Positions 1 to 64,000 of a stretch of DNA of 64,000 bases are shown piece after piece. The DNA is from Pelecanus crispus (Eukaryota; Chordata; Aves; Pelecaniformes; Pelecanidae), in the NCBI RefSeq assembly GCF_030463565.1, contig NC_134649.1:1126001-1190000 (forward strand). Direction: 5' to 3'. The position numbers and the translations under genes are program-made. The notes beneath the pieces were generated by a model, which was not told where the DNA came from, did no database searches, and was given only the letters and a program-made list of their open reading frames with translations. Position 1 is the stretch's first letter; each line of letters begins with the position of its first letter.

Positions 1-602
1 AATTACAGAAATGGGTTGCCAGCTTCAAGTCCCTTAAGGAAAAAAAAAAAAAAACCTACTCCAAACGGTCGGCTGTACTGGTGGAATGCTAGATGCTCAC
101 TTCATATATATAAAAATAATAATAAAAGTCAAGAGTTTCGTGCTGGCCTGCCAACACCATCAAGAGGCTGAAAATGTCAAATGATAGCACCACAAGCATT
201 TCTGAGAGGTCTCCCCCCGAATTATGGCTGCTTTTGGTTTCCCTTCCCCAAAACGCTTCCCCGCTGGTCGCCCAGCGGCAGCGTGACCCCGACGGAGGGT
301 CCCGGCTGCCGCGGCATCTCCCGCGGGACCAGCGGGACCTGCACACCCAGCCCACGCCAGACCTTTTTTTTTTTTTTTCAGACCGATGGTTTGAGCACCC
401 TTATAGTGTAGCACAAATAAAAGAAATCAAGCCTTCCCCGTGTTTTGAAAGAGCACCGCGCGGCTCGCCGGCCGCACCGCCCGGCGCTGCCGCGGGACGA
501 GGCAGAGCCGCAAGTCCTGGCTGTGACCCAGGTCCCTCCGCCGCCGCCGGCTCCGGCAGCAGCCGCAGGTCCTGGTGCTTCTCGCCCTCGGGGACGGTGC
601 CG
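1..602 (-). other. ADAMTS7: ADAMTS7 3' untranslated and downstream sequence
   Basis: This lies after the ADAMTS7 stop. The first about 170 bases are very GC-rich, then composition becomes AT-rich toward position 1. I find no AATAAA or ATTAAA on the minus strand here, so the polyadenylation site is either non-canonical or beyond the window. A-runs on the minus strand (poly-T at about 364-379 on plus) are genomic. No other gene seen. Confidence 0.6.
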
Positions 603-775
603 TCACCTCCTGGAGGCCCGCTCGTCCCCGCGGTCCCGGTCGGGCGCGGCGTGGTGCCCGTGCCGGCGGCAGCTTCGGCAGCACTGGAGGTGGACCGTCG
701 GGAGGTGGCACCTTCCCAGGAGCCGCAGGGTCTGGCAGAAGCTGAACGTCAAGCGGTCACGCTCGCAGACGAAGC
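603..775 (-). CDS. ADAMTS7: ADAMTS7 exon 24: PLAC domain and stop
   Basis: Residues about 1772-1828. [20 protein letters not shown] and [12 protein letters not shown] form the six-Cys PLAC domain. A basic tail ends RASRR before TGA at 605-603. The acceptor is CCCTCCAG at 776-783. Confidence 0.95.
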
Positions 776-3700
776 CTGGAGGGGAGGCGAGAGGGGAAGG
801 ACAGCGTTATTGCCGGCGTCGCCGGCACGGTTGTCAGGCGTTTGGTGTGAAAATTGGCATGCGGTTGGCGGAGACGTGGACGGAGCTCACCAAACGCAGA
901 GCCCGCCTGCACCCCGGTACCGAGCACCTTCATCGTTTCTAACTGCCCGCAGAAACGACGCCTGCCTGCTGGCTGCAGTTCTGCAGCATCTTCCCAGGGT
1001 AGCAAAACCGTAAGGGGGAGCGGGGCAGAGCCCGGGGCTCGCTCCTGGGGAGGAGGGTCTGTGCCGGAGGCCTGGCAGAGGTGACAAACCCCCCGGGAAT
1101 GGCATCTCCCCCCAGTCCCCCGACCCTCCCTGCGATGCCCGCAGAGGATGGCAGAAAGGCGGTAATCCATTTTCCTATGCATTGTCTTTGGGTTATTTTG
1201 AGAACCCGCATCACCTGATTCGCTTCCTGCAGGTGTCTCGCAAACCTCAAAACAACATCGGCGTCGCTTCGAGGATGGGCTTCGTTTTGCGAACCGCTGC
1301 TCCAGCGCCAGTGCCCGGCCCCGCTGCGGGGGCAGCGCCGGGGGCAGCTGCGGCAGCGGTGGCCGTGGGTCGCAGCCTGGCCGCCCCGGCTGAGGCACTT
1401 GCAGGCTGAGCAAACTGTTTGCAGAAACCATTTCCTCTCTGCAAAGGGTCTGGAAATCACAAATCCCTCTCCAGGGCCGGGAGAGATACGTCAGGGCGTT
1501 CGGCCCAGCGCTTGGCTTCGCGGCGGGGGGCAGACGCGAGCGCTGCCCCGAAGAGACCTTGCCCTTGGAGTGCGACAGGACGGAACCCCCCACCGCCACG
1601 AAATGCCCTCGCACCTGCCCCCGCATGCAAACCACGGTGCCGTGCAAACCACGGTGCCGTGCAAACCACGGTGCCGTGCATCCCGCGGGATGGCGTGGGA
1701 CGTGGTGAGGAGGGGACAGCCCTCCCCTGCGCCGTCAGCAGAGGCGGCAGAAATCAGCCCCAGCGGCTCCCAGCTCCAGGAATCAGCCCCAGCAGCTCCC
1801 AGCTCCAGGAATCAGCCCCAGTGGCTCCATCCCAGCTCCAGGAATCAGCCCCAGCAGCTCCCAGCTCCAGGAATCAGCCCCAGCAGCTCCATCCCAGCTC
1901 CAGGAATCAGCCCCAGCGGCTCCCAGCTCCAGGAATCAGCCCCAGCAGCTCCATCCCAGCTCCAGGAATCAGCCCCAGGAGCTCCCAGCTCCAGGAATCA
2001 GCCCCAGCAGCTCCCAGCTCCAGGAATCAGCCCCAGCGGCTCCCAGCTCCAGGAATCAGCCCCAGCTGCTCCATCGCCAGCCAGGCTGGGCTCAACCAGG
2101 CTGCGGCTCGGCTTAGTTACAGCGGCAGAGCCCCATCACCAAACCCGCACTGTTGATAAGCATATATAGTCGGTGTGCTTTCATTTTTAATGTCCTCCTT
2201 TTCTCCTTCATATCAAAACACACGTGTGCCTCCAGCATCGCACCCAGTTGTGTAAGGCTCGTTTAAATGACACGAGCTCTGCCTGATTCCGCCTCCCGTA
2301 CAAGTGGCTCCAGTCAATGCCGGCTCTTCTCCGGCAAAGGGCAGAGTCGATGCTCCCTGGGGCGGACGCGCAGGGCCGGCACCCCCGGTCCCCCCGCGCT
2401 GCCCCTCCCCGGGGCACCCTCCGCCCGCGACCACGCTGAGCAGACACAGAAATGGGGCAAGAAAACGGGCTTTTCTCTTTCTCAGGACACTTTTTTGCTG
2501 GGGAAACACTGGGACCGAGCCAGGGGAGCTCTCGCTGACCACTGCTCCTCGTCATCTCCCCTCTGCAAACAAAAGGCTTTGCTCAGGGAACGGCTGCTGC
2601 CCCGATTCCCGCGGGGACGAGCCGCCGTGCAGCGGTCAATGCAAAGGACGCAGCAGATGCAGAACAGAGACTCTTCCCCCCATTTGGGATTTCAGTCACA
2701 GCCCTCACCCCCGTCCCCCCAGCCTGTCAGTAAGGAAGTCACTATACTGGCCTAAAATTAATTTTCTATTTCAGTAGACGTATTTCCTCTCTTCCTTTTG
2801 AGCAGCAGCTACGTCTGCCCCGCAACAGCCTCTGTGCCCTGAAGAAACCGTTTAACACAGAAGCTGCTTCCCACTGGCACGGTCGGATCCAACAGCTGCC
2901 GACGGACTGGGACCAAGCGCCGGATCCCGGCCCTGCATCACGCTCCCGGGCTGGGATTTGGTCCAACCTGGGCGCTGGGGCACAACGTGGGTTTTTCCTG
3001 CTGGTTGAGCAGAGCGGATGAGAAATTGCTGTGAAGCCCAGAGAGGGACGGGAGCGGTGCATGTCCCCAGACGTGCTGCAAGAGCAGCCACGCCACGCCA
3101 CAGCACCAGAGCCGGTCGGGAAAAGGGAAGAGTTTACTCGTGCGATGACCCGTCAGGGTCTCAGGGACGGTCCCCTCTGAGAGCATCGCTGTGGCTCCGC
3201 ACGGCGTCCCCTGGACCCCCAGAGCCCCTTCACATGGGGACATTCGAGCACGTGAATACACGCGTTCCTGTTCGCACGTGCTGCAGGACAGGGATGTCTC
3301 AAGCAAGGGTCTGCTGGAGGGTGGGATGGCCCTGCAGAGGGACCTGGCCAGGCTGGACCGATGGGCCAAGGCCAACCGGGTGAGGTTCAACAAGGGCAAG
3401 TGCCGGGTCCTGCACTTGGGTCACAACAACCCCATGCAGCGCTGCAGGCTTGGGGAAGAGTGGCTGGAAGCTGCCTGGCCGAAAAGGACCTGGGGGTGTT
3501 GGTTGACAGCGGCTGAACATGAGCCAGCAGTGTGCCCAGGTGGCCAAGAAGGCCAACAGCATCCTGGCTTGTGTCAGGAATGGTGTGGCCAGCAGGAGCA
3601 GGGCAGGGATCGTCCCCCTGTGCTCGGCGCTGGGGAGGCCACACCTGGAATGCTGTGTCCAGTTGTGGGCCCCTCGGCACAAGAAGGACATTGGGGTGCT

Positions 3701-6700
3701 GGAGCGTGTCCAGAGAAGGGCAGCGGAGCTGGGGCAGGGTCTGGAGCACAGGGCTGGTGGGGAGCGGCTGAGGGAGCTGGGGGTGTTCAGCCTGGAGAAG
3801 AGGAGGCTGAGGGGAGACCTGATCGCTCTCTACAACTGCCTGACAGGAGGGGGCAGGGAGGGGGTGTTGGTCTCTTCTCCCATGTAGTTAGCCATAGGAC
3901 GAGAGGAAATGGGCTCGAGCTGCGCCAGGGGAGGTTTAGGTTGGAAATTAGGAAAAATTTCTTTATGGAAAGGGTGGTCAAGCATTGGAACAGGCTGCCC
4001 AGAGAGGTGGGGGAGTCCCCATCCCTGGAGGGGTTCAAAAAACGGGCAGAGGTGGCACTTGGGGACATGGTTCAGTCTGGTCTACCCTTGACTGGTTTAG
4101 TGTGGCCTTGGCAGTGTAGGTTAATGGTTGGACTGGATGATCTTGAAGGGCTTTTCCAACCTCAACGATTCAATGATTCTATGATCCTAACACCGGGCCA
4201 CGCCAGCTGAGCTGTGCCTTAAGACGCGCCGGTGCCCAGCTCCGCCTTAGCTCACCAGTCTCGGCCATCTCTCCCCTCGTGCGGGATTCGGTAATCATTT
4301 ACTTTTCACCGGGGCACGACCGCTGGGTATCCCCCACCTGCCCAGCATGTGCTTCCTGCAGGATTTCTAAACTCGCGGTGTTTTGAGTGGCTGGTTTTGG
4401 AAGCGGTGTTGAGTAGGAGAGATGGAGAACACAGCGATGGCTCCTGGCAGGCACAGACAGGGGCTGGCGTGCTCTGGGGGGGTTAATTATTCACTGCACT
4501 GCATCGAGCAAGTGTAACAGCAGTAAAAACTCTATGGTGTTTAGAACAACTCAGTTAAAAGTACTGCATGGATGGATGGGGATGTCACTGGCGTTTCGGA
4601 GGGTGCAACGCTCCTGGGGAACGCCGTGCCGAGGCAGACCCCCGCCGAGCGCCTCGGTATTTTTAACGCGCTGCCGCTGCACGTCGCTGGGCTCGTTCCT
4701 GCCCACGAGCCTTCTGCTTATCGCAACCGTCTATCCTAGAAAGCTATTTATGGATCGCAACCAAGTCGCCTCCTGCCTTCCCTTGGAAGAGCCGCAAAGG
4801 CTGGCTTCTGGAGCCTCTCACTGCAAAGCAGCGTCCCAGGACCAGAGGCCATGGCTCAGCTCTTTTCTAATCCCTTTCCGAGGGGTCAGCACCCTGGGTG
4901 CTGGCACAGAAATTCCCGTACCTGCAGCACGCAGAGCTGTACACAGGTGTAAGCAAGCCCATCGCTCTCCTGCCAGCAGTTGTTTCTCTTCGCGCACCAC
5001 GTTATCCCGAAAGGTAGGAGCCAAAGGAACAGCGGCTGGGATGGGCTCGGCAGACGCTGGAGAAGAGCCACCACCCTTGGCTGGAGGCACTGCTGGAACT
5101 GCTCTGCTGACCTTACGTGCGACCCCGCAGCAGGACTCCGGGTGTCCAAAGCATTTTAATAAAATGAAGTCAACAGGAGTTGTTGAGCGCTCCCTGTTTT
5201 TCCAGATCGGGTCGGCTTCGGTCTGATGTAGCATCCCAGCGTGGATGGCTGCGGGGTCAAGCTCAGGTCTGAAAATCTTGGCTGAGCTCGTGATTCCTCC
5301 CTGGAATTTGGTCTTGGGCAAAGGAAGCTGTAATAAGCACTTAATTTGTCAGCTCTTCAGAGAGGGTCCCTACAGAATTGACCCAATTTTCATTTAATCC
5401 TTTTACTGTTATTTTCTTCTATTAAGAATTTTTTTTATATAATCCTAACGCTTCATTTGAACATACGCTCCAGTGTTCAAGTCTATGCCAAATTTTAGTC
5501 TAAAGAAATAGCTTAAAGCAGGGCTTTTAAAATCCAGGCTAAGTCAGCACACTAGAAACTGAAAACCCCCACTTTTTTTTGGTTGTATTTGTAAGTTGGC
5601 GTGGAAGTCGCTTTAAATTTCATTTAAGCTTCTGCCGTACAGACCTAAGCATTTACTTTTATGCTCGGGAAAAATAAACTTCCTGGAACAGGTTTTGTAA
5701 AAACAAGGAAAGGTTGAGCTTAGAGCTGAGCTAGCAAAACCAGAGAATTAAGCTGCTGACCTCTGGCCTTCGGGACGCTCTCGGAGCCAGTGCTGAATTT
5801 AACAAGTATTATCCCAGGCTCCTGCGCTGGGGCCCGCGGTGCCCTCCCCTGGGAATGAGCACTGCCGAAGGCAGCGCGCCGCATCGCAGGCAGCGCGCCG
5901 TATCGCAGGCAGCACACTGCATGGCAGGCAGCGCGTTGCATGGCAGGCAACGCACTGCATCGCAGGCAACGCGCCGCATCGCAGGCAGCGCGCCGCATCG
6001 CAGGCAGCGCGCCGCATCGCAGGCAGCACATTGCATCGCAGGCAGTGCACCGCATTGCAGGCAGTGCACCGCATTGCAGGCAGCACTAGAGCCGCGGTCG
6101 CTGGTCAGCATGCGTGCGATGGGTGCTCTGCCACCAGGTTTGCCTGCACACGGCTGCAGCTTGGAAAACTGGGAGAAGAGCAGAAAAAAACCACCGGTTT
6201 TCAGGTCTCAGCCCTGCTGCTCCTGGCACATCTCGCTCGGCTCCAGCACCGTCACGGAGCTCCCATCGACACCCCCTGAGCATCCAGCCTGGGAATTACA
6301 GAGCAGAGGGAGGAAAATGCCAGTGCTCTCTAAGACGTTCAGAGGGATTAGCCATTTTTTAGAGTCTCTGGATCCCACAGAGAGAAATTCTCATTTCCGA
6401 ATAGCTGCGGCAGAGCCAGGACTCTCCCTACGCTCTGCGTTGTCTTCCCCTTCCTTCTCACGAGTTCAGGGAGGGGGAGAAAAAGCCAGCTCTGCTGAAA
6501 GGAGTCTCTGAACATGACCCCTGCCTTCCTCTCCAAAATCCAAAACCGCTTTAAACACGCCGCGTCCAGAGCGTCCCACAGCCAACCCTGCACGGAGCAA
6601 TCAGGCTTGAGCCGCCAGCCGTGTCCCACCTACGGAGTCTTTGCACGTTTTGCCTTTCTTTAACGTGAAGATTGGGCAGGGTAACCGTGCCTGGCAGCAG

Positions 6701-9700
6701 CGCCGAGCCCTCCTCTATTGCAGGACCGAGGGAAAGCGAACCCAGGCAGGACCCCCAGCGCGCGGCTGCACGGCTGAGCGCAGTTGTTCCTCCAGCCGTG
6801 GGTTAAGCCCCCTTCCTTCATTTTCATCCTTGCTTTCCCCATTTTTAGCACTTCAAGGCCAAGGCCGATATCCTCGCTGCTGAAGGTCTGTCTTCCGCAT
6901 GGCAAAACATCCCTTTGATGCATTCTGGAGAGTTTTCAAAGAAGTTAAGGTTAATATTTTGTTGTTGGGCTCAGGCTTTGCCTCCTCCCTGCCAGGCTGT
7001 TATCGGAGGTGTCGGCGAGGGCTCCTGGCAGAGCCCGGGCTGCGGCCGCCGGCTCCCTTGGGTGCCCGCACCGGGTGCCCCGTGCCTGCACGCCCGCGCC
7101 CAAGGCAGACGAGAAGCCGATTCCTGTACCCTCCTGATTGCTTGCACTGGACCCTGGGGTCCATCGCGATTTACACTTTCTAAAACTTAAGCCTGCTCAG
7201 CCAAGGAGGGAGGAGAAGCATCTCCCACTGCCGCTAGTCGAACTATGCTTTTCCATAAAAAGCACGCGGCACCGCAATAAGGAAATCCTACTGCTCTCGG
7301 CGGGGCGAGGAAGCGTGCCTTTCCTGCTCCGTCTGCCTTTGTGCGTTTTTTTTTCCTCCCATTGCCCAGGTTTTCACGGGAGCCGCTGCGTGGGTGGGCC
7401 GGGGTGGATCGGTGTCTGGGCGCGTTGCAGGGGACCTGCACGGCACCGTTACGCTCAGACCTGGCATTTGCATCGACCCGCTCAGTAGGAAGGGCCGATA
7501 CGGGGACGCCTGAACAGCCTCCGCCAGCCCGTGCCACCGAGAGCCTTTCTCCAAAAGGTTAAAATGCGTAACAGTCGTTTCGCCTACTTTTAATAAAAAC
7601 GGGGAATCCCTTCCCAAGCACCCGTTTTTCCATTGACAGCTGCTGTTAATTAGCAGTAAATAAAGGGCACTTAATGACTCGCTCAGCAGCACCTCCCGCT
7701 CTTGCCACCTGCGTACAGACTTACATGCTCAAATGACAGAGAAAATTGGAATTTGCTGCAATTATTCCTAGTACGTATCCCTTGCGGACAAATTCAGCTA
7801 CACGCAGCACCATGAATAATGTCATTTCCCTACTCAAAACAAGAAGGAATAGAACATTTAATTGCCAATTAATCTTGAGGCAACTTAGAAATACAACCAG
7901 ACCTTGGATAACGAGCCCGGAGCGGCGCAAACGGCAGCAGGAGAAGCAGGCGCCGGGCATCTGGGATTCGCCCCAGCACGTCCCTGGCACGGGGGGGCTT
8001 TGCCCCTCTCACAGCCCCACCAAACGCGCTCCCCTGTGCTGGCTGCTCCCGGACACAAAGCTGAATTCCAGCCCGCTCCGTCCCTTCCCGCTGGCTGGAA
8101 ACCTTTGTCTCGTTCCCAGAGAAAGTGCATCCATGGCCAGCTTACACATGTTTGCTCTTGGGCCAGCTGAACGCCTTACCTTAATTCCTTTCCCTCGCCG
8201 GCATCTAAAGGCTGAGACGCTGGCGGGGAACAGTCGGCTTTGCTCAAGTGCCTTGGCCAGGGCGAAGAACCAGACCCATCTCCCGCTTGACACCTGCTTG
8301 GTGTGATCTGGGGAACTCGCACACCCACCCAGTATCGGACCCAGAGAAACGGGCACGAGGAAAATTGCCGATTTTATGACGTTTACCGCGACGCGCATCC
8401 CGCGGGCTGCGCGCGGTCGGCGCTGAACAGGGTTGTTCCACCCACCGCTGACGAGGTCCGGCCAAAAGCCACCGCGCAGGCACAGCCACTGCGCTCGCAG
8501 CACGGGGCGACTTCTGATCGGGTCACTCGTTAGCATCCTCTAATAGAACGCAACTGCTGCTGTTGTGCTGTGAGACTGCTTGACCTGGCCTTATGAGGAG
8601 CGGCTGAGGGAGCTGGGGGTGTTCAGCCTGGAGAAGAGGAGGCTGAGGGGAGACCTGATCGCTCTGCAGCTCCTGGCAGGAGGGGGCAGGGAGGGGGGTG
8701 TTGGGCTCTGCTCCCATGTAGTTAGTGATAGGACGAGAGGGAATGGGCTCAAGCTGCGCCAGGGGAGGTTTAGGCTGGAAATTAGGAAAAACTTCTCCAT
8801 GGAAAGAGTGGTCAAGCATCGGAACAGGCTGCCCAGAGAAGTGGGGGAGTCCCCATCCCTGGAAGTGTTCAAAAAACGGGCAGAGGTGGCACTTGGGGAC
8901 GTGGTTTAGTCTGGTCTACCCTTGATTGGTTTAGTGTGGACTTGGTAGTGTAGGTTAATGGTTGGACTGGATGATCTTAAAGGGCTTTTCCAACCTGAAC
9001 GACTCTAGGATTCTATGATTCTATAAACCGGCGCCGGTTTCCTTGAGCTCTCACACAGGACCTGGTGCTCAGCTCCCTTCCAAGATGGCCATTAAAAAAG
9101 AAAAAGAAGTGTAACACTTGAACACAGACATGAACATGCTGTGAGGGGGTTTTTCCAGCTTTCTGAGTTACAAGAAATGATCTGGTAACAGGAGTGGCTG
9201 ATGTGGGTGTGAGAGCACTGCTGGGGCTCGGCGCTAGGCATGGGTGGAAATCAGAGGGCAAGAGGCTTTCCTGAGCCAGAGGCTGCTCTCCGCTCCCCAG
9301 CAGCCCTGCCCGGGCTCCAGCAAATCTGTTCCCGCTCCTGTCGCCCAGGCCGTGCTGCCAGGAGGGCAGCGATGGCCTCCTCACCCCCCGGGCGCCAGCA
9401 AGGAGCCGCAGGGCTTCCCCGGCAGCCGCTAGCATGGGCAAGAGCAACGCCTCTCAGCCCCCGCGCCGATTTTCCTGCACTGGAGTCGCGCTTGTTTGAG
9501 ATCCCCGTCCCAGCATGAGGTAAGACGATCGTCCCCAGCCCGGCTGGGGCACCGCACGGAGGCATCTGGGCGCCCGACGGGCTCCGACGCTCCCTGGGAG
9601 CCACCTAAGGACACGGCCAGCCTTATCTTCTCCGCTCACAGCTGGATGCAGCGGCAACCCGACAGGCGCGCTTAAAAATAACCTCTGTGTAATCACCAAT

Positions 9701-12700
9701 TAATTTATAACCTGGCGACAGAACAGGATTCTGGTTCTAATTAATTCCAGCCTCCTTTAACTGAAGAGAGCTGATTGCTGGCGAGATGTTTGTTTATGTT
9801 TGATCTGTTCCATCTCTCTTAAAAATTCATCCGATAATGGTTTTAACATTTAAACTCTACTGGGGTTATTCGCATTTTTGCGTCCAGCGAGAACACGACT
9901 GCTCACAAAGACAAATACGTGATTTTTTTTCTGGTATCGGTGCCCTTCACGTTAGAGGAGATAGAGGCTCCTTGTGCCTCTAACATAAACACATGAATCA
10001 CTCCAGCCTGCATTAATCTTGTGCAGTAAAGATCCTTTAAAACACAGGAAAGGGCTGGAGTTTACGTTCATGCCTTTTCTGGGAGCCTCTGCCTGTGGAT
10101 TTACACATCTGTGATTTCCTGCCATGTGAAAGTTTTGTTCCTCTTCATGGTTTGGCATGAAATGTTTGTATTTCCAAGAGGCGTTTCCTGCCCTGGGCTA
10201 CAGCCAGAGCATTTATGTCATTTTTAATCCAGGATTTTAACATTTATTTGTGTGCTTCCTACACATCTAAGCGGCTATTCTGGTACCACCTTGGCTACGC
10301 CGCGTGGCTCCGCGGCTCTCATCGCCAAGCCCGGCACGGAAATTTTCCCTTGACAAAAATAGCCGGAACCACACATCATTTCTTGAACAAGCCTGACTAA
10401 TTATTTCCTAAATGTTGAACTGCCTGACAGACTTGCAAATGCAGGAGGGTCACGCAGCTGCTGAAAAGGAGGGATTTAATGGCTAAAAGCATCCCAACAG
10501 CCAGCGGTCACAGCCTCCAAACCCCAGCTAATCAAAGCCAATGGCTCTGCCCTCTCCAGAGCAGGTTTTAGGAGAAGCACGGCTGCACACCGGCCAAACG
10601 CAAAGAGCAGGGAGGATGAGAGCGGTGTCCAGGCTGCAGAGGCGCACCTCTGCGGAGCAGCCCAGGGGCCGGCTCCCGCGCCCTGGGCACCGGCCGGCCG
10701 CTGCCCTCCCGCCCACCCGCGCTGGCTCCCAGCCCTCTCCTTGTCCAGTAAACCTCCTGAAGGCCCAACACTGCTTTCTGGCCAGGCAAAAAGCTTTTTT
10801 TTTTTTGGCCAAACGCATAAAAAAGATAAGGTTGATTAATGATTAACATGCTAACATCAGTGACATCTACTCCCCTCATTATATTGCTTTTCCTTTTAAG
10901 TGCCGTTAACCCTTGCAGCCCGCAGATCTCTGCCCGGTGCCGTGGGACCGATTTCTCGGAGCAAAGGTGAGAGGAGAAGCCAAGCGAGTGCCCGTGGCAT
11001 GGCCGAGCACCGCGGCTGCCGCCAGAGTGGGCAAATGAAGCTGGCGGACAGCCTGCATGGCTCGGGTTAAAATGGGACTGACGCGCCGAAGCATCTTCTC
11101 GGCATACGCAGGGATGCTGGTCTTGTATCTGACTTCCTAGTGGCGAGCCCAGGCTCGTTTCAAAAGTTTTGCATTCTGCGACTTCATCACTGAACAGCTT
11201 TCTGTTGGTCAGAGAGCTTAATCGCTTGGTATTTCCTTCTGGCTTCCTTTTTTTCTGAACTACACCTTACTTCCGAACCAGGTCCCTCCGCCCCGCGCCA
11301 CCCCCGGCGCGGTCACCGGGTGCTGGCTGTCACCGGGCGCCGGCGGTCCCTTTGCGCGGTGACACTGCTGCCTCCGGCACGCGCATCCCAGCTCATGTTT
11401 GTGCCAGTAAAACCCCGCTCGGCCCCTTGAGACGAATGCTCTGGACATTTATAGAAGGTTATAACATTCCCACTTAATTATCGATTAGCCAAGCCCGCCT
11501 TACGCAACTCATGTATAAAACACCCCCTCCATGTCCCGACTGACACATTGCTTTTTAGCAGGCTGACTGGTTTTGCCTTCCTCCCCCATCACTCCCCTTG
11601 CTGCAGTCGGCACCGGCTCCCAGTTCAGCAGCACCGCGAGCACCGCGTGCCCATCGCCCTTTCCTGTGCCCAGACCCCCGGCTCGCCCCGGCACCCTGTC
11701 CCACCCTGCGTGCTGCTGTGCCGGCTGCACGGCCCTTCCTGGGGTCCCTTCCCGGGAGCAGGACGGCGTCGCGCCGCTGGCCAGCTGCGAGAGCGCAGGG
11801 CACGACCTGCCCCGGAAAAATGAACTGAGTGTAGCTCGTCTTTCAGCACAGCCAGTTATCGCTGGCGCCCTCCTCCAGACAGTCCGGGTGAACCGCGAAG
11901 TGAAAGGTGGGGAGAAGAAAAATAAAGAATGAGTCTAAACTTGGCTAGGTGTCCTGGTTTCGGCTGGGATAGAGTTAATTTTCTTCCTAGCAGCAGGCAT
12001 AGTGCTGTGTTTTGGATTTAGTAGGAGAAGAATGTTGATAACACACTGATGGTTTAGTTGTTGCTCAGCACTGCTCATGCCAGTCAAGGACTTTTCAGCT
12101 TCCCCTGCTCTGCCAGGGGCACAAGGAGCTGGGAGGGGGCACAGCCAGAAGAGTTGATCCCAACTGCCCCAAGGGCCGTTCCATACCATGCGGCGTCATG
12201 GGCAGTATGGAAACTGGGGGGGTTGGCCGGGGAGCAGCGATCGCTGCTGGGAACTGGCTGGGCATCGGTCGGCGGGTGGGGAGCAATTGCATTGGGCATC
12301 ACTTGCTTTGGATATCATTATTATTATTATCATTATTATACTGTTACTATTATCATTACTATTTTACTTTATTTCAATTATTAAACTGTTCTTATCTCAG
12401 CCCAGGAGTGTTTCTCACTCTCACTCCTCCGATTCTCTCCCCCATCCCTCGGGGCAGGGGCAGTGAGCGATGGCTGCGTGGTGCTGAGCTGCTGCCTGGG
12501 GCTGAACCACGACACAAGGAAAAACATCTCCAGTAACCGGACCCAGAAACGGGTTGCGTTCTTACACGGCCTTTACTTCGTTTCACGGCATGGCTTCGCA
12601 GAGACCAAGCAGACCACCCGCTGGTGCACAGCGCGCCCACCCAACGCCCGCTAACGCGGTGCCATTTAAACCTCCCCAGCACGCAGCAGGCCAAGCGACA

Positions 12701-15700
12701 GCGCGCTGCGCCTCGTCGCGCTGCTGCACGACCCGCAACAAGTGGCAAAACCGTGCACCCCTGAGTTTCTAGCCAGCTGTCGCCACACCAGCCCTGACCA
12801 GCGCCGCATGGTGGAAAAGTGTCTCACCCACGGCAGAGGATGGTGATGGAGGATGATGCATCGCTCCTCCATAAAAGTGATGACGGAGGAGCCGCCCGCT
12901 CTGCGGGTAACATTCCTTAACCGAGAGCCTGGGTGGTTTTCACACCAATTTCCACAATTACCGCCACGTCCTTGAAACGCAGCGTTTATCCCAAACAGCA
13001 CGCACAGGCTCTTGGGGAAGCGTAAGCACGCTGAAGACAAAACATGCCGCTTGCAGGACGGCCGCTTACCCGACTCGGAGCTCTCGCAGTCCTGCGGGTT
13101 GCACTTCTGGGTGCTCTCGGGCCAGGGCTCGTGGTCGCAGAGGCTGCTGTCCTCCTCGGCCAGCCCCGTCTTGGTGTTGATGCACTTGACCTGGCGCCGC
13201 TGGATGCCCCCGCCGCAGGGAGCTGTGCACTGCGGGAGCGGGGCAGCCCCGTCAGCCCCGGGGGGGACCCATCCCGTGCCCCAAGGAGCCCCCCCCAGTG
13301 CCGCGCTGTGCCGGCAGCACCAGAGCCCGGGAGGGTTTTATTGCAGTAGCCCCCGGTTTGGTTTTGAGGGTTGGGTTCCCCCCCCATTCCTTGCATTCCT
13401 GGCTGAACATGAGCCAGCAGTGTGCCCAGGTGGCCAAGGAGGCCAACAGCATCCTGGCTTGTGTCAGGAACAGTGTGGCCAGCAGGAGCAGGGCAGGGAT
13501 CGTCCCCCTGTGCTCGGCGCTGGGGAGGCCACACCTGGAATGCTGTGTCCAGTTGTGGGCCCCTCGGCACAAGGAGGACATTGGGGTGCTGGAGCGTGTC
13601 CAGAGAAGGGCAGCGGAGCTGGGGCAGGGTCTGGAGCACAGGGCTGGTGGGGAGCGGCTGAGGGAGCTGGGGGTGTTCAGCCTGGAGAAGAGGAGGCTGA
13701 GGGGAGACCTGATCGCTCTGCAGCTCCTGGCAGGAGGGGGCAGGGAGGGGGTGTTGGGCTCTTCTCCCATGTAGTTAGCGATAGGATGAGAGAAAATGGG
13801 CTCAAGCTGTGCCAGGGGAGGCTTAGATTGGATATTAGGAAAAATTTCTTCACGGAAAGGGTGGTCAAGCATTGGAACAGGCTGCCCAGAGGGGTGGTGG
13901 AGTCCCCATCCCTGGAAGTGTTCAAAAAACGGGCAGAGGTGGCACTGGGGGACATGGTTCAGTCTGGTCTACCCTTGATTGGTTCAGTGTGGACTTGGCA
14001 GTGTAGGTTAATGGTTGGACTGGGTGATCTTAAAGGGCTTTTCCAACCTAAACGATTCTGTGATTCTATGATTTCGTGCAAAAGCCCCGTCGCGAGAAGT
14101 GTCGTGCCCCCGTCCGCGCCCGCTCACCTCTCCCCAGGAGCCCACCACCCAGGTGGTGCAGGGGTGCGTGTTGCAGGGCCGGGTGGCATTGGGTCGCAGT
14201 GCCTCCTCGCAGCGGCCCAGCTCCGGGCACGTCACCAGCCGCTCCTGCTCCCCGCCGCCGCATGACTCCGAGCACTGCCGAGACACAAGCCGTCGGAAGG
14301 GGAAGGCAGCGGCGCAAGAGAAAGGCGGACACACTCCATGCGCTGGTGTCTTAAGGAAATAATACACTGCAAACCCACCCTACAAATACATAAGCACCCA
14401 CAAAACCTGCTTCCCGGGTGGAGCGCCCGCTTTGCAGCTACTGCTGCTATTAGCGGGTGGTTTCCTTCTCGGTGCTCAAAACTGGCTGGGAGGTTCCCAG
14501 AGGCAGGAGGATCCAGCAGACCCGCTGCAAGTATCGGCTTAGATTTTGCAGGCATGTGAACAGGCAGGCTGAGCCCGCTGCTTCCCTGCCGGCAGCGATC
14601 CGGGGGTCCTGGGCGAAGCGTCTGCACGGCCGCAGGCAGCTCAGCCCCCCGGCCGCGTGCTTGCCCGGCAGCAGCTACCGAGCATTTGCTCCGGGCAAGC
14701 AAATGCCAAACGCTGGCCGAACGTGCTTCCAGGGAGAGGGAGGAAAGATAACGGCGGGCGCGAAACACCCCGTCACAGGCACGCACGCTGCGTGCGCCCA
14801 GCCAGGAGAGAAGCCGCGCTGCAATGCTCGGGGCTTGAGAGCTGCCCCGCTGCGCAGCCCGCTCGGACCCTCCCCAGCAGCCCTCACCTCTCTCCAGGAG
14901 GACGTGTACCAGTCCAGGCACGGCGCGCGCTGGCAGGGCAGCTGCGTGGGCGGCTTGTAGAGGACAGCCTGGCAGTGGAAGGGCCGCAGGAGCCTCTGGT
15001 CTCTGGTGTCAATGCAATGCACGTCCCGAACCTTCATCCCCCCGCCGCAGCTCTGGGAGCACTGGGAAAAGACACGAGCGTCACGCTGGGGAAGGGTGGC
15101 AGGGGCCGGTGCGATCCTAACCCTAACCCTAACCCTAACCCTAACCCTAACCCTAAACCCCTAACCCTAACCCAAACCCAAACCCTAACCCAAACCCCCT
15201 AACCCTAACCCCCAACCCCCTAACCCCAACCCTAACCCTAACCCCGCCGCAGCTCCGGGAGCACTGGGAAAAGACACGAGCGTCACGCTGGGAAAGGGCG
15301 GCAGGGGCCAGTGCAACCCTAACCCTAACCCTAACCCCAACCCCCTAACCCTAACCCAAACCCAAACCCAAACCCTAACCCTAACCCCCTAACCCAAACC
15401 CAAATCCAAACCCAAACCCAAACCCCTAACCCCCTAGCCCCCTAACCCCCTAACCCTAACCCTAACCCAAACCCAAACCCAAACCCCTAACCCTAACCCC
15501 TAACCCCCTAACCCTAACCCCTCCAGCAGCAGGAGGTGACCCCAGGGACACGCTCTGCTTCGGGTCGGATTGAGTTGATACTCAACCTCTTTTCACCTCT
15601 TTCTCTAGTCCGAGCTAGGGAAAAGCCCGCGCAGCGCTGAATTTGTCACTAATTTCCTTCTGAAAGCGATCGGCTTCCAGTTGTAACGGCAATAGTCTGT

Positions 15701-18700
15701 TCTTACAGCCAATGATCTCCCACCTGCACAGCCGAGGAACGGCGCCCACCCAGAGCAGGGAGGGTTGCTCCCCGCCGTTGAAGGTACCGGATTCACCCAA
15801 CCCAACTGCAAGCACCCCCCGGTAGCGCATATTGGCAAGAATGTTTTCCAGAAACTTTCAAACCCCTCTTTGCTTAGCTTTCGCAAATTCCTGCCTTTTT
15901 AACCAGCCCAAGAGCAGGAAAAATGAAAAAAATATTGCGGGATGAAGTAGTTTAAACTCTGTGGCAAGTGCAAACCTTTACCCTCCGCCTTTGTCAGCCA
16001 TGGGGCAAGAGCACGCCCCGAGAAACGCTCTAGCCACAGGGCAGGCACCGCCCGCCTTCATCTTCCTGGGGATTTTTCGGGACTCTCCCTACCGGCCGCA
16101 CGCCCGTTTACCTTACTCCAGTTCCCCATGCGCCACGACGAGCACGGTCTGAGCGAACACCTCCGAGCGGGGACGGGCTTGTTGGCGGCGGCGCAGCCGT
16201 CGTCGCTGCCGGTGCTGCAGCGCACGGTCCTCCAGATCGCGCCCACGCCGCAGGTGGCCGAGCACTGCAAGACACGAGGCAGACGGCTGATGCCCCGGAT
16301 GCCCCGTGGCCGGCTCTAGCCAAGGACAGAGCCCGCCAGCCCAGCGGAAAAGTCGCTGGGGACTGGGCTCATCGCCCCCTGCGCGGGCATCAGGAGGGGT
16401 GCCGGTAGAACCGGGGCGTGCGGCGGCAGGGCTGCGGGACGATGCGGAGAGAGGAGCTTTCCCGGAGGCCGTGCCCCGCGCTGCCTGGCAGGGGACCCAG
16501 CCCTGCAGAGAACCCCCCCCAGCCAGAGGCTCCGCTCGAACCAGTCCCACGCCAGGCAATCCTCAGTTTGGGGCAAGAAGGAGGAAACCCCTCCTCCATA
16601 ACCCATTTCAGTCGCTTCTGGTCTGGCTGGGACTGTTTTTTCTCTCCCTGTTCAGCTTTTGGCTTCCGGGAGGATTCTCACGCCGCGGCCCCGGACCCCA
16701 GCATCCCGGCCACAGCCGCCCGCAGCTCCGTGGGCAACGGGGCAGCACCGGGGATCTCTGCGGCTGGGGGTGCCTTTAGCTTTTTTGTTCTAGGCCCCTC
16801 TTAATTAGCACTGATGGCTTCAAACATTTGCCTGCTGTCTCATAAAGCTGTTTCGCGCCCTTCTTTCGCTAGCACTGCCTGTCCCCCGCTCTTTCAGTGT
16901 TAAAAGCTCCGGCAAAGATTCCTCTCCACCTGAAAGGCAGTGCCTCCACCTCTTTCGGATCCACCCCTCGCCGTCCAGACTGATCTGATTTATTTCATAG
17001 CACCTTTCCACCTTAAAAGCCTTTGTAGGGCTTTCAAAGCACGCCCGTGTGCCTCCACGTCCCCGCGGCAGAGCTCCCTCCAACGCCCCGGCTCCACGGG
17101 CAGCGTCTGAGCGATGCTCAATGCCCCTTCGCAAAGCCCACACCTGGGACTGTATTTTGCTTTTATTAAGCATTGTCCCGATCGTTACTGGGTCCCTTGT
17201 GCAGCCTTCTTAACAGGCTCCCCCAACGCTCGGTCTCGGTTTATCCGCATTGAAGGCTTGTTATTTTTGTGCTTTCTGATAAAAGCCCGTTACTGCGAAT
17301 TGCAGCAGCTATTTGTCACTGCAAATGCCGTGCAGAGAGCAGCCCCGGGACAGCTAGGCAGTAGGAGGATAGCTGATAATTGCTGATAACCCGCCGTTCG
17401 CTGCATTCAGCACAGCCCCTTCCCTTTGGTAATTTGCAGCCTTTGATGCGCCTCACGCTCGACGTTCAAATTTCTGTCATTCCGTGGCACATTTTAACAC
17501 GCTCTCTCCCGTAACACGGCAGCAGCTTGCTCCCGTGCCGGGGGGTCTCCCTGAGTGCTCAGCCCCGGCGCGGGGCTCTGCGCTTGCCTGCTCCTCCAGA
17601 GCGGGCAGGGATTTGGGTGGGCAGCACGTTCGCTGCGCGCCGTGCACGGCCACCGCCGCCCGAGCATGCGCTGCCGGCTGGTGCCCAAGGGAGCGGGACA
17701 GCACAGTCGGAGCGTGTGAGCCGTGCACTTTTTTTTGCACGCAAAGAGCCACATCCCAGAGACCAGGCAGGAGAGGGACAGGTCTCCCCTCCATACCAGC
17801 CACGTCACACTTTTAATGGGACTCAACACGTACCTCGCTCCAGTTCCCGACCTCCCAGCTGGGGATCGCAGTGGCTGCCACGGTGGTGGACGGCAGCAGC
17901 AAAGCCTCCTCCTTCTCCACCTCTTCCTTCCCCCAGAGCGGCGGTGGGGCCGGGGTGGGCTGGGACAACTCGTGCTCCCCATCGCCGAAAGCAAGCGTCC
18001 CTGGGGTCGCCCAAGGCGAGCGCTCCCCCGGCGCGGTGCTGCCGAGCGGGGAGGTCTGCTGTGCACGGGGCGATGCCGGCTCCGGGTGCCGGGACACCCC
18101 CACGGTCCCCCATGCCGGGGGGGACTCAGAGGGCGACGCTCCCGCCGGGTGCGTGGCAGGGCCGCGAGCCGGGGCCGTGGGCACGGCTGGTGCCAGGCCA
18201 TCTTGCTGGCCGAGGCCGCTGGAGAGGAGCTGGGGGGCCGGCCCGGGCACGGCGGCCAAGGACACTGCTGCTGGAAAGGCTGTAGTGGCCACCAAGGGGG
18301 CCGAGGTCAGAGACGTGGGTGTGCGGAGCGCTGGCTGCTGCCCTGCCTGCCCCGCGGGGCCCCCGTCAGCACCGGCGGGACAGGGACTCGCGGCGGGATG
18401 AGCGCTGCCGGCGCTCCTTCCCATCTCCCAGCCCGGTCCCATCTCCCAGCCCGGTCCCTGCGGGGTGGGGAAGGAAAGATCTGCCCTCTCTGTCCCACGG
18501 GTTTGCTCGTCGGCCGCCGGCGCTGCGTGCGTGCCCGCCGTCCCCTCCGGCATTTCTCCCCACCCTTCCTGCTCCTTGGTCTCGGGGGCAGCGCCGTCAG
18601 CATTACCGGTGATGATGAGACCCATTTCCCTTGAGTCTTCACGGCCTCTCCCCACAGAGCCGGCCACGTCGTGCTCCTCGCTGCCGGCGTTACCTGGCCC

Positions 18701-21700
18701 CTCTGCGCCCATATGCCCCTCACCGCTGCTCCCTGGCTCTCCCAGGCTGTCGGATGCATCGGCTGTGCCGGCGCTGCCCCTGCCAGTGGGCAGCGGTGGG
18801 GCAGGATCAGCCGGGTACGGAGCCTGGGGAGCGAGGCCATGGGCTGGAGCATCCTGCCCAGCACCAGTCCCCGTCGGCACGGCTCCCCGGGGTTCATCTG
18901 GGGGCGGGTGGTGGTGGCTGTTTGCAGAATCGTGACTCATGGTGCTCTGGGTGGGCGGGTGGTCCTCGGAGCGGGGCACAAGCGTTGCATCCTCCTCCTC
19001 ACCCATGAAGTCAGGGATGGCGTACGTGGGAACGGCTGTCCCCGCACCCTCGGGGACCACGCTCAGGAGGTCATTCGTGGCTAAACCCCCAGGCTCCATC
19101 TCTCCTTCGCTGTGCACAGGAGCAGAAGTGTTTGCTTTGCTGGTCACCATATGGTCCTCACTTGCTCCTCCTCCCGGCTTGACAGTGTGCAGGACATCAG
19201 CAGGCATCTCACGGGACCCCTCCACGTCGTTGGTGCTCAGCTCTGGCTTATGCCCCTCGCCTTTGGTCTCTTTCTCCATGAAGGGGTAGTAAGACAGATC
19301 CTCATGGAAGTTGATAAAATTATAATCGTAGTAAAAATCATCAACAAAGACGTTTCCCTTTCTGGCTGAGAAGTCCTCCTCAGTGATGATATTGTCATCA
19401 CTGGACTCCGGAATATTTGGCATTAAGGGGTTAAATTTAGCAATGTGGTTGCTGGGGATGTAATGTATTTCATTAAATATCTCTCTGCTGGAGGACCCAC
19501 TGCCAGACCAGTCCGTGTTGGTGTTGTCTAACGTTTCCTGGCACTGCAGCAAGGAGCACGTAGTTTCTGAGCTGGGTCTTTCTGCAGGGTCACAAGCGGC
19601 TCCGGTGCTGTTGCTGCAGTAAACAGGGCGCCTCTGTGTCCCGTTTCCACACGTCGCGGAGCACTGGGGAAGGAAGAGAGGCACAAACGTCAGGGATGGC
19701 AGCACGGGTGATGCAGGGTGCAGCAGGAGGAGCGGGGAAGGGGCCGGCAGCGGTGCTGCGGCAGTGCCCGTGCCCCTTGCCGGTGCTCCTCTCCAAGCTA
19801 CCGAAGCGGGTGCTCGACCCTCCCATGCACCGCGATGCTTTGGGCACAGGGAGAAGGGGCTCCACGTTGCTCTGCCGTGCTCCCACCACCCACCTGGGTC
19901 CCCAGACGTCTCCTGTGCCAGTCCCAGCTGGGGCGGGGGGGTCCCTGTACCAGAGGTCGGGAGCAGGGGCTATGGGTCACACTGGTAAGCAGTGGTTTTG
20001 TTACTGGCCCAGTCTACCTCCGGGGCTGTCTCCCCATTCAAGACCATCCCAGTGCAGGGCTGCTATTGCAGGGTACTTTGCTTGGGTGATCCTTGCCCTG
20101 CATTCCAGCCAGAAACAATTTTCCCAGGAGATGGACATTGTGAAGGGCACTGGGTAAGATGATCTCATAGCTCTCTTCCATGACCTATCGCCATGAATTA
20201 CATCCCTTCTTCTAGAAGAGAATTTTTTGAAGCAGGGAATAACAACATGGGTGTTGTCCTAGTAGGGAAAAAGCACGGGTCAATAGGGAGCTTTGTTGAG
20301 GACACCCCCTCCTCCACCATAATGGTCTCTTTGAGACTGCTCAGGATAAAAAGCAACCCACAAGCTGGAAAGGAGGACAGCAACATTTTCTGCTGGATAA
20401 GTAAATCATAGCGCTACTAGCATCACATGTGGGCTGCACAAGCCGCAGGCCGCCGCAGTTTGTGGTGACAGATGCACAGAGCGTTAGTCACGTCCATCCG
20501 AGCGCCTTATACAGCCCAGCCAAGGAGAACAAACGGCCAACAAGGCAAACAAACCCAGCAGAGGGGATTTCTGCTGAAACCCCTGCTATCTGGATGAGAA
20601 CAGATGGGCTCATGATCTTAGAGGGCCTTTCCAACCTTAGTGATTCCTAGTTTTACTGTCATTAAGAAATAATCCAGCCACCAAGCCAGGAAACATGAAA
20701 TTAATTATTACTCTGCCCTTAACTGGTTTAGTGGTGGACTTGGCAGTGCTGGGTTAATGGTTGGACTGGATGATCTGAAAGGTCTTTTCCAACCTCAACG
20801 ATTCGATGATTCTAAGGGTTTGATGCACAGCCACTAGCACGTGGAAATTAAGAGGTTAAGGTGGACAGGCAGAGCTGCCGGGCTGGGCTGGCCGGGAGAT
20901 GTGCTCCTCGAACATATATACTCCTGTATTTTGGGACTTTCTCGTCTTTGCTCAGTCCTCGCGAGGGCCGGGTGCCTGGATGGGACCTGCCCCGCTCCCC
21001 GTGCCCGTCCCGGTGGGCTCCCGGGTGGGTGCCCACCCCGCGGGACGTCCCCTCCCAGGCAGGGGCTGCCCGGAGGAGACGCTGACCCAGCACCCTGTGC
21101 CGTGCGGGCAGGAGCAGGAGTGACCCCGAGGACTGTGCCCAGCAGGAGGGACAGGCCGTAACACGGCACGGCCACCGCCGGGCACTTCCACCAGCTGCGC
21201 TACGCTGCTGAAAGAAAACATTGCTGCACATGAGCATCTGCAGGAGGGGTGTAAGCAAGCTGCTTCTCCCTGCTGGGATGGCCAAATCGGGGAAGACAGA
21301 AGTCAACTCCCGCAACATGCACCTTAAGCTAAAATTTCCCAGCAAATGCCTCCCACTCCATCCAGGAGATAAATTCCAAGTATCGAAGCTCTTGCAGGGG
21401 GAAGAAGGGGGCTTATTTGCCAAGGCTGGGTTATCAGGAAAGCCTCGGGGACACAGATAAGAAACGAAGGCTGTTAGGAGCAGGAGCACCCGGCGCTCGC
21501 AGGAGAGCTCAGCATCAAGCACACGGCTGCAGGAGCCATCCCAGCAGCCGGCACGCGGGACGTGCTCCGGCCAGCAGCAGACAGATGCTTCTGTATGCAG
21601 ACCCTCGTGCATTAATAGACAACAAATAACGCTTCTGAGTGCATTGACAGCTCCTTTGGAAAGTCCACAGAGCTGGATTACATCGCTTTAGGGTCCTTCT

Positions 21701-24700
21701 GAAGGCACTAAGTCCCAGTGTTTAAGCGCTTTGTTGGGCTGCCCAAACCGCAAATAACCCCCCCGGCTTCGCGGGCTGCCCGGGTGCTGCCAGTGCCGGG
21801 CAGGCGTACGTGCTGCCCTGCCCCAGGGTCTGCAAGTACAAAAAAGCAACAACCCCCTATTATTATTGCTGGACAGAAGGACCACATTGCTGGGAAGCTT
21901 CCAAGCCCCTCAAATTTCTCTACTTGCTGGTGGTGGTGGAAAAGGAGGAGGGCTCTCGCTTTAAGTGAAAGAAAGACAGAAAAGTTACAGATATCTCAAA
22001 ATCTTCAGCCCATTTTTCCTGGGCTCACAGATCTGTCGATATCAACGCCACAGAGGACGACTGTGCTAGCTCGGGCTGGCTCCGTGCACAGCGCAGACCC
22101 GCAGGCAATTCACGATTTTCCCTTTAAACTACAGCAGCCTTCTTTCTCAGCCCTGCAATTGTGGCTTTTGTGGGCCCCTAGAAAAATATTTCTAAATAGC
22201 TCTCATTTAGCCTTCAAATTTTCTGTTCGCATTTTTCTTCCGTTTGTTTCTTAGCAACAAGCTCAGTTCCCAGGCTCTCTCATTTCTCTCCTGATACTTG
22301 TCTTCATGCTGAACACTTTCTGAAACCACTGCTTCAATTAGGAGTTATAATTTTCTGGTTAAACCCCTCAACCTGCGGTTAAGCTGATCCATGGAAATAC
22401 AAAAATAAATAACGGCTACACAGGGTGTCCACAGACCACGGCATTTTATACATGGGGATTTTTCGGTCTCTCCCTCTCTTTTTAATAAAAATGTTGAAAA
22501 ATTTGTGATGCCCCCCCGCCATCCCCTGGGAGGGTCCTGCAGCTTCGCCCCAGCGCCGGGTCCCGCTGCCGGGGAGCAGATGCTCGCTGGCCCGCACACG
22601 CATGCACGGTGCATCCAGACCCCGGCTTGCCCCTAACACCCTGCTTCAGCAGGCAAGAATTATCTTTAAAGCTTCTGCCAAAACAAAGGGGCAGGCTTGT
22701 GGTGCTGGAAAATACATTGAAAGGTTGAAAACCTCTTGCTTCTGCCCTCCTTGCAATCAAACATGGAGCATCCTTCAGAGAGGATGGGGCAGAGCCAAAC
22801 AGCTCGGCGCTCCTTCCTCACTCTGAGACCTCCCCGTGCCAGGAAATTCCCACCCGTGTGAGCTGCTGTTACAACGTGAGCCCACAGAAACACATCCATG
22901 AGTTTTCCCTGTAAGCAGGAGCACGGCCATCACTCTTGGGCAGGCTGAGGATGGCTGGGGGCACTTTGTCCCCAGCTCCCGGCAGCTTTGCGAGGCACCG
23001 GGACCTCCCCGACGCTCCTTCTCACCTCGGACCAGTTCCCCACGGCCCACGGGGAGGGACAGGGAACCTCCCGGTGACAGGGTGCGGTGGCATCTGGCTT
23101 GGAGAGGTGCTGGCAGTCTGCTTGCTGCAAGGCCCTCTGCTCGTCCAGCCCCACGCTCTGGATGCAGAGCACCGTCCTCTTCATCAGCCCCGACTGGCCG
23201 CAGGAGGCCGAGCATTTCTGCCATTCGCCGACCCACCACCTGCGGAAACGCGGAAGGGAAAACGTCGCAGCCGGAGCGAGCGGCCGCCAGCCGGGCTCCG
23301 TCCCATGCCCCACCACGCTGAGCGCTGCGGGGCGGTGGGTTTTAGCCACCGCCAGCCAAGAGGCGTTCGGGGCCAGGAGACATGCGCCAGATGCACGCAG
23401 GCTTCAGCAGCCTGTAAGGATCAGCAGGGCCCAGGGTCGGGGGGAATTAGGATCCCAAGCGCGGCTCGTGTTCCAGCCCCAGGCCAGGGCGGCCGGCTCG
23501 AGGCTCAGGGATGGACTGGTCCCCGTGTCGTGCCAGGGATGGTCATTTGCGCAGAGGCAGAGAGGGGCTCCCGGCCCTGCCAGGGTGGTACCTCCCCGTG
23601 CGGCTCGTGCTCTGCGGACAAGCAATGCACGGCGGCGGCCGGGCAACCACAGGGATTTGGTCCCATGGACCAGTGCAGGGTCTGGGACCCGTTCTTGAGC
23701 GTGAAGGAGAGGAGCGGTGCAAAACCAGGGGCGCAAATAGCTGCACGTGTCCTGGGGGCAATCCGGCCCAGAAGTCCCCTTGACTCTGGTCACCCCCTTA
23801 GGGCAGTTTGGAGACCAAAGCTTTGCCAAGGAGCGAGGGGAAATCCAGCGGACCTGGCCGGGCAGGGCTCCTCGCTGCATGTCCTCTGCTGGTCGTCGGG
23901 GCGGGTGAGCGCATCGCAGTACCGCTCCTCCACAATGCCGGCCAGCTTCTCCACGCAGTGCACGATCTGCCGCTGCACCCCTGCGGACACACGCCAGGGC
24001 TTGGCTCGAGACGAAAATCGAACCGAGCCACCGAGCACCCTCTGCCAGCAGGCGAGGAGGGGCCCTAAGGTAAGCTTGAGCCACCAAAAACAGGGGAAAG
24101 AAAAAGAAACCACTGCTGAAACTGGAAGTGGAGAACCCAATTCTGCTGAGGCACTGATGCCCTCATGGAGCCCAACGGCACCGGTGCTCCCAGTGTACCC
24201 AGGTGCGACAAGCACAGCTGGACACCTGGTCTCAATCCGACGCGTGTGTGACGAGACCTACGGAGCTTAACTGGGCTGGAAAATGACCCTGGATACGCAG
24301 CTGCAAAGCAGGGACACCCGGGACTGGATGGATGGATCGATCACAGAATCATACACTTGTTTCGGCTGGAAAAGCCCTTTAAGATCATCCAGTCCAACCA
24401 TTAACCTACACTACCAAGCCCACCACTAAACCAGTTAAGGGGAGAGTAATAAGTTCATGTTCCTGGCTTGCTGGCTGGATTATTTATAATGAAAGTAAAA
24501 GCTAGGAATCACTAAAGTTGGAAAGGCCCTCTAAGATCATCAGCCCAACCATCAACCCAACACCCTCATGCCCACTAAACCATGTCCCCAAGTGCCACCT
24601 CTGCCCGTTTTTTGAACCCCTCCAGGGATGGGGACTCCCCCACCTCTCTGGGCAGCCTGTTCCAATGCTTGACTACCCTTTCCGTGAAGAAATTTTTCCT

Positions 24701-27700
24701 AATATCCAATCTAAATCCAATCTATGGATGGAAGCAACACCGGTCCAGCCAGGACACAGGCTCCTGGGCGTTACACGCAGCAGACCGCAGCCACAGCCCC
24801 TCCCTGGGGCTGGCAGGACACAGTGTCTGTCTGTCCAGCACAAGGGAAACCTCAGCTCCTGCCCTATGACCAAGTCCAGGGCTGCTCATGTAGAAAGCTA
24901 AAAACAGATCACAGAAAGAGCTGGCAAATCTTGTTCTGCCTTAGAAAAAAACTGCTGCATTATACCGGTTCCTACAGGGCCTAGGGATGTCAGGAAATAC
25001 CTAAGGAATGGCAAGAGTTCCCACAGAAGGCGAGGTGAGGACAGCCGTGTCCGGAACCGCCAGCAGACCCCAAACTCAGAGAGCCAGCCTGCTTCAACCT
25101 TGCAAACTCCGTGGGACGTCTCCGCTCGCCCTCCCGGTGCTTTGTGTCCGTACCAAGCAGTTCACGGGGACAAGACGGGCTAAGAGCAGGAACATCTCCA
25201 CCCCTGAGCTGGCTCCCACTCTCAGATTTCTGCAACGACCCCAGCTTGGTCCTGATGGCCTCTGGCTGCGTCCTTTGGTCACGGGCAATGCAAGGGGCAT
25301 CGCTGGGCAGACTGCTGAGCAGAAACCTCTGGAGTAAAACTTTTTGCTATCCTACAGCTTTTATCGTCGGCCATGAGGTGAAAGAGATGCAGAAACATGC
25401 CCTTCCACAAGCTGCCTGATAGGATTTAATAGCGATGCAGCCAGCGGAGGCTCCGCAGAAAGCACCCCGCTGCCGGAGGGACCTCTTGGCCAGGGGGAAA
25501 AGCCTTTCCCCACCTCTCCCCTTGCGAAAAGCCTCTGCAGCCGTGGTGCAGGACGCACCGTGTGTTTGGGGCTGCCAAAGCCCTGCAGAGGAGCACGCGC
25601 GGGGCAGGACGGCGAACCGTGCAGATGCTGCAGCCCGTGAGGGGAGCACTGTCCTGGCACCACCGACCAGAGCCGCATCCAGCATCGGAGCACGTGTACG
25701 CACGTATGCACGCACACACACCGAAGCTTTCGGGAAGGCTGGGCCCGAAGGGGAGCCAACTGACAGCAGCACAGCTCTTTTTTGGCAGCCTTCTGCCCCA
25801 GCCACAGCTCGTGGATAAATCACCCCCGAAGCCTCCTGCACCCGGTCTGCAGCGTGCACGGGACGACATTTTTCTGGATGACCTCACCCGCAACACGCTG
25901 CCTCGCTGCCTGCTTTTGTCCTCCTTTTTGCAACATGTACTTGACCCGTGACTTGGGAGAGCTGTAAATAATAACCACTGCCATCAGCTGAGATTGATAC
26001 GACCCTGCTGAAGCTGCTGAGTTGCGCTCTGGCTCAAGTGCCCGGGAGCTTACGGGGCCAGCGGAGCTGGGGCCCTGGGGCTGGCCCCCGTGGAAGAGGC
26101 TCAGCCTGAACTCTCCCAAATCCATGTCTCGGCTCACACCATCCACCAGCCCAGGGAGAGGGGCTCAGCCCTCCTCCAGCCGCTCGCCTGCGGCCAGACA
26201 GGGTGAGCATCCTCACTCCACTCCTGCCCGATTTGCTCCTGTATTTCCCTTCTGTTCTGGAAGCCAAGCACTCAAACCTTGCAAAGGCGAGCTGATTTTA
26301 AACAAAAGCAAATGCCCTCAGCTCCCGTCCTCCTCGACTTCCCATGCTGCAGGGCCCGTGCAAACCCACAGCGAAGAGCTCTCAGCACAAATGTATGTAA
26401 AACACCCCACCAGCTCCTGCCGCACCACAGCCCTCCTGCTCCAAGCAGGAATCCACACCTATCTCCCAGAAACAGGCAGGAAACATCTCCTGGCACTCTG
26501 TGCAACCTAGAAAGTATGAGTGTCCTTGAATTGCTTTTTCCAGTGGCAGCCGCTCTCAAGGAAATGCTCGCTGGTCCCAGCCTCCCCCCTTGCAGCATGC
26601 CCGGACCGTCCCCCTCCATCAGCTGCCCCAAAAGCTGCCCCGGGGACCCTGGGACCCCCGGCCGGTGGTGCAGTAGGGCGGGAGGGGGGAACACAAGTGT
26701 CTGACGCCGCGGGGCAGCACAGACCCCCGGTGCTCTGCCCGCGCCAGGCACCCTCCCATGTGCTCTCCATAAAACCCTGGAAACACTCCCCCCCGGAGAG
26801 GCCCAGCCAGGCGGGAGACCGGCCCTTCAACGCTCCCTGGATTTCTCTAAAGCTCTTTTGTCTCCATCGCCCAGACGCCAAGGAACACCCGGTGCGGTAA
26901 CAGGACACCGAGCAAGGAGCAAAGCGCTGATAAAGCAGAGGGTCCGGCAGGCGAGCGCGGCGGGGGCACTGGAGAGCGGTGACCGCAGCAGATGTGGCTT
27001 TTCCCCCCTCCCGAGACCTCCTGAAACCAAAGACCCAGGAATTTCTAAGACATCCGCGTGGTAGGGGGATGCTCTGCCTGCTCCGCTCCTCCGCCGCGGG
27101 CGGCCGAGCCCTGGGGTCCCGCGGGAGCTGGACTCACCGGTCCCGCACGTGGCGGTGCAGGTGGTCCAGGAGCCAAAGCGCCAGAAGAACTCCGCCTGCT
27201 CGATTTCGTTCTCGCTGTCCGCCGGGCGCTGGATGGTGTACTGGTACCGCACGCCGGGGTTGGTCTCCTGAAACAGCAGCTGCGGGGAGACGAGGGGCGG
27301 TCAGGGAGGTGGCTAGTGCAGAGCAGTCCGGGCTGGCCATTGCACCCCACGGGCTTTTCAGGAGATAACAACCTGCCCACCACGGCCATAAAGACGTCAT
27401 TCTCCGACCGGCTCCGTACCAGGGCTGCATTACCTGCACCCCAGCACACAACCATTTCGGAAACAGCGTTAGCAAATGGCTGAAGCAGCGTAGGAGCAGC
27501 GGAGCCGCCCCAGCTCAGAGCGTTGGGCTTGTGGAAATGGCAGGTAACAATAAAAAATAACAGCGAGAGCAGCGAGAACCACAAGGACTTTCGTTTTATG
27601 CCTCCCGCTGATGAAGAGCCTGGAAGGATTCCCCTGCTAATCCCATCCAGTCCCACCGCCAAATGCTGCCTCATCCAAGGACCTTCTCGAGGTTCAGCAT

Positions 27701-30700
27701 GGTGAAGGGCCCAGGATGGCCAGACGTCCCCTTCCCCGTCCCCTTCCCCGCATTCGGGGCTGGGGAGGAGGTTTTGCATGTGCCACCAGCGGGGTCTGCA
27801 GCACGCGGGGCAGGAACGATGCTCCCCGCAAGGACAGGCCCACGCTCGCTCCCACCGCTCGGGAGCATGCCGAGCCACGTCTGCCTCCCTCCATCGCTCT
27901 TCCCGAACTCTCAGCCGGGGATGTTACGGCTGGAGGGAGCTCTGCCCGCTCCCAGCCCCGTGCGCTGGACACCCGATGCGCTCCCCACCCGTGGGACGGA
28001 CACTCGGCTGCCCATCAGTCACAGGAACCTCCCGTCCTTTGGGACGGCGGCAGAAGGAACGGAAGGTGACAGCAGCAAGAGCCCAGCCCCACAAAGGAGG
28101 AATCAAATCTCGCCTCCACGTGTCCCAGACAGCTGCGACTGCTCCAGCAACCGCCTTGGGGAAGCACTGCAGCACACCTCAGCTGCGTGTTGAGATGCGC
28201 GACGCGCGCCCGAAGGAATTTCCTTAATTGCTCCCCACTTGAAACGGGTTCCCGCCGCCCTCAGCACGCACGAAGCGGCTCCTGCGGTTGACACAAATCC
28301 TGCCCAAAGCACCGCCTGCACCAGCGCTCGGCAAAGGCTGGGAGTTTAACCTTGTTTTTCTTAGCCTAAGCGCTCCCATTATTGCCAAAGCTTTGTTGTT
28401 CTTGGAGCTTTGGCGGGAGCCAGGGCGTCTTTCCAAAACCTCTTCATGAATATTGAAACATTTTTGTCCAACGGTTTTAATTAGGTTACGAATCCCAGAA
28501 AGCGATTTGTTGGTGCCGAGCACCCCAGCGTTGCCATTAACAGCAGCACTTGGCAGCAGACGAGCCCAGGATCCCGCTCACATTTCTTCCTGAGCCTCTG
28601 CTGAAGGAAACACAAAAGGCGAAGAATTTGGCTGCTCGGCGGGGCTGGGCTCCACGGCGAGCCTCTGCAAAGGGGCTGATGCTCGGGAAGAGTGCATCGG
28701 GCTGAGCCGCGATTGCTGGGGCCAGGGGGCTCCTGGGGGTCCGTGGCACGTGCCTCCGTGGCACGCGCCTCCGTGGCGGTCACTGCCTCTGCGCCACGCT
28801 TTGCACCACGAGGAATTTGAGCCTGGTGCCGGCTGTGCCATCGCCCGCGGCATGATTCCCACCAGCTTCTCTGGGGGAAAGCTTGGCCTCGTGGGCACGA
28901 CATGTTGGCTCCCGACAGCTGTGCGTTAACCAGCAGATCGCCGGCTCCTGACCGTCCTGGTGGCCATTCCCGGGGGAAGGAATTGCAGAGCCAGGCACGG
29001 GCAGCAGCAGCAGGCAGCTCCCGAGGGACCTGCCCGGCAGGGACGGCCCCGAGCCCCCCGCACCGCGCTGCCTTCCCACCGCCCTCCCCACCAACAGCTA
29101 TAACCCCTGCAAAGCCGTGCAAAGCTCGTTAAAATATAAAGCCACGCAGAAAAGCAATTCCCCAGGCAGCTCTTTTCCATGGAAACAAGGTGAAAATTAA
29201 TAGAGTGGGATCGGTCCGCAAAATAAGGCAATAATATCCAGATAAGTGCTAGAACTGCCGCTGCTGTAGCAGAGGAGGGGATCAGCGACGGTCGAGCTGG
29301 GCTCATATTAAAGGTGTTTGCAGGATGCGTGAACTCGAGAAGGGGCTTCCCGGGGAGCAGGGACAGCGGCCGGGGGCTTGGACCACCTGCGCCAGCCGAG
29401 GGGCAGCCGCACGAGCCTGGGGACGCAACTGCGCGCTCCCATCGCTGGGGCAAAGACTGAGACTCTCCTGCCGACCCGGAGGCAGAAGGACCCTTGGGGT
29501 GAGCAGGTCACGTAGAAATAACTAACCCCTGCAGTTCATTAGCTGCCGAGTCTGCTGCCCCGCCGTCCGCTCTGCACAAAGGCTGTCTGCCGGAGGCAAT
29601 GCCTGACAGGAGCAGGAGACGGGCACGTGCCCTCCTCCTGCCCCCAACTCTGCCATCCTGGACACACGCTGCTGCAATGCAATTTTTTAAAAAATTTTTT
29701 TTTTTTTTGGGTGGGACTATGTGGTTAATTGTAACCTCTTCTGCCCAGATGCAGACAGGCAGAGCAGTAGGTCCCGGGTGCCCTCCCCTGCCCTGGGAGC
29801 CACGGGTGATGCCAGGCAGCATCGCTCTGCGATGGGGCTTCCCTCCTCAAAGCCTCGGGGGGATGATGGGAAAAAAAAAAAAAAAGGCTTATTCTGGGGA
29901 GGGGAGTAGCTTTCCAGCAATTCCCACATGCAAAAAGAGTAAAATTTGAAATTTCTAGTTGTTTCAGAGGATTTCAAATGATCCTTTTGGATTTTTACCT
30001 TCTGCCTCAAGGGCTTTTGCAAGGAAGCAGAGCCCGAGCTGGAGCGCCCTGGGCAGCATCGCCCAAGTTTGGACCACGGAGCAGGACCCCAGGGACCGAG
30101 CTCCTCACCGGGGCGCCAGGCCATGCAAAGGGGGGGATGGCGCCGGCGGGAGCACGGTGCTGCCGAGGGGTGCCGGCGGGCCACCCTCTGCCACCGCACA
30201 CGGCACCGCGACAGCTCCCACCGCCTCCGCCGGCTGCCCCAGCCCTGCCAGAAGCACCGCGGGCTCTTCCCCTGCTCTTGGTAAGTGTCCTGCTTTCAGC
30301 TGGGATAGAGTTAATTTTCTTCCTAGCAGCAGGCACAGTGCTGTGTTTGGGATTTAGGATGAGAATAATGCTGATCACACACCGATGGTGTAGTTGTTGC
30401 TGAGCAGTGCTTACACTAAGTCAAGGACTTTTCAGCTTCCCCTGCTCTGCCAGGGGCACAAGAAGCTGGGAGGGGGCACAGCCAGGACACTGACCCCAAC
30501 TGCCCCAAGGGCCATTCCATCCCGTACGGCGTCATGGGCAGTATGGAAACTGGGGGGGTTGGCCGGGGAGCAGCGATCGCTGCTGGGAACTGGCTGGGCA
30601 TCGGTTGGCGGGTGGGGAGCAATTGCATTGGGCATCACTTGCTCTATATATTATTATTATTATTATCATTATTGTTACTATTATCATTACTATTTTACTT

Positions 30701-33700
30701 TATTTCAATTATTAAACTGTTCTTATCTCAGCCCAGGAGTGTTTCTCACTCTCACTCCTCCGATTCTCTCCCCCATCCCTCGGGGCAGGGGCAGTGAGCG
30801 ATGGCTGCGTGGTGCTGAGCTGCTGCCTGGGGCTGAACCAGGACAACGAGATACGGGAAAGGCCTCAGGAAAGGGGCTCTTTCTCCTCACGCTCTCTCTC
30901 TGCTGTGTAAATATTTTGAGGAACACTGCAAAGGGGACGAGGCTCAACTGGAAGAGGTGTGGGCTGGAAACGCTCCCCAGTGTTCGGCTGTTCCCGACAT
31001 TGGCTCCCGGAGAAACGCGGCCCCATCCCTCGGACAGCAGGGAAGCGCCAGGACAGCCCGCGGCAGCTCAGCCCCGCACGGGAAGGCAGCAGAGCCGGCG
31101 GCTCCGTCCCCACCATCCTCCCCGCCGCACGCCCCGAGCACCAGCAGCGCCCGGGCCGTACCTGGATCCACACGGGCTCCACGGTGGGCCCCGGCGAGGT
31201 GAGGTTCTCCCAGTTCCCCGTCCTCTTGTAGGTGAAGGTGGTCCCCGCCACCCTGTAGTCCCCGTTCCACTGGATGGTCCAGCCGCCGTTCAGGAAATAC
31301 TTCTCCGGGTCCTCGCTCCGCAGCGCCAGGAAATTCCCGGCTTCTGCGACTTCTTCAATCCGGATCTCCCGGGCTCCCACGGGGATAATCCCAATATCGA
31401 CATAGCCTGGGAAGGGAACCGATCATCACTCTCAGGGAGTCGAAGGCGCGGCAGAGACGATGCGCGCGCTCAGGTGGGTGCCGGCGTCCCTCGGGCGCCA
31501 GCATCGTGCCATCCGTGCGCCTCGGTAAGGCACCACCAAACCCCACCTTGCGCTGAGCCCAGCCGCGTTCCCTGCTGGGAGAGCCCATGGCACAGCAAGA
31601 CGTTTTCCATACGGGCGCTGGCAAGGCATTACCACGCTTTCAGCGTGTCCTTGTCAACCCACAAAATCCCCTCAAACCTCTGCAAACCGGCTCCAGCGTG
31701 CACAGATTTGTTTTCAGGCCTTTAGACACAAAAAGCAGTAAGGGGATTTTTTTATTCTGAGGAGCAAGAAGTGGAATGGCAACGCCAGGTCTCCCCATGC
31801 TGCCGCTTGGGTCTTATCCCATCCAAATCGACAAGTTTTACTTCCGTTAAAAAATTAATCCAGCCACCAAGCCAAGAAACATGGAATTAATTATTACTCT
31901 CCCCTTAACTGGTTTAGTGGTGGACTTGGTAATGTTAGGTTAATGGTTGGACTGGATGATCTTAAAGGTCTTTTCCAACCTCAACGATTCCATGATTTTA
32001 AGTCGTGATTAAAAACCACAGCGCAAACGAGCAGCGGCAGCGAGCCCGGCTCCGAGTGGAACAGGCAGGTGGTGTTTTGGGGACGGAGCACGGCGCCCTT
32101 ACCCAGCCCCTCGCTGTCCTCGAAGGTCTTCTGGATGGTGTGGCAGGTGGAGCCGTCCCCGCGGCAGACGCCGCACCGGTCCTCCACTGCGTTGGAGTCG
32201 ATCTCGTAGTCGCAGCCCACGTTCTGCAAGGCAGCCCCGTCAGTCGCCCGCACCCCTGCACGCCCCCAGCCTCGCACCGCGCCGGCACCTGCCGACGCGG
32301 GAGGACCGGGGGAGAGACGCAATGGTCCTAAACAGTGGGAAATAAGGAACGTGGATGGGAGAGCGGGGGGAGCTGGAGCCTTTTTGCAGGCTGGGCGGCG
32401 ATACGGACACCGCGGCTGCGATATGGGTTTCTCTAACATATCCTTGTGGTCCTGCTGTCCTGTTCATACACGGCGAGGAGCACGACCCACATCTCATTTT
32501 TACCTTTTCCTACCCCCGTCCCCGCGCAGCAGAGCCTGTCGGCACACGTTACACACCGAGCCGAGCTGGGAAAGCCCCTTGCTCCTTGGCCCTGCTAGTC
32601 CCATTTTAAAGCACTTCCTGAAAACTTTTTTTATGTTCTGCTGATGCTCTCCACACCTCATGCCAAATCGCTCGACCTGCGCAGAGCAAGAGCCTCCCTG
32701 TGATTTTGCACCGTAAAAGCCGCAGCCAAGACCCCGAAGGGACCGGCTGGGTCAGCGAGGAGCCTTCAGCCTCCGCTGCCCGAGGAGGTGCCCAGGCACC
32801 GCTGGCACGCACCTCCAGCAGCAGCAGCACTGCTTCAGCTACTGCCGTAGTCTGCAGTGAGCCAGGCTTAACCCTGGTGTGGCAGCCGGCAGCAGGCTCG
32901 GCGGCGACGAGGATTTTGTGCGTGAGCGAGCTCTGGCTAAGCGTGCTGTCACCTGCAGCGAGCTGCTGGATCGCACCCTGTCGTACGCGCCAAGTGAAAA
33001 ATCACGACCCCTGCGCTCTCCCTCCAGCCCGCGCATCGGCGTGCCGCAGCCTTTGAAGTAATTACAGTAATTACAGGAGGAAACGGGACCTTCCCAAAGC
33101 CTCCAATTGCCGTCGGGCCCCTGCCCGCTGCTGGCAGCAGCATGGCCAGCGAGAGGGAAGTTTCTGCGAATGGTTTTTATACAAGAGGCTGCAAGGAAAC
33201 TTAAGCTGGGGCAGGGTCTGGAGCACAGGGCTGGTGGGGAGCGGCTGAGGGAGCTGGGGGTGTTCAGCCTGGAGAAGAGGAGGCTGAGGGGAGACCTGAT
33301 CGCTCTGCAGCTCCTGGCAGGAGGGGGCAGGGAGGGGGGTCGGGCTCTTCTCCCAAGGAACAGCGATGGGACGAGAGGAAATGGGCTCAAGCTGCGCCAG
33401 GGGAGGTTTAGGTTGGATATTGGGAAAAATTTCTCCATGGAAAGAGTGGTCAAGCATTGGAACAGGCTGCCCAGAGAGGTGGGGGAGTCCCCATCCCTGG
33501 AGGGGTTCAAAAAACGGGCAGAGGTGGCACTTGGGGACATGGTTCAGTCTGGTCTACCCTTGATTGGCTTAGAGTAGACTTGGCAGTGTAGGTTAATGGT
33601 TGGACTGGGTGATCTTAAAGGGCTTTTCCAACCTAAATGATTCGATGATTCTATGATTGTTGACTGATTATTTTCCCTCTTTCCCGCTGCTTTTTTTGCC

Positions 33701-36700
33701 ATCCAAAGAGCCTATTTTTCCAAAAAGCCTTTCAGAGAGCGTCTTTACCTAACGCTACGGCAGACCCGACAGTGTCCTGCCTGCTTGTGCCTGTCCCCGG
33801 TGACACACGGCCATCAGCTTTGCAGCAGCGCAGCTCTGGCACATCCCGTGGCTGGAATCCGCCCCACAGACCATGGTACCACGGCACCTCAGATCGCCAC
33901 CCATCCCCTAATTGAACAGAAATCCAATGTCCTGCACGCGTGCTTATTCTATCCTAAACCTCGGGACCGCTTCCCTAGGGAAAGGGAAGGTGTGAACGAA
34001 GGGAACGTCCCGCTGCTACTGAACGCAGCTGGAGGACCCAGGCACAGCTCGGCAAAGCCTCCCCAGCCACGCCGGCATCTCCCCGGTGATTCCCAGCGCC
34101 GACCGCGCCATCTCTGCCGGATTCCTGTGCCTCCCGCGCTGGGAGATGCCCTCCCCGGCCAGCAGCCAGAGCAACGCTGCCGCACATCACAGCTCATTTG
34201 TAGGGAGCTTCCAAGAGATTAAAACAGCAGCCCAAAAGGAAGAACAAATCCCAGGGTTGGGACAGGCTGCCAAGCCGGGGGAGGCATCTCCACCGCTGCA
34301 GGTCAGAGCTGCGGCAGCTGCCAGCACTGAGTTCTGGGCTGGGCTGGGTGTCCTCTCTACGCACCCCTTCATATCCCCAGCCTTATTTTCAAGCGAAACT
34401 GTTCTTCCTTTACTTCCCTGTTTTTGTGCTCTCCTTCCTTGCAGCCAGCACAGAAGCTGGAACGCGGCCATACCGCGTACCTCGTGGAAATAAGGAAGGC
34501 TTTCTGAGCGGTGAATCACAAACCAAGCAAGCTCAGCCCGCTGGCGCGTGCCGGATGGGGACAGGGCTCACCGAAGGGATGGGTCACGGCACCCGCCCGC
34601 ATCTCCCCGAGCATGGGGGGTCCTTGGGCTCCCTCCCCGCCCGGCCCCAGCGCAGGACCCACCTTGCAGATGCCGTTGATGCACATGTCGCGGCTGGTGT
34701 TCATCTCGTAGCAGGGCGTCCCGTCGATGACGGCGTCCCGCAGCTTTTCCGCAAAGTATTCATCCTCCGGCCGGCAGTGCAGCTCACAGGGGTTAACTGG
34801 GGAGCCCAACAGGCAGAAACTAAACCCGAGCAGCTGGGGGCCACGTAACCATCTCCGAAAACATAAATTAACCCTGCAAGCCCAGCCATAATTTAAAATA
34901 TGGCATAAACATGCTGCAAGGCAAATCTTACAGACACGAACAGCAAAATCAGGCCGTTAGCAAGACTGTGTTTCAGGGTTTTCATTGGGGCTGCGGGCAG
35001 AAACCCGGCAGCGGGCTTTGCCCTTGACTCACTGTTGTTGGGCACCGGCGTCCACCTGTAGAGCTTCCCTTTGTAGGGCATGGGGTTGAACTGGCTGCAC
35101 TGGACCTGGCGGAAGGAGGGCTTGTCGGGGGGACACGGCCTGACGTTGCAAATCCGGAACCGCTTCCGCTCCCCCAGGCAGTACCTGCCCCCGTACTTTG
35201 GCCTGTGCGTTGGAGAGAAAAGGGAAAAATCACAGAAGGGTTTGGGTTGGAAGGGACCTTAAAGATCACCTAGTCCAACCCCCCTGCCAGGGACATCTTC
35301 CCCTAGATGAGGTTGCTCAGAGCCCTGTCCAACCTGACCTTGAACACTTCCAGGGATGGGGCATCCACAGCTTCTGTGGGCGACCTCTTCCCGTGTCTCA
35401 CCACCCTCGCTGTAAAAAAATTCTTCCTTATGTCCAAGTCTCCCCTCTTTCAGTTTAAACCTGTTATCCTCTCTCCCATCAAACAAAGTTAGTTAGCTAT
35501 AGGACGAGAGGAAATGGGCTCAAGCTGCGCCAGGGGAGGTTTAGGTTGGAAATTAGGAAAAATTTCTTCACGGAAAGGGTGGTCAAGCATTGGAACAGGC
35601 TGCCCAGAGAGGTGGGGGAGTCCCCATCCCTGGAGGGGTTCAAAAAACGGGCAGAGGTGGCACTTGGGGACATGGTTCAGTCTGGTCTACCCTTGATTGG
35701 CTTAGAGTTGACTTGGTAGTGTAGGTTACTGGTTGGACTGGATGATCTTAAAGGGCTTTTCCAACCTAAACGATTCTATGATTCTATGAAAGCCCTACCA
35801 CACATGAGGGGAAACTCCCTTTTTATTCACAGCTAAGGGAGGGCGGCTGTGTACCTGCTGCTAAGGTTTGAGCTCACCAGGCTGGGTCAAGCCTGAGTCC
35901 CGCTGGAGTCAGCGGGGAACTCCCCCAGTTATAACCCACACCCATGGCTCTGCTGCAATGTTCGGGTCAGAAAGCCGGCTACGAACCCAACAGCTGCTCC
36001 AGAAGGATCCCCGCTCCACAGAGCAAGCTTTTGAAACGCGGGGAAACCATGGCCCACGTCCTTCTTCTCCAAGTCCCTCCCGCACCAGCTCCCCGCTGCC
36101 GCTGCCGGGCCACCCTACGGGACCACGCAGGGTGAGACCGCGGACCAGAGGCAGCTTTTGCTGAGTGACGGCTCTCAAGCCGGACGGGCTACGTCTTGGG
36201 GCTTGTCCCTCTTGCCAGTCTCTCCTTGATGTTGCCAGGATGGCCAGTTTTACAGGCCTAGTGCATGCTGTTATAAAAACAGTTATTCAAGTCAGGTGTC
36301 ACTGGCAGCGTTCACGTCTGAAGCCTCTCCACCTTCTGCAGCTGCAGCCAGGCACCCGTCCCCGGGGGTAAAACATCTTCGTCATCCCGGCTGCCACGGC
36401 TGATGAGATGCCAGTGCTCCCATGAGCCGGGTCAGCCAGGCGCCTGTTCCGCGGCTGCTCCGGAGGAGCTGCTCTCCATCCCGCTTGGGACGCGCTTCCG
36501 ACTCTGCTCCTCTACTGCCCAAGGGAATGGCAAAGCTGCCGTTGGACTTTTTAAAGTACAAGGGACTTTAAAAACAACACTAGTTTTTTCTCAGATGCCA
36601 ACAGACTCTCAAAATACTGCCAGTGTCTCCTGACGCGTGCCTTTTCCTTTGGTCACGGCATTCTCCATGGCCCACGTCCCTGCAACCTCATGAAAATTAC

Positions 36701-39700
36701 CTTTTCCCGATCAGTTAAGTCTGGGCACACTTCGCTGAAGAGAATCAAGTTAATTATTATTTTAGGCTTGTGTTTACACACCCTGCCCTGAGGAAATGCC
36801 TGCGGGAGGAGGACTGCCCAGCACTCACATTTGTTCACTCCATCCAAAAGGCAAAGCTGAAGATTTACCTACGGTGGCCAAAGCAAACAACTGCCCGGGG
36901 AAATTCTCCTGCAATTCAGTGCTTGCTCTCCTGCCCATCCGCAGCTGTGTTTAAAACACTCCATAAACTACAATTGCACTTCTGCCACAAAACTCATGTC
37001 AAACACAAACCCGGCTCTTGACCCGGGACCGAGATTACACAGCGCTGCTTTAAACAGCTCGATAGCATGTGCTAAAAACAACGTGCCCAAGGAAGAAGCT
37101 GGGCAGAAAGCACATCTGGGCTCATTAGAGAGCCTGCTCCCGCAGCTTTCAGATCTCCTCAAGCCATTGAAAAGCGGCTGCCCCTGGAACACGGCTCACA
37201 AAGCCCTTTTCTCTCCCCATCCCAGGGCACTCTGACACCTGAGCAAGCCGGAGGCTCTGGCTGCATCCAGTACAACAGCGATTTGGCGACCAAGGGGACA
37301 TCTGGGGAGCAGATGGGTCAGCCCAGGAATCAGGGGATGGACAAGGCTGCTCCTCCGTCAGTGCCTGGGTGCTTCCAGGCGAGAGCCAGCACCGGCAGGC
37401 TGGGGGAGGCAGGCTCCGACTGGGCACAGATCAAAAATGGCTCATGGAACGCAATGGGGTGATAAACAGCAGCAGGATTTTTCGAAACGACTCTGAATCA
37501 GGCTCAAAGAATGCCTGTTTTTCTTTTCTGTCATTAAAGGACACTGGGTGTGTTTTACATCTACAAGCGTGGAGCCTTTGCTCTTCGAGTCACATTGCAA
37601 CCGCTCTCTGCCTGCACGGAGCAGGAGCGACTTACACGTGGAGGGAGAGAGAGCAAACTCTGCCCCTCCAGAGGCGTTTGCTGCCCAGCCGGCTGCATAA
37701 CCCCGTGAAATGAATCCCCGGAGTGTTTCAAAAGCACATTGCTCAGACCGATAACCGCATAACGGCACGGTTTTGCCGTGCCATGCAGACAGGGGTAGCA
37801 CCGCAGCATCCAGATGATGGGCCCCGGCTTTACGGGGCGAAAAGGAAGCGTTGGGTTCCTCTCCTAAACGGGGTCTGGGGGAGCTCCGGGGGAGCAAGCG
37901 CTCGCTTACGTGGGGTTGCTGCACTGCCTCTCCGCGCTCTGCACGCCCGCGCCGCAGCTGCGTGAGCAGGCAGCCCACGAGCTCCAGGAGCCCCAGCCAC
38001 CGTCGATGGCGTCGGGACGGTAACCCACGGGCACGCACTCGCCGTTGAAGCACCACTGCAAAGGGACAAGCCAGAAGAACGCAAGGTTTAAGGACGCAGT
38101 AATTGATGTTGAGTCAGAGAGCCCGGCCATGGAGAGCACTGAAGCCCAGCACCCGTATTGCCCCGTGAAAATCCACGCTTTGCTCGCACGGAGGTGCCTG
38201 GGGGTCAGCTGAGCTCTGCCAGAGGCCGGCGCACCTCTAAGCGATGGGAAACTCAGAGATGTTGGGCTGTCTGAGGGTTTGTCCGAGGCAGCGTACCCAA
38301 ACCTCCACCGAGACCCCTCAGCGAGGGGATTCGTAGCCCGATCTCAGCCCAGAGGGAAGAGTCAGCGAGGCATAGCCACGGACAAAGGCACGGCGGGAGG
38401 TTTCGCAGGGAGCGGCGGCTAAGCCTGGGGTCAGCCCCAGTGCTCTGGGGCCAGGGTTTTGGGAGGTGGCACTAAACCTCGCGAGGAGAGATGTCTACAG
38501 ATATTTTTATAGTTTTATGCTACCTTGAGCAGGAAAACCCTGTTCTGGTGTGTCACCCACGCAAGGGTGACCGGAGCTGGCTGCAGACAGCTGGTTCCCT
38601 CCGCACCCTGTGCAGCACCCGCCGAGCTGCTGCGGGTGCTGCCGGACCCCCGTGCAGCAGAGCGGGGAGAGGTGCGTCCCGTGCCGGGGGGCAGGACCCG
38701 GAGGCGAGCACCCACCACCGCAGCAGACAGAGAGCAGAACAAGCCTTGTGCTCTCCTGCCATGGTATTTAACTGCGGGTTTCTCTTCTCAAGGCATTTTC
38801 AGCTTCACTGCAGGCAGTGCCTCCCCGGCAGCGGTGGGTGCTTGGCCAGAGCCAGGGCAGCGAGCCGAGCCCGTCCCCGTGTGCCGGAGTCTGTGAAACT
38901 CCCACGTGTGCGGGACAAGGAGCTGCGGAGGGGACGGTTCCCCATTACCTTGTTCTCCCCGCACGCCGTGCCGTCGACGGCAGCGTCCAGCTTGGAGTGG
39001 CACGTGTTCCCCACCGTGCACCACAGCGTGTTGCAGACGCTCTGCAGAAAACACAGTTGCACGGGACACGCTTACCACACCGGCCAACCCATCGGCACAA
39101 ATCTAACTCGGAGGGAGAGGATCGCCCCGTGCAATGCCCCCCGCCCCCAGAGAGCCCCTCGGAGCCATGCGAGCCCGTGTTACGTCGAGGGGGACCCTGG
39201 CTTACGTCCATGTTGTCGCAGAAGGTGGAGTAGGTGCCGTACTGCAGCCGGCACTGGTGTCCCACATCGTAGAGGACTCCTGGGGGCACCAAGGGGTAGT
39301 CCAGCACCTCCCGGGCAGGGGGGTCATCCAGGCACAGCCCCCAGCCCCGGCTGAAAGAGAGAGGTCAGAGCAGCATCACCACCAGCCCGGCACAGCCCAA
39401 CAGCGCTCCAGCAGCTGCTAACGGAGGAACCGAACAGCTCATTAATGTCCCACCACAATGAGAAGCAATTAGGATTTCCAGCCGGTATGATCCTGGCTCT
39501 CAAATCAATGCTGGAGCCGCTCCAATGCGCCGACAGGCACGTGCGGGTACCTGCTTTTTGGGGTGGGTGCCCGCTCCCAGAGCAATCGCCCCGCGGCCCC
39601 CAGGCACGGCGGGTTATGGGGAAGGCAAAGGGGCAAAGGCGGCAGCGGCTTCTCCACGCAGCTGCTGGGCCGGTGCCTTGCACGCTCCCCCTTTTCCCCC

Positions 39701-42700
39701 GTGACGCCCCTGTCCCTCTGACGGAAAGCCAGAAACATCATTTTCCCTGGGAATAATCTGCTGGATTTTTGCTTTGTGAACAGGTCATCAGCTCAGTCCT
39801 CAGTCGGGACCCTGCTTTTGCCATTCAAGGTGAAGGGTTTCGCTGAACAAACATTTCATTGCTGAGAAACACATGCTGTCCCCGCGTCCGTACATCACGC
39901 CGACCCCAGAAACGTCCCCGCGGACCCCGCAACCCGTGTGTCAATGCCCTGCTAATAAAGTAGATTGTCAGCAGCAAGACGCGCTCGCCCTCGTATTTGC
40001 CGCTACAAACAGTGCTCAAACTGCTGGACAGGACGTCTTTAGAAAAGAGAGATTAAAACCAAGGCATCAAGGCGGCCGGTGGCAGGCAGCCAGGCTGCGG
40101 GAGCCACGAGGGACGTCCCTGGCCGCCTCTCTCTGCTTTTTGCTACGATACTTCACAAACACACAAAAAATTGTCACTAGTTTAGCTTTCGGTGTTGATT
40201 TAAACAAACTTGTTTCCAGCAAGGCAAAGCCTCCGGCGAGGGTTTCTCAGCAGATTAGATTACTTGGGCTTGTTGTGATTGGGAACAGGTCTAAATTAAC
40301 TCGAAACAAGATTCCTTTTTAGCCCAAACCAGCCACACAGAAACAAGGGCCAGCAGCACGGGAGTACTCCTGCTTTGGGCCGCCGGCAGTGCCACGGGGC
40401 GATGCCCGGCAGAACCGGCACCCGTCCTCCCTTCCCAGCCCGCCCCAGTGAGGTCCACGCTGGACACCCGCAACGAGTCGCTCGGCTGAGACAGCCCCTG
40501 AAAATACCACCTATATATATTTTTATAACAGCTTCCCTATTGGAAAAAAAAATGTAAACAGGTTGCTTTCAGCAGCCCAGGGGCTCGAAAGTCCCTGTTT
40601 TTCTTTAAAAATGTATTTTCTTTAAAAATGGAAAGAATGCTATCTTTACTGGGGAAAGCCCAGGCTTAAGCACTGTGCTCCTGCGTGGGCTACACGCGCG
40701 ATACTGGTGCTCTGGACTAGTTCACCGATGGTCTACTCAGGTACCAGCACACGGGGCCCCGCACGTCACCCCAAAACCGCCCCCTGCCCCTCCTCACCCT
40801 CTGGTCTGCTCGAGGCACCTTCTGTCTTGCCCCAGCTTACGGGAGAGGTCTCTGTCCCAGTATGGGGAGTGATTTAGATTTGCTATCAGCTTTCCAGCGC
40901 TGTGCTCAAAATCTATTTCTTCATTAGATATTTTACAATCGTCCTACTGGTCTCGCCAACTGGCCAAAACGCACTACCAAGCCAGCAAAAATTGGCACGA
41001 GTTTCCCTCTGGCTTTGCAGGGATACGCAATAAACCACACCGCAGTAAAAACGCAGGGGGGTCTGCGCTGCGTCTGCCTGTTTCAGCCCGTGCGTTAATG
41101 AGCTGGATGACGGAGTGGATGGTATGGTGATTAAATCCCCATATGCGAACAGGCTGGGAGGATCTGCGGATACATTTGAGAGCAGGATTAAAATTCCAAA
41201 AGCTCTCGGAGAACTGGAGGAAGGGTCCAAAAAGCCAGGATGGAATTCAATAAAAAGAGAGGCAAGGGTTGGAGCTCGGGAAGCATCAGCTGCACGAACA
41301 GGGGAGCTGGCAGGGCCGGCAGAGGAGCGATGCAGCAGGCAGGGCTGCAAAGCAGGGGAAGAGCAGCCGTCCCCAGGCTGCGGGAAGCGGGGCATCGGCT
41401 GGAAGGAGCCCATGGGAGGAGGATGGCAGATGACCTCCAGCACCGTGCAAAGAGGCTGACAAACTGGTTGTCTGATCTAGAGAAAAGAGTGAAGGGAGAC
41501 GAGACAGCCTGCAGCTGTGCCGAGGCTGCTGCTGGGATGGAGGGAGGCTGCTCCACGCCATCGTGTGCAGGCAGGGCACCCACGAGATACCGGAGCCTCT
41601 TCTACAAGGGTATTCCACCAGCCGGGCTGGGAAAGAGCTCACGGCACGGTGAGGGGCGGAGAGCAAAGAGCCTCGCAGCACCTTCTGACTCCTCTGAGGG
41701 TTAGAGAGGAAAATCACAGAACGCCAAAAAGGCTTCATCCGGGTCCGGAGCAGGGAGCGGCAGAGCGGTGCCTCCGCCGCAGGAGCATCACCGCCCGCCC
41801 TGCACCGGCCTCCTCGTTAGCCCGACCAAGGGATGCGCGTTCCCCTGGGGGACACCACCACCACAGCAGGGAGGGGACCTCTGCCATCGCCCCGGGTGTC
41901 CGGGCGGACCAAGACCCGCAGCCTCGCCCGGGGGGTCGCCCAGCCCCAGCTGCACCCGGGGCCTGACCCGCAGCACCGGGGCCGTGCCGCTGTCGGCGAT
42001 GGGAATCATTTTCAGACGCTTAATCGTTCAGCAGCACTTGTAAATTAATATTCTTTTGTAAAATAATAATATTTTGTAAAATAATAATCATCACCTGAGA
42101 GTGCTTTTTTTTTTTTTTTAAACCACGAGAGCTGTTCCAAGCGCATCCAGCAACCCCAGGTCAGCAGGGTCTCATTTTCTGGCTCACGTCTTCCCCTTCT
42201 CCTGCCAACATCGTGTTATAATGCACTCACGTCTGCGCTGGCAACCGGCCTCTCCCTCGCCTGGGGGATGTCGTCGCCGGTGGAAGACGCCTGCCAGGCT
42301 CTGCTCCGCTCTTAAGGAAGAGCTGCCCCTTCTGGGGGGAGCACAGAGACCAAAACCCAGTTGGAGAAGCATCCAGCTCCTTTGTTTCTTCCCCATCGCA
42401 GCTCGTAGCAGCCCAAGGTCATTGCAAGCAGGAAATTCTTAATCCAAAAGTGAAGGTTAAAAGCAGAGGGCCAAGAAAGCTGCGGATACGAGAAAGCTCC
42501 ATTCCACTGAAAGCCATAAATCAACAACAATCCACCCTGCGCGGGGGCCAAGCCCACGTGTTCCAGGCTGGGATTGAGAAATGGGAGCTCAGCCCCAGGC
42601 AGCCTCCCCGCCGTGGAACTGCCGGCCCCTCGCCCGGCTCTCCCCGTCGCCGTTTCTTGCCCATGCTCTCACTGTTTTCTAACCTTCCCGTAGCAAGGAA

Positions 42701-45700
42701 AGAGAATGTTTCTCCAGTGCAAGCCACTGGCTGACAAACGCAAATCTCTGGGCCACGTTCCTAGGAACTTAGTAACAACAGGCTGAAGAATCAGCCATGG
42801 GGTGCTAAAAATAAACAGATGCACGGAAGAATTTGGCTCGGCCTCGTTTCCTCACGTGATGCCCTCTGCCTACAGGCAAACATCATCTGCCCCTTGCAGA
42901 GCGCCGAAGAAAACTGCACGGAGCCTCGAAGAGAACCACTCCGGCTTTATTTGTCCAAGCCACAACCCCTGGGCCACCGCCCAACGCTCGTGGCTGCTTT
43001 TGTGTTCAAACCCCCCTCCTTCACGGCAAGGAGCGAGGCCACCGAGCGCGATAAAAGCATCCCCGCGCGCCCTGGGGCTGACTTGTGAGCGCCGTCGCTG
43101 GGTCAGCCCCCGGCTGCAGACCCAAGCCCCGAGCCACCCCCTGCACCCCGCGAGCGAGGGAGAAGAGGAAGGGAGGACTTACTCGAGGAATCGTGTGATG
43201 TACTCCCGGCTGCAGCGGGACCAGGTGAGTGGGGACGTGTCATACAGGAGCTGTGGAGACATGATGAAAGGTCTTTTCCCAACTGGCTCACAGTCATTGC
43301 TGCTTCCATCATGCTGAATCCCAAAACTGTGTAAGAGCACAGCCCCACAAAGGAGAGGTGAGCCGCACGCCGCTACAACCGCGCAGCCTCTCTGCTTTCC
43401 AGCACAACGACGCGCGACGCCGGACATCGCAAAACCGTCCCAGCTCCGCGGGGACCCGGTCATTGATGGGCACCAGGGGATCTGGCCATGTGGGACATTT
43501 TAGTGATGCCAGGGACGCTGCCCCGAGCTTTGTCCCATGCTTTTATTTCAGCTTTCTTACTGAAAACTCAGCCGAGAAAAAGGTAGTGAGAATGTCGAAC
43601 AAGATCAAGTTAATTAAACTTATTGGGTACGTGTTTTGACCGTACGAAGGTATCTATTATGAACTATAACGTTCAATTGATCTTGTCAACGTTTAATTGA
43701 AATCAGGGCAAGCCAAATTGTGTCGCTGATTCTATATGCGGACCCTATTTTAAAACTTCTTAACGGGCAACCCTCTTCTCCAAAACCTTCAGCATCAGCA
43801 ACACAGGATAATACAGAAATGCAATTTGTCCAGGTTGCCTTGGATTATGTGATTTTCACTGAACCTGGGGCAACCAAAAACGTAACAGGGTAAATCCCCC
43901 CGGAAGCAGAGGAAGGTTTGCGCCAGTGAGGAACCGCTCAGCAATCTTCTCCCAACTTCCACCCGTGCCTTCTCGAGCCCTGACTGAGCAGCGCAGAGCA
44001 GAGGTCAGAGGAGAGAGGAGGAAGCCGGTGGTACCTGTGTCCGAGCTCATGGGCCACGGTGAAGGCCAGGGGCAGCCCCGTGTCCTCGTTGATGTTGCAG
44101 CTCCGGTGGGGCTGGCACATCCCCGCCACGTGGGACAGCCCCAGGGTCTCGCAGGGTCTGTTCATCGCCGCGCAGATGTCCTTCCTTGGGCGACGGAGAC
44201 AACGAACACACAGACAGAGCAAAGAGGGGGTGTGAAAGCGGCACGACCCAACGCGAGGCGCGGGAAGGAGCAGGGGACGCGTCCCAGCCCACGGAGGAAG
44301 ACACGCGGACGCCAGCCAAACAGAAGCGAGAATGGAGACATCCAACGTCTTTCCGCAACGGAAAGATTTACGACGTTTCCCTTCCCCTTTACTCTCCCGG
44401 TATCCCCGGCTTATTATTACGCTTGATAAATGGGAACTGCTAGCCAACCTGGCTACGTTTATTCCATTGTACAAATAAAGCTGATGCTGGGAATAATTAA
44501 GCAATTACTACATTGCTTGGGGAAGCACATCCCAGGGGTGCTGTGGTCCAGGGCAGAGGAGCTCCGGCCACCCAGGACAAACAACTCCACTGAAGTACAC
44601 GGCCTTAAGTGCCTTATTCCTGCTACAAAGCAAACTTCCTGAAGAAGATAAAACTGTTGCTGCTTGTGAATCATCACGCAAACCACCACAATACTGCCAA
44701 CAGCCAAGCTGCTGCAGCCTGAAACCATTAAACTACGTTTTGACTGCAAGGTATATAAACTTGGCCAGAGGCATGAATTCCTGCGAGCTTCATGGGAGGC
44801 CAGGGGCCTTCTCAGAGGCTCCTCTGCCAATCCCAGCATCCGCCTCCAAGGAAAAAAGGGGAATTAATCCCTGTCTACATCTCCTGGGAGGATCCAGCCA
44901 CGCTGGGGCTTGGCAATAGGGCCACGGTGAAAACCTGGTTCGGAAACTTCAACTGCTAGTCAACTGGGAGCTGTCTCCAGGTTTAAACCCAAGATCCGAG
45001 ACCAGTTCCAGCCATTAGGACCAGGTTAGCCTCAGATTTCATGTTACATGTCTTACGTGCAGGTGTCCAGGCAGGGCTCGGGCATGGAGAGCGAGATTTC
45101 AGCAGCTCCCGCTGAGATTTCCTCTGGCCGCCCATCCGCCCCGCTGCCTGCGGCCGGCAGACGCATTTCCAGCTGCCAGCGCAGCACCTACAGCGTAAGG
45201 TTAGCACATGGGCACGATACCTTGTGAGCAGGACCGCCACGTCGTGATGCAGGGGATGGGAATCTCCTTTAACGTTGATGCTCTTCTGCCATTTGCAAAA
45301 GCTTTTCAAGGTGTTGTCTGCGTGGTGGGAGATTTTCAGATCCTCCTGCCAACGTAATGAAAAGGCTGCTGTCATATCGGTGCCGCATCTGTTTGGGTTT
45401 TAGTGGGGAGGGGCTGTCTGGGTTTTAGGGTGCAGTGGGGAGGGGGTCTGATCTCAGACACATCAGAGCGAAATCGGGAGTAACTGCCGTCCAGATGGAA
45501 TCGCTCCGTATTTATAGGCTGTAGGCTGGGCGGGAATACAGCCCTTTTCTGCTTGCTTTTCATCTGTGATTCAATCGAAACATTAAAATCCTCCGATACC
45601 GGGGGTTAAAATATCCGGGGAAAATATCCCGCCCTGGCTGACGGGGAAGGACGCAGCTGGGGAGCCCGTCTGAGCGGCGTCAGGCTCCCTGAGCCACCGC

Positions 45701-48700
45701 TGCAGCTGGGAGCACAACCAAGCAGCGAGTCACAGCCCCCCGCTACCGGCGGCGATGCCGAGGTATCATAAATTATTCTAAGGATCAGACTCCACAGCTC
45801 CTCCGACCGTGCCGCCCTCCCGACTGTACCAGGGCTGCAGCCCGCACTGAAGACATGGAAGCAAGGCACGGGCGCCTGCATTTATCTTACGCGAATGCAT
45901 CCAGGCCATAAAAACAGCGCAAGAGAGAGCTTACGGGCTTTCGAGGGCAGCTCCCCGTGTATCCCAGCCCGGCTGCCAGGAGGGGAGCGGGAGTCACCGT
46001 GTTTTCTTTTTACCTCTTCGTCCTCCAGCAGAATGAGTCGCACTATGGCAATGTTGATGGGGTTCCCGATGCTGGCGTGGTGGAACAGACCCGCCACCTG
46101 CGACACGCAAAAGCCGGAGAAATAAAGCCCAAAAAAGATCCCGCCCGGTGCCGCTGCTCCTGGTAAGTACATCTGCAGGGGAACGTGGGCTCGAGGGGAA
46201 GCTGCTGAAGGATGTTGACAACATCTCGGGGAATTCCCCAAAATGAAAGACAAGACCAGCTGCAGACCTGGACTAAAGCATTTGGAGTGCGACGATACCC
46301 ATTTAAAATTGATATAATCTGTGTAGCACATTGAAACTCAACCAGGAATGCCAAGGGCGACACCTCTGCTTTCACTCCTAATGGAAGTGTTTAACGTCTC
46401 AAAGGAAGCCTGTGCTCTCTGGGCGCCTTCACCGACCCCCAGAAAGCCAGGGATGTTACTGTGAGGTCCTCTGCCCACTCCCACCCTCTTTTCTGGCCAC
46501 CGACCAGAGCCCTGCTCTGGAATGCGGACCCCACAGCAGCAGCAAAGTGAACAGACTAAACCAACTCCTGCCGACGCCTCCGCTTGTCTCACGGCGCTAG
46601 CAACCTCCCCCGGATTCCCAGTGGAGACCACCACAACCTGGTGCTCCTTCCCTTCACTGTCCCCAGCAGCACCTTCCCGGGAAAGCCGTTCGCGTCTCTC
46701 CTGCTAACCGGGCTAGTGCCGGCACCGGCTCCGACGGCAGCTGCCCCGGAGCGCTGCCTCCGCGGGCACGGCCAGCCCCAAGCCCCAGGGAGCCTGAGCC
46801 GAAGCTCGCAGCTCCCCGCGGGTCTCTCCTCCCGCGGGAGGGTTTCCTCGTCACGCAGAGGGCGGTGGGTGGCCCTCGTGCAGGCTTCGGGGTGGTTGCA
46901 GCTTCAGCTGCGTCCCCGCGCCCAAGCTGCCTGCACGCCTGCCCGGGGAGAGGCACGGAGGCGGTGCCGTGACCGCCACCTCCCCACCACCCACCGCCCC
47001 CGGTCCCTGGCGCAGGGGTGCAGGAGGAGCAGCCCTGCCCTTGGGGCATCTCCGCGGGAGGCCACGTGGGAGGCCACGTTATCCATCCCCACGGTGGGAA
47101 GGAGAAGGGAACAGCCCTTGAGCCCGTGGGAAGGGGAAACCGCCGGCTGAGCTGCTCCCACCCGCACGGGCATTGCTCGTGCTTGCCTCGGGCTTGCTCA
47201 CACCGACCCGTCCTCCAGCGGCGGATGGAGCGCCGAGCAACGCAGAAAAGCCGACGTGCGGGTGGGAAGAGCCTGTCTGGTGAGAGGTTTGCTCAGGTCC
47301 CACCGGGGATGAGTCCTGGCAAGCCCGCTGGGCTTTATGTCTCACAGCCGCGTCCCCAGGGACCTGGCGGCTCTGCCGCCGAGAGGACCAGGACTCACCA
47401 TGTTCATCACGGTCAGCACGTACTTCTCTATGTTCTCACTCCTGTGGTATTCTATCATCTTGGTGTCTGCCACCACCAGTGTTTCCACCCACTTCTCCTT
47501 GCTGATGGAGCGCTGCTTTATTCTTCTCTTCCTGTGCTGCTTCTGTTCCCATCTTTCCCTCCGCTTCTCAGACCTCTCCAGGCTTTCCTGAGATTCTGAG
47601 GGATTAAAGGGGGAAAAAGGACTTGGGGTTTTTTTTTTCCCCCCAAAAATGTCTGCAACTTTGGTAAAATATCATCAAGGCCTTTTTTCTTTTTAAATTC
47701 AAAGAAATAAACTTTTGGTGTCGAGAAGGAGGCTCCACATAGACCCATAACCTACGTGTATTTTGCTGTGCTGTATGTTCCAAAAAAATCACTGGGGGCT
47801 GAAGACTCTGACCTCAGTCTGTTGCACAGCAGCGTTAGCGTGATAGAAAATAAATAAATAAATAAAGCATTTGAAGTGATGTCTCTGACTGGAACAGGGT
47901 TTGCAATATTCCACGAGGAACACGGAGCCTCCCAGAGCGGAGCGCTTAGGGTTTGTATTGACATATGAATTTATAGGCAACCCTGCAGAGACGCTTGAGC
48001 ATGTACCACTGAGAACCAACCCCGGTGGCTCGAGGTTTCTGATTATCATCACAAATCTGCATTTTGCAGGGAGAGACAGTTCCCCAACACGAGAAACTCT
48101 GCACCCCTAAAGCTGGACTGATGTCTTGAGCCAAATCCCGACGATCACCAGCGTCCTGGGCAAGACCGAGATATTGCAGGACCGCGCAGAGATTTCCTCG
48201 GCCACATGGAGACTGAACTCTGCTCCTTCCCGGGGAGAAACAACGGGAACATTTACTGGGCTGAAAAGAGACAGGAGGCGGAGGAGAGCTCGGATGCTCC
48301 TCACGCACACCAGCAACTGGGAATTCTCATGTGGAGACTTTTCCTGTGACGCTGCTCCAAGATCAAGGTCAGGGTCAGCCCCAAGCTGGGTAAAGGCTTT
48401 ACAAACCACATCCCACACAGTGGGAATTGCTTTTATGACCAGTTTCTAAGGGCTCAGCCTTACTTTGTTAACAATGGACTTTTACATTTTATGGACTATA
48501 CTGTACTTTAGCTGTGAAAGAGCGTTTTATCCCCCAGCCTGAAAAAATCCCAAGTATCTGGATAATTTGACGAACTGCCAATACCACTGCGACGGCTTAA
48601 TCGCAACAGCTTCCTTGGAGCTCGTTTCCATTGTGTCCTGGCTGCAAAGCTTCCAGGTGGGACGTGAAGGTACCGCAGAGAGGATGGGTGCAGAGGGCTC

Positions 48701-51700
48701 CCAGGATCCCAGCGGCATTTTCCCTTGGAGACCCCTCTTAACCACTCGCCCAGCGGTACACACAGCCTGCGCTGCCTATTGACAGAAGCCAAAGAACACC
48801 TCGCAGCCTAACACCATCTGGCCGTGTGGTGTTTTGGAAGGAAAACCAGCAATACACCAGTACAAAACGAAAGGCGTGCAGTAATTAAAATCCTACTGAC
48901 TTTTGGTTTCCTTTCCAGGGCATACACATCGCATCCGCTTTGCTCGCTCAGCCTGCAGTAGAGATCCACGTGCATTACACCCGGGCCAGATTACACCCGG
49001 TGAAATTCATTTACAATTGTCCTGGTTTCGGCTAAACCGCGACAACAATGAATAGACTTCAAAGTCTAGAAGGAGCCATTATGATTATTACCATAGATTA
49101 AATAATTAATTTAGATTAGTGGAAGAATGCCTAAAGATAACCATATTATAGGGGAAAAAAAAAAGTTTCCAAAAGCAGAGAGCTCTAGGAAATGTGCAAA
49201 ACAAGATGCACCGCCTGGAAGATGCAGCCTCACTGATGCGGACGAGGAGTAAAGCGCCTGGGAGCTGCTGGGGATGCGCTGAATTCCTCATCACTTGAAA
49301 TCTTGGGTTTGGAAGTTTTTCCAACCCATCTGCTCTAGGCAGAGGAGGAGGAACCGGCACGCACTCTCTGCCCCGCGGCAGAAAGACTCCCGGGGCAGCG
49401 ACCGGGTTTCACTGCAAAAGTCCAATGCCCCGGCAGGTCAGAAACCGATGTTTGCAAGGAAATGAAAACAAATACTCAGCCTCCACGCCACAAGACGTTT
49501 GCAGCAGGGCCGGGAGGAAACGATGAGAGCGAGAGGCCTGCGGTTCGGCACAGCGCTGCGTCGCGCACGTGAGGAACATAAGCAAATACGGAAAAATTGG
49601 CAGGAGGGAAAAAAAAAAAACCAAACCACCCCAATCCTGCGCTCTGCAGCGATTCCCGTGACTTGCGGGCTCCGGTCGTTAATGGCACAAACCCACCGCC
49701 TGGCGCTCAGCCAGCGAGCTCTCCCGACGGAAAACACGAACGAGCCCTCCCGCAATAAAAGCGCCGGTGGGAACGGTTGCGTGGGCACCCCCGGGGCCAC
49801 GGGGCTGTCCCCCCACCAGCAGCTCCAGGCCATCGGACGCCCACCCACCGGCGGCATCGCGGCACCGCCGACCGCGCGCCTCCCACGCCAAATGCCGCCC
49901 CGCAGCAGGACGCCGCACGGTCCGTCCCCTCCCCGCTGCTGGCTCAGCTTTTAGGGTCCGAGGGTTTTCTTTCTTGCCAGCCTACACGGCGAGAGGGACC
50001 TCCAGCCCAATTGGCAAAACTCAGAGCAATCGGTGTCACTGATGGATGCTGGGAGCTTAAGGCGGGAGACAAATACCAGGTTTAAGACTAATGAGTCAAC
50101 CTTAGTGATTCCTAGTTTTTACTTTCATTAAAAAACAATCCAGCCACCAAGCCAGGAAACATGAAATTATTCCTCTCCCTTTTATTGGTTTAGTGGTGGA
50201 CTTGGTAGCGTAGGTTAATGGTTGGACTGGGTGATCTTAAAGGGCTTTTCCAACCTCAACGATTCGATGATTCTGTGAGTCTGCAGAGGCGACGCAGGGG
50301 GCTAAGGAATGGCACCGCTCCCTTTATCTTTCTACCACGTGCTTCAAACTTCCAGAACTCAAGATACCAATCCCGGGATGAGCTACTGGCTCCTCACAAA
50401 ATGCAAGAGAAAGGGGACCATACCTCGCACGCCACAGGTTTCCCGTGGAGCTGGTGGCCTCCTGCCTTGCTCTGCCCCGTGCTCGGGCGCCTGGCGCTTG
50501 TATATTCTGTGGGGCTGCGCCGCTCCATCCTCCTGAAAGCCGCTGGACACTGGTTCGATGAAATAGTCCTCGTTCATGAGCCGAAACACGCCTTTCTGGC
50601 AGGGAAAGACAAAGTTGTCACCGTGAAGCCATCTGCATCTAGCACAGACTCACACCGAAGCACCTGGGAATGGGAGAGGGTTTGCCAGATTCTCCAGGAA
50701 GGAAGAGGTCTTCTCTAAAGAAACTGTTTTTACGGATATTTTGAGCTCTAAACTCCCCGACAAAAGAAAACAAGCCAGCCTGGAGTGATCACTAGGAAAG
50801 CAAAAAGCTCAAGGGCCGCCATCGCAAAGCGCAGATGGGTGGTGAACCCAGCGGGTGCCTGACAGTGACGTGCTCCGGGACGGCAGGGACGCCGACACGC
50901 AGAAATGCCTTCTCCAGAGAAGCAGGGCACAGCGGCGCGCAGGGTCTGGGGCTGTGCCCCCCCCCGTGCTCAGCCACCTCTCTCCGTCCTTCCTGGAGAC
51001 GCCCTGGGGAGCGCGGGCAGACAGCCCAGAGGTCGGCTCTGACCACAGTGCAGCAGCGCTGCTGTGAGCGTTGCACAGACGTGTTTTCCCAAGGATATCC
51101 TCGCCACACGCAGCCAGTTGCTTCTGGCCTTTCGCACAGCCTAAGCACCACTGTTGTGAACCATCGGGTTACGGACTTCAAAGAACCATTGAATCGTTGA
51201 GGTTGGAAAAGCCCTTTAAGATCACCCAGTCCAACCAGTAACCTACACTGCCAAGTCTACTCTAAGCCAATCAAGGGTAGACCAGACTGAACCATGTCCC
51301 CAAGTGCCACCTCTGCCCGTTTTTTGAACCCCTCCAGGGATGGGGACTCCCCCACCTCTCTGGGCAGCCTGTTCCAATGCTTGACCACCCTTTCCGTAAA
51401 GAAATTTTTCCTAATTTCCAACCTAAACCTCCCCTGGCGCAGCTTGAGCCCATTTCCTCTCGTCCTATTGCTGTTCCTTGGGAGAAGAGCCCGACCCCCC
51501 TCCCTGCCCCCTCCTGCCAGGAGCTGCAGAGCGATGAGGGCTCCCCTCAGCCTCCTCTTCTCCAGGCTGAACACCCCCAGCTCCCTCAGCCGCTCCCCAC
51601 CAGCCCTGTGCTCCAGACCCTGCCCCAGCTCCGCTGCCCTTCTCTGGACACGCTCCAGCACCCCAATGTCCTCCTTGTGCTGCGGGGCCCACAACTGGAC

Positions 51701-54700
51701 ACAGCATTCCAGGTGCGGCCTCCCCAGCGCCGAGCACAGGGGGACGATCCCTGCCCTGCTCCTGCTGGCCACACTGTTCCTGACACAAGCCAGGATGCTG
51801 TTGGCCTTCTTGGCCACCTGGGCACACTGCTGGCTCATGTTCAGCCGCTGCCGACCAACACCCCCAGGTCCTTTCCGGCCAGGCAGCTTTCCAGCCACTC
51901 TTCCCCCAGCCTGCAGCGCTGCATGGGGTTGTTGTGACCCAAGGGCAGGACCCGGCACTTGCCCTTGTTGAACCTCACCCAGTTGGCCTCGGCCCATGGG
52001 TCCAGCCTGGCCAGGGCCATCCCACCCTCCAGCCTACCATCCTACCTTTCATCTTCTCCAAGGCTGTTTGTCACTCTTGTTGCAGACTGTTGGGAGGGAG
52101 CAGGGGATGCTGGCACAGCTTACTGGGGTGAACTGGGACGCGCAAGGTGCAGAAAGGTTAACCAGGTGTGTTTTAAACAGAGAGAATGGGCCCTTCCCAC
52201 GGGCAGCGAATGCCGCTCAGTGCTACGGCAGAACCAGCCGGGGACGAAACGCGGCCCCTGTGCAGGGCACTCTGGGCGGATTTCAGCCGGGGCAGCGAAC
52301 TCTGTTCCCTTCCCGGCTCGGAATAACCTGCACCAGGAAAGAGCGAAGGGATCATGTCTGTGGCCTCCTTCCCTTCCTTCCCCATCCCCATGGTGCTTCC
52401 TCCTTGTTATTTTACATTTGCAAGGAGTTAATTAGGAAGGAAGCCATTTTCACTTCCCCGGCACCGCATGAGCGGTGAGAAGACATCACTTGTAGGCTCA
52501 GTCCTGTTGTATCTTGGAAATGTTGGAAAGAGTTGGAGAGGCACGTTTTGGTCTTCTCTCTTTGTCCCTGCCTTGTCCTGGGGTGTGAAAGCAATAAACG
52601 TGTCCGAGCAAAAGCAGGGTAAGCGAAGCTGAGGATGAACGGGCTCCCGAGTGAGCGTAGGATGCCTCAGCCTGCTCCAGACACCGTAAGGCTGCTCTGA
52701 AGCAACCAAGAGCGGGTGGAGTTGTCTTATGGCACAAAACACATTTAACAAAGCACTCCTGACGGCAGCACCCCAACCGGCCGAATGACGCTGCCCGCTC
52801 CCGCAGGAGCTCCCGTTCCTCGGGACGAAGCTGCCCAGCCGAAGAGCTTCCCCTGCAGCCAACGCAGCTGCTATGAAATTGATTCTATGAAATTGCACTG
52901 GCAAAACTATCCGAGAGAGAGCAGAACCCAGCTCTTCCGACTATTTTATTTTAAAAGCATTGACAGGAGGAGCTTAAGGTCTTACGGTAGCGTTGTAAGA
53001 AAGGTGAAGCCTGGCCATGGGAACGGGGACCGCAGCGGCTGGCCAAGGGTGTCAGACCGGGCTCAATTACTGCGCGCTACGCCGGTAACGAACGCACCGA
53101 CGGCGGTAGCGGGGACCTCGGCCCTTCGAGGCGCTGATGCGGCTCGGTTCAACGCGTCAGGCTGCCACAAGCAGGAATTCTGGGACAGCCCCCCCCGTGC
53201 TTTACAACTGGGCACGGCAGAGCGCTTTCAGCGCGGCAACGCGGGGCTTGAAAGAGCACGTATCACCCCCGCTACCCGTACAAATGCCATACGCTGCCCA
53301 GCCTACAGCTCTGCGCTCCCCGCGCCGGGATAGGGTCCTTGCTCACACCCCGTAACACCGACCACGCTTACCAGTGGCGTGCGAGTAATTCCCTGTAACG
53401 AAGCAGCAGCTCGGAACACACCTCACTTTCCATCATAATTACGAGGCATGCAGCACATTGCTAAGTGCAGTTTTCCGCGGTTTAGCCTGACAAAAAGCCG
53501 TGGTTATTTTAGGACTGAGCAGAGGAGGTTTAAAGCAACTTCAGGCTGAGTTTTGCTCACCACTCGCAGTTTATGGGCTGCAGCCCCTCTCGCAGCGCTG
53601 TGCTAATGCCTTTTGCGAGCTGACAATTTTTGCTGCTTCTTAAAAAATAATACTGATCCGTAGCATTTGCACGCTACTGCTCATTTTCAGCACGCTTTAC
53701 AGACCTTAGTGATGGGGTTCGCCAAACACCGCTATGAAATGGGTGTTTTCAGGTGAAACACTACGTGGATGACAAATGATTTAATGAGTAACTTCTTTTT
53801 GTTGCGCTCTCATCTGTGGTTAGTTCACAAAGAGAAGTTTAATCCTCTTAACCAGAACGTATTTCAAATGCCGCGGGTGAGCACCCCTCAGCCCATTCAC
53901 TGTGAGCAGCTTGGTTTTGGGATGCGGGATGGGATTTCTAAGTCCGACGGCAGATTTCGGCTCGCTGGCAGGACGGGGCCACGCAAACATTCCCAGAACC
54001 ATCGCGTGCTACCAGGGGCGTCCAGGTGTACGTAGGCGTTCACGGGAGCGTTCACGACACTTTCTACTTCTGCGTACGCTACAGCCATCGGTGTTTCTCT
54101 CATACAAACGCTCACAGAAAAATGAATCAAAAGGTTGTGGGTTCCTCCCAGGCGCATGGGTCTGGTTTTTATCCGAATGATGGGCTGGGCTATTTTCTGC
54201 AGCCTTCATTCCCCTGGAGACAGGGGTGCTGCACGACGCGCAGGGTGCCGTAACACCCTTGCTGTTAAATTTAATAGGAAAAGAGCAACCAGCACCCTCC
54301 GGGCCGTGCCCAGCTGCTGTCCTGCCAGCCCTGCCCCGCGGCGGGGAAGGGCTGAGCTCTCTTCTCGCAGCGTGAGGTGACGGAGAGGCAGCAGCGATGC
54401 TCCCCGCCGCACGCCCCTGCACTGCCCTCCTCTCCCTGAAATCCGGCAGCTCACTCCGGCACCTCCCGACGAAGCGCAGTGATTCGGGTGGCCTCTGCAG
54501 ACCTTCCACTTAAAAGCCGCCCCGCTCTACCGGGCTGACGCGGCGTACAGACGCACGCTGCCTTTATTTAAACACAGGCAGCCCCAAATGCAAACGCAGC
54601 CCCCAGCCGAACCAAGCCAGCGGCGGCAGCCAGCAGACCCACGATCCGACGGAGTTAGGGTCCCTCCAAACCCGGAGACGCCGGGCGCCAGCAGATCCCT

Positions 54701-57700
54701 CCCTCTGCCCCGTGCCCGTCCTGGGGGCGCGGGGATTTTCCCGGGATCAGCCCCTGCGAAGGAGAACCCCCCCTACACCCGCTGCCTCCAGGGAACCCCC
54801 GTGCCTCCGTTATCCCACGGCCCCCGCTCGGGAACGGGGGTCTGCGCATCGTGGGAGCCACCAAGCTATACGGAAACGCTTCTGCAAACCCCCAAGAGGT
54901 TTCAAACCCCGTGGGGACCCGGTACCCGCGCTAGCTGGATGCCAGCTGATGCAGATACGCGCGTTTACGCTGACGCCCCGAGTTTGCCTCGCTGAGTGCC
55001 AACACAAGAGTCATATTTGCAAAAGTCTCTTCGCCTTTCAGCAAAACTTAACACTCTTACAGGTCGCTACCGCCCTCGGAAATATTTGCAGTGGAATAAG
55101 GCAGGGGAGGCGTTCAATAAAGAAGTTTCACTCTACGTGAGCTGCGTTATTGTAAATACCTCCAGGTCTCCCACGCCTTGTTTTCAGATGTGTTTCTCAG
55201 AATCCTGTGTTTATGGACTAGGAGATGGAGGTGACATGAGAATTGCTCTCTTTGGGAATTTGGACACAAGCAAGTAAACACAGTCCCGGAGAGTTCCCAC
55301 ACCACTGGAATCCATGGGAAACTCACAGTCAGCTCATCCACGGCCGCATCAAACCTACGCGACGAGACCCTGACTCCGCCGCTGTCGGGAGGAGCTTTAC
55401 TTATTTACTTATTTTTATTGTTGAGGTTGGAAAAGACCTTTAAGGTCATCCAGTCCAACCATTAACCTCACACTGCCAAGTCCACACTAAACCAATCAAG
55501 GGGAGAATAGCAATTTCATGTTTCCTGGCTTGGTGGCTGGATTATTTTTAATGAAAGTAAAACCAGGAATCACTAAGGTTGGGAAGGATCTCTAAGATCA
55601 TCAGCCCAACCATCACCCCAACACCCCCATGCCCACTAAACCATGTCCCCAAGTGCCACCTCTGCCCGTTTTTTGAACACTTCCAGGGATGGGGACTCCC
55701 CCACCTCTCTGGGCAGCCTGTTCCAATGCTTGACTACCCTTTCCGTAAAGAAATTTTTCCTAATTTCCAACCTAAACCTCCCCTGGCGCAGCTTGAGCCC
55801 ATTTCCTCTTGTCCTATCACTAACTACATGGGAGAAGAGCCCGACCCCCCTCCCTGCCCCCTCCTGCCAGGAGCTGCAGAGCGATCAGGTCTCCCCTCAG
55901 CCTCCTCTTCTCCAGGCTGAACACCCCCAGCTCCCTCAGCCGCTCCCCACCAGCCCTGTGCTCCAGACCCTGCCCCAGCTCCGCTGCCCTTCTCTGGACA
56001 CGCTCCAGCACCCCAATGTCCTCCTTGTGCCGAGGGGCCCACAACTGGACACAGCATTCCAGGTCGCTTTCAGCAGAAAAAAAAGGATTTCACACAGCTT
56101 CAGCTATTTCCTTACTGACTAAAAATCTCCCTGCTTACCAGGCCATCACACGTGCTGAGCGCGGCCAGACCTCCCGTCCGCGCCCGGCTCCGAACCTCCC
56201 CGATCATATGGCAGGAGTTGTAGGCGTGGGACTGGATCTTGGCGTTGGCGATCCCCCCGTATCGCCTCTCGCTGACGAACCCGGGCGCCAGGAGGTTGTT
56301 GTTGAGGCTCAGGTTGAATTTCAGGGGTTGTCCTTTGTAATGCAGTTCATAGAAGGCGAGAAACTTGCTCCTGGAGGAAGGAGACCTTCGGTGAAGCGCT
56401 CGGTGGGACAAATCGTAGGACAGGAACGATCCGCTCTCGTCAACCTTGACGGGATGAACGATGTCGCTGCTGGAGTAGGACGGAGCAGGCTCTGCGAAGA
56501 AAGGGGGGCACTGGTTACCTTTTGGGTGGATCCCCGTTCCTCTCCTGCCCCTTCAGCTGGATGCTGAACTCCCAGGGCAGCCCAGCGGGGTCAGGGACCC
56601 AAATACCAGTTGGATCTGCTAACTGGTGCCCGCTGCCGAAGGCAGGGAGCCGGGAAGGGCAGGAACCCCACGGCCGTGGGGCGCACGGGGCCCCACGCTG
56701 CCCCTCCTGCCCGCGGGGGTCAGGGGCTGGGACTTTCCGTGGGAGAAGGTTAAGGTCAGGGTGGGGAGGGATGGGGGTGGGTCAGGGGGGGCCGCGCAGC
56801 CCCGGGGCTCTGCTCCGGCCGGGCTGCTCCCGGTTTCCATACACGTTTAGTTACGACTGCCGGGGGAAAAAAAACCAAGCAAACAAAAAACCAAACCTAA
56901 AGAAAAAATCCCCCCCTCAAAAATCCCAAGTCGCAGTTTTGAAACGGTGTTTGGAAGCCGTCTCCGGGGGCAAAGCACCCCCCGGGCACTGGGCACCCAG
57001 CAGCTGGGTGCGAAGCGCTGCGGCCGGGGGACCCGGGAGGGGACCGGGGGGGCCTGGGGGGGACCGGGGGACCTGGGGGCAGCTGGGGGGGGGCCCGGGG
57101 GGACCTGGGGGAACCGGGGGACCTGGGGGCAGCTGGGGGGGGACCCGGGGGGACCTGGGGGAACCGGGGAACCTGGGGGCAGCCGGGGGGGGGGGACCCG
57201 GGGGGGACCCAGGCAGGGACCGGAGAACCTGGGTGGGACCGGGAGGAGACCCGGGGGGGAACCGGGGGGAACCAGGGGGGTCCCGGGGGGAACCGGCGGA
57301 CCTGGGAGGAGCCGGGGGGGGACCGGGGGGACCTGGAGGAACGGGGGGGAACCGGGCGGGGACCGGGGGGAGCTGGGGGACCTGGGGGGGACTCGGGCGG
57401 GGACCGGGGGGACCCGGGGGGAGCCGGGCGGGGACCGGGGGGAGCCGGGCGGGGACCGGGGGGGGAGCCGGGAGACCTGGGGGGGAACCGGGGGACCTGG
57501 GGGGGACCCGGGCGGGGAGCGGGGGGACCTGGGGGGGACCCGGGGGGGACCTGGGGGGGAGCCGGGGAGAGACCCGGGGGTGGACCCGGGGGGAGCCGGG
57601 GGACCTGGGGGGGACCCGGGCGGGGACCGGGGGGAGCCGGGGGTCCAGCCTTGCCGCGCTCGCCCAGCGCGGGGGCTGCAGCGGCGGGGAGCCCCGGGCT

Positions 57701-57878
57701 GCCCGGCTCCGGCTCCGGCTCCGGCTCCGCCATCCCCGCACCCCCCCCCGCCGCCCCCCCCGCCCCGCGCTCCCCCCCCGCCCCGCGCACCTGTCCGCGC
57801 GGTCCCTCCGCCCGCCTGCGCGCCCGCGGCCAGGGCCAGCGCGGCGGCGAGGAGCGGGAGGCCGGCGGGGGCCGGCAT
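603..57878 (-). CDS. ADAMTS7: ADAMTS7, complete 24-exon coding region (spans introns)
   Basis: This is a secreted zinc metalloprotease of the extracellular matrix; family members cleave COMP and related matrix proteins. Coding exons in gene order are 57878-57791, 56491-56139, 50595-50424, 47595-47399, 46097-46014, 45345-45221, 44184-44035, 43326-43183, 39350-39206, 39041-38949, 38055-37910, 35202-35033, 34796-34663, 32223-32103, 31406-31162, 27279-27138, 23980-23854, 23239-23026, 19663-17834, 16264-16112, 15061-14888, 14274-14128, 13229-13070 and 775-603. All introns are GT-AG. Lengths sum to 5,487 nt, giving 1,828 residues and a TGA stop with no phase conflict. Domain order and many stretches match mammalian ADAMTS7, and the mucin region separates it from all relatives but ADAMTS12. 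Adjacent MORF4L1 supports orthology. Exon edges were set by eye from homology and splice consensus, without transcript data. Confidence 0.95.
1624..1681. repeat. Three-copy 17-bp tandem repeat
   Basis: Three consecutive copies of GCAAACCACGGTGCCGT in ADAMTS7 intron 23. Confidence 0.9.
1750..2074. repeat. Minisatellite, about 29-37 bp unit
   Basis: About ten copies of a unit built on CAGGAATCAGCCCCAGCAGC followed by TCCCAGCTC. Some units have an extra CATCCCAGCTC. Open frames across it are by-products of the repeat. Confidence 0.93.
3310..4186 (+). mobile_element. CR1 LINE, 5'-truncated
   Basis: The 3' end of CR1 with the C-terminal reverse transcriptase region in broken frames ([60 protein letters not shown]). 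It ends with the tail GATTCAATGATTCTATGAT. It is antisense to ADAMTS7. Confidence 0.95.
5871..6079. repeat. 19-bp minisatellite, 11 units
   Basis: Exactly 11 head-to-tail units of GCAGCGCGCCGCATCGCAG with base substitutions but no length change (11 x 19 = 209 bp). Confidence 0.95.
8596..9026 (+). mobile_element. CR1 LINE, 5'-truncated
   Basis: Begins at the [20 protein letters not shown] segment and runs to the tail ATTCTATGATTCTAT. Antisense to ADAMTS7. Confidence 0.95.
11950..12514 (+). mobile_element. Solo LTR, ERVL-like (avian endogenous retrovirus fossil)
   Basis: Starts TGTCCTGGTTTCGGCTGGG and ends GGGGCTGAACCACGACA, with an internal ATT-rich stretch. About 565 bp. Flanks CTAGG and CAAGG look like a diverged 5-bp target duplication. 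No internal coding region remains. Close similarity to the LTR at 30286 suggests moderate age. Family name uncertain. Confidence 0.85.
13070..13229 (-). CDS. ADAMTS7: ADAMTS7 exon 23: TSP1 repeat 8
   Basis: Residues about 1719-1771. [20 protein letters not shown], then [20 protein letters not shown] and [12 protein letters not shown]. This is the last TSP1 repeat. Donor TCGG|GTAAGC, phase 1. The following intron is the largest in the gene (about 12.3 kb). Confidence 0.95.
13230..14127 (-). other. ADAMTS7: ADAMTS7 intron 22
   Basis: The intron is mostly one CR1 fragment (13402-14071). Nothing else is recognised. Confidence 0.9.
13402..14071 (+). mobile_element. CR1 LINE, 5'-truncated
   Basis: Begins at [20 protein letters not shown] and ends at the tail TGTGATTCTATGATT. 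It lies in intron 22, 57 bp from exon 22, antisense to the gene. Confidence 0.95.
14128..14274 (-). CDS. ADAMTS7: ADAMTS7 exon 22: TSP1 repeat 7, repeat 8 start
   Basis: Residues 1670-1718. [20 protein letters not shown] and [18 protein letters not shown] match mammalian ADAMTS7. 49 codons, phase 0 at both ends; donor GAG|GTGAGC. Confidence 0.95.
14275..14887 (-). other. ADAMTS7: ADAMTS7 intron 21
   Basis: I see no repeat or gene in this intron. Confidence 0.9.
14888..15061 (-). CDS. ADAMTS7: ADAMTS7 exon 21: TSP1 repeat 6, repeat 7 start
   Basis: Residues 1612-1669. [20 protein letters not shown] and [14 protein letters not shown] match mammalian ADAMTS7. Its acceptor and first 22 bases are duplicated 202 bp upstream in the intron, inside a telomeric repeat tract. 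Confidence 0.95.
15062..16111 (-). other. ADAMTS7: ADAMTS7 intron 20
   Basis: The 3' half of the intron is a degenerate telomeric repeat tract with a duplicated exon 21 edge. The remainder (15530-16111) shows nothing recognisable. Confidence 0.9.
15116..15526. repeat. Interstitial telomeric repeat tract with duplicated exon edge
   Basis: CCCTAA repeats and variants (CCCCTAA, CCCAAA) on the plus strand at 15116-15241 and about 15316-15526. Between the two lies 15242-15314, a near-exact copy of 15040-15112, which spans the exon 21 acceptor and its first 22 bases. The offset between copies is 202 bp. Confidence 0.95.
16112..16264 (-). CDS. ADAMTS7: ADAMTS7 exon 20: TSP1 repeat 5, repeat 6 start
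   Basis: Residues 1561-1611, [20 protein letters not shown], ending WRMGNWSK. The 51-codon exon is phase 0 at both ends and begins at the first Cys of a TSP1 module. Confidence 0.95.
16265..17833 (-). other. ADAMTS7: ADAMTS7 intron 19
   Basis: Unique-looking sequence; no repeat or gene recognised. Confidence 0.85.
17834..19663 (-). CDS. ADAMTS7: ADAMTS7 exon 19: TSP1 repeat 4 and mucin region
   Basis: A single 610-codon exon, residues 951-1560. It starts with the core of TSP1 repeat 4 ([16 protein letters not shown]). At about 1001-1010, [15 protein letters not shown] has Ser-Gly pairs of the kind that carry chondroitin sulfate chains in mammalian ADAMTS7. Residues about 1055-1075 hold the strongly conserved [18 protein letters not shown]. 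About 470 residues rich in Pro, Thr, Ser, Glu and Gly follow (mucin-like, O-glycosylation expected), including a short GWEMGP duplication. It ends WEVGNWSE, opening TSP1 repeat 5. Phase 0 at both ends. The mucin part is fast-evolving and matches mammals only at its edges. Confidence 0.96.
19664..23025 (-). other. ADAMTS7: ADAMTS7 intron 18
   Basis: Contains a CR1 double-tail fragment at about 20600-20816. The rest, including an AT-richer part at about 21850-22500, shows no gene. Confidence 0.85.
20600..20816 (+). mobile_element. CR1 3' tail fragment, doubled-tail type
   Basis: Two successive CR1 tail modules (GATGATCTTAGAGGGCC-like, then GGATGATCTGAAAGGTC) separated by the spacer AATAATCCAGCCACCAAGCC found in four other copies in the window. 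Confidence 0.88.
23026..23239 (-). CDS. ADAMTS7: ADAMTS7 exon 18: TSP1 repeat 3, repeat 4 start
   Basis: Residues about 879-950. [20 protein letters not shown] and [17 protein letters not shown] form TSP1 repeat 3. WAVGNWSE at the end starts repeat 4. The donor is GAG|GTGAGA, phase 0. Confidence 0.95.
23240..23853 (-). other. ADAMTS7: ADAMTS7 intron 17
   Basis: No repeat or gene recognised. Confidence 0.85.
23854..23980 (-). CDS. ADAMTS7: ADAMTS7 exon 17: TSP1 repeat 2
   Basis: Residues about 837-878. It encodes [20 protein letters not shown] and then [16 protein letters not shown], the remainder of TSP1 repeat 2. The donor reads CAG|GTCCGC, which is weak beyond the GT; it is fixed here by frame and by the conserved Arg-Trp-Trp junction with exon 18. 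Confidence 0.92.
23981..27137 (-). other. ADAMTS7: ADAMTS7 intron 16
   Basis: Contains a CR1 fragment (24341-24720) in the sense of the gene. Nothing else recognised. Confidence 0.85.
24341..24720 (-). mobile_element. CR1 LINE, doubled-tail type
   Basis: Reverse-oriented CR1 with two tail modules separated by the AATCCAGCCAGCAAGCC spacer, followed by the usual 3' body (TGGGCAGCCTGTTCCAATGC). Confidence 0.93.
27138..27279 (-). CDS. ADAMTS7: ADAMTS7 exon 16: spacer end, TSP1 repeat 2 start
   Basis: Residues about 790-836. [19 protein letters not shown] closes the spacer and [18 protein letters not shown] opens TSP1 repeat 2. The acceptor is CCCCGCAG and the donor is CCG|GTGAGT, phase 1. Confidence 0.94.
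27280..31161 (-). other. ADAMTS7: ADAMTS7 intron 15
   Basis: Contains a solo LTR (30286-30845) antisense to the gene and short near-repeats of CTCCGTGGCACG at about 28740-28780. An AT-richer island at about 28330-28560 may be conserved noncoding DNA. No gene seen. Confidence 0.85.
30286..30845 (+). mobile_element. Solo LTR, same ERVL-like family (fossil)
   Basis: About 560 bp, from TGTCCTGCTTTCAGCTGGG to GGGGCTGAACCAGGACA, very similar to the LTR at 11950. No internal region; target duplication not clear. Antisense to ADAMTS7, in intron 15. Confidence 0.85.
31162..31406 (-). CDS. ADAMTS7: ADAMTS7 exon 15: spacer domain
   Basis: Residues about 708-789. It encodes [40 protein letters not shown] and [18 protein letters not shown]. 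This is the cysteine-poor spacer used for substrate and matrix contact. NLT is a potential N-glycosylation site. Phase 0 end. Confidence 0.95.
31407..32102 (-). other. ADAMTS7: ADAMTS7 intron 14
   Basis: Contains a CR1 tail fragment (31834-31999), about 100 bp downstream of exon 14. Nothing else seen. Confidence 0.85.
31834..31999 (+). mobile_element. CR1 3' tail fragment
   Basis: The spacer (TTAATCCAGCCACCAAGCC) and terminal module GGATGATCTTAAAGGTC of the doubled-tail type. Confidence 0.88.
32103..32223 (-). CDS. ADAMTS7: ADAMTS7 exon 14: Cys-rich domain
   Basis: Residues about 668-707. [20 protein letters not shown] is the family hallmark of the Cys-rich domain end, followed by [20 protein letters not shown]. 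Phase 1 end. Confidence 0.95.
32224..34662 (-). other. ADAMTS7: ADAMTS7 intron 13
   Basis: Contains a CR1 fragment (33204-33658) antisense to the gene. No gene seen. Confidence 0.85.
33204..33658 (+). mobile_element. CR1 LINE, 5'-truncated
   Basis: Begins at [20 protein letters not shown] and ends at the tail TTCGATGATTCTATGATT. Confidence 0.95.
34663..34796 (-). CDS. ADAMTS7: ADAMTS7 exon 13: Cys-rich domain
   Basis: Residues about 623-667. It encodes [20 protein letters not shown] and then [20 protein letters not shown], ending GICK. This closely matches the ADAMTS7 Cys-rich domain. The donor is AAG|GTGGGT, phase 0. Confidence 0.95.
35033..35202 (-). CDS. ADAMTS7: ADAMTS7 exon 12: TSP1 end and Cys-rich domain
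   Basis: Residues about 566-622. [20 protein letters not shown] completes the TSP1 repeat. PFRQ-type Cys-rich sequence follows, through [20 protein letters not shown]1 tail ends only about 26 bp upstream of the acceptor. Confidence 0.94.
35229..35482 (-). mobile_element. CR1 LINE, older subfamily
   Basis: Reverse-oriented CR1 3' end (GGTTGGAAGGGACCTTAAAG, CCAGGGATGGGGCATCCACA). It differs clearly from the other copies, so it is probably an older subfamily. Its tail ends about 26 bp upstream of the exon 12 acceptor. Confidence 0.93.
35483..35788 (+). mobile_element. CR1 LINE, 5'-truncated
   Basis: Starts abruptly at TTAGTTAGCTATAGGACG against the preceding reverse copy and ends at the tail GATTCTATGATTCTATGA. 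Confidence 0.95.
37910..38055 (-). CDS. ADAMTS7: ADAMTS7 exon 11: first TSP1 repeat
   Basis: Residues about 518-565. [20 protein letters not shown] ends the disintegrin-like module, and [20 protein letters not shown] is the central TSP1 repeat with WxxWxxW and CSRSCG signatures. The donor is CAC|GTAAGC, phase 2. Confidence 0.95.
38056..38948 (-). other. ADAMTS7: ADAMTS7 intron 10
   Basis: No repeat or gene recognised. Confidence 0.85.
38949..39041 (-). CDS. ADAMTS7: ADAMTS7 exon 10: disintegrin-like domain
   Basis: Residues 487-517, [20 protein letters not shown] and then [11 protein letters not shown]. This 31-codon exon is phase 0 at both ends and has the conserved disintegrin cysteines. 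Confidence 0.94.
39206..39350 (-). CDS. ADAMTS7: ADAMTS7 exon 9: disintegrin-like domain
   Basis: Residues about 438-486. It encodes [20 protein letters not shown] and then [18 protein letters not shown], the end of the catalytic domain and start of the disintegrin-like module. The donor is GAC|GTAAGC, phase 0. Confidence 0.94.
39351..43182 (-). other. ADAMTS7: ADAMTS7 intron 8
   Basis: Contains an old, diverged CR1 fragment (about 41085-41560) and an AT-rich direct duplication around TTTTGTAAAATAATAAT at about 42050-42090 followed by poly-T. No gene seen. Confidence 0.8.
41085..41560 (+). mobile_element. Old diverged CR1 LINE fragment
   Basis: Resembles the older CR1 reverse transcriptase region (AATGAGCTGGATGACGGAGT, AACAGGCTGGGAGGATCTGC, ATGGAATTCAATAAAAAG). 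Heavily diverged; edges are approximate. Confidence 0.6.
43183..43326 (-). CDS. ADAMTS7: ADAMTS7 exon 8: third zinc ligand and Met-turn
   Basis: Residues about 390-437. [19 protein letters not shown] supplies zinc ligand H395, and FIMSPQLL carries the Met-turn (M412) of the metzincin fold. It ends at SREYITRFL, phase 2. Confidence 0.95.
43327..44034 (-). other. ADAMTS7: ADAMTS7 intron 7
   Basis: Contains an AT-rich island with a short inverted repeat (about 43599-43690). No gene seen. Confidence 0.85.
43599..43690. repeat. Short inverted repeat in AT-rich island
   Basis: ACAAGATCAA near 43599 and its inverse TTGATCTTGT near 43677 flank an AT-rich core. Two AACGTT(C/T)AATTGA-like direct repeats lie at the right edge. 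It may be a small DNA-transposon relic or chance. Confidence 0.4.
44035..44184 (-). CDS. ADAMTS7: ADAMTS7 exon 7: catalytic zinc helix
   Basis: Residues about 340-389. It contains [20 protein letters not shown] and ends at the active-site helix AHELGH, giving zinc ligands H385 and H389 and catalytic E386. The third ligand, H395, is on exon 8, so intron 7 splits the HEXXHXXGXXH signature. The acceptor is CCCAAG, with A instead of the usual pyrimidine at -3. Confidence 0.95.
44185..45220 (-). other. ADAMTS7: ADAMTS7 intron 6
   Basis: No repeat or gene recognised. Confidence 0.85.
45221..45345 (-). CDS. ADAMTS7: ADAMTS7 exon 6: metalloprotease
   Basis: Residues 299-339 plus two bases. It encodes [20 protein letters not shown], then [20 protein letters not shown], nearly identical to mammals. 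The donor is AAG|GTATCG, phase 2. Confidence 0.95.
45346..46013 (-). other. ADAMTS7: ADAMTS7 intron 5
   Basis: No repeat or gene recognised. Confidence 0.85.
46014..46097 (-). CDS. ADAMTS7: ADAMTS7 exon 5: metalloprotease
   Basis: Residues 271-298, [20 protein letters not shown] and then LILLEDEE. This 28-codon exon is phase 0 at both ends. It matches the beta-strand and calcium-site region of the ADAMTS catalytic domain. Confidence 0.95.
46098..47398 (-). other. ADAMTS7: ADAMTS7 intron 4
   Basis: No repeat or gene recognised. Confidence 0.85.
47399..47595 (-). CDS. ADAMTS7: ADAMTS7 exon 4: propeptide end, furin site, protease start
   Basis: Residues about 205-270. It has a basic stretch RKRRIKQR followed by [15 protein letters not shown], so proprotein convertase cleavage after KQR fits the mammalian HQR|SVSKEKW site. 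It continues into the catalytic domain as far as YVLTVMNM. Two AG acceptors lie 8 nt apart; only the upstream one (CTCAG|AATCTC) keeps the frame. Confidence 0.93.
47847..47866. repeat. TAAA microsatellite
   Basis: About five TAAA units in ADAMTS7 intron 3. Confidence 0.85.
49018..49044 (+). mobile_element. Tiny LTR remnant, same family (fossil)
   Basis: It begins TGTCCTGGTTTCGGCT and ends CGCGACA, the two ends of the LTR family above, only 27 bp in all. It is flanked by an exact 5-bp direct repeat ACAAT (49013-49017 and 49045-49049), as expected for an ERVL insertion. The element is grossly reduced; mechanism unknown. Confidence 0.75.
50096..50280 (+). mobile_element. CR1 3' tail fragment, doubled-tail type
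   Basis: CCTTAGTGATTCCTAG tail, the CAATCCAGCCACCAAGCC spacer and a second terminal module ending GATTCGATGATTCTGTGA. Confidence 0.9.
50424..50595 (-). CDS. ADAMTS7: ADAMTS7 exon 3: prodomain
   Basis: Residues about 148-204. It encodes [16 protein letters not shown] and then IYKRQAPEH and TCGVR, matching the second half of the ADAMTS7 prodomain. The acceptor is CCTGCCAG and the donor is GAG|GTATGG, phase 1. Confidence 0.94.
51184..52037 (-). mobile_element. CR1 LINE, longest reverse copy
   Basis: Reverse-oriented, from the tail at 51184 to the region encoding remnants of RT C-terminus ([40 protein letters not shown]). In ADAMTS7 intron 2, sense to the gene. Confidence 0.95.
55422..56064 (-). 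mobile_element. CR1 LINE, doubled-tail type
   Basis: Reverse copy with doubled tail and body up to AACTGGACACAGCATTCCAG, ending about 75 bp downstream of exon 2. Confidence 0.95.
56139..56491 (-). CDS. ADAMTS7: ADAMTS7 exon 2: prodomain
   Basis: Residues about 30-147. It contains [34 protein letters not shown] and [11 protein letters not shown], all close to the mammalian ADAMTS7 prodomain, and ends at STCDGL. The acceptor is TTCGCAG and the donor is CTG|GTAAGC, phase 0. A CR1 fragment begins about 75 bp inside the following intron. Confidence 0.95.
56492..57790 (-). other. ADAMTS7: ADAMTS7 intron 1
   Basis: Dominated by a G-rich (plus strand) minisatellite at about 57028-57640. The segment next to exon 2 is GC-rich unique sequence. 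Confidence 0.85.
57028..57640. repeat. G-rich minisatellite in ADAMTS7 intron 1
   Basis: More than 20 irregular copies of GGGGGACCTGGGGG and GGGACCCGGGCGGGGACC-type units, with runs of three to ten G on the plus strand, which is the template strand for ADAMTS7. High G-quadruplex potential. It ends about 150 bp from exon 1. Confidence 0.93.
57791..57878 (-). CDS. ADAMTS7: ADAMTS7 exon 1: signal peptide
   Basis: Residues 1-29 plus one base. The sequence [19 protein letters not shown] is a typical signal peptide, with likely cleavage after AQA at about residue 22. The frame is open upstream, but this is the first ATG that gives an N-terminal hydrophobic core. The donor is CAG|GTGCGC; the exon ends in phase 1. 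Confidence 0.88.
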
Positions 57879-57924
57879 GGGTGCGGGCAGCGGGCGGCTC
57901 GGCGGGGCAGGCCGGGCCGGGCAG

Positions 57925-58060
57925 CGGGGCCGGGGGCGGGGGCGGGGCCGGGGCCGGGGGCGGGCGGGGCCGGGCCGGGGAGGGGCGGGGCCGGGCAGGG
58001 GCGGGGCGGGGCCGGGCCGGGGAGGGGCGGGGCCGGGCAGGGGCGGGGCGGGGCCGGGGG
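57925..58060. repeat. GC-box tandem duplication in ADAMTS7 promoter
   Basis: Two adjacent copies of a roughly 55-bp unit made of GGGGCGGGGCCGGGCAGGGG and GGGCCGGGCCGGGGAGG. Confidence 0.8.
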
Positions 58061-58075
58061 GCGGTGTGGCCCGCG

Positions 58076-58090
58076 GGCGCCCCCTGGCGG
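58076..58090 (-). promoter_or_regulatory. CTCF-like core motif next to ADAMTS7 promoter
   Basis: The minus strand reads CCGCCAGGGGGCGCC, matching the CTCF core consensus CCASYAGRKGGCRSY at 14 of 15 positions. Occupancy is inferred, not shown. Confidence 0.6.
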
Positions 58091-58554
58091 CCGCCGCCAG
58101 CGCCTGCCCCCCCGCCGCCTCCCTCCTCCCCGCCCGCCGAAATTTCAGCGAAAAACGGGAAACCGGTCTCATTTCCCCGGGGGCTGCGCGGTGCCCGCCA
58201 GGGCCGGCGCCGTCCCCCTTGCCCCGCTCTCCTCTGCCGTTGCGGGGTGGAACGAGCGGGGCACGCAAACCTCGGGCGCGCCGGTGCCTTTTTTAAATCC
58301 CCCGTCGGGGTGGGTGTATTCCCGCGCAGCCGGCGGGGAACGGCAGCCCCTTCCTCCGGGAAGGTGCCCGGTGTCACCGTGCGGGTACGGCCTCTGCACC
58401 GTCGCCCTCCTCTGCCTGCCCGAGCCAGGAGGGGGAAGGGCCCCGAGAGCGGCGTTCGCAGCGTCCGGCGTTCCCGGGCACGGTTCGGCCCTAGACACCC
58501 GCAAACGCGTGTTGTGTAGGATGGAAGCGCGGCGGGGGGAACGAGGCAGGCCCC

Positions 58555-59223
58555 GTCCTGCTTTCGGCTGGGATGGAGTTCATTTTCTCCCTAGCAGCGG
58601 GCACAGTGCTGTGGTTTGGGTTTAGGATGAGAATAACGCTGATCACACGCTGATGGTTTAGTTGTTGCTGAGCAGTGCTGACACCAGGCAAGGGCTTTCC
58701 AGCTTCCCCCGCTCTGCCAGGGGCACAAGGAGCTGGGAGGGGGCACAGGACACTGACCCCAACTGCCCAAGCTCTGTTCCATCCCATACGGCGTCACTCG
58801 GGACACGGTTCAGTCCAGTCTACCCTTGGTTGGTTTAGAGTAGACTTGGCAGTGTAGGTTACTGGTTGGACTGGATGATCTTAAAGGGCTTTTCCAACCT
58901 AAACGATTCGATGATTCTATGCTTCTATGATCACGGGCAGTATAGAAACTGGGGGGGTTGGCTGGGGGCTGCGATCGCTGCTCGGGAGCTGGCTGGGCAT
59001 CGGTCGGCGGGTGGTGAGCAATTGCATTGGGCATCACTTGCTTTGCATTATATTATTACCATTATTATCATCCCTTCCTTTTCTGCCCTATTAAACCGAC
59101 TTTATCTCAACCCACGAATTTCCCTTTTTTGTCCCCCCGATTCTCTCCCCCACCCCGCTGCGGAGCGGGCAGCGGGCGAACACCTGGGTGGTGCTCAGCT
59201 GCCTGCCGGGTTCAACCCCAACA
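58555..59223 (+). mobile_element. Solo LTR, same ERVL-like family, with nested CR1 (fossil)
   Basis: About 535 bp of LTR plus a nested CR1 tail (58797-58930). It is flanked by an exact 5-bp target duplication GCCCC (58550-58554 and 59224-59228). It is more diverged than the two intronic copies and, since a CR1 has inserted in it, is probably older. No internal region. Confidence 0.87.
58797..58930 (+). mobile_element. CR1 tail fragment nested in a solo LTR
   Basis: CR1 3' terminal 130 bp (GGACACGGTTCAGTCCAGTC to the tail ATTCGATGATTCTATG) interrupting the LTR at 58555-59223. TCAC flanks both sides, a likely short target duplication. Confidence 0.88.
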
Positions 59224-59309
59224 GCCCCCTGCCCAGGGGATGCTGCCCGAGCCCCCGCGCCCCACCTGGGCAGCGGGAGCGGGATAAGCGCAGGACAGCA
59301 GGATAAAGA

Positions 59310-59956
59310 CACAGAGGTGCTGGAGCGTGTCCAGAGAAGGGCAGCGGAGCTGGGGCAGGGTCTGGAGCACAGGGCTGGTGGGGAGCGGCTGAGGGAGCTG
59401 GGGGTGTTCAGCCTGGAGAAGAGGAGGCTGAGGGGAGACCTGATCGCTCTCTGCAACTCCCTGAAAGGAGGGTGTAGGGAGGTGGGTGTTGGGCTCTTCT
59501 CCCATGTAGTTAGTGATAGGACAAGAGGAAATGGGCTCAAGCTGTGCCAGGGGAGGTTTAGGTTGGAAATTAGGAAAAATTTCTTTATGGAAAGGGTGGT
59601 CAAGCATTGGAACAGGCTGCCCAGAGAGGTGGGGGAGTCCCCATCCCTGGAAGTGTTCAAAAAACGGGCAGAGGTGGCACTTGGGGACTTAGAATCATAG
59701 AATCATAGAATCATCGAATCGTTTAGGTTGGAAAAGCCCTTCAAGATCACCCAGTCCAACCATTAACCTACACTGCCAAGTCCACACTAAACCAATCAAG
59801 GGTAGACTAGACTGAACCGTGTCCCCAAGTGCCACCTCTGACATGGTTCAGTCTGGTCTCCCCTTGACTGGTTTAGTGTGGCTGTGGCAGAGCAGGTTAC
59901 TGGTTGGACTGGCTGATCCCAAAGGGCTTTTCCAGCCTCATCGCTCCTGATTCTCC
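59310..59956 (+). mobile_element. Composite CR1: plus copy split by a reverse CR1 piece
   Basis: A plus-strand CR1 (59310-59692, [16 protein letters not shown]-type start) resumes at 59840-59956 after a 147-bp reverse-oriented CR1 3' end (59693-59839, starting with three ATAGAATCAT-type tail repeats). The reverse piece sits at GGCACTTGGGGAC in the host copy. Confidence 0.9.
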
Positions 59957-60144
59957 GCGTGGGGAGCAGCAGGCTGAGCCATGCCTTCTGCCATCCCTGC
60001 GGCAGCACGGGGGGCTGGGGGGCCCGGGGGCCGCTGGCGATGCCGCAGCTTCCCCGCACGATCGCTCCCGCCGCTGCAGCCCCGGGAGGGGCCAGGGTCA
60101 TTATTTAAATGACTTCATTAAATATGCAAAGGAGACGGGGCGCG

Positions 60145-60159
60145 GGCGCCCCCTAGCGG
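60145..60159 (-). promoter_or_regulatory. CTCF-like core motif upstream of tRNA-Lys
   Basis: The minus strand reads CCGCTAGGGGGCGCC, 14 of 15 to the CTCF core consensus and in the same orientation as the motif at 58076. It lies 67 bp upstream of the tRNA gene. Confidence 0.6.
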
Positions 60160-60225
60160 CCGGGGCGGGGATCGGGTGGGGGAGGCGCTGCCGAGTACGG
60201 CTGAGGGAGGAAGGTGGCGCGTGGC

Positions 60226-60298
60226 GCCCGGCTAGCTCAGTCGGTAGAGCATGGGACTCTTAATCCCAGGGTCGTGGGTTCGAGCCCCACGTTGGGCG
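60226..60298 (+). tRNA. tRNA-Lys (anticodon CTT)
   Basis: A 73-nt cloverleaf. The seven-base acceptor stem (GCCCGGC with GTTGGGC, two G-T pairs) is followed by discriminator G. The D arm carries the A box (TAGCTCAGTCGGTAGAGC). The anticodon stem TGGGA/TCCCA encloses a loop with CTT at 60259-60261. The T arm holds the B box GGTTCGAGCCC. There is no intron, and CCA is not encoded, as normal in eukaryotes. A T4 pol III terminator follows. It appears intact and functional. Confidence 0.97.
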
Positions 60299-60304
60299 CA
60301 TCCA

Positions 60305-60308
60305 TTTT
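60305..60308 (+). terminator. RNA polymerase III terminator of tRNA-Lys
   Basis: A TTTT run 7 bp after the end of the mature tRNA, suited to pol III termination. A longer T run follows at about 60337-60346. Confidence 0.75.
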
Positions 60309-60443
60309 ACCCCTCCCCGCGTTCTTGTTTTAATCTTTTTTTTTTTCCCCCTTCCTCCCCCCCCCACCCCGTGCTTGCAGCCGAGGCGACGCCTCGTCCC
60401 CGCGGAGCCGCGGGGGCAGGGGGTGCGGCGCGCTCCGGCCCGG

Positions 60444-60462
60444 ACTACAAGCCCCAGCATGC
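60444..60462 (+). promoter_or_regulatory. MORF4L1: ZNF143/SBS (Staf) motif
   Basis: ACTACAAGCCCCAGCATGC closely matches the ZNF143 promoter consensus ACTACAATTCCCAGCATGC (two mismatches). Such sites lie typically just upstream of housekeeping gene starts, which fits MORF4L1. Confidence 0.75.
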
Positions 60463-60526
60463 CGCGGGGGGGGCGGCGGGGCGCGGCGGCTGCGCGGCGC
60501 GGAGGGGCCGGGGCCGCCCGCGCATC

Positions 60527-60544
60527 ATGCGGCGGAGGCGGTGA
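60527..60544 (+). other. MORF4L1: Minimal upstream ORF (MRRRR-stop) before MORF4L1
   Basis: An ATG followed by four arginine codons and TGA, ending 44 bases before the MORF4L1 ATG. It would be a uORF if transcription starts upstream of it, which is plausible but unproven. Confidence 0.4.
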
Positions 60545-60588
60545 GGCCCCCGCGGGGAGGGGGCGGGAGGAGGGCGAGGCACTTATAA

Positions 60589-60628
60589 ATGGCGCCCAAG
60601 CAGGACCCCAAGCCCAAATTCCAGGAGG
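60589..60628 (+). CDS. MORF4L1: MORF4L1 (MRG15) exon 1, partial gene
   Basis: The exon encodes MAPKQDPKPKFQEG, identical to the N-terminus of vertebrate MORF4L1. MORF4L1 is the chromodomain protein MRG15, which reads H3K36 methylation as part of the NuA4/TIP60 acetyltransferase and Sin3/HDAC complexes in the nucleus. The donor is GAGG|GTGAGT, phase 1, splitting Gly-14, as expected before the chromodomain exon (ERVLCFHG), which is not found before the window ends. The gene is divergent from ADAMTS7 with 2.7 kb between start codons. Only 13 full codons are visible, but the match is exact and the synteny agrees. Confidence 0.93.
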
Positions 60629-63600
60629 GTGAGTGCTGGGGGGGGGGCGGGGGGGCAGCGGCCTGCTCGGGGGCGGGGGGGTTCCCGCTGCCGCCGGCGG
60701 GAGGGCCCGGCTGGGAACGCGCCGCTGCCCCCCGCTTCCCTGGCTCGGCGGCGGCCGGGTGGGCCGCGGGGAAACAAAGGAAGCGCTTTAAGGGGGGGGA
60801 AGAAAAAAAAAAAGAAAATAAAATCGCGCTGCGGTTCCTGAAGCATCCGGCCTGTGCTGGGGGGGGGGGGGGGCGGCCCTTGCTGAGGCAGCCCTGCCCG
60901 CGGCCGGGTCTCCGCTAATAAATGACTAATTACTGCTAATAAATGAGCAGCGCTGCAGCGCCGGGGCCCGTGGCTCCGAGGCGAGCTCTCGGCGAGGCCG
61001 TGGGCTCCCGGCCGGGTTTGGAGCCCAGCCTTTGCCACCCTCAGCACAGGGGAGTAACCGGGGTTTGCTTTGCCTGCGCTGCTCAGCCCTCGCGCTGTGA
61101 CAGTGTGTGTGGGGGGGGGGGGGGGGGGAAGGAAAAAAAATTCCTATAGCCTTTGTCTCTCTTCCTGTTCCTCATCTTCCCTCCCGATAAGACGTGGGGC
61201 CTTCCCACCCCCTGTTATTTTAAATATGCTTCGTTTTCTTGCAGGCGTGGACGTTCGTTGGCATTAAAACTGTTGAAATCCCCTAAGTCTGTCAGGATTT
61301 TTATTTTCTTGAGTTTGAAACGGGGTTATTATCTGTGTTTCCGTGAAAGGGAGCTCAGTTAGGGATGCTCACGCAGGAGGGGGCATGGGGACAGTATTTG
61401 GGCTGCAGCTGGCACTTGTGGTGGAATCCATGTTTACAGCAAAAGACCAGATTTTTTTTTTTTTTTAGGTGAATAAGGTTTAGGATTATGCTTTTTCTGA
61501 GACTTACTTTGCACACATTTTGATTTTCTATAATGCTTGTGGCTGATACTAATATAGGTACATGAAAATGCTAGACAACGGTACATGAAAACTTTCTTTG
61601 CCCTTTCCTCTCTACCTGTCCCTCACTTTGGCTTCTAAGCAGGACTTTCCCTGTGACTTATCTTTAAAAGCGCAGTTTGCAGAAGAGTGCCTGGAAGCCG
61701 GCCATTCCGGGTCGCTGCAACAACCCTGTAATTGTATGTCCTTCGTGGCTGCTTGTGTCGGAACGTGTTGGGTCGTGCATCAGCGTTCCGTGCATCAATA
61801 GCAATGGTATTATTAACCTGCAGAAATAATCAAGATTTCAGCATATGATTCACATTATAATAATTAATCTGAAATCAAGTGAACTGCAGAAACTAAAACT
61901 TAAGTAGATTTCCAGGCTGAAATTCTGTTCGCAGCTGTAGGAATATGAGCAACCTAAGTGCAGTACCGAAGTTAAAATTTTTAGGCTTTTTTTCCACAAT
62001 GTAAATGTGTTTGTGATCTCAGCTGTAACATTGAAAGGGAGAAAAGTGCTGTGAAGAAAGCTTCCTGCAGGCCTAAAGCTTAAATGCTTTATTGTGGCCC
62101 TTCACAGCATGAGGAATGAAAATTATTGTAATTGTAGATTTTTGAGCTGGATGTACATCGAAGAGCAGTAGGTAGACTTGGAAGTTATCCATATTGGCAT
62201 TTTTCACAAAGCAGAGGGCGAGGAGGAGACTGAATTTCTTGTCAAAATCTAGGAGAGCTAGGAAAACCAAAATGTCAAGCTAGAAGTTTGAGTATACCCC
62301 TTGAAATGGAGGGACTGATGTATTTATGCAGGCATGAGAAAGGAGATCGGCGTCGCGGCACCTATGAGTTGAGAGCTGTAGGTACTTACGGTGTTCTGCA
62401 TCTCAATGTTGGCTTTTTTAAAAGCAAATACAGGAGAGTCTCGGATGTCAGATTAAACTGCGGAGCTGCTTAAGGAAGGCAGATTCTTTTTTTTCCTCCT
62501 CCTTCTGCTGATGAGATTTGTGTTTTCTGGTCTGTTCTGAAGATGCTAGTTAGCCCGCTGTTCTGACATCAACGGGAAGACTTCACCGGTAGTTGTATCC
62601 ATGATCCGCAGATTGAGAACCTCTTGCTTCTGCAAATACCCTGCATGTGAAAAACACTTGGAAGGAGCGGGCGGCTGAATTCTGACTTCCAGGAGCTTTT
62701 CCTCACGTGAAGCTCCTGACGGCACGGGGAGGCCAGAAGACGTGCCCGTCCAGAGCCCAGCTTGGCATTCAGGGGTGTTAGCAGAGCACGTTCCGGTATT
62801 TTCAGCTAAAGGGCTGTTCTCCTGCAAATGCCACCTTTGGGATGAGGAGTAGGCGCGGGCGTTTCGCTGCGGCGGTGGCAGCGTGTGGGAGAGAATGGTT
62901 TGTAGATGCAGGGAGGCCTCGTGCATGTCTGCAGTAAGCTGGGAAGGAGCAAGAGCCTGCTAGGTTGTTGGGAAAACAGAAGAACCCTTTCTGCAAGACT
63001 GAGATTTGTGTTGTCTTTTAAAAAAAATAAAATAATTCTTGCTAACTGTGGACATCTTACCTAGAAAGACCTCGCACAATAATCGTGTGTTTTCCAGTAG
63101 CACTAGCGAGCACTATGACGCATGAGGGTGATAGTAACTTCTGATTGTTAGCCCTGATGATAAAGATATTTTCTCTTTCTTTTAAATAAAAGTACTGAAT
63201 GTATCAAAATGGGCACTTCCGTGAGAACCCTTCTAAACGTTTTTCCTTCTTGATTCGTAGAAGCATTTTACCAATTGAAACTCATTTCTGACCCAGTTTT
63301 GTGTTCTTAGGCTTTAATGTGAATACTTGTTTCAGCTCTACAGAGAGCACAGGAGCCTACAGATTGGATGATAATGAAATCTTAAAACATGAGCAGTTCT
63401 TCCTAGTCAGCCTAGCAAAGTAATAGTAAATTTATAGTTGCATCTTGTTCGATCAGTCTGGATGTGTTAGATGAAATGCGACAGTAGCCGTGCTGGTTGA
63501 AGAGGCTGTTGCTGTACCTGCTCATCTCCCCATCTTGGTGGTGAAATGGTGTGTCTGAATCCTCCCTCGTCTGCTTCGAGCACAATCGGGTGGTTTGTCG

Positions 63601-64000
63601 TCAGCCACCCGACAAACTGTGTAACTGCCCTGACCCTGCCAGAAGTGTGTTTTGGGAATGAGCAAAAGAACTGCTCTGCACCCTCACCAAAAAAAAAAAA
63701 AAAAAAATTGAGATGCGGGGACATCCAATTTCTGTTTGCAGAGTCAGTGTCTGTTTAGAGCCCATCTGGTTAAAAGTTTCATTAATGTTGAGTTATGTGC
63801 CTGTAGGGTAAAAAGAGGCAAATAAAGCCAGAACTGAACAGGATTCAAGAGGGTCAGAGTTAATGGTACGATGTGCCACTGACCGTATTTATCATTAGAA
63901 TATGCAGAAAGGGGTTTTGAAGAGCGGAGTGCATTTACGATGGAGGGTACTTCTAAACCTGTAGCCCGTGAACTGGTCGTTCCTGAGCTGCTCGCAGGGA
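60629..64000 (+). other. MORF4L1: MORF4L1 intron 1 (continues past window)
   Basis: GC-rich with G runs at about 60861-60874 and 61110-61128, then AT-rich unique sequence from about 61300. I searched by eye for the chromodomain exon and found none. No repeat family or RNA gene was recognised. Confidence 0.8.

What the first reader, a model, noticed from the sequence alone, without database searches (positions are those of the whole stretch)
15040..15526. Telomeric repeat tract that has copied a splice acceptor and exon edge of ADAMTS7
The first 22 bases of exon 21, its acceptor (TTTTCCCAG) and about 50 bp of intron recur, almost unchanged, 202 bp upstream, embedded in CCCTAA-type telomeric repeats. 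The tract thus looks like a tandem array whose unit is exon edge plus telomeric DNA. The duplicated acceptor is a complete decoy site in the right orientation; if used it would read CSRSCGG and then into TTAGGG repeats. Interstitial telomeric sequence is known from break repair and old fusions, but a unit carrying a splice acceptor of a living gene is unusual. Copy number could vary between individuals.
Basis: partly seen in the sequence, partly recalled or inferred. Interest (0 to 1): 0.75.

Follow-up and report, generated by a model that had tools for sequence, protein, structure and literature searches.

The report
Telomere repeats copied an exon edge
In one bird's ADAMTS7 gene, stray chromosome-end DNA inside an intron has been duplicated together with the start signal of a working exon, leaving a look-alike signal that seems to keep an older version of the exon; it is probably a harmless scar, but it makes a ready test of whether telomere-like DNA in introns disturbs splicing.

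Summary
Intron 20 of a bird ADAMTS7 gene (minus strand) carries CCCTAA-type DNA, and the first 22 nt of exon 21 plus 51 nt of adjoining intron occur twice, 202 bp apart, each copy running into telomeric repeat at the same base. The copies differ at 6 of 76 sites, all transitions; a search of the window's own 1.31-Gb assembly found the unit only at these two places. That speaks against a recent assembly duplicate. One difference can be polarised: the working exon encodes CSQSCGG, the intronic copy CSRSCGG; of 142 scored ADAMTS7 relatives 117 have R, 24 K, 1 G, none Q. So the decoy most likely keeps the ancestral codon and the duplication predates the exon's change. The decoy acceptor equals the real one over 36 nt, but only weak donors and a stop after 36 codons follow it, within a dense UAGGG/G-run tract. 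Best reading: interstitial telomeric DNA inserted by break repair, then a small tandem duplication with one end in the repeat; splicing effect nil or slight nonsense-decay leakage. No RNA data and no other bird's DNA were available: decoy use, copy-number variation and phylogenetic age are untested.

The parts
14888..15061 (-). exon 21 of ADAMTS7, 174 nt, phase 0/0, a thrombospondin type 1 repeat beginning CSQSCGGGMK
   Evidence: (TSP1_ADAMTS, E 2.5e-12 for 14678-15160)
15055..15090 (-). working acceptor region: 7 nt of exon, AG at 15062-15063, pyrimidine tract, likely branch point; identical to the decoy
   Evidence: the branch point (GTGAC, A about 20 nt upstream) is recognised by a recalled consensus
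15040..15112 (-). copy 1 of the non-telomeric unit (22 nt exon, 51 nt intron)
15113..15241 (-). telomeric tract 1 (TTAGGG strand is the sense strand); its first hexamer carries two transitions away from AACCCT
15242..15314 (-). copy 2 of the unit: decoy acceptor (AG at 15264-15265) plus 22 nt of exon edge coding CSRSCGG
15315..15521 (-). telomeric tract 2
15153..15155 (-). first in-frame stop if the decoy acceptor is used (after 36 codons)
15062..16111 (-). intron 20 (1050 nt), between exons 20 and 21
16112..16264 (-). exon 20, 153 nt, phase 0/0

Best explanation
A short interstitial telomeric sequence was inserted in intron 20, about 51 nt upstream of the exon 21 acceptor, most likely while a double-strand break was being repaired (inferred from the mammalian precedent). 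Later a replication or repair slip with one end inside the repeat and the other at the C-run in exon 21 (up to 4 shared C) duplicated exon edge, acceptor and part of the repeat in tandem (shown: the shared junction; inferred: the mechanism). Afterwards the copies diverged; the working exon changed R to Q while the intronic copy kept R (shown by comparison). The decoy is a sequence-complete 3' splice site but a poor exon: weak donors, an in-frame stop, and an extended exon filled with UAGGG and G-runs. I expect the spliceosome to use the proximal acceptor almost always; rare use of the decoy would give a transcript fit for nonsense-mediated decay (inferred).
For: Two copies with one common junction to the repeat. 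Only two places in the assembly. 6 of 76 differences, all transitions, 4 of 6 at CpG/TpG-CpA contexts. 142 scored relatives: R 117, K 24, G 1, Q 0. First telomeric hexamer is intact in copy 2 and has two transitions in copy 1. Acceptor core identical over 36 nt. Best donor-like GT after the decoy scores 0.91 against 6.27, 6.19, 4.25 and 3.38 for four donors of this gene, with a recalled matrix. 33 of the 57 TAGGG on the window's minus strand lie in the tract. None of 146 predicted relatives holds a telomere-coded dipeptide run of the kinds scanned. Precedents: telomeric inserts at break sites, sometimes with direct duplication of the target (PMC7215372, section 9), nucleotides in register at the break (PMC2246262, section 9).
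Against: No empty orthologous site was available, so insertion and its direction are not shown. Shared order of repeat variants between the two tracts: token tests 393, 450, 462 and 273 of 1000 shuffles reach the observed score, base-level 109 and 16 of 1000; only one of six supports in-register copying. No telomerase-RNA flank: Rfam gave 0 matches. All 6 differences fall outside the acceptor core, P 0.018 if both copies were free, which could hint that the decoy too is constrained or was converted. No RNA data.
Confidence: 0.62

Rival explanations
1. The decoy is used at an appreciable rate, making a 376-nt extended exon 21 with a premature stop, and so lowers ADAMTS7 output by nonsense-mediated decay.
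For: Decoy and real acceptor have the same pyrimidine count (13 of 17 at -20 to -4) and the same 29 intron nt; that tract is as good as or better than those of exons 20, 22 and 23 (12, 9, 11) and below that of the mucin exon (16). In a yeast reporter, telomeric repeats in an intron reduced mature mRNA, less so in the TTAGGG-sense orientation that applies here (PMC9272169, section 13).
Against: Exon definition favours the nearer acceptor; the extension is full of UAGGG, a strong hnRNP A1 motif linked to silencing (PMC4932749 and PMC3794818, passages). Against that argument: the hnRNP A1 proofreading of U2AF needs absence of AG (PMC3629564, passage), so that particular route would not reject this decoy.
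Confidence: 0.17
2. The tract is a working splicing regulator: sense UUAGGG repeats bind hnRNP A1/H and form G-quadruplexes, the decoy holds spliceosome parts, and repeat length sets the inclusion of the in-frame, skippable exon 21.
For: G-quadruplex folding lowers the predicted energy of the tract from -138.3 to -239.4, against -162.9 (sd 16.4) for 20 base shuffles with quadruplexes allowed. Exon 21 is 174 nt in phase 0/0, so skipping keeps the frame. Substitutions spare the acceptor core.
Against: No sign of conservation could be tested; exon 21 is present in 143 of 146 predicted proteins, the other 3 being non-ADAMTS7-like rows, which says nothing of this species' isoforms. Quadruplex and motif density follow from any telomeric tract.
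Confidence: 0.08
3. The repeat did not come from telomerase at a break but from copying of one of the degenerate telomere-like arrays that this genome carries away from chromosome ends.
For: Unit make-up: TTTGGG 16% and 34% and TTAGGGGG 11% and 17% in the two tracts; at 13 chromosome-end places TTAGGG is 87-100% and TTTGGG at most 1%; at five arrays away from the very end TTAGGG is 43-68% and TTTGGG 4-14%.
Against: Direct alignment scores of both tracts are higher with the chromosome-end loci (89-95 and 116-129) than with the five inner arrays (66-75 and 81-101); ageing of an ordinary insert could give the same make-up.
Confidence: 0.2
4. Assembly artefact: two alleles or a mis-joined read laid in tandem.
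For: Telomeric repeats are hard to assemble; the assembly is not polished by anything I could check.
Against: 7.9% divergence (95% interval 2.9-17.2%) with transitions only; one unbroken stretch without N in the window; only one locus in the assembly.
Confidence: 0.04

Closest known systems
Short interstitial telomeric sequences inserted at double-strand breaks (human, horse, rodents; PMC7215372, PMC2246262)
   Same: A short TTAGGG array inside a chromosome, in an intron (31% of human ones are), with duplication of flanking sequence as sometimes seen at horse loci.
   Different: Here the duplicated flank includes an exon edge and a full 3' splice site, and the repeat lies on both sides of the copy. 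None of the human ones lies in an exon (PMC7215372, passages).
Tandem duplications that copy a splice site (for example intron gain by tandem duplication, PMC4974935 and PMC2891723, seen only in a search listing)
   Same: A short tandem duplication carries a splice signal along.
   Different: No donor came with it, so no intron or exon is gained; the partner sequence is telomeric repeat.
Pseudoexons and cryptic acceptors held silent by hnRNPs (MTRR pseudoexon, PMC4932749; Alu exons, PMC3629564)
   Same: A good-looking acceptor in an intron next to hnRNP A1-type motifs.
   Different: No good 5' splice site after it; origin by local duplication and not by a transposon.

Membership tests
[quoted passage not shown]
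   unbroken perfect matches from 15121 to 15156, six units
Short interstitial telomeric sequence (ITS) | internal chromosomal position | tested here: met
   contig C7 of 52,003,911 bases, tract about 1.14 Mb from its start, which holds a telomeric stretch between runs of N
Short interstitial telomeric sequence (ITS) | empty orthologous site in a relative, showing one-step insertion | not testable with these tools
   no bird DNA other than the own genome; scans of viral contigs and genome contigs confirmed 0 relatives
Short interstitial telomeric sequence (ITS) | nucleotides in register with the repeat at the break | tested here: inconclusive
   minus-strand flank ends GGAGG before GGTTAGGG, but the original break cannot be placed without an empty site
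TERC-flanked ITS | flank derived from telomerase RNA | tested here: not met
   0 Rfam matches up to E 1 in 14600-16000; a very short fragment could be missed
Tandem segmental duplication | direct copies with a common internal junction | tested here: met
Tandem segmental duplication | copied repeat tract in the same order | tested here: inconclusive
   one of six order tests below 5%
Pseudoexon | acceptor and donor of ordinary strength | tested here: not met
   acceptor met; best GT after it scores 0.91 against 3.38-6.27 for four donors of the gene, recalled matrix

The most novel reading that the evidence does not exclude
A length-variable telomeric array carrying spare acceptors is a heritable splicing dial for ADAMTS7: units are gained and lost between individuals, each adding a decoy 3' splice site and more hnRNP A1/G-quadruplex sites, and so shifts exon 21 inclusion or mRNA level.
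Probability: 0.05. Interest if true: 0.8.

Novelty: new variant of a known kind. Interest (0 to 1): 0.42.

Why it matters
[quoted passage not shown] This locus is a natural version of that experiment with an internal control: two acceptors, identical over 36 nt, one beside an ordinary exon and one inside the repeat. The intronic copy also works as a small molecular fossil that dates an amino-acid change in the exon relative to the duplication. In my searches (titles and abstracts of the listed papers only) I saw no paper on an interstitial telomeric sequence that carries a copied splice site; most subscription journals are not in that library.

Tried and rejected
Rejected or left open. (1) My first impression from the alignment, that the two telomeric tracts share the order of variants, did not hold in the token tests; a base-level test gave one positive in two. 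I therefore do not claim in-register copying. (2) Search for a donor array by alignment: observed scores exceeded order-shuffles even against pure TTAGGG telomeres, so the control is not informative; no donor named. (3) hnRNP A1 proofreading as the reason for decoy silence: dropped, since by PMC3629564 it needs absence of AG. (4) Dating: 6 of 76 gives about 16-33 million years with assumed rates of 1.2-2.5e-9 per site per year (95% limits 6-72), 4 of 73 gives 11-23 (3-59); the rates are recalled, the paper I looked in gave none, CpG sites inflate the figure, so I use it only to say 'not recent'. (5) Grus japonensis P0068 looked like a lost exon start; reading it showed a join from the mucin exon into exon 21 without exon 20, probably a prediction error, and it could not be scored. 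(6) A micro-exon of 21 nt from the decoy: possible frame-wise but no donor of strength. (7) Phage collection search: no match, as expected. (8) Other bird DNA: none reachable.

Full report
What is there. The window lies in a bird ADAMTS7 gene on the minus strand. Five of ten stretches scanned match the Pfam family TSP1_ADAMTS, the exon 21 stretch at E 2.5e-12; metalloprotease, disintegrin-like and cysteine-rich pieces are visible further up, and a C-terminal PLAC-like exon near 740-680. A protein search with a query joined from these exons gives ADAMTS7 of birds at the head of the list (1406 hits, 120 listed). The best match over the C-terminal 878 aa is Theristicus caerulescens, an ibis, at 87.5% (family); the species itself is not named by any search. 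The window's own assembly is held: 1.314 Gb in 310 contigs, window at C7:1126001-1190000 of a 52.0-Mb contig.

Anatomy. Exon 21 (14888-15061, 174 nt) and exon 20 (16112-16264, 153 nt) are both whole in phase 0, with 1050 nt of intron between. In the intron, copy 1 of the unit (15040-15112, of which 22 nt are exon) meets telomeric tract 1 (15113-15241); then comes copy 2 (15242-15314) and tract 2 (15315-15521). On the sense strand the repeat reads TTAGGG. Both copies of the unit meet the repeat at the same base. Copy 2 starts in the C-run of exon 21, where four C are shared with the end of tract 1 (one search prints both edges). The 36 nt from 15055 to 15090 are the same in both. Between the likely branch point and the AG there is no other AG, so the decoy is a full 3' splice site by sequence; the branch point rests on a recalled consensus.

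More than chance. Telomeric dimers: 27 matches against 0.34 expected. The unit: two places in the genome, both here. For the search with the whole locus, only this place matched at full length; 301 matches were counted and part listed, and those listed fall in the telomeric part of the query.

Which copy is older. Six of 76 sites differ, all transitions. At 15054/15256 the working exon reads CAG (Q) and the copy CGG (R). I compared exon 21 in 146 proteins from two searches (which list 120 rows each of 1406 and 2442 hits); 142 could be scored, four were set aside (P0068, where the site did not align, and P0121-P0123, which are not ADAMTS7-like). R 117, K 24, G 1, Q 0. Some rows are isoforms of one species, and a few are turtles and crocodiles, so these are not 142 independent lineages. 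The first telomeric hexamer is intact in copy 2 and has two transitions in copy 1. Three sites thus point to copy 1 as the changed one. Gene conversion cannot be excluded. The simplest order is: repeat inserted, unit duplicated, then R to Q in the working exon.

Order and origin of the repeat. That both copies meet the repeat at the same base means that the repeat was there before the duplication, or that it was copied with it. If the whole tract was copied, its variants should stand in the same order in both tracts. Four token tests (393, 450, 462, 273 of 1000 shuffles at or above the observed score) and two base-level tests (109 and 16 of 1000) leave this open. The tracts have an unusual make-up: TTTGGG 16% and 34% of units, TTAGGGGG 11% and 17%. 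At 13 chromosome-end places that I fetched, TTAGGG makes 87-100% and TTTGGG at most 1%; at five arrays elsewhere (one of them 41 kb from a contig end) TTAGGG makes 43-68% and TTTGGG 4-14%. So the tract has either aged and re-amplified inside, or was copied from such an array; alignment scores, in contrast, are higher with the chromosome ends. Mammalian work gives the precedent for insertion at breaks, with direct duplication of target sequence at some horse loci (PMC7215372, section 9) and nucleotides in register (PMC2246262, section 9). No telomerase-RNA flank was found.

What it does. If the decoy were used with the normal donor, the exon would be 376 nt, shifting the frame by one, with a stop after CSRSCGG and 29 repeat-coded residues. 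Donor-like GTs in the stretch after the decoy score at most 0.91 against 3.38-6.27 for four donors of this gene (recalled matrix). The tract holds 33 of the window's 57 minus-strand TAGGG and 11 non-overlapping quadruplex motifs (7 and 4), and quadruplex folding is predicted to dominate it. UAGGG is the hnRNP A1 selection motif (PMC3794818, passage) and UAGG a strong binding motif with silenced pseudoexons as examples (PMC4932749, passages). In yeast, telomeric repeats in a reporter intron lowered mature mRNA, more in the CCCTAA sense than in the TTAGGG sense (PMC9272169, section 13). From this I expect a mostly silent decoy. The steps shown are structure, polarity and coding consequence; use, binding and effect are inferred.

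Limits. All six differences lie outside the acceptor core (P 0.018 if both copies were free; if only the decoy branch could change there, P of none is about 0.07). This may be chance, conversion, or constraint on both. Artefact is unlikely given the divergence but was not tested on reads. No RNA and no orthologous DNA were available.

Noticed in passing
G000:C7 (contig with the window, 52.0 Mb): The longest-contig column for ADAMTS7 proteins of many birds shows about 20-25 Mb, but 50.2 Mb for Theristicus, close to the 52.0 Mb here; a chromosome fusion in this lineage is possible.
   Followed up: no
L021-L025 (C1:87.32 Mb, C15:0.70 Mb, C34:1.53 Mb, C23:0.19 Mb, C189:0.04 Mb): Long degenerate telomere-like arrays rich in TTTGGG and TTAGGGG variants lie away from the chromosome ends proper.
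   Followed up: partly
L009 (C7:1-10000): Contig start reads N for 2500 bases, then about 2.5 kb of perfect telomeric repeat, then N for 5000 bases.
   Followed up: no
window 1748-2081 and 5869-6084: Minisatellites of 29/62-bp and 19-bp units in the last intron of ADAMTS7.
   Followed up: no
window 57026-57643: Long G-rich tandem array, about 10-11 and 32-bp periods, in the most GC-rich kilobase of the window (85.6%), perhaps near the gene's first exon.
   Followed up: no
window 8526-8915 and 13255-13968, minus strand: Two stretches with similar translations that look like CR1 LINE remnants (recalled resemblance).
   Followed up: no
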